Assembly (NCBI GenBank): GCA_002382755.1
Contig: DFZT01000026.1
Location: 1-6,061 of the forward strand
Length of the DNA stretch: 6,061 nt
From: Firmicutes bacterium UBA4049
Lineage (GTDB): Bacteria > Bacillota > Desulfotomaculia > Desulfotomaculales > Nap2-2B
Direction: 5' to 3'
This document shows, in pieces, positions 1-6,061 of this stretch; positions within the stretch are counted from its first letter, which is position 1; each line of letters opens with the position of its first letter. Under the pieces are notes generated by a model. The model was not told the DNA's origin. It saw only the letters and a program-made list of their open reading frames with translations, and searched no databases. The translations under genes were made by a program, and so were the position numbers.

Positions 1-361
<361 letters not shown>

Positions 362-374
362 CGTCAATGACCCG

Positions 375-429
375 AAAAAGAAAATGCGCTCTTTTAAGGC
401 GGCAGCATCGCGCCTTTAGGAGCACCTTT
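375..429 (-). promoter_or_regulatory. Second structured hairpin with U-run in the nifH leader
   Basis: Minus-strand pairing: an outer stem joins 420-425 to 386-391, extended by three A-T pairs (427-429 with 382-384) past a single mismatch. An inner 6-bp stem joins 411-416 to 396-401 and closes a 9-nt loop CGATGCTGC. The outer stem has a G-U wobble on the minus strand that would be a C-A mismatch on the plus strand, which supports the nifH transcript as the folded one. The hairpin is followed by ATTTTCTTTTT, so it may be a second terminator or the expression platform of an RNA sensor. I could not match it to a known riboswitch class. Confidence 0.45.
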
Positions 430-436
430 GCTTTTT

Positions 437-482
437 AAGAAAATATAAGAGCCTTTAGTCAGGTTCATTCCTGACTAAAGGC
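437..482 (-). terminator. Conditional intrinsic terminator in the nifH leader
   Basis: A perfect 13-bp stem pairs 470-482 with 451-463 around the six-base loop at 464-469. It is followed on the minus strand by TCTTATATTTTCTT, 10 T in 14 bases. Its lower half competes with hairpin P1 of the antiterminator for the same strand, so it should form by default and disappear when P1 is held. The U run is interrupted, so efficiency is uncertain. The hairpin is equally stable when read on the plus strand but is not followed there by a good U tract. Confidence 0.7.
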
Positions 483-495
483 TTCTCTGCCTTTA
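451..495 (-). promoter_or_regulatory. ANTAR-type dual-hexaloop antiterminator in the nifH leader
   Basis: Read on the minus strand, P1 is a 7-bp stem TAAAGGC/GCCTTTA (489-495 with 476-482) closed by the hexaloop AGAGAA. Directly after it, P2 is a 6-bp stem GTCAGG/CCTGAC (470-475 with 458-463) closed by the hexaloop AATGAA. Both loops have A at position 1 and G at position 4, the signature I recall for RNA bound by ANTAR-domain antiterminators (EutV, NasR and relatives). The P1 descending strand (476-482) is also the 5' arm of the longer terminator stem, so P1+P2 and the terminator exclude each other. It lies about 34 nt after the predicted start site. The inferred role is that a phosphorylated or ligand-bound ANTAR protein, encoded elsewhere, stabilises P1/P2 and lets transcription enter nifH. 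Geometry is seen directly; the binding protein is inferred. Confidence 0.72.
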
Positions 496-535
496 AAATA
501 CAACTATGTATACTTAGATAAATATAATCAAGTAA

Positions 536-564
536 ATAATAACTGAAGTTATTTTTCTTGTCAA
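536..564 (-). promoter_or_regulatory. SigA-type promoter of nifH
   Basis: On the minus strand a perfect -35 box TTGACA (559-564) is followed after 17 bp by TATTAT (536-541). Transcription should start near position 529, which gives nifH a leader of about 260 nt. No sigma-54 (-24/-12) promoter was seen here, so nif control is more likely to act after initiation, through the leader, than through NifA. The assignment is from consensus and spacing only. Confidence 0.75.
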
Positions 565-577
565 GAGTTTTTACTTC

Positions 578-603
578 CTTTACATAGAAACTTTACATAG
601 AAA
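578..603 (+). repeat. Perfect 13-bp tandem repeat upstream of sleB
   Basis: Two adjacent identical copies of CTTTACATAGAAA occupy 578-590 and 591-603, between the nifH promoter and the sleB start. Each copy contains CATAGAA, which only loosely resembles a sporulation-sigma -10 (sigma G prefers CATNNTA). I found no convincing matching -35. A 7-bp inverted repeat AACTGTT/AACAGTT (604-610 and 631-637) follows. The pair could be a regulator site or a promoter-region duplication. Confidence 0.6.
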
Positions 604-655
604 AACTGTTATCAAGAAAGACTATTACCAAACAGTTGTAGGAGGGAACAAGAGA

Positions 656-1366
656 ATGAATAAATACAAATCAGCTGTCGTTTTATTCATCGCCTTTCTT
701 GTCCTGGGTTGTTTTGTAATTTTCTCAAACGCCGGAAAAGCCCCGGCGCAAAACCGGCCGGTTTACTGGGGTCTTTCGGGGAACGATGTATCCCGGCTCC
801 AGCAGACATTATATGACTGGGGTTATTACACCGGCCAGGTTGACGGCATGTTTGGAAATGCAACTTACCGGTCGCTGATCAACTTTCAGACCAGTAACGG
901 ATTAGCTGCAGACGGTGTTGCGGGAACGGCGACATGGGCTGCGCTGGGGTTTTCTTCGGGTAATGATCCTGTCAGCCAGCCGGCGCCGGCCAGTGTTTCC
1001 CGCGGTGTAAGCAACCGGGATGACACATACCTTCTGGCCAGGGTTATCGAAGGGGAGGCTTCCAACGAATCCTTTGCCGGCAAGGTGGCTGTAGGCGCTG
1101 TAATCCTGAACAGGATGCAAAGCGCGGCTTTTCCTCGTTCACTCGCAGGCATTGTTTACCAGCCGGGAGCTTTTGAATCGGTAAGCAACGGGCAATACAG
1201 CCGCCCGCTGACAGACGATTCGATCAGGGCGGCTATGATGGCCATGAGTGGTTGGGACCCCACCGGAGGCGCCCTGTATTTCTGGAACCCGGCCAAGCCG
1301 GTTAACGCCTGGGTATGGACCCGTAACGTGCTTACTCAAATCGGGCGACACATTTTCGCCAGATAA
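656..1366 (+). CDS. sleB: Spore cortex-lytic enzyme SleB
   Basis: SleB is a lytic transglycosylase that cuts muramic-delta-lactam-containing cortex peptidoglycan during spore germination. It is made in the forespore and stored in the spore with YpeB. The 236-aa protein has a signal sequence or membrane anchor (residues 6-24), a PG_binding_1 peptidoglycan-binding domain (about 39-97: WGLSGNDVSRLQQTL, then VDGMFGNAT and LAADGVAGTATWAAL), a Pro/Ser linker (about 100-120) and a Hydrolase_2 catalytic domain (about 126-232). The signature LLARVIEGEASNESFAGKVA contains the likely catalytic Glu of 'GEA' (residue 134), and the C-terminal NPAK...W..R motif is typical. The ATG has an AGGAGGG site 9 nt upstream. 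ypeB follows after 48 bp, the usual germination operon. VLGC at residues 16-19 resembles a lipobox, but the hydrophobic stretch continues past the Cys, so lipidation is doubtful. A forespore sigma-G promoter is expected but was not clearly found. Confidence 0.93.
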   Translation: MNKYKSAVVLFIAFLVLGCFVIFSNAGKAPAQNRPVYWGLSGNDVSRLQQTLYDWGYYTGQVDGMFGNATYRSLINFQTSNGLAADGVAGTATWAALGFSSGNDPVSQPAPASVSRGVSNRDDTYLLARVIEGEASNESFAGKVAVGAVILNRMQSAAFPRSLAGIVYQPGAFESVSNGQYSRPLTDDSIRAAMMAMSGWDPTGGALYFWNPAKPVNAWVWTRNVLTQIGRHIFAR

Positions 1367-1414
1367 GTATATTAAAGTACCAATTTTTTCATTATATTGC
1401 GGGGGGAGTTATCA

Positions 1415-2794
1415 ATGTCTACTATACGCTGGCGCCGGCTTCTGCCTTTAGTAACCGCAGTTGTGTTGGTGGGCGGCATATTCCTGTGGGGTCACCAGCA
1501 GTATTCTGTCCGCAAACAACTTGAAGTATCTTTAAACAATAAATATTACCGCTCGTTTTATGACCTGCTGGATAACGTCCAAAGCGTCGAAGTGCTTCTT
1601 TCCAAGGCGCTTATAGCGCAGGCGCCCGATCAGGACAGTAAAATCCTTTCGGAAATATGGCAGCGGGCCAATGCCGCCCAGGCAAACCTAAACCAGTTGC
1701 CGCTGACCGATATCACAACAGGCCGCACTTCCAAGTTTTTAACCCAGGTTGGGGATTACTCTTTCACATTGCTTCAAAAAATTGCCGACGGCCAACCTAA
1801 AAGTCAGAAAGACTGGAACACACTGCAAACACTATATAAACAGACTTCTAACCTGGATACAGAGCTTCAGGACACTGAAAGAAGAATTGCCGAAGGCAAA
1901 CTATACTTGGGCGAACTGGCTCGGCAAACGGGCAGGGCTGTTCGAAAAGAAGGGCCAAAACTGGCTAACGGGAACTTCCAGAAAATCGAGGACAATCTGA
2001 AAAGCTTTCCAACACTGATCTACGACGGCCCCTTTTCAGATAAACTGGAAGAAAAGACAGCAAAGGGAATCACAGGCGCAAAAATTAATATCTTTGAGGC
2101 GAAAGCCCGTATTTTAGGGCTTGTTGAACACCGGCCGGGCACTAAATATGTTATGGAAGGCATCCGTAAAATTGAAGGCAAGATACCCGCTTTTCAGGCT
2201 GATCTTATTTCAACATCCGGGAGTTCCGGTGAAAAAGAAAGGCTGAGCGTAGCCGTCAGCAGGCAGGGAGGCAAATTGCTCTGGTATACTTTATCCCGTA
2301 AAGTCGCCTCCAATAAAATGACCCTTGCCGAGGCAAGAAAAAAAGCGGCGGACTTCCTTTCTGAAAAAGGGTACCGGAATGTGACCCCTATTTATTATGA
2401 AGAGGGGGCGGGGATGGCTGTCTTCAACTTTGCCGCAACACAAAACGGGGTAACCCTTTATCCCGATCAAATCAAAGTGACAGTAGCCCTGGATAACGGC
2501 CAAATCCTCGGGATTGAGGCAACAAATTACCTGATCACTCACCATAACCGGGACATTCCCAAACCAGCCCTGACGCTTGCTCAGGCCAGGGAGAAACTAA
2601 GCCCTCATCTTACAAAAATCAGCAGCGGCCGCCTGACTTTAATTCCCAAGGGAACGGCCAGTGAAGTTCTTGCATATGAATTTCGGGGCGAACTTGATCA
2701 GGATACCTTCCTAATTTATATAAATGCGGCAAACGGAAAAGAAGAGCAGGTATTGCGGCTGGTAAGAAACAAAGAAGGAGTTCTTAGTTTTTAA
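1415..2794 (+). CDS. ypeB: Germination protein YpeB (SleB partner)
   Basis: YpeB is the membrane-anchored partner that SleB needs for stable deposition in the dormant spore; it is processed at germination. The 459-aa product has a short basic N-terminus, one transmembrane segment (about 9-26), an alpha-helical region (about 30-195), the family signature PTLIYDGPFSDKL (199-211) and three PepSY-like repeats (about 225-295, 300-372 and 385-455, the last two opening with MTLAEARKKA and LTLAQAREKL). Length is normal for the family. I chose the ATG at 1415 because GGGGGGAG lies 6 nt upstream; an in-frame TTG at 1397 would put that site inside the coding region. The gene sits 48 bp after sleB with no terminator between them, so the two are probably co-transcribed. 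A terminator follows. Confidence 0.93.
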   Translation: MSTIRWRRLLPLVTAVVLVGGIFLWGHQQYSVRKQLEVSLNNKYYRSFYDLLDNVQSVEVLLSKALIAQAPDQDSKILSEIWQRANAAQANLNQLPLTDITTGRTSKFLTQVGDYSFTLLQKIADGQPKSQKDWNTLQTLYKQTSNLDTELQDTERRIAEGKLYLGELARQTGRAVRKEGPKLANGNFQKIEDNLKSFPTLIYDGPFSDKLEEKTAKGITGAKINIFEAKARILGLVEHRPGTKYVMEGIRKIEGKIPAFQADLISTSGSSGEKERLSVAVSRQGGKLLWYTLSRKVASNKMTLAEARKKAADFLSEKGYRNVTPIYYEEGAGMAVFNFAATQNGVTLYPDQIKVTVALDNGQILGIEATNYLITHHNRDIPKPALTLAQAREKLSPHLTKISSGRLTLIPKGTASEVLAYEFRGELDQDTFLIYINAANGKEEQVLRLVRNKEGVLSF

Positions 2795-2822
2795 ATCCTA
2801 TTTTAAATCCTATAATAAAGAC

Positions 2823-2875
2823 GCCCTCTTCCGTCGCGAACTGAATTCAGTTTAGACTTGAGAGGGCTTCTTTTT
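2823..2875 (+). terminator. Terminator after sleB-ypeB, probably bidirectional
   Basis: GCCCTCT (2823-2829) pairs with AGAGGGC (2861-2867), followed by TTCTTTTT. A perfect 14-bp palindrome AACTGAATTCAGTT (2839-2852) forms the upper stem. Read on the minus strand the same structure is followed by GTCTTTATTAT, so it can also end transcription from the converging dsrC, which stops 15 bp away. Confidence 0.8.
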
Positions 2876-2889
2876 ATCCTTACCCTGAT

Positions 2890-3207
2890 TTAAACGCATC
2901 CGAGTGGTTTGGGCAAACCGGCCGTTTTGCAGGCGCCTTTTGCCGGCCCTGAAGGAAACAGTTCATAAATATATTTCAGGGTAAAGCCGGTTTCCTTGCA
3001 AAGTTTTCTGATCATTGGCGCAATCTGGAAGTTTAAATAATATTCTCTTATATAATTAACCACTTTCCAGTGATCATCACCGAGTTCGGCAACGCCTTCC
3101 GTAGCTGCGAGGGCAGCGGCAATATCCCTGTCCCAGGAATTCGGGTCTTTAATAAAACCATCATCATCCACCTCAATTTCCCTGTTGCCAATCTTAATTG
3201 CTGACAT
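2890..3207 (-). CDS. dsrC: DsrC, sulfur-carrier/trisulfide protein of dissimilatory sulfite reduction
   Basis: DsrC is the small cytoplasmic co-substrate of dissimilatory sulfite reductase DsrAB. Two C-terminal cysteines carry the DsrC-trisulfide product, which is then reduced through the DsrMK(JOP) membrane complex. The 105-aa protein has the normal length and the diagnostic arm GPAKGACKTAGLPKPLGCV with both cysteines (Cys93 and penultimate Cys104), so it is a true DsrC rather than TusE, which keeps only the last one. The N-terminus VDDDGFIKDPNSWDRDIA and the central HWKVVNYIREYY...PMIRKL are typical. I chose the ATG at 3207 because an AGG site lies about 8 nt upstream and it gives the standard length; an in-frame TTG at 3225 adds six residues and lacks a good site. 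No dsrAB is adjacent, and stand-alone dsrC genes are common. An IS607 element ends just upstream, so its native promoter may have been displaced. Confidence 0.95.
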   Translation of the reverse strand: MSAIKIGNREIEVDDDGFIKDPNSWDRDIAAALAATEGVAELGDDHWKVVNYIREYYLNFQIAPMIRKLCKETGFTLKYIYELFPSGPAKGACKTAGLPKPLGCV

Positions 3208-3240
3208 TAAAATAACCTGGTTCAAAAAAGTTCACAATAC

Positions 3241-3254
3241 CTAACAATAGTTAG
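3241..3254. repeat. Short inverted repeat upstream of dsrC / at the IS607 right boundary
   Basis: CTAAC-AATA-GTTAG is a 5-bp inverted repeat 34 bp upstream of the dsrC start, at the change from GC-rich element DNA to AT-rich flank. It may be part of the IS right end or an operator. A TTTACA box (3259-3264, minus) lies beside it, but the nearest -10-like TATTGT gives a 19-bp spacer, so I do not call a promoter. Confidence 0.3.
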
Positions 3255-3530
3255 TTTTTGTAAACCCGGCCCCCCTTGACCAGGCTTTACACCTCCATAG
3301 AAAATTTCCCTGGGGTGACAGGGGGGCCTCGGCCCGGGAGTCTCACCCGGACGGGAGATGAAAAATATTGCGCAGGCCGGGCACAAAACACGGACTAACG
3401 GGAAATCACCCGGGGCGAATGGAACCCGCTGAATTTTCATCTTGTGTTGACCAGCCGGCGAGAGGTTAACCCCACCTCCCGCGCCCTGTTAGGGCGCCTG
3501 CCGGTTTTTTCCGAACTCCGGCTAACGGGG
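3255..3530 (-). ncRNA. Putative omega (guide) RNA / right-end region of the IS607 element
   Basis: This stretch of about 275 bp downstream of the tnpB-like stop has no credible gene; a 72-codon frame at 3222-3440 has no ribosome site and low-complexity content. It is GC-rich and folds into a series of hairpins: 3500-3522 (GCCGG/CCGGC), 3481-3497 (GCGCCC/GGGCGC), 3462-3478 (GAGGT/ACCTC), 3334-3350 (CCGGG/CCCGG) and 3308-3323 (CCCTG/CAGGG). TnpB guide RNAs are made from exactly this position, the 3' end of tnpB through the element's right end, with the guide taken from flanking DNA. The RNA is inferred by position and structure only; expression and boundaries are unknown. Confidence 0.45.
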
Positions 3531-5240
3531 TCACCTACTCAGTAAAACAAGTTGCTTCAAGTCGTGCCAGGCGGAATAAAACGATTCCTGCTTGAAACGG
3601 GTCAGCCCGTTGTGAACAGAAACCTTTCCGCCCAGCCGTGTGACAAGCTGTTTTACCTTTCGGGTCATCCCTTTTCCTTCCCCAGGTAAGGAATTAACTT
3701 TTTGGCTCAGCTTTTCTCTTATGGCTTGGATTTTCTGCTTTAACTCTTTTGTGATACGCTCTCTGAAACCTATCGCCCGGCGGGCGATTACTAAGGCAGC
3801 GGCGTGGTGGATGATTATTCCGTACCGCTCCATGTATTTGTAATAACCTATCGTTGACGTGTGTGCCGGCCAGACTTGCTTTACGGCCACGCCTTCTTTG
3901 AAGGCCTTGCGGATGACGGCTTCGACCATTTTCTTGTACGGGAAGTTGGCCGCCATGCGGTTGAATTTTTTATTCGTGTCCAACCGGTCTTTGCCAAAGT
4001 CCAGTTTTTCCACCGCCACCGGTTTGCCCAGGGCTTTGGCTATGGCCACCACCACTTGGGCCAACACTCCAGTCAAGTAGGTGCGCCGGTAACCCCGGCT
4101 GTAAGCCAGTTCGGGTATCTTGATGTAGAGAAACCCGTTCGGGTGTACTGTCACCTGAAATTCCCCGGCGAATTTATGCAGGGCCTTCGGGTAAGGTGCA
4201 GTAAACCCTGTTGGCCATGGTTCCGGCTGTCCGGTGCAACTAATACTGGCCAGGGCCACTCCGTCTGGGTTGGTGTCCATACCTAAATAGCCCCTGTTGG
4301 AGTTGGTCGCTGCTTCAGGCACGGCGACGGTAAAGGTAATATGCGCCCTGTACCGGTCGTCCCTGCCTTTGATTAGCTCCACTGTATAGGAGGTGCCGGA
4401 AAGGAGTAACTCCAGTACCTTGAGCCGCTGCTTCTCCGGTAACCAGAGCTTACCCGTGACTTTGGGCGCCCTGGTCATTACGGGCCTGCTTTTGCTGTCT
4501 GTACCTTTCTGCTCCGACAAGTGGGATATGGTTGCGGATAAGAAAAATTCTCCATTGCGCCAGCTTATTTTGATGTTCGGATTGCCACCTTTGGTTTCGT
4601 CTCCGCGGGCGTACAGCCGGTCCTGACGGGCCTGCCGCCACTCTTCGCGGGTGGCTTTGCCTTTGCAGACCCGCTTCCATAAAGCGCGGCCGCCGAAAAC
4701 TACTTTCGGTATGGCGCCGTTGTCCTGATGGACCTTTAGCTCGCCAAACTTGTCAGCCAGTTTTTTGACCCGCGCTCTGCGGCCGTGTATGGCGCGCTTA
4801 AACTTCTCGATTTTTACCGGATCATTCTTCTCGATGGCTTTGTCCAGATCTTTTTTCGCCCAGCCAAGCTTTTTCTTTGTGCGGGCCAGCTTTGTTCCGG
4901 TCTCTTGAATTTCCAGCTTCAGCAACTCTTTTTGAGATTCAATGACGGCTTTGGCTTTCAGTATGGTGTCGTCACAATAGCGGGAGTTTAAACCGAATGT
5001 CCCCTGACCCTGCTTTTTCAGTGCTTCCCGCGAATCGCCTTCCTGCAACCGGTTGAAGACCCAACGGGTGCAGGAACAAAAAAGACGCATCTCGGCGTCT
5101 AACGGGTCTTCCATCCCACGACTCCACTTTTGAGAGCGGATGGCTGGGTAGACCTCCGGGAAAAATTCGCCGCAAACGGTGTAGCTTGTTTCACCATCAG
5201 GACTGCCCAATTTCTTTTTGTTTTTCTTTCGTTTCTTCAT
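3531..5240 (-). CDS. tnpB: TnpB-related protein of IS607 (RuvC-fold, divergent)
   Basis: TnpB proteins are RNA-guided nucleases encoded by IS200/IS605 and IS607 elements that help keep the element in place. This 569-aa protein is longer than usual (about 370-450 aa). It has a Lys-rich N-terminus (1-10), a basic, probably coiled helical region (about 92-170), RuvC-I with GYLGMDTNPDG (Asp322), RuvC-II with VAVEKLDF (Glu411) and a C-terminal motif HTSTIGYYKYMERYGIIIHHAAALVIARR (His460 to Arg488, given here as two parts: HTSTIG and IIIHHAAALVIARR). The third RuvC position reads His478 where classic TnpB has Asp, and there is no paired CxxC zinc ribbon. I recall similar HTS/YTS...HxAAA..I.RR endings in 'TnpB-related' proteins of thermophilic Firmicutes, so it is probably a lineage feature, not decay. 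The ATG has GGAGG 9 nt upstream and lies inside the original end of tnpA (44-nt overlap). The frame is intact. Whether it still cuts DNA is unknown. Confidence 0.85.
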   Translation of the reverse strand: MKKRKKNKKKLGSPDGETSYTVCGEFFPEVYPAIRSQKWSRGMEDPLDAEMRLFCSCTRWVFNRLQEGDSREALKKQGQGTFGLNSRYCDDTILKAKAVIESQKELLKLEIQETGTKLARTKKKLGWAKKDLDKAIEKNDPVKIEKFKRAIHGRRARVKKLADKFGELKVHQDNGAIPKVVFGGRALWKRVCKGKATREEWRQARQDRLYARGDETKGGNPNIKISWRNGEFFLSATISHLSEQKGTDSKSRPVMTRAPKVTGKLWLPEKQRLKVLELLLSGTSYTVELIKGRDDRYRAHITFTVAVPEAATNSNRGYLGMDTNPDGVALASISCTGQPEPWPTGFTAPYPKALHKFAGEFQVTVHPNGFLYIKIPELAYSRGYRRTYLTGVLAQVVVAIAKALGKPVAVEKLDFGKDRLDTNKKFNRMAANFPYKKMVEAVIRKAFKEGVAVKQVWPAHTSTIGYYKYMERYGIIIHHAAALVIARRAIGFRERITKELKQKIQAIREKLSQKVNSLPGEGKGMTRKVKQLVTRLGGKVSVHNGLTRFKQESFYSAWHDLKQLVLLSR

Positions 5241-5350
5241 CCTGAGATACCTCCGCTATCAACTCCCGAAAACCCTGCCTGACCTTCTTGCCGCCCCTGG
5301 CGCCATATAGCCGGGCCGAAAAGGATGTGACTATCGCTAACAAGTCTCTG
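5197..5350 (-). pseudogene. Detached 3' end of tnpA (C-terminus of the serine recombinase)
   Basis: Past the small insertion the minus strand reads RDLLAIVTSFSARLYGARGG and on to EVSQDEETKEKQKEIGQS before a TGA at 5197. DLLAIVTSFSARLYG is the standard C-terminal helix of IS607 TnpA. It joins in frame to the upstream part (…AQSELV) when the 103-bp insert and one ACTAGT copy are removed, giving a 227-aa protein of normal family length. The stretch has no start of its own, no internal stop and overlaps tnpB by 44 nt, so it is the remnant of a recently split gene. Confidence 0.85.
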
Positions 5351-5465
5351 ACTAGTAATTAGTATCATATTTAACATTGCATGGTTATTACACTATCAAT
5401 TCGTCCAAGCAACATTTATAGCCGGACAGGTAGATGTGACGTTATATTTGATACTGTCTACTAGT
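5351..5465. mobile_element. 103-bp MITE-like insertion in tnpA with 6-bp target duplication
   Basis: The insert (5357-5459) is flanked by two copies of ACTAGT (5351-5356 and 5460-5465). Its ends are imperfect inverted repeats: 18 of the first 26 bases match, including AGTATCA and TAAC at the same distances from each end. It is about one-third G+C, clearly poorer than tnpA around it, and has no reading frame of note. Excision of insert plus one duplicate restores the tnpA frame exactly (SELV-RDLLAIV). It has no transposase, so it would have been moved by an enzyme elsewhere in the genome. ACTAGT is palindromic, so the exact duplication length (2-6 bp) is ambiguous. A TATGAT box inside it (minus strand) might supply a weak promoter for tnpB. 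Confidence 0.8.
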
Positions 5466-5989
5466 TCTGACTGAGCGTCTTTTTGCTCTTTTTCAGCTAT
5501 AGCAATTACCTCTACCCCGCAGTAACGCAGGTGCCGCTCGATGTACGAGTACCCAAACCTGGCCAGACGGTCAGGATATTCGATGACGAGCTTCTTGTAT
5601 TCTCCACGCTCGGCCAGTTTGAGCACGTTCGTCAATCCGCGGCGCTTCTGATTTAAGCCACTGGCTACGTCCATAAACTCCGCCTTGACGATAAAGTTGT
5701 GCTCTTTGGTGTATTGGCGCAGCCGGTCCATTTGCCGCTCAAGATTACCGGCGTCGGCCTGCTTCTTGGTGGATACCCGGGCATAAAGCCGGGCATAAAG
5801 CACGACTGTTTCTTGATTGTCAGTTAATTGGCCGGATTGCAAAAGCCTGTTGAGTTCGTCCATAGAATACCGGCGCTGGCCCTTGGGTAAACGGATTGGC
5901 TTGATCAGACCCTGCTTCTCCCAGTTGCGCAGGCTGTTCGGATGTACGCCTAGTTTTTTTGCCGCTTTGCTTATGGTTAATAGTTCCAT
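5396..5989 (-). CDS. tnpA: IS607-family serine recombinase TnpA, truncated by insertion
   Basis: TnpA of IS607 is a small serine recombinase that excises and integrates the element through a phosphoserine intermediate. The reading frame gives 197 aa: a MerR-type helix-turn-helix (residues 4-50, ISKAAKKLGVHPNSLRNWEKQG then GQRRYS), the catalytic strand ending VSTKKQ (Ser73), GLNQKRRGL (111-119), YPDRLARFG (138-146, active-site arginines) and AQSELV (172-177). The last 20 residues (DSIKYNV…AWTN) are not family-like; they are read from the inserted 103-bp element and replace the true C-terminal helix, found at 5197-5350. LYAR occurs twice in a row (residues 64-71) through a 12-bp tandem duplication just before the catalytic Ser. 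The ATG at 5989 has no ribosome site, yet the promoter -10 lies 6 bp upstream, so the mRNA should be leaderless. The product is probably inactive. Confidence 0.88.
   Translation of the reverse strand: MELLTISKAAKKLGVHPNSLRNWEKQGLIKPIRLPKGQRRYSMDELNRLLQSGQLTDNQETVVLYARLYARVSTKKQADAGNLERQMDRLRQYTKEHNFIVKAEFMDVASGLNQKRRGLTNVLKLAERGEYKKLVIEYPDRLARFGYSYIERHLRYCGVEVIAIAEKEQKDAQSELVDSIKYNVTSTCPAINVAWTN
5777..5801. repeat. 12-bp tandem duplication inside tnpA (LYAR-LYAR)
   Basis: CCGGGCATAAAG is present twice end to end (5777-5788 and 5789-5800), with the identity running one base further. It adds four residues (LYAR) in frame at the end of the first beta strand, directly before the VS of the catalytic serine motif. 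Family members normally have a single LYARVS. Confidence 0.9.
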
Positions 5990-5995
5990 AAGCTT

Positions 5996-6024
5996 ATTGT
6001 ATTATATTTGTTATGTTTTGTCAA
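5996..6024 (-). promoter_or_regulatory. Consensus promoter of tnpA, placed for a leaderless mRNA
   Basis: On the minus strand TTGACA (6019-6024) and TACAAT (5996-6001) are separated by exactly 17 bp. Counting from the -10 box, the expected start of transcription falls at about 5989, the A of the tnpA start codon. No Shine-Dalgarno sequence can therefore be included in the mRNA. Confidence 0.75.
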
Positions 6025-6061
6025 GGTTTGTCGAAAATAAGGTAGTTGCTACGTGCCTCCT

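Follow-up and report, generated by a model that had tools for sequence, protein, structure and literature searches.

A putative ANTAR-controlled attenuator with three predicted terminators in the nifH leader of Firmicutes bacterium UBA4049

Judging from its sequence, the nifH leader of Firmicutes bacterium UBA4049 (Desulfotomaculales) is probably a transcription attenuator controlled by an ANTAR-domain protein. Two hairpins, P1 and P2, carry hexaloops with A at position 1 and G at position 4 (A1/G4), P2 shares an arm with a predicted terminator, T1, and two more predicted terminators, T2 and T3, follow before the gene. The stretch analysed (hereafter the window, 6,061 nucleotides) spans one entire contig, C21, of a 1.8-Mb genome assembled in 101 contigs and estimated as 92.9% complete. 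It holds the first 90 codons of nifH (1-270, minus strand, ATG at 270), the contig ending inside the gene, and the encoded fragment matches Pfam Fer4_NifH with 136 bits. All leader elements described below lie on the minus strand. A gene for a sleB-like cell wall hydrolase (656-1366, plus strand) is divergent from nifH, so the terminators of the nifH leader are not those of an upstream gene.

Elsewhere in the window, the sleB-like gene is followed by a ypeB-like gene (together 656-2794, plus strand), the two forming the spore germination pair, and a gene for a DsrC-like protein lies at 2890-3225 (minus strand). A 569-aa protein without Pfam match adjoins a MerR-plus-resolvase protein (3531-5240 and 5396-5989, minus strand), an arrangement typical of IS607-type elements that carry a TnpB-like gene. 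GC-rich inverted repeats are found at about 3300-3530, at the end of the larger of these two genes.

Anatomy of the leader

A sigma-70-like promoter, TTGACA-17-TATTAT, is located at 564-536 with one mismatch from consensus; only 0.01 promoter-like sites this close to the consensus are expected in the window. Downstream of it, both the hexaloop scan and the covariance model described below identify P1 at 511-498 (ATAC[ATAGTT]GTAT, 4 bp, A1/G4). P2 follows at 494-477 (AAAGGC[AGAGAA]GCCTTT, A1/G4), with a stem of 6 bp that extends to 8 bp. The two hairpins start 19 nt apart, and the length of the linker between them depends on the P2 pairs counted, being 3 nt with 6 bp and 6 nt with 3 bp. With two hairpins of at least 3 bp, hexaloops, and A1 and G4 in both of them, the pair resembles an ANTAR substrate in these features. 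T1 (482-451), predicted by RNAfold and by the terminator scan, is a perfect 13-bp stem followed by TCTTATATTTTCT, a U-rich tail that is not a strong U-tract. GCCTTT at 482-477 is common to the 3' arm of P2 and the 5' arm of T1, and the upper half of the T1 stem forms an apical hairpin, AGTCAGG[AATGAA]CCTGACT, at 476-457.

The near-consensus promoter, the hairpins at 494-477 and 476-457 and the arm shared with a 13-bp terminator stem had all been described in an earlier, sequence-only reading of this DNA, and all are present. The ANTAR interpretation offered there is probably correct, but the roles given to the hairpins have to be reassigned, since its "P1" is the canonical P2, its "P2" is the apex of T1 and the true P1 at 511-498 was missed. 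Its claim of a zero-length linker and an unusually compact switch falls with this reassignment, as the second hairpin is simply the top of the terminator, and such a layout is not the general one across the order. Moreover, a single terminator was proposed, whereas the leader has three predicted ones.

RNAfold gives -29.5 kcal/mol for 430-530 (z -4.9), a value that none of 200 shuffles equalled. The free optimum fold, which contains T1, reaches -28.7 kcal/mol compared with -20.7 kcal/mol when P1 and P2 are enforced, and therefore the terminator is the predicted default. A scan for two closely spaced A1/G4 hexaloops with stems of at least 5 bp, covering the window, locus L003, 80 NifH loci and four loci of another contig (C28) of the genome, gave three matches, namely the window, L005, which holds the same gene of a relative, and L082, where the match is not upstream of nifH.

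The second predicted terminator, T2 (429-382, with a U-rich tail; 425-386 in the terminator scan), consists of an outer stem and an inner hairpin with the loop GC[GATGCT]GC. Its 5' arm is overlapped by a weak hexaloop hairpin of 3 bp, AGC[AAAGGT]GCT, at 432-421 (10.2 bits). The third, T3 (365-314), reads GCCCCGGC...GCCGGGG with a U-rich tail. The hairpin overlapping its 5' arm, GGG(T)C[ATTGAC]GCCC at 373-359, has one bulge, was not picked by the hexaloop scan and was assigned by eye; an unbulged counterpart, GGGC[ATTGGC]GCCC, exists in other families of the order. In the window the combined terminator and hexaloop scan itself picks T1 and T2, T3 having been added by eye. A complete P1 and P2 pair at normal spacing was found at neither T2 nor T3, and the nearest purine-1/G-4 hexaloop upstream of the T2 hairpin is 40 nt away.

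Two other readings of this region were considered and set aside. An early riboswitch interpretation of the second and third hairpins was dropped, as they had no Rfam match and both overlap hexaloop hairpins. A daisy chain, in which each terminator apex would serve as P1 for the next terminator, was not adopted because the T1 apex and the T2 hairpin are 40 nt apart from start to start, leaving a linker of about 24 nt, and because amtB leaders with a single terminator keep a purine-1/G-4 apex in three of four cases (by eye). A linker extension of 20 nt is reported to have abolished antitermination (Walshe et al. 2022, PMC8934654).

In the mechanism we propose, RNA polymerase would start at the promoter at 564-536 and, with no regulator bound, the T1 fold is predicted to win over P1 and P2, so that transcription would stop. 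Under nitrogen shortage a receiver-ANTAR protein, whose gene lies among those for glutamine synthetase, may bind P1 and P2, which would separate the lower half of the T1 stem from the U-tract. The same protein might gate T2 and T3 likewise, allowing nifH to be read. Termination at each predicted site, the nitrogen signal and the identity of the ANTAR protein that acts are all inferred.

Conservation in the family and the order

Five leaders of the window's family could be aligned over most of their length: those of the window, of locus L005, of nifH in two relatives (G081 and G080) and of urtA in G080. The last of these (L098, 1497-1756, minus strand) is a nifH-type leader, with promoter and three predicted terminators, that stands also before urtA, a gene identified with the corresponding NCBIfam model (602 bits against a cut-off of 493). 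Promoter boxes are identical in four of the five, the urtA leader having TATTCT. The A1 and G4 of the P1 and P2 loops are kept in all five; the P1 loops are AUAGUU, AUGGCU or AUGGUU, varying only at positions 3 and 5, and the P2 loops AGAGAA, AAAGAA or AAGGAA. No change is seen in the T1 apex AAUGAA or in the loop AAAGGU that overlaps T2. The inner loop of T2 occurs as GAUGCU, AAUGCU, AGUGCU or AGUGUU, and the loop overlapping T3 as AUUGAC, AUUGGC or AUAGGC. One mismatch interrupts the T1 stem in each of the two G080 leaders, and in G081 the stem has a gap of one base. Parts of the second and third hairpins are found again before urtA and, as read by eye, before a prkA-like gene. A T3-like hairpin, GGGC[ATCGGC]GCCC, was seen at L101 1501-1564, upstream of the prkA-like gene (by eye) and downstream of amtB-glnK-like genes. 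L005 (LGFT01000081.1) is labelled Methanothrix harundinacea; it matches the bacterial nifH leader and gene of the window and is probably a misbinned contig.

In G080 the matching leader stands before nifH, after which come two PII-like genes (by eye nifI1 and nifI2), nifD (679.8 bits, above the cut-off) and further nitrogenase-type genes. In the genome of the window no protein reached the NifD cut-off, and its own nifDK was not found. A candidate nifDKEN cluster on contig C28, taken as nitrogenase from Pfam at first, was dropped as all four proteins are far below the NCBIfam cut-offs. The cluster (L164 4-5830, minus strand) comprises four consecutive nitrogenase-component-like genes, divergent from NifD, NifK, NifE and NifN in sequence, and adjoins a divergent glutamine-synthetase-like gene.

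Of the 113 genomes examined from the order, the nifH cut-off is exceeded in 55. The 55 leaders counted comprise one from each of 53 genomes, the window (where nifH is cut) and L005; two genomes above the cut-off (G028 and G097) and second nifH copies were left out before counting. Leaders of the nifH-like paralogues L105, L113 and L114, also left out, have no A1/G4 P2. Hexaloop hairpins of at least 3 bp, with at least two G-C pairs and a 3' arm within the 5' arm of a predicted terminator, were collected with no requirement on the loop letters. This gave 122 terminator-overlapping hexaloops, of which 95 are purine-1/G-4, 58 A1/G4 and 99 G4. The purine-1/G-4 form accounts for 38 of the 217 found in the remainder of 30 of these loci and for two of 27 on the opposite strand, an enrichment of Fisher p 3e-28 that ignores relatedness, related leaders not being independent. 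All 14 families sampled have some such hexaloops. At least one terminator overlapped by a purine-1/G-4 hexaloop is present in 51 of the 55 leaders, at least two in 35 and at least three in seven.

A complete unit, defined as a purine-1/G-4 P1 lying 14-27 nt upstream together with P2 and a terminator, occurs in 36 of the 55 leaders (about two thirds), and 14 leaders have two or more. Only four units were found in 210 kb of control sequence, compared with a leader total of 23 kb. Fifteen leaders have the overlapping hexaloop and terminator but no P1 in range, and four (G040, G046, G096 and G101, the last with a leader of 133 nt) have neither P1 nor an overlapping hexaloop. Among upstream hexaloops, 53 of 84 at 14-27 nt are purine-1/G-4 versus 21 of 90 at 28-60 nt; the 19-nt spacing of the window shows no order-wide enrichment (six purine-1/G-4 versus six other). 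The common elements of the order resemble GATAC[ACTGTA]GTATC ... GGC[GAGGGC]GCC. The frequent G at loop position 1 agrees with the EutV-RNA structure, which shows a contact to G4 but no specific one to A1 (PMC8934654).

A covariance model was trained on nifH leaders of families other than that of the window, using 33 P1/P2 elements. They were chosen among 43 distinct elements after leaving out four in the wrong register, five near-duplicates and a doubtful one. In the training set 98.4% of cells are paired, a figure not used as evidence since the covariation is partly built in by the choice of sequences for pairing stems. Scanning with such a model, a check proposed along with the sequence-only reading, recovered the nifH leader at 512-480 with 26.6 bits (E 2.6e-5). 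In the whole genome the best three of 14 listed matches fall, in this order, before a receiver-ANTAR gene on contig C88 (29.8 bits), in the nifH leader and before amtB on C89 (22.6 bits). A weaker match of 20.7 bits (L194, G000:C23:138-170, minus strand) has its own overlapping terminator-like hairpin and T-run, and an apparent second terminator-like hairpin follows, the gene being off the contig end. In the other 78 NifH loci (448 kb; archaea, clostridia, rumen bacteria and others) no match exceeded 14.2 bits; the weak control matches include one of 12.9 bits immediately before the nifH of the archaeon Methanolobus vulcani (L023).

The model was also run on 16 genomes of the order that had contributed no training sequences. 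Matches (E up to 0.1) were obtained in six of the eight genomes with ANTAR genes (19 matches) versus one of the eight without (one match; Fisher p 0.04), and for nine of these 19 an ANTAR domain is no more than about 0.5 kb away. The exceptions are G107, with a match and no ANTAR gene, and G001 and G043, with ANTAR genes and no match. Misses are possible in these scans, as 150 first-look candidates were scored per genome.

Candidate regulators and alternative explanations

The genome encodes two ANTAR proteins, both on C88 and both with an ANTAR domain above the Pfam cut-off. The receiver domain of the first, ANTAR1, is also above its cut-off, while that of ANTAR2 is below (27.6 versus 30.2 bits). 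Their surroundings include a glutamate dehydrogenase-like gene, two glutamine synthetase genes that exceed the GlnA cut-off and a third, GlnA-like gene that narrowly misses it. In G080 two ANTAR genes are located further along the nifH contig; in the window's own genome the two genes are those on C88. Across the order ANTAR genes are present in 99 of the 113 genomes and in 53 of the 55 above the nifH cut-off, the exceptions being G099 and G081. The latter is 96% complete and its leader is 86% identical to that of the window, but it has no ANTAR match, perhaps due to an assembly gap.

The phospho-aspartate position of the receiver, located in an alignment with the Rv1626 and EutV chains, is occupied by glycine in ANTAR1; in ANTAR2 it is glutamate (by eye). 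Among 29 ANTAR proteins of 18 relatives the residues are 13 D, 12 E, two H, one Q and one A, the aspartate being absent in 16 of the 29 receivers as well as in both proteins of the window's genome (L003 14441-15019, minus strand, and loci L225-L242). We infer that in general the signal comes from a partner protein and not from phosphorylation. A broader reading can tentatively be offered, namely that throughout the order nitrogenase is guarded by gates in series, frequently two or three terminators, each of them to be overridden by a phosphorylation-independent ANTAR protein to which a partner, for example glutamine synthetase, would relay the signal. With serial terminators leakage would fall multiplicatively, and the frequent replacement of the phospho-aspartate, along with the position of the gene beside glutamine synthetase, would point to a signal arriving through a partner and not a kinase.

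The layout first proposed for this leader, with T1 controlled by 494-477 and the apical 476-457 as a zero-linker pair and with no upstream hairpin, is an unlikely alternative to the attenuator with an upstream P1. Both loops of that pair are A1/G4, the apical AATGAA is invariant in the five family leaders, and T2 of the window's family likewise combines a purine-1/G-4 inner loop with the lack of a nearby P1 upstream. Nevertheless, a canonical A1/G4 P1 is found upstream of the pair by a model trained on other families, and as the apical hairpin belongs to T1 its formation does not compete with T1. Moreover, only 16 of the 95 purine-1/G-4 P2 hexaloops fall on a terminator whose apex is itself a hexaloop, and in only seven is that apex purine-1/G-4, so the zero-linker arrangement is not the general design. 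Stable hairpins alone would also be conserved if they served plain constitutive attenuation or transcript protection and were bound by no ANTAR protein. We consider this very improbable, since it is the loop letters that are enriched and not the stems alone (95/122 versus 38/217), and since model matches cluster at ANTAR genes.

It is equally improbable that a metabolite-sensing riboswitch or another RNA-binding antiterminator acts on the same terminators. In the second and third hairpins sequence is kept beyond the hexaloops in the five family leaders, and the recurrence of their pieces before urtA and the prkA-like gene would suit such an element, but no Rfam family matches the nifH leader at E up to 5. 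Textbook nif control relies on NifA and sigma-54, and control of this kind, as in Proteobacteria, has just as little probability here. RpoN (sigma-54) is present in the genome, yet no protein reaches the NifA family cut-off of 528.9 bits, the best match (320.5 bits) being an activator that matches part of the model. In the 700 nt upstream of nifH, on its strand, there is a single -24/-12-like match, with three mismatches, and one with two mismatches at 1025-1010 lies inside the divergent sleB-like gene; such matches are at chance level in the window (23 found versus 26.6 expected). The combination of a NifA gene and a close -24/-12 promoter at nifH was thus not found, and the near-consensus sigma-70 promoter is conserved in the family leaders. 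The earlier inference that nif is here regulated by antitermination and not through NifA is thus reasonable but unproven.

Significance and relation to known systems

If the ANTAR-controlled attenuator is real, an order of bacteria would use transcription termination to switch nitrogenase, the uptake of ammonium and even the regulator, and nif regulation without NifA would become directly testable. The idea as such is already in print. Ramesh et al. (2012, PMC3369931) predicted ANTAR substrates upstream of nitrogenase subunits, an ANTAR nitrogenase regulon in Pelobacter carbinolicus and, for Desulfotomaculum acetoxidans, 13 elements spread over six nitrogen units. The nifH leader is a further case of this known type. 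In the literature searched, which was available in part, no experimental report of ANTAR control of nif was found, the 2012 prediction being the closest. New here are the order-wide extent, the three stacked predicted terminators, the G at loop position 1 and the frequent absence of the phospho-aspartate, as well as the corrected P1/P2 anatomy and the matching leader of the ANTAR gene itself.

In characterised ANTAR leaders P2 overlaps the terminator and P1 is upstream of P2 (PMC3369931, PMC3369936); in eut leaders the P1-P2 linker is 5-12 nt and induction is lost at 3 nt (Ramesh et al. 2012, PMC3369931). The linker of the nifH leader falls short of this range or just enters it, according to the P2 pairs counted, which speaks to some extent against the ANTAR reading. 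As in the leaders of eut (EutV), nasF (NasR) and amiE (AmiR), two A1/G4 hexaloop hairpins are present in the nifH leader, the second overlapping a predicted terminator, and an ANTAR gene in the genome and a nitrogen theme are likewise shared. Unlike them, it has three successive predicted terminators before one gene, G is common at loop position 1 and the hexaloop hairpins at T2 and T3 are weak. The predictions for P. carbinolicus and D. acetoxidans also concern nitrogenase and nitrogen genes, with more elements than transcription units, and differ from the present case in the organism, in the order-wide nifH comparison and in the ANTAR gene's own leader. NitR has a receiver-ANTAR make-up and is linked to glnA. 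It is the antiterminator of clostridial ammonia assimilation (PMC4676874). Judged from gene context, the ANTAR gene described here resembles it in adjoining glutamine synthetase genes, but here an ANTAR-type leader is found before nifH and amtB as well.
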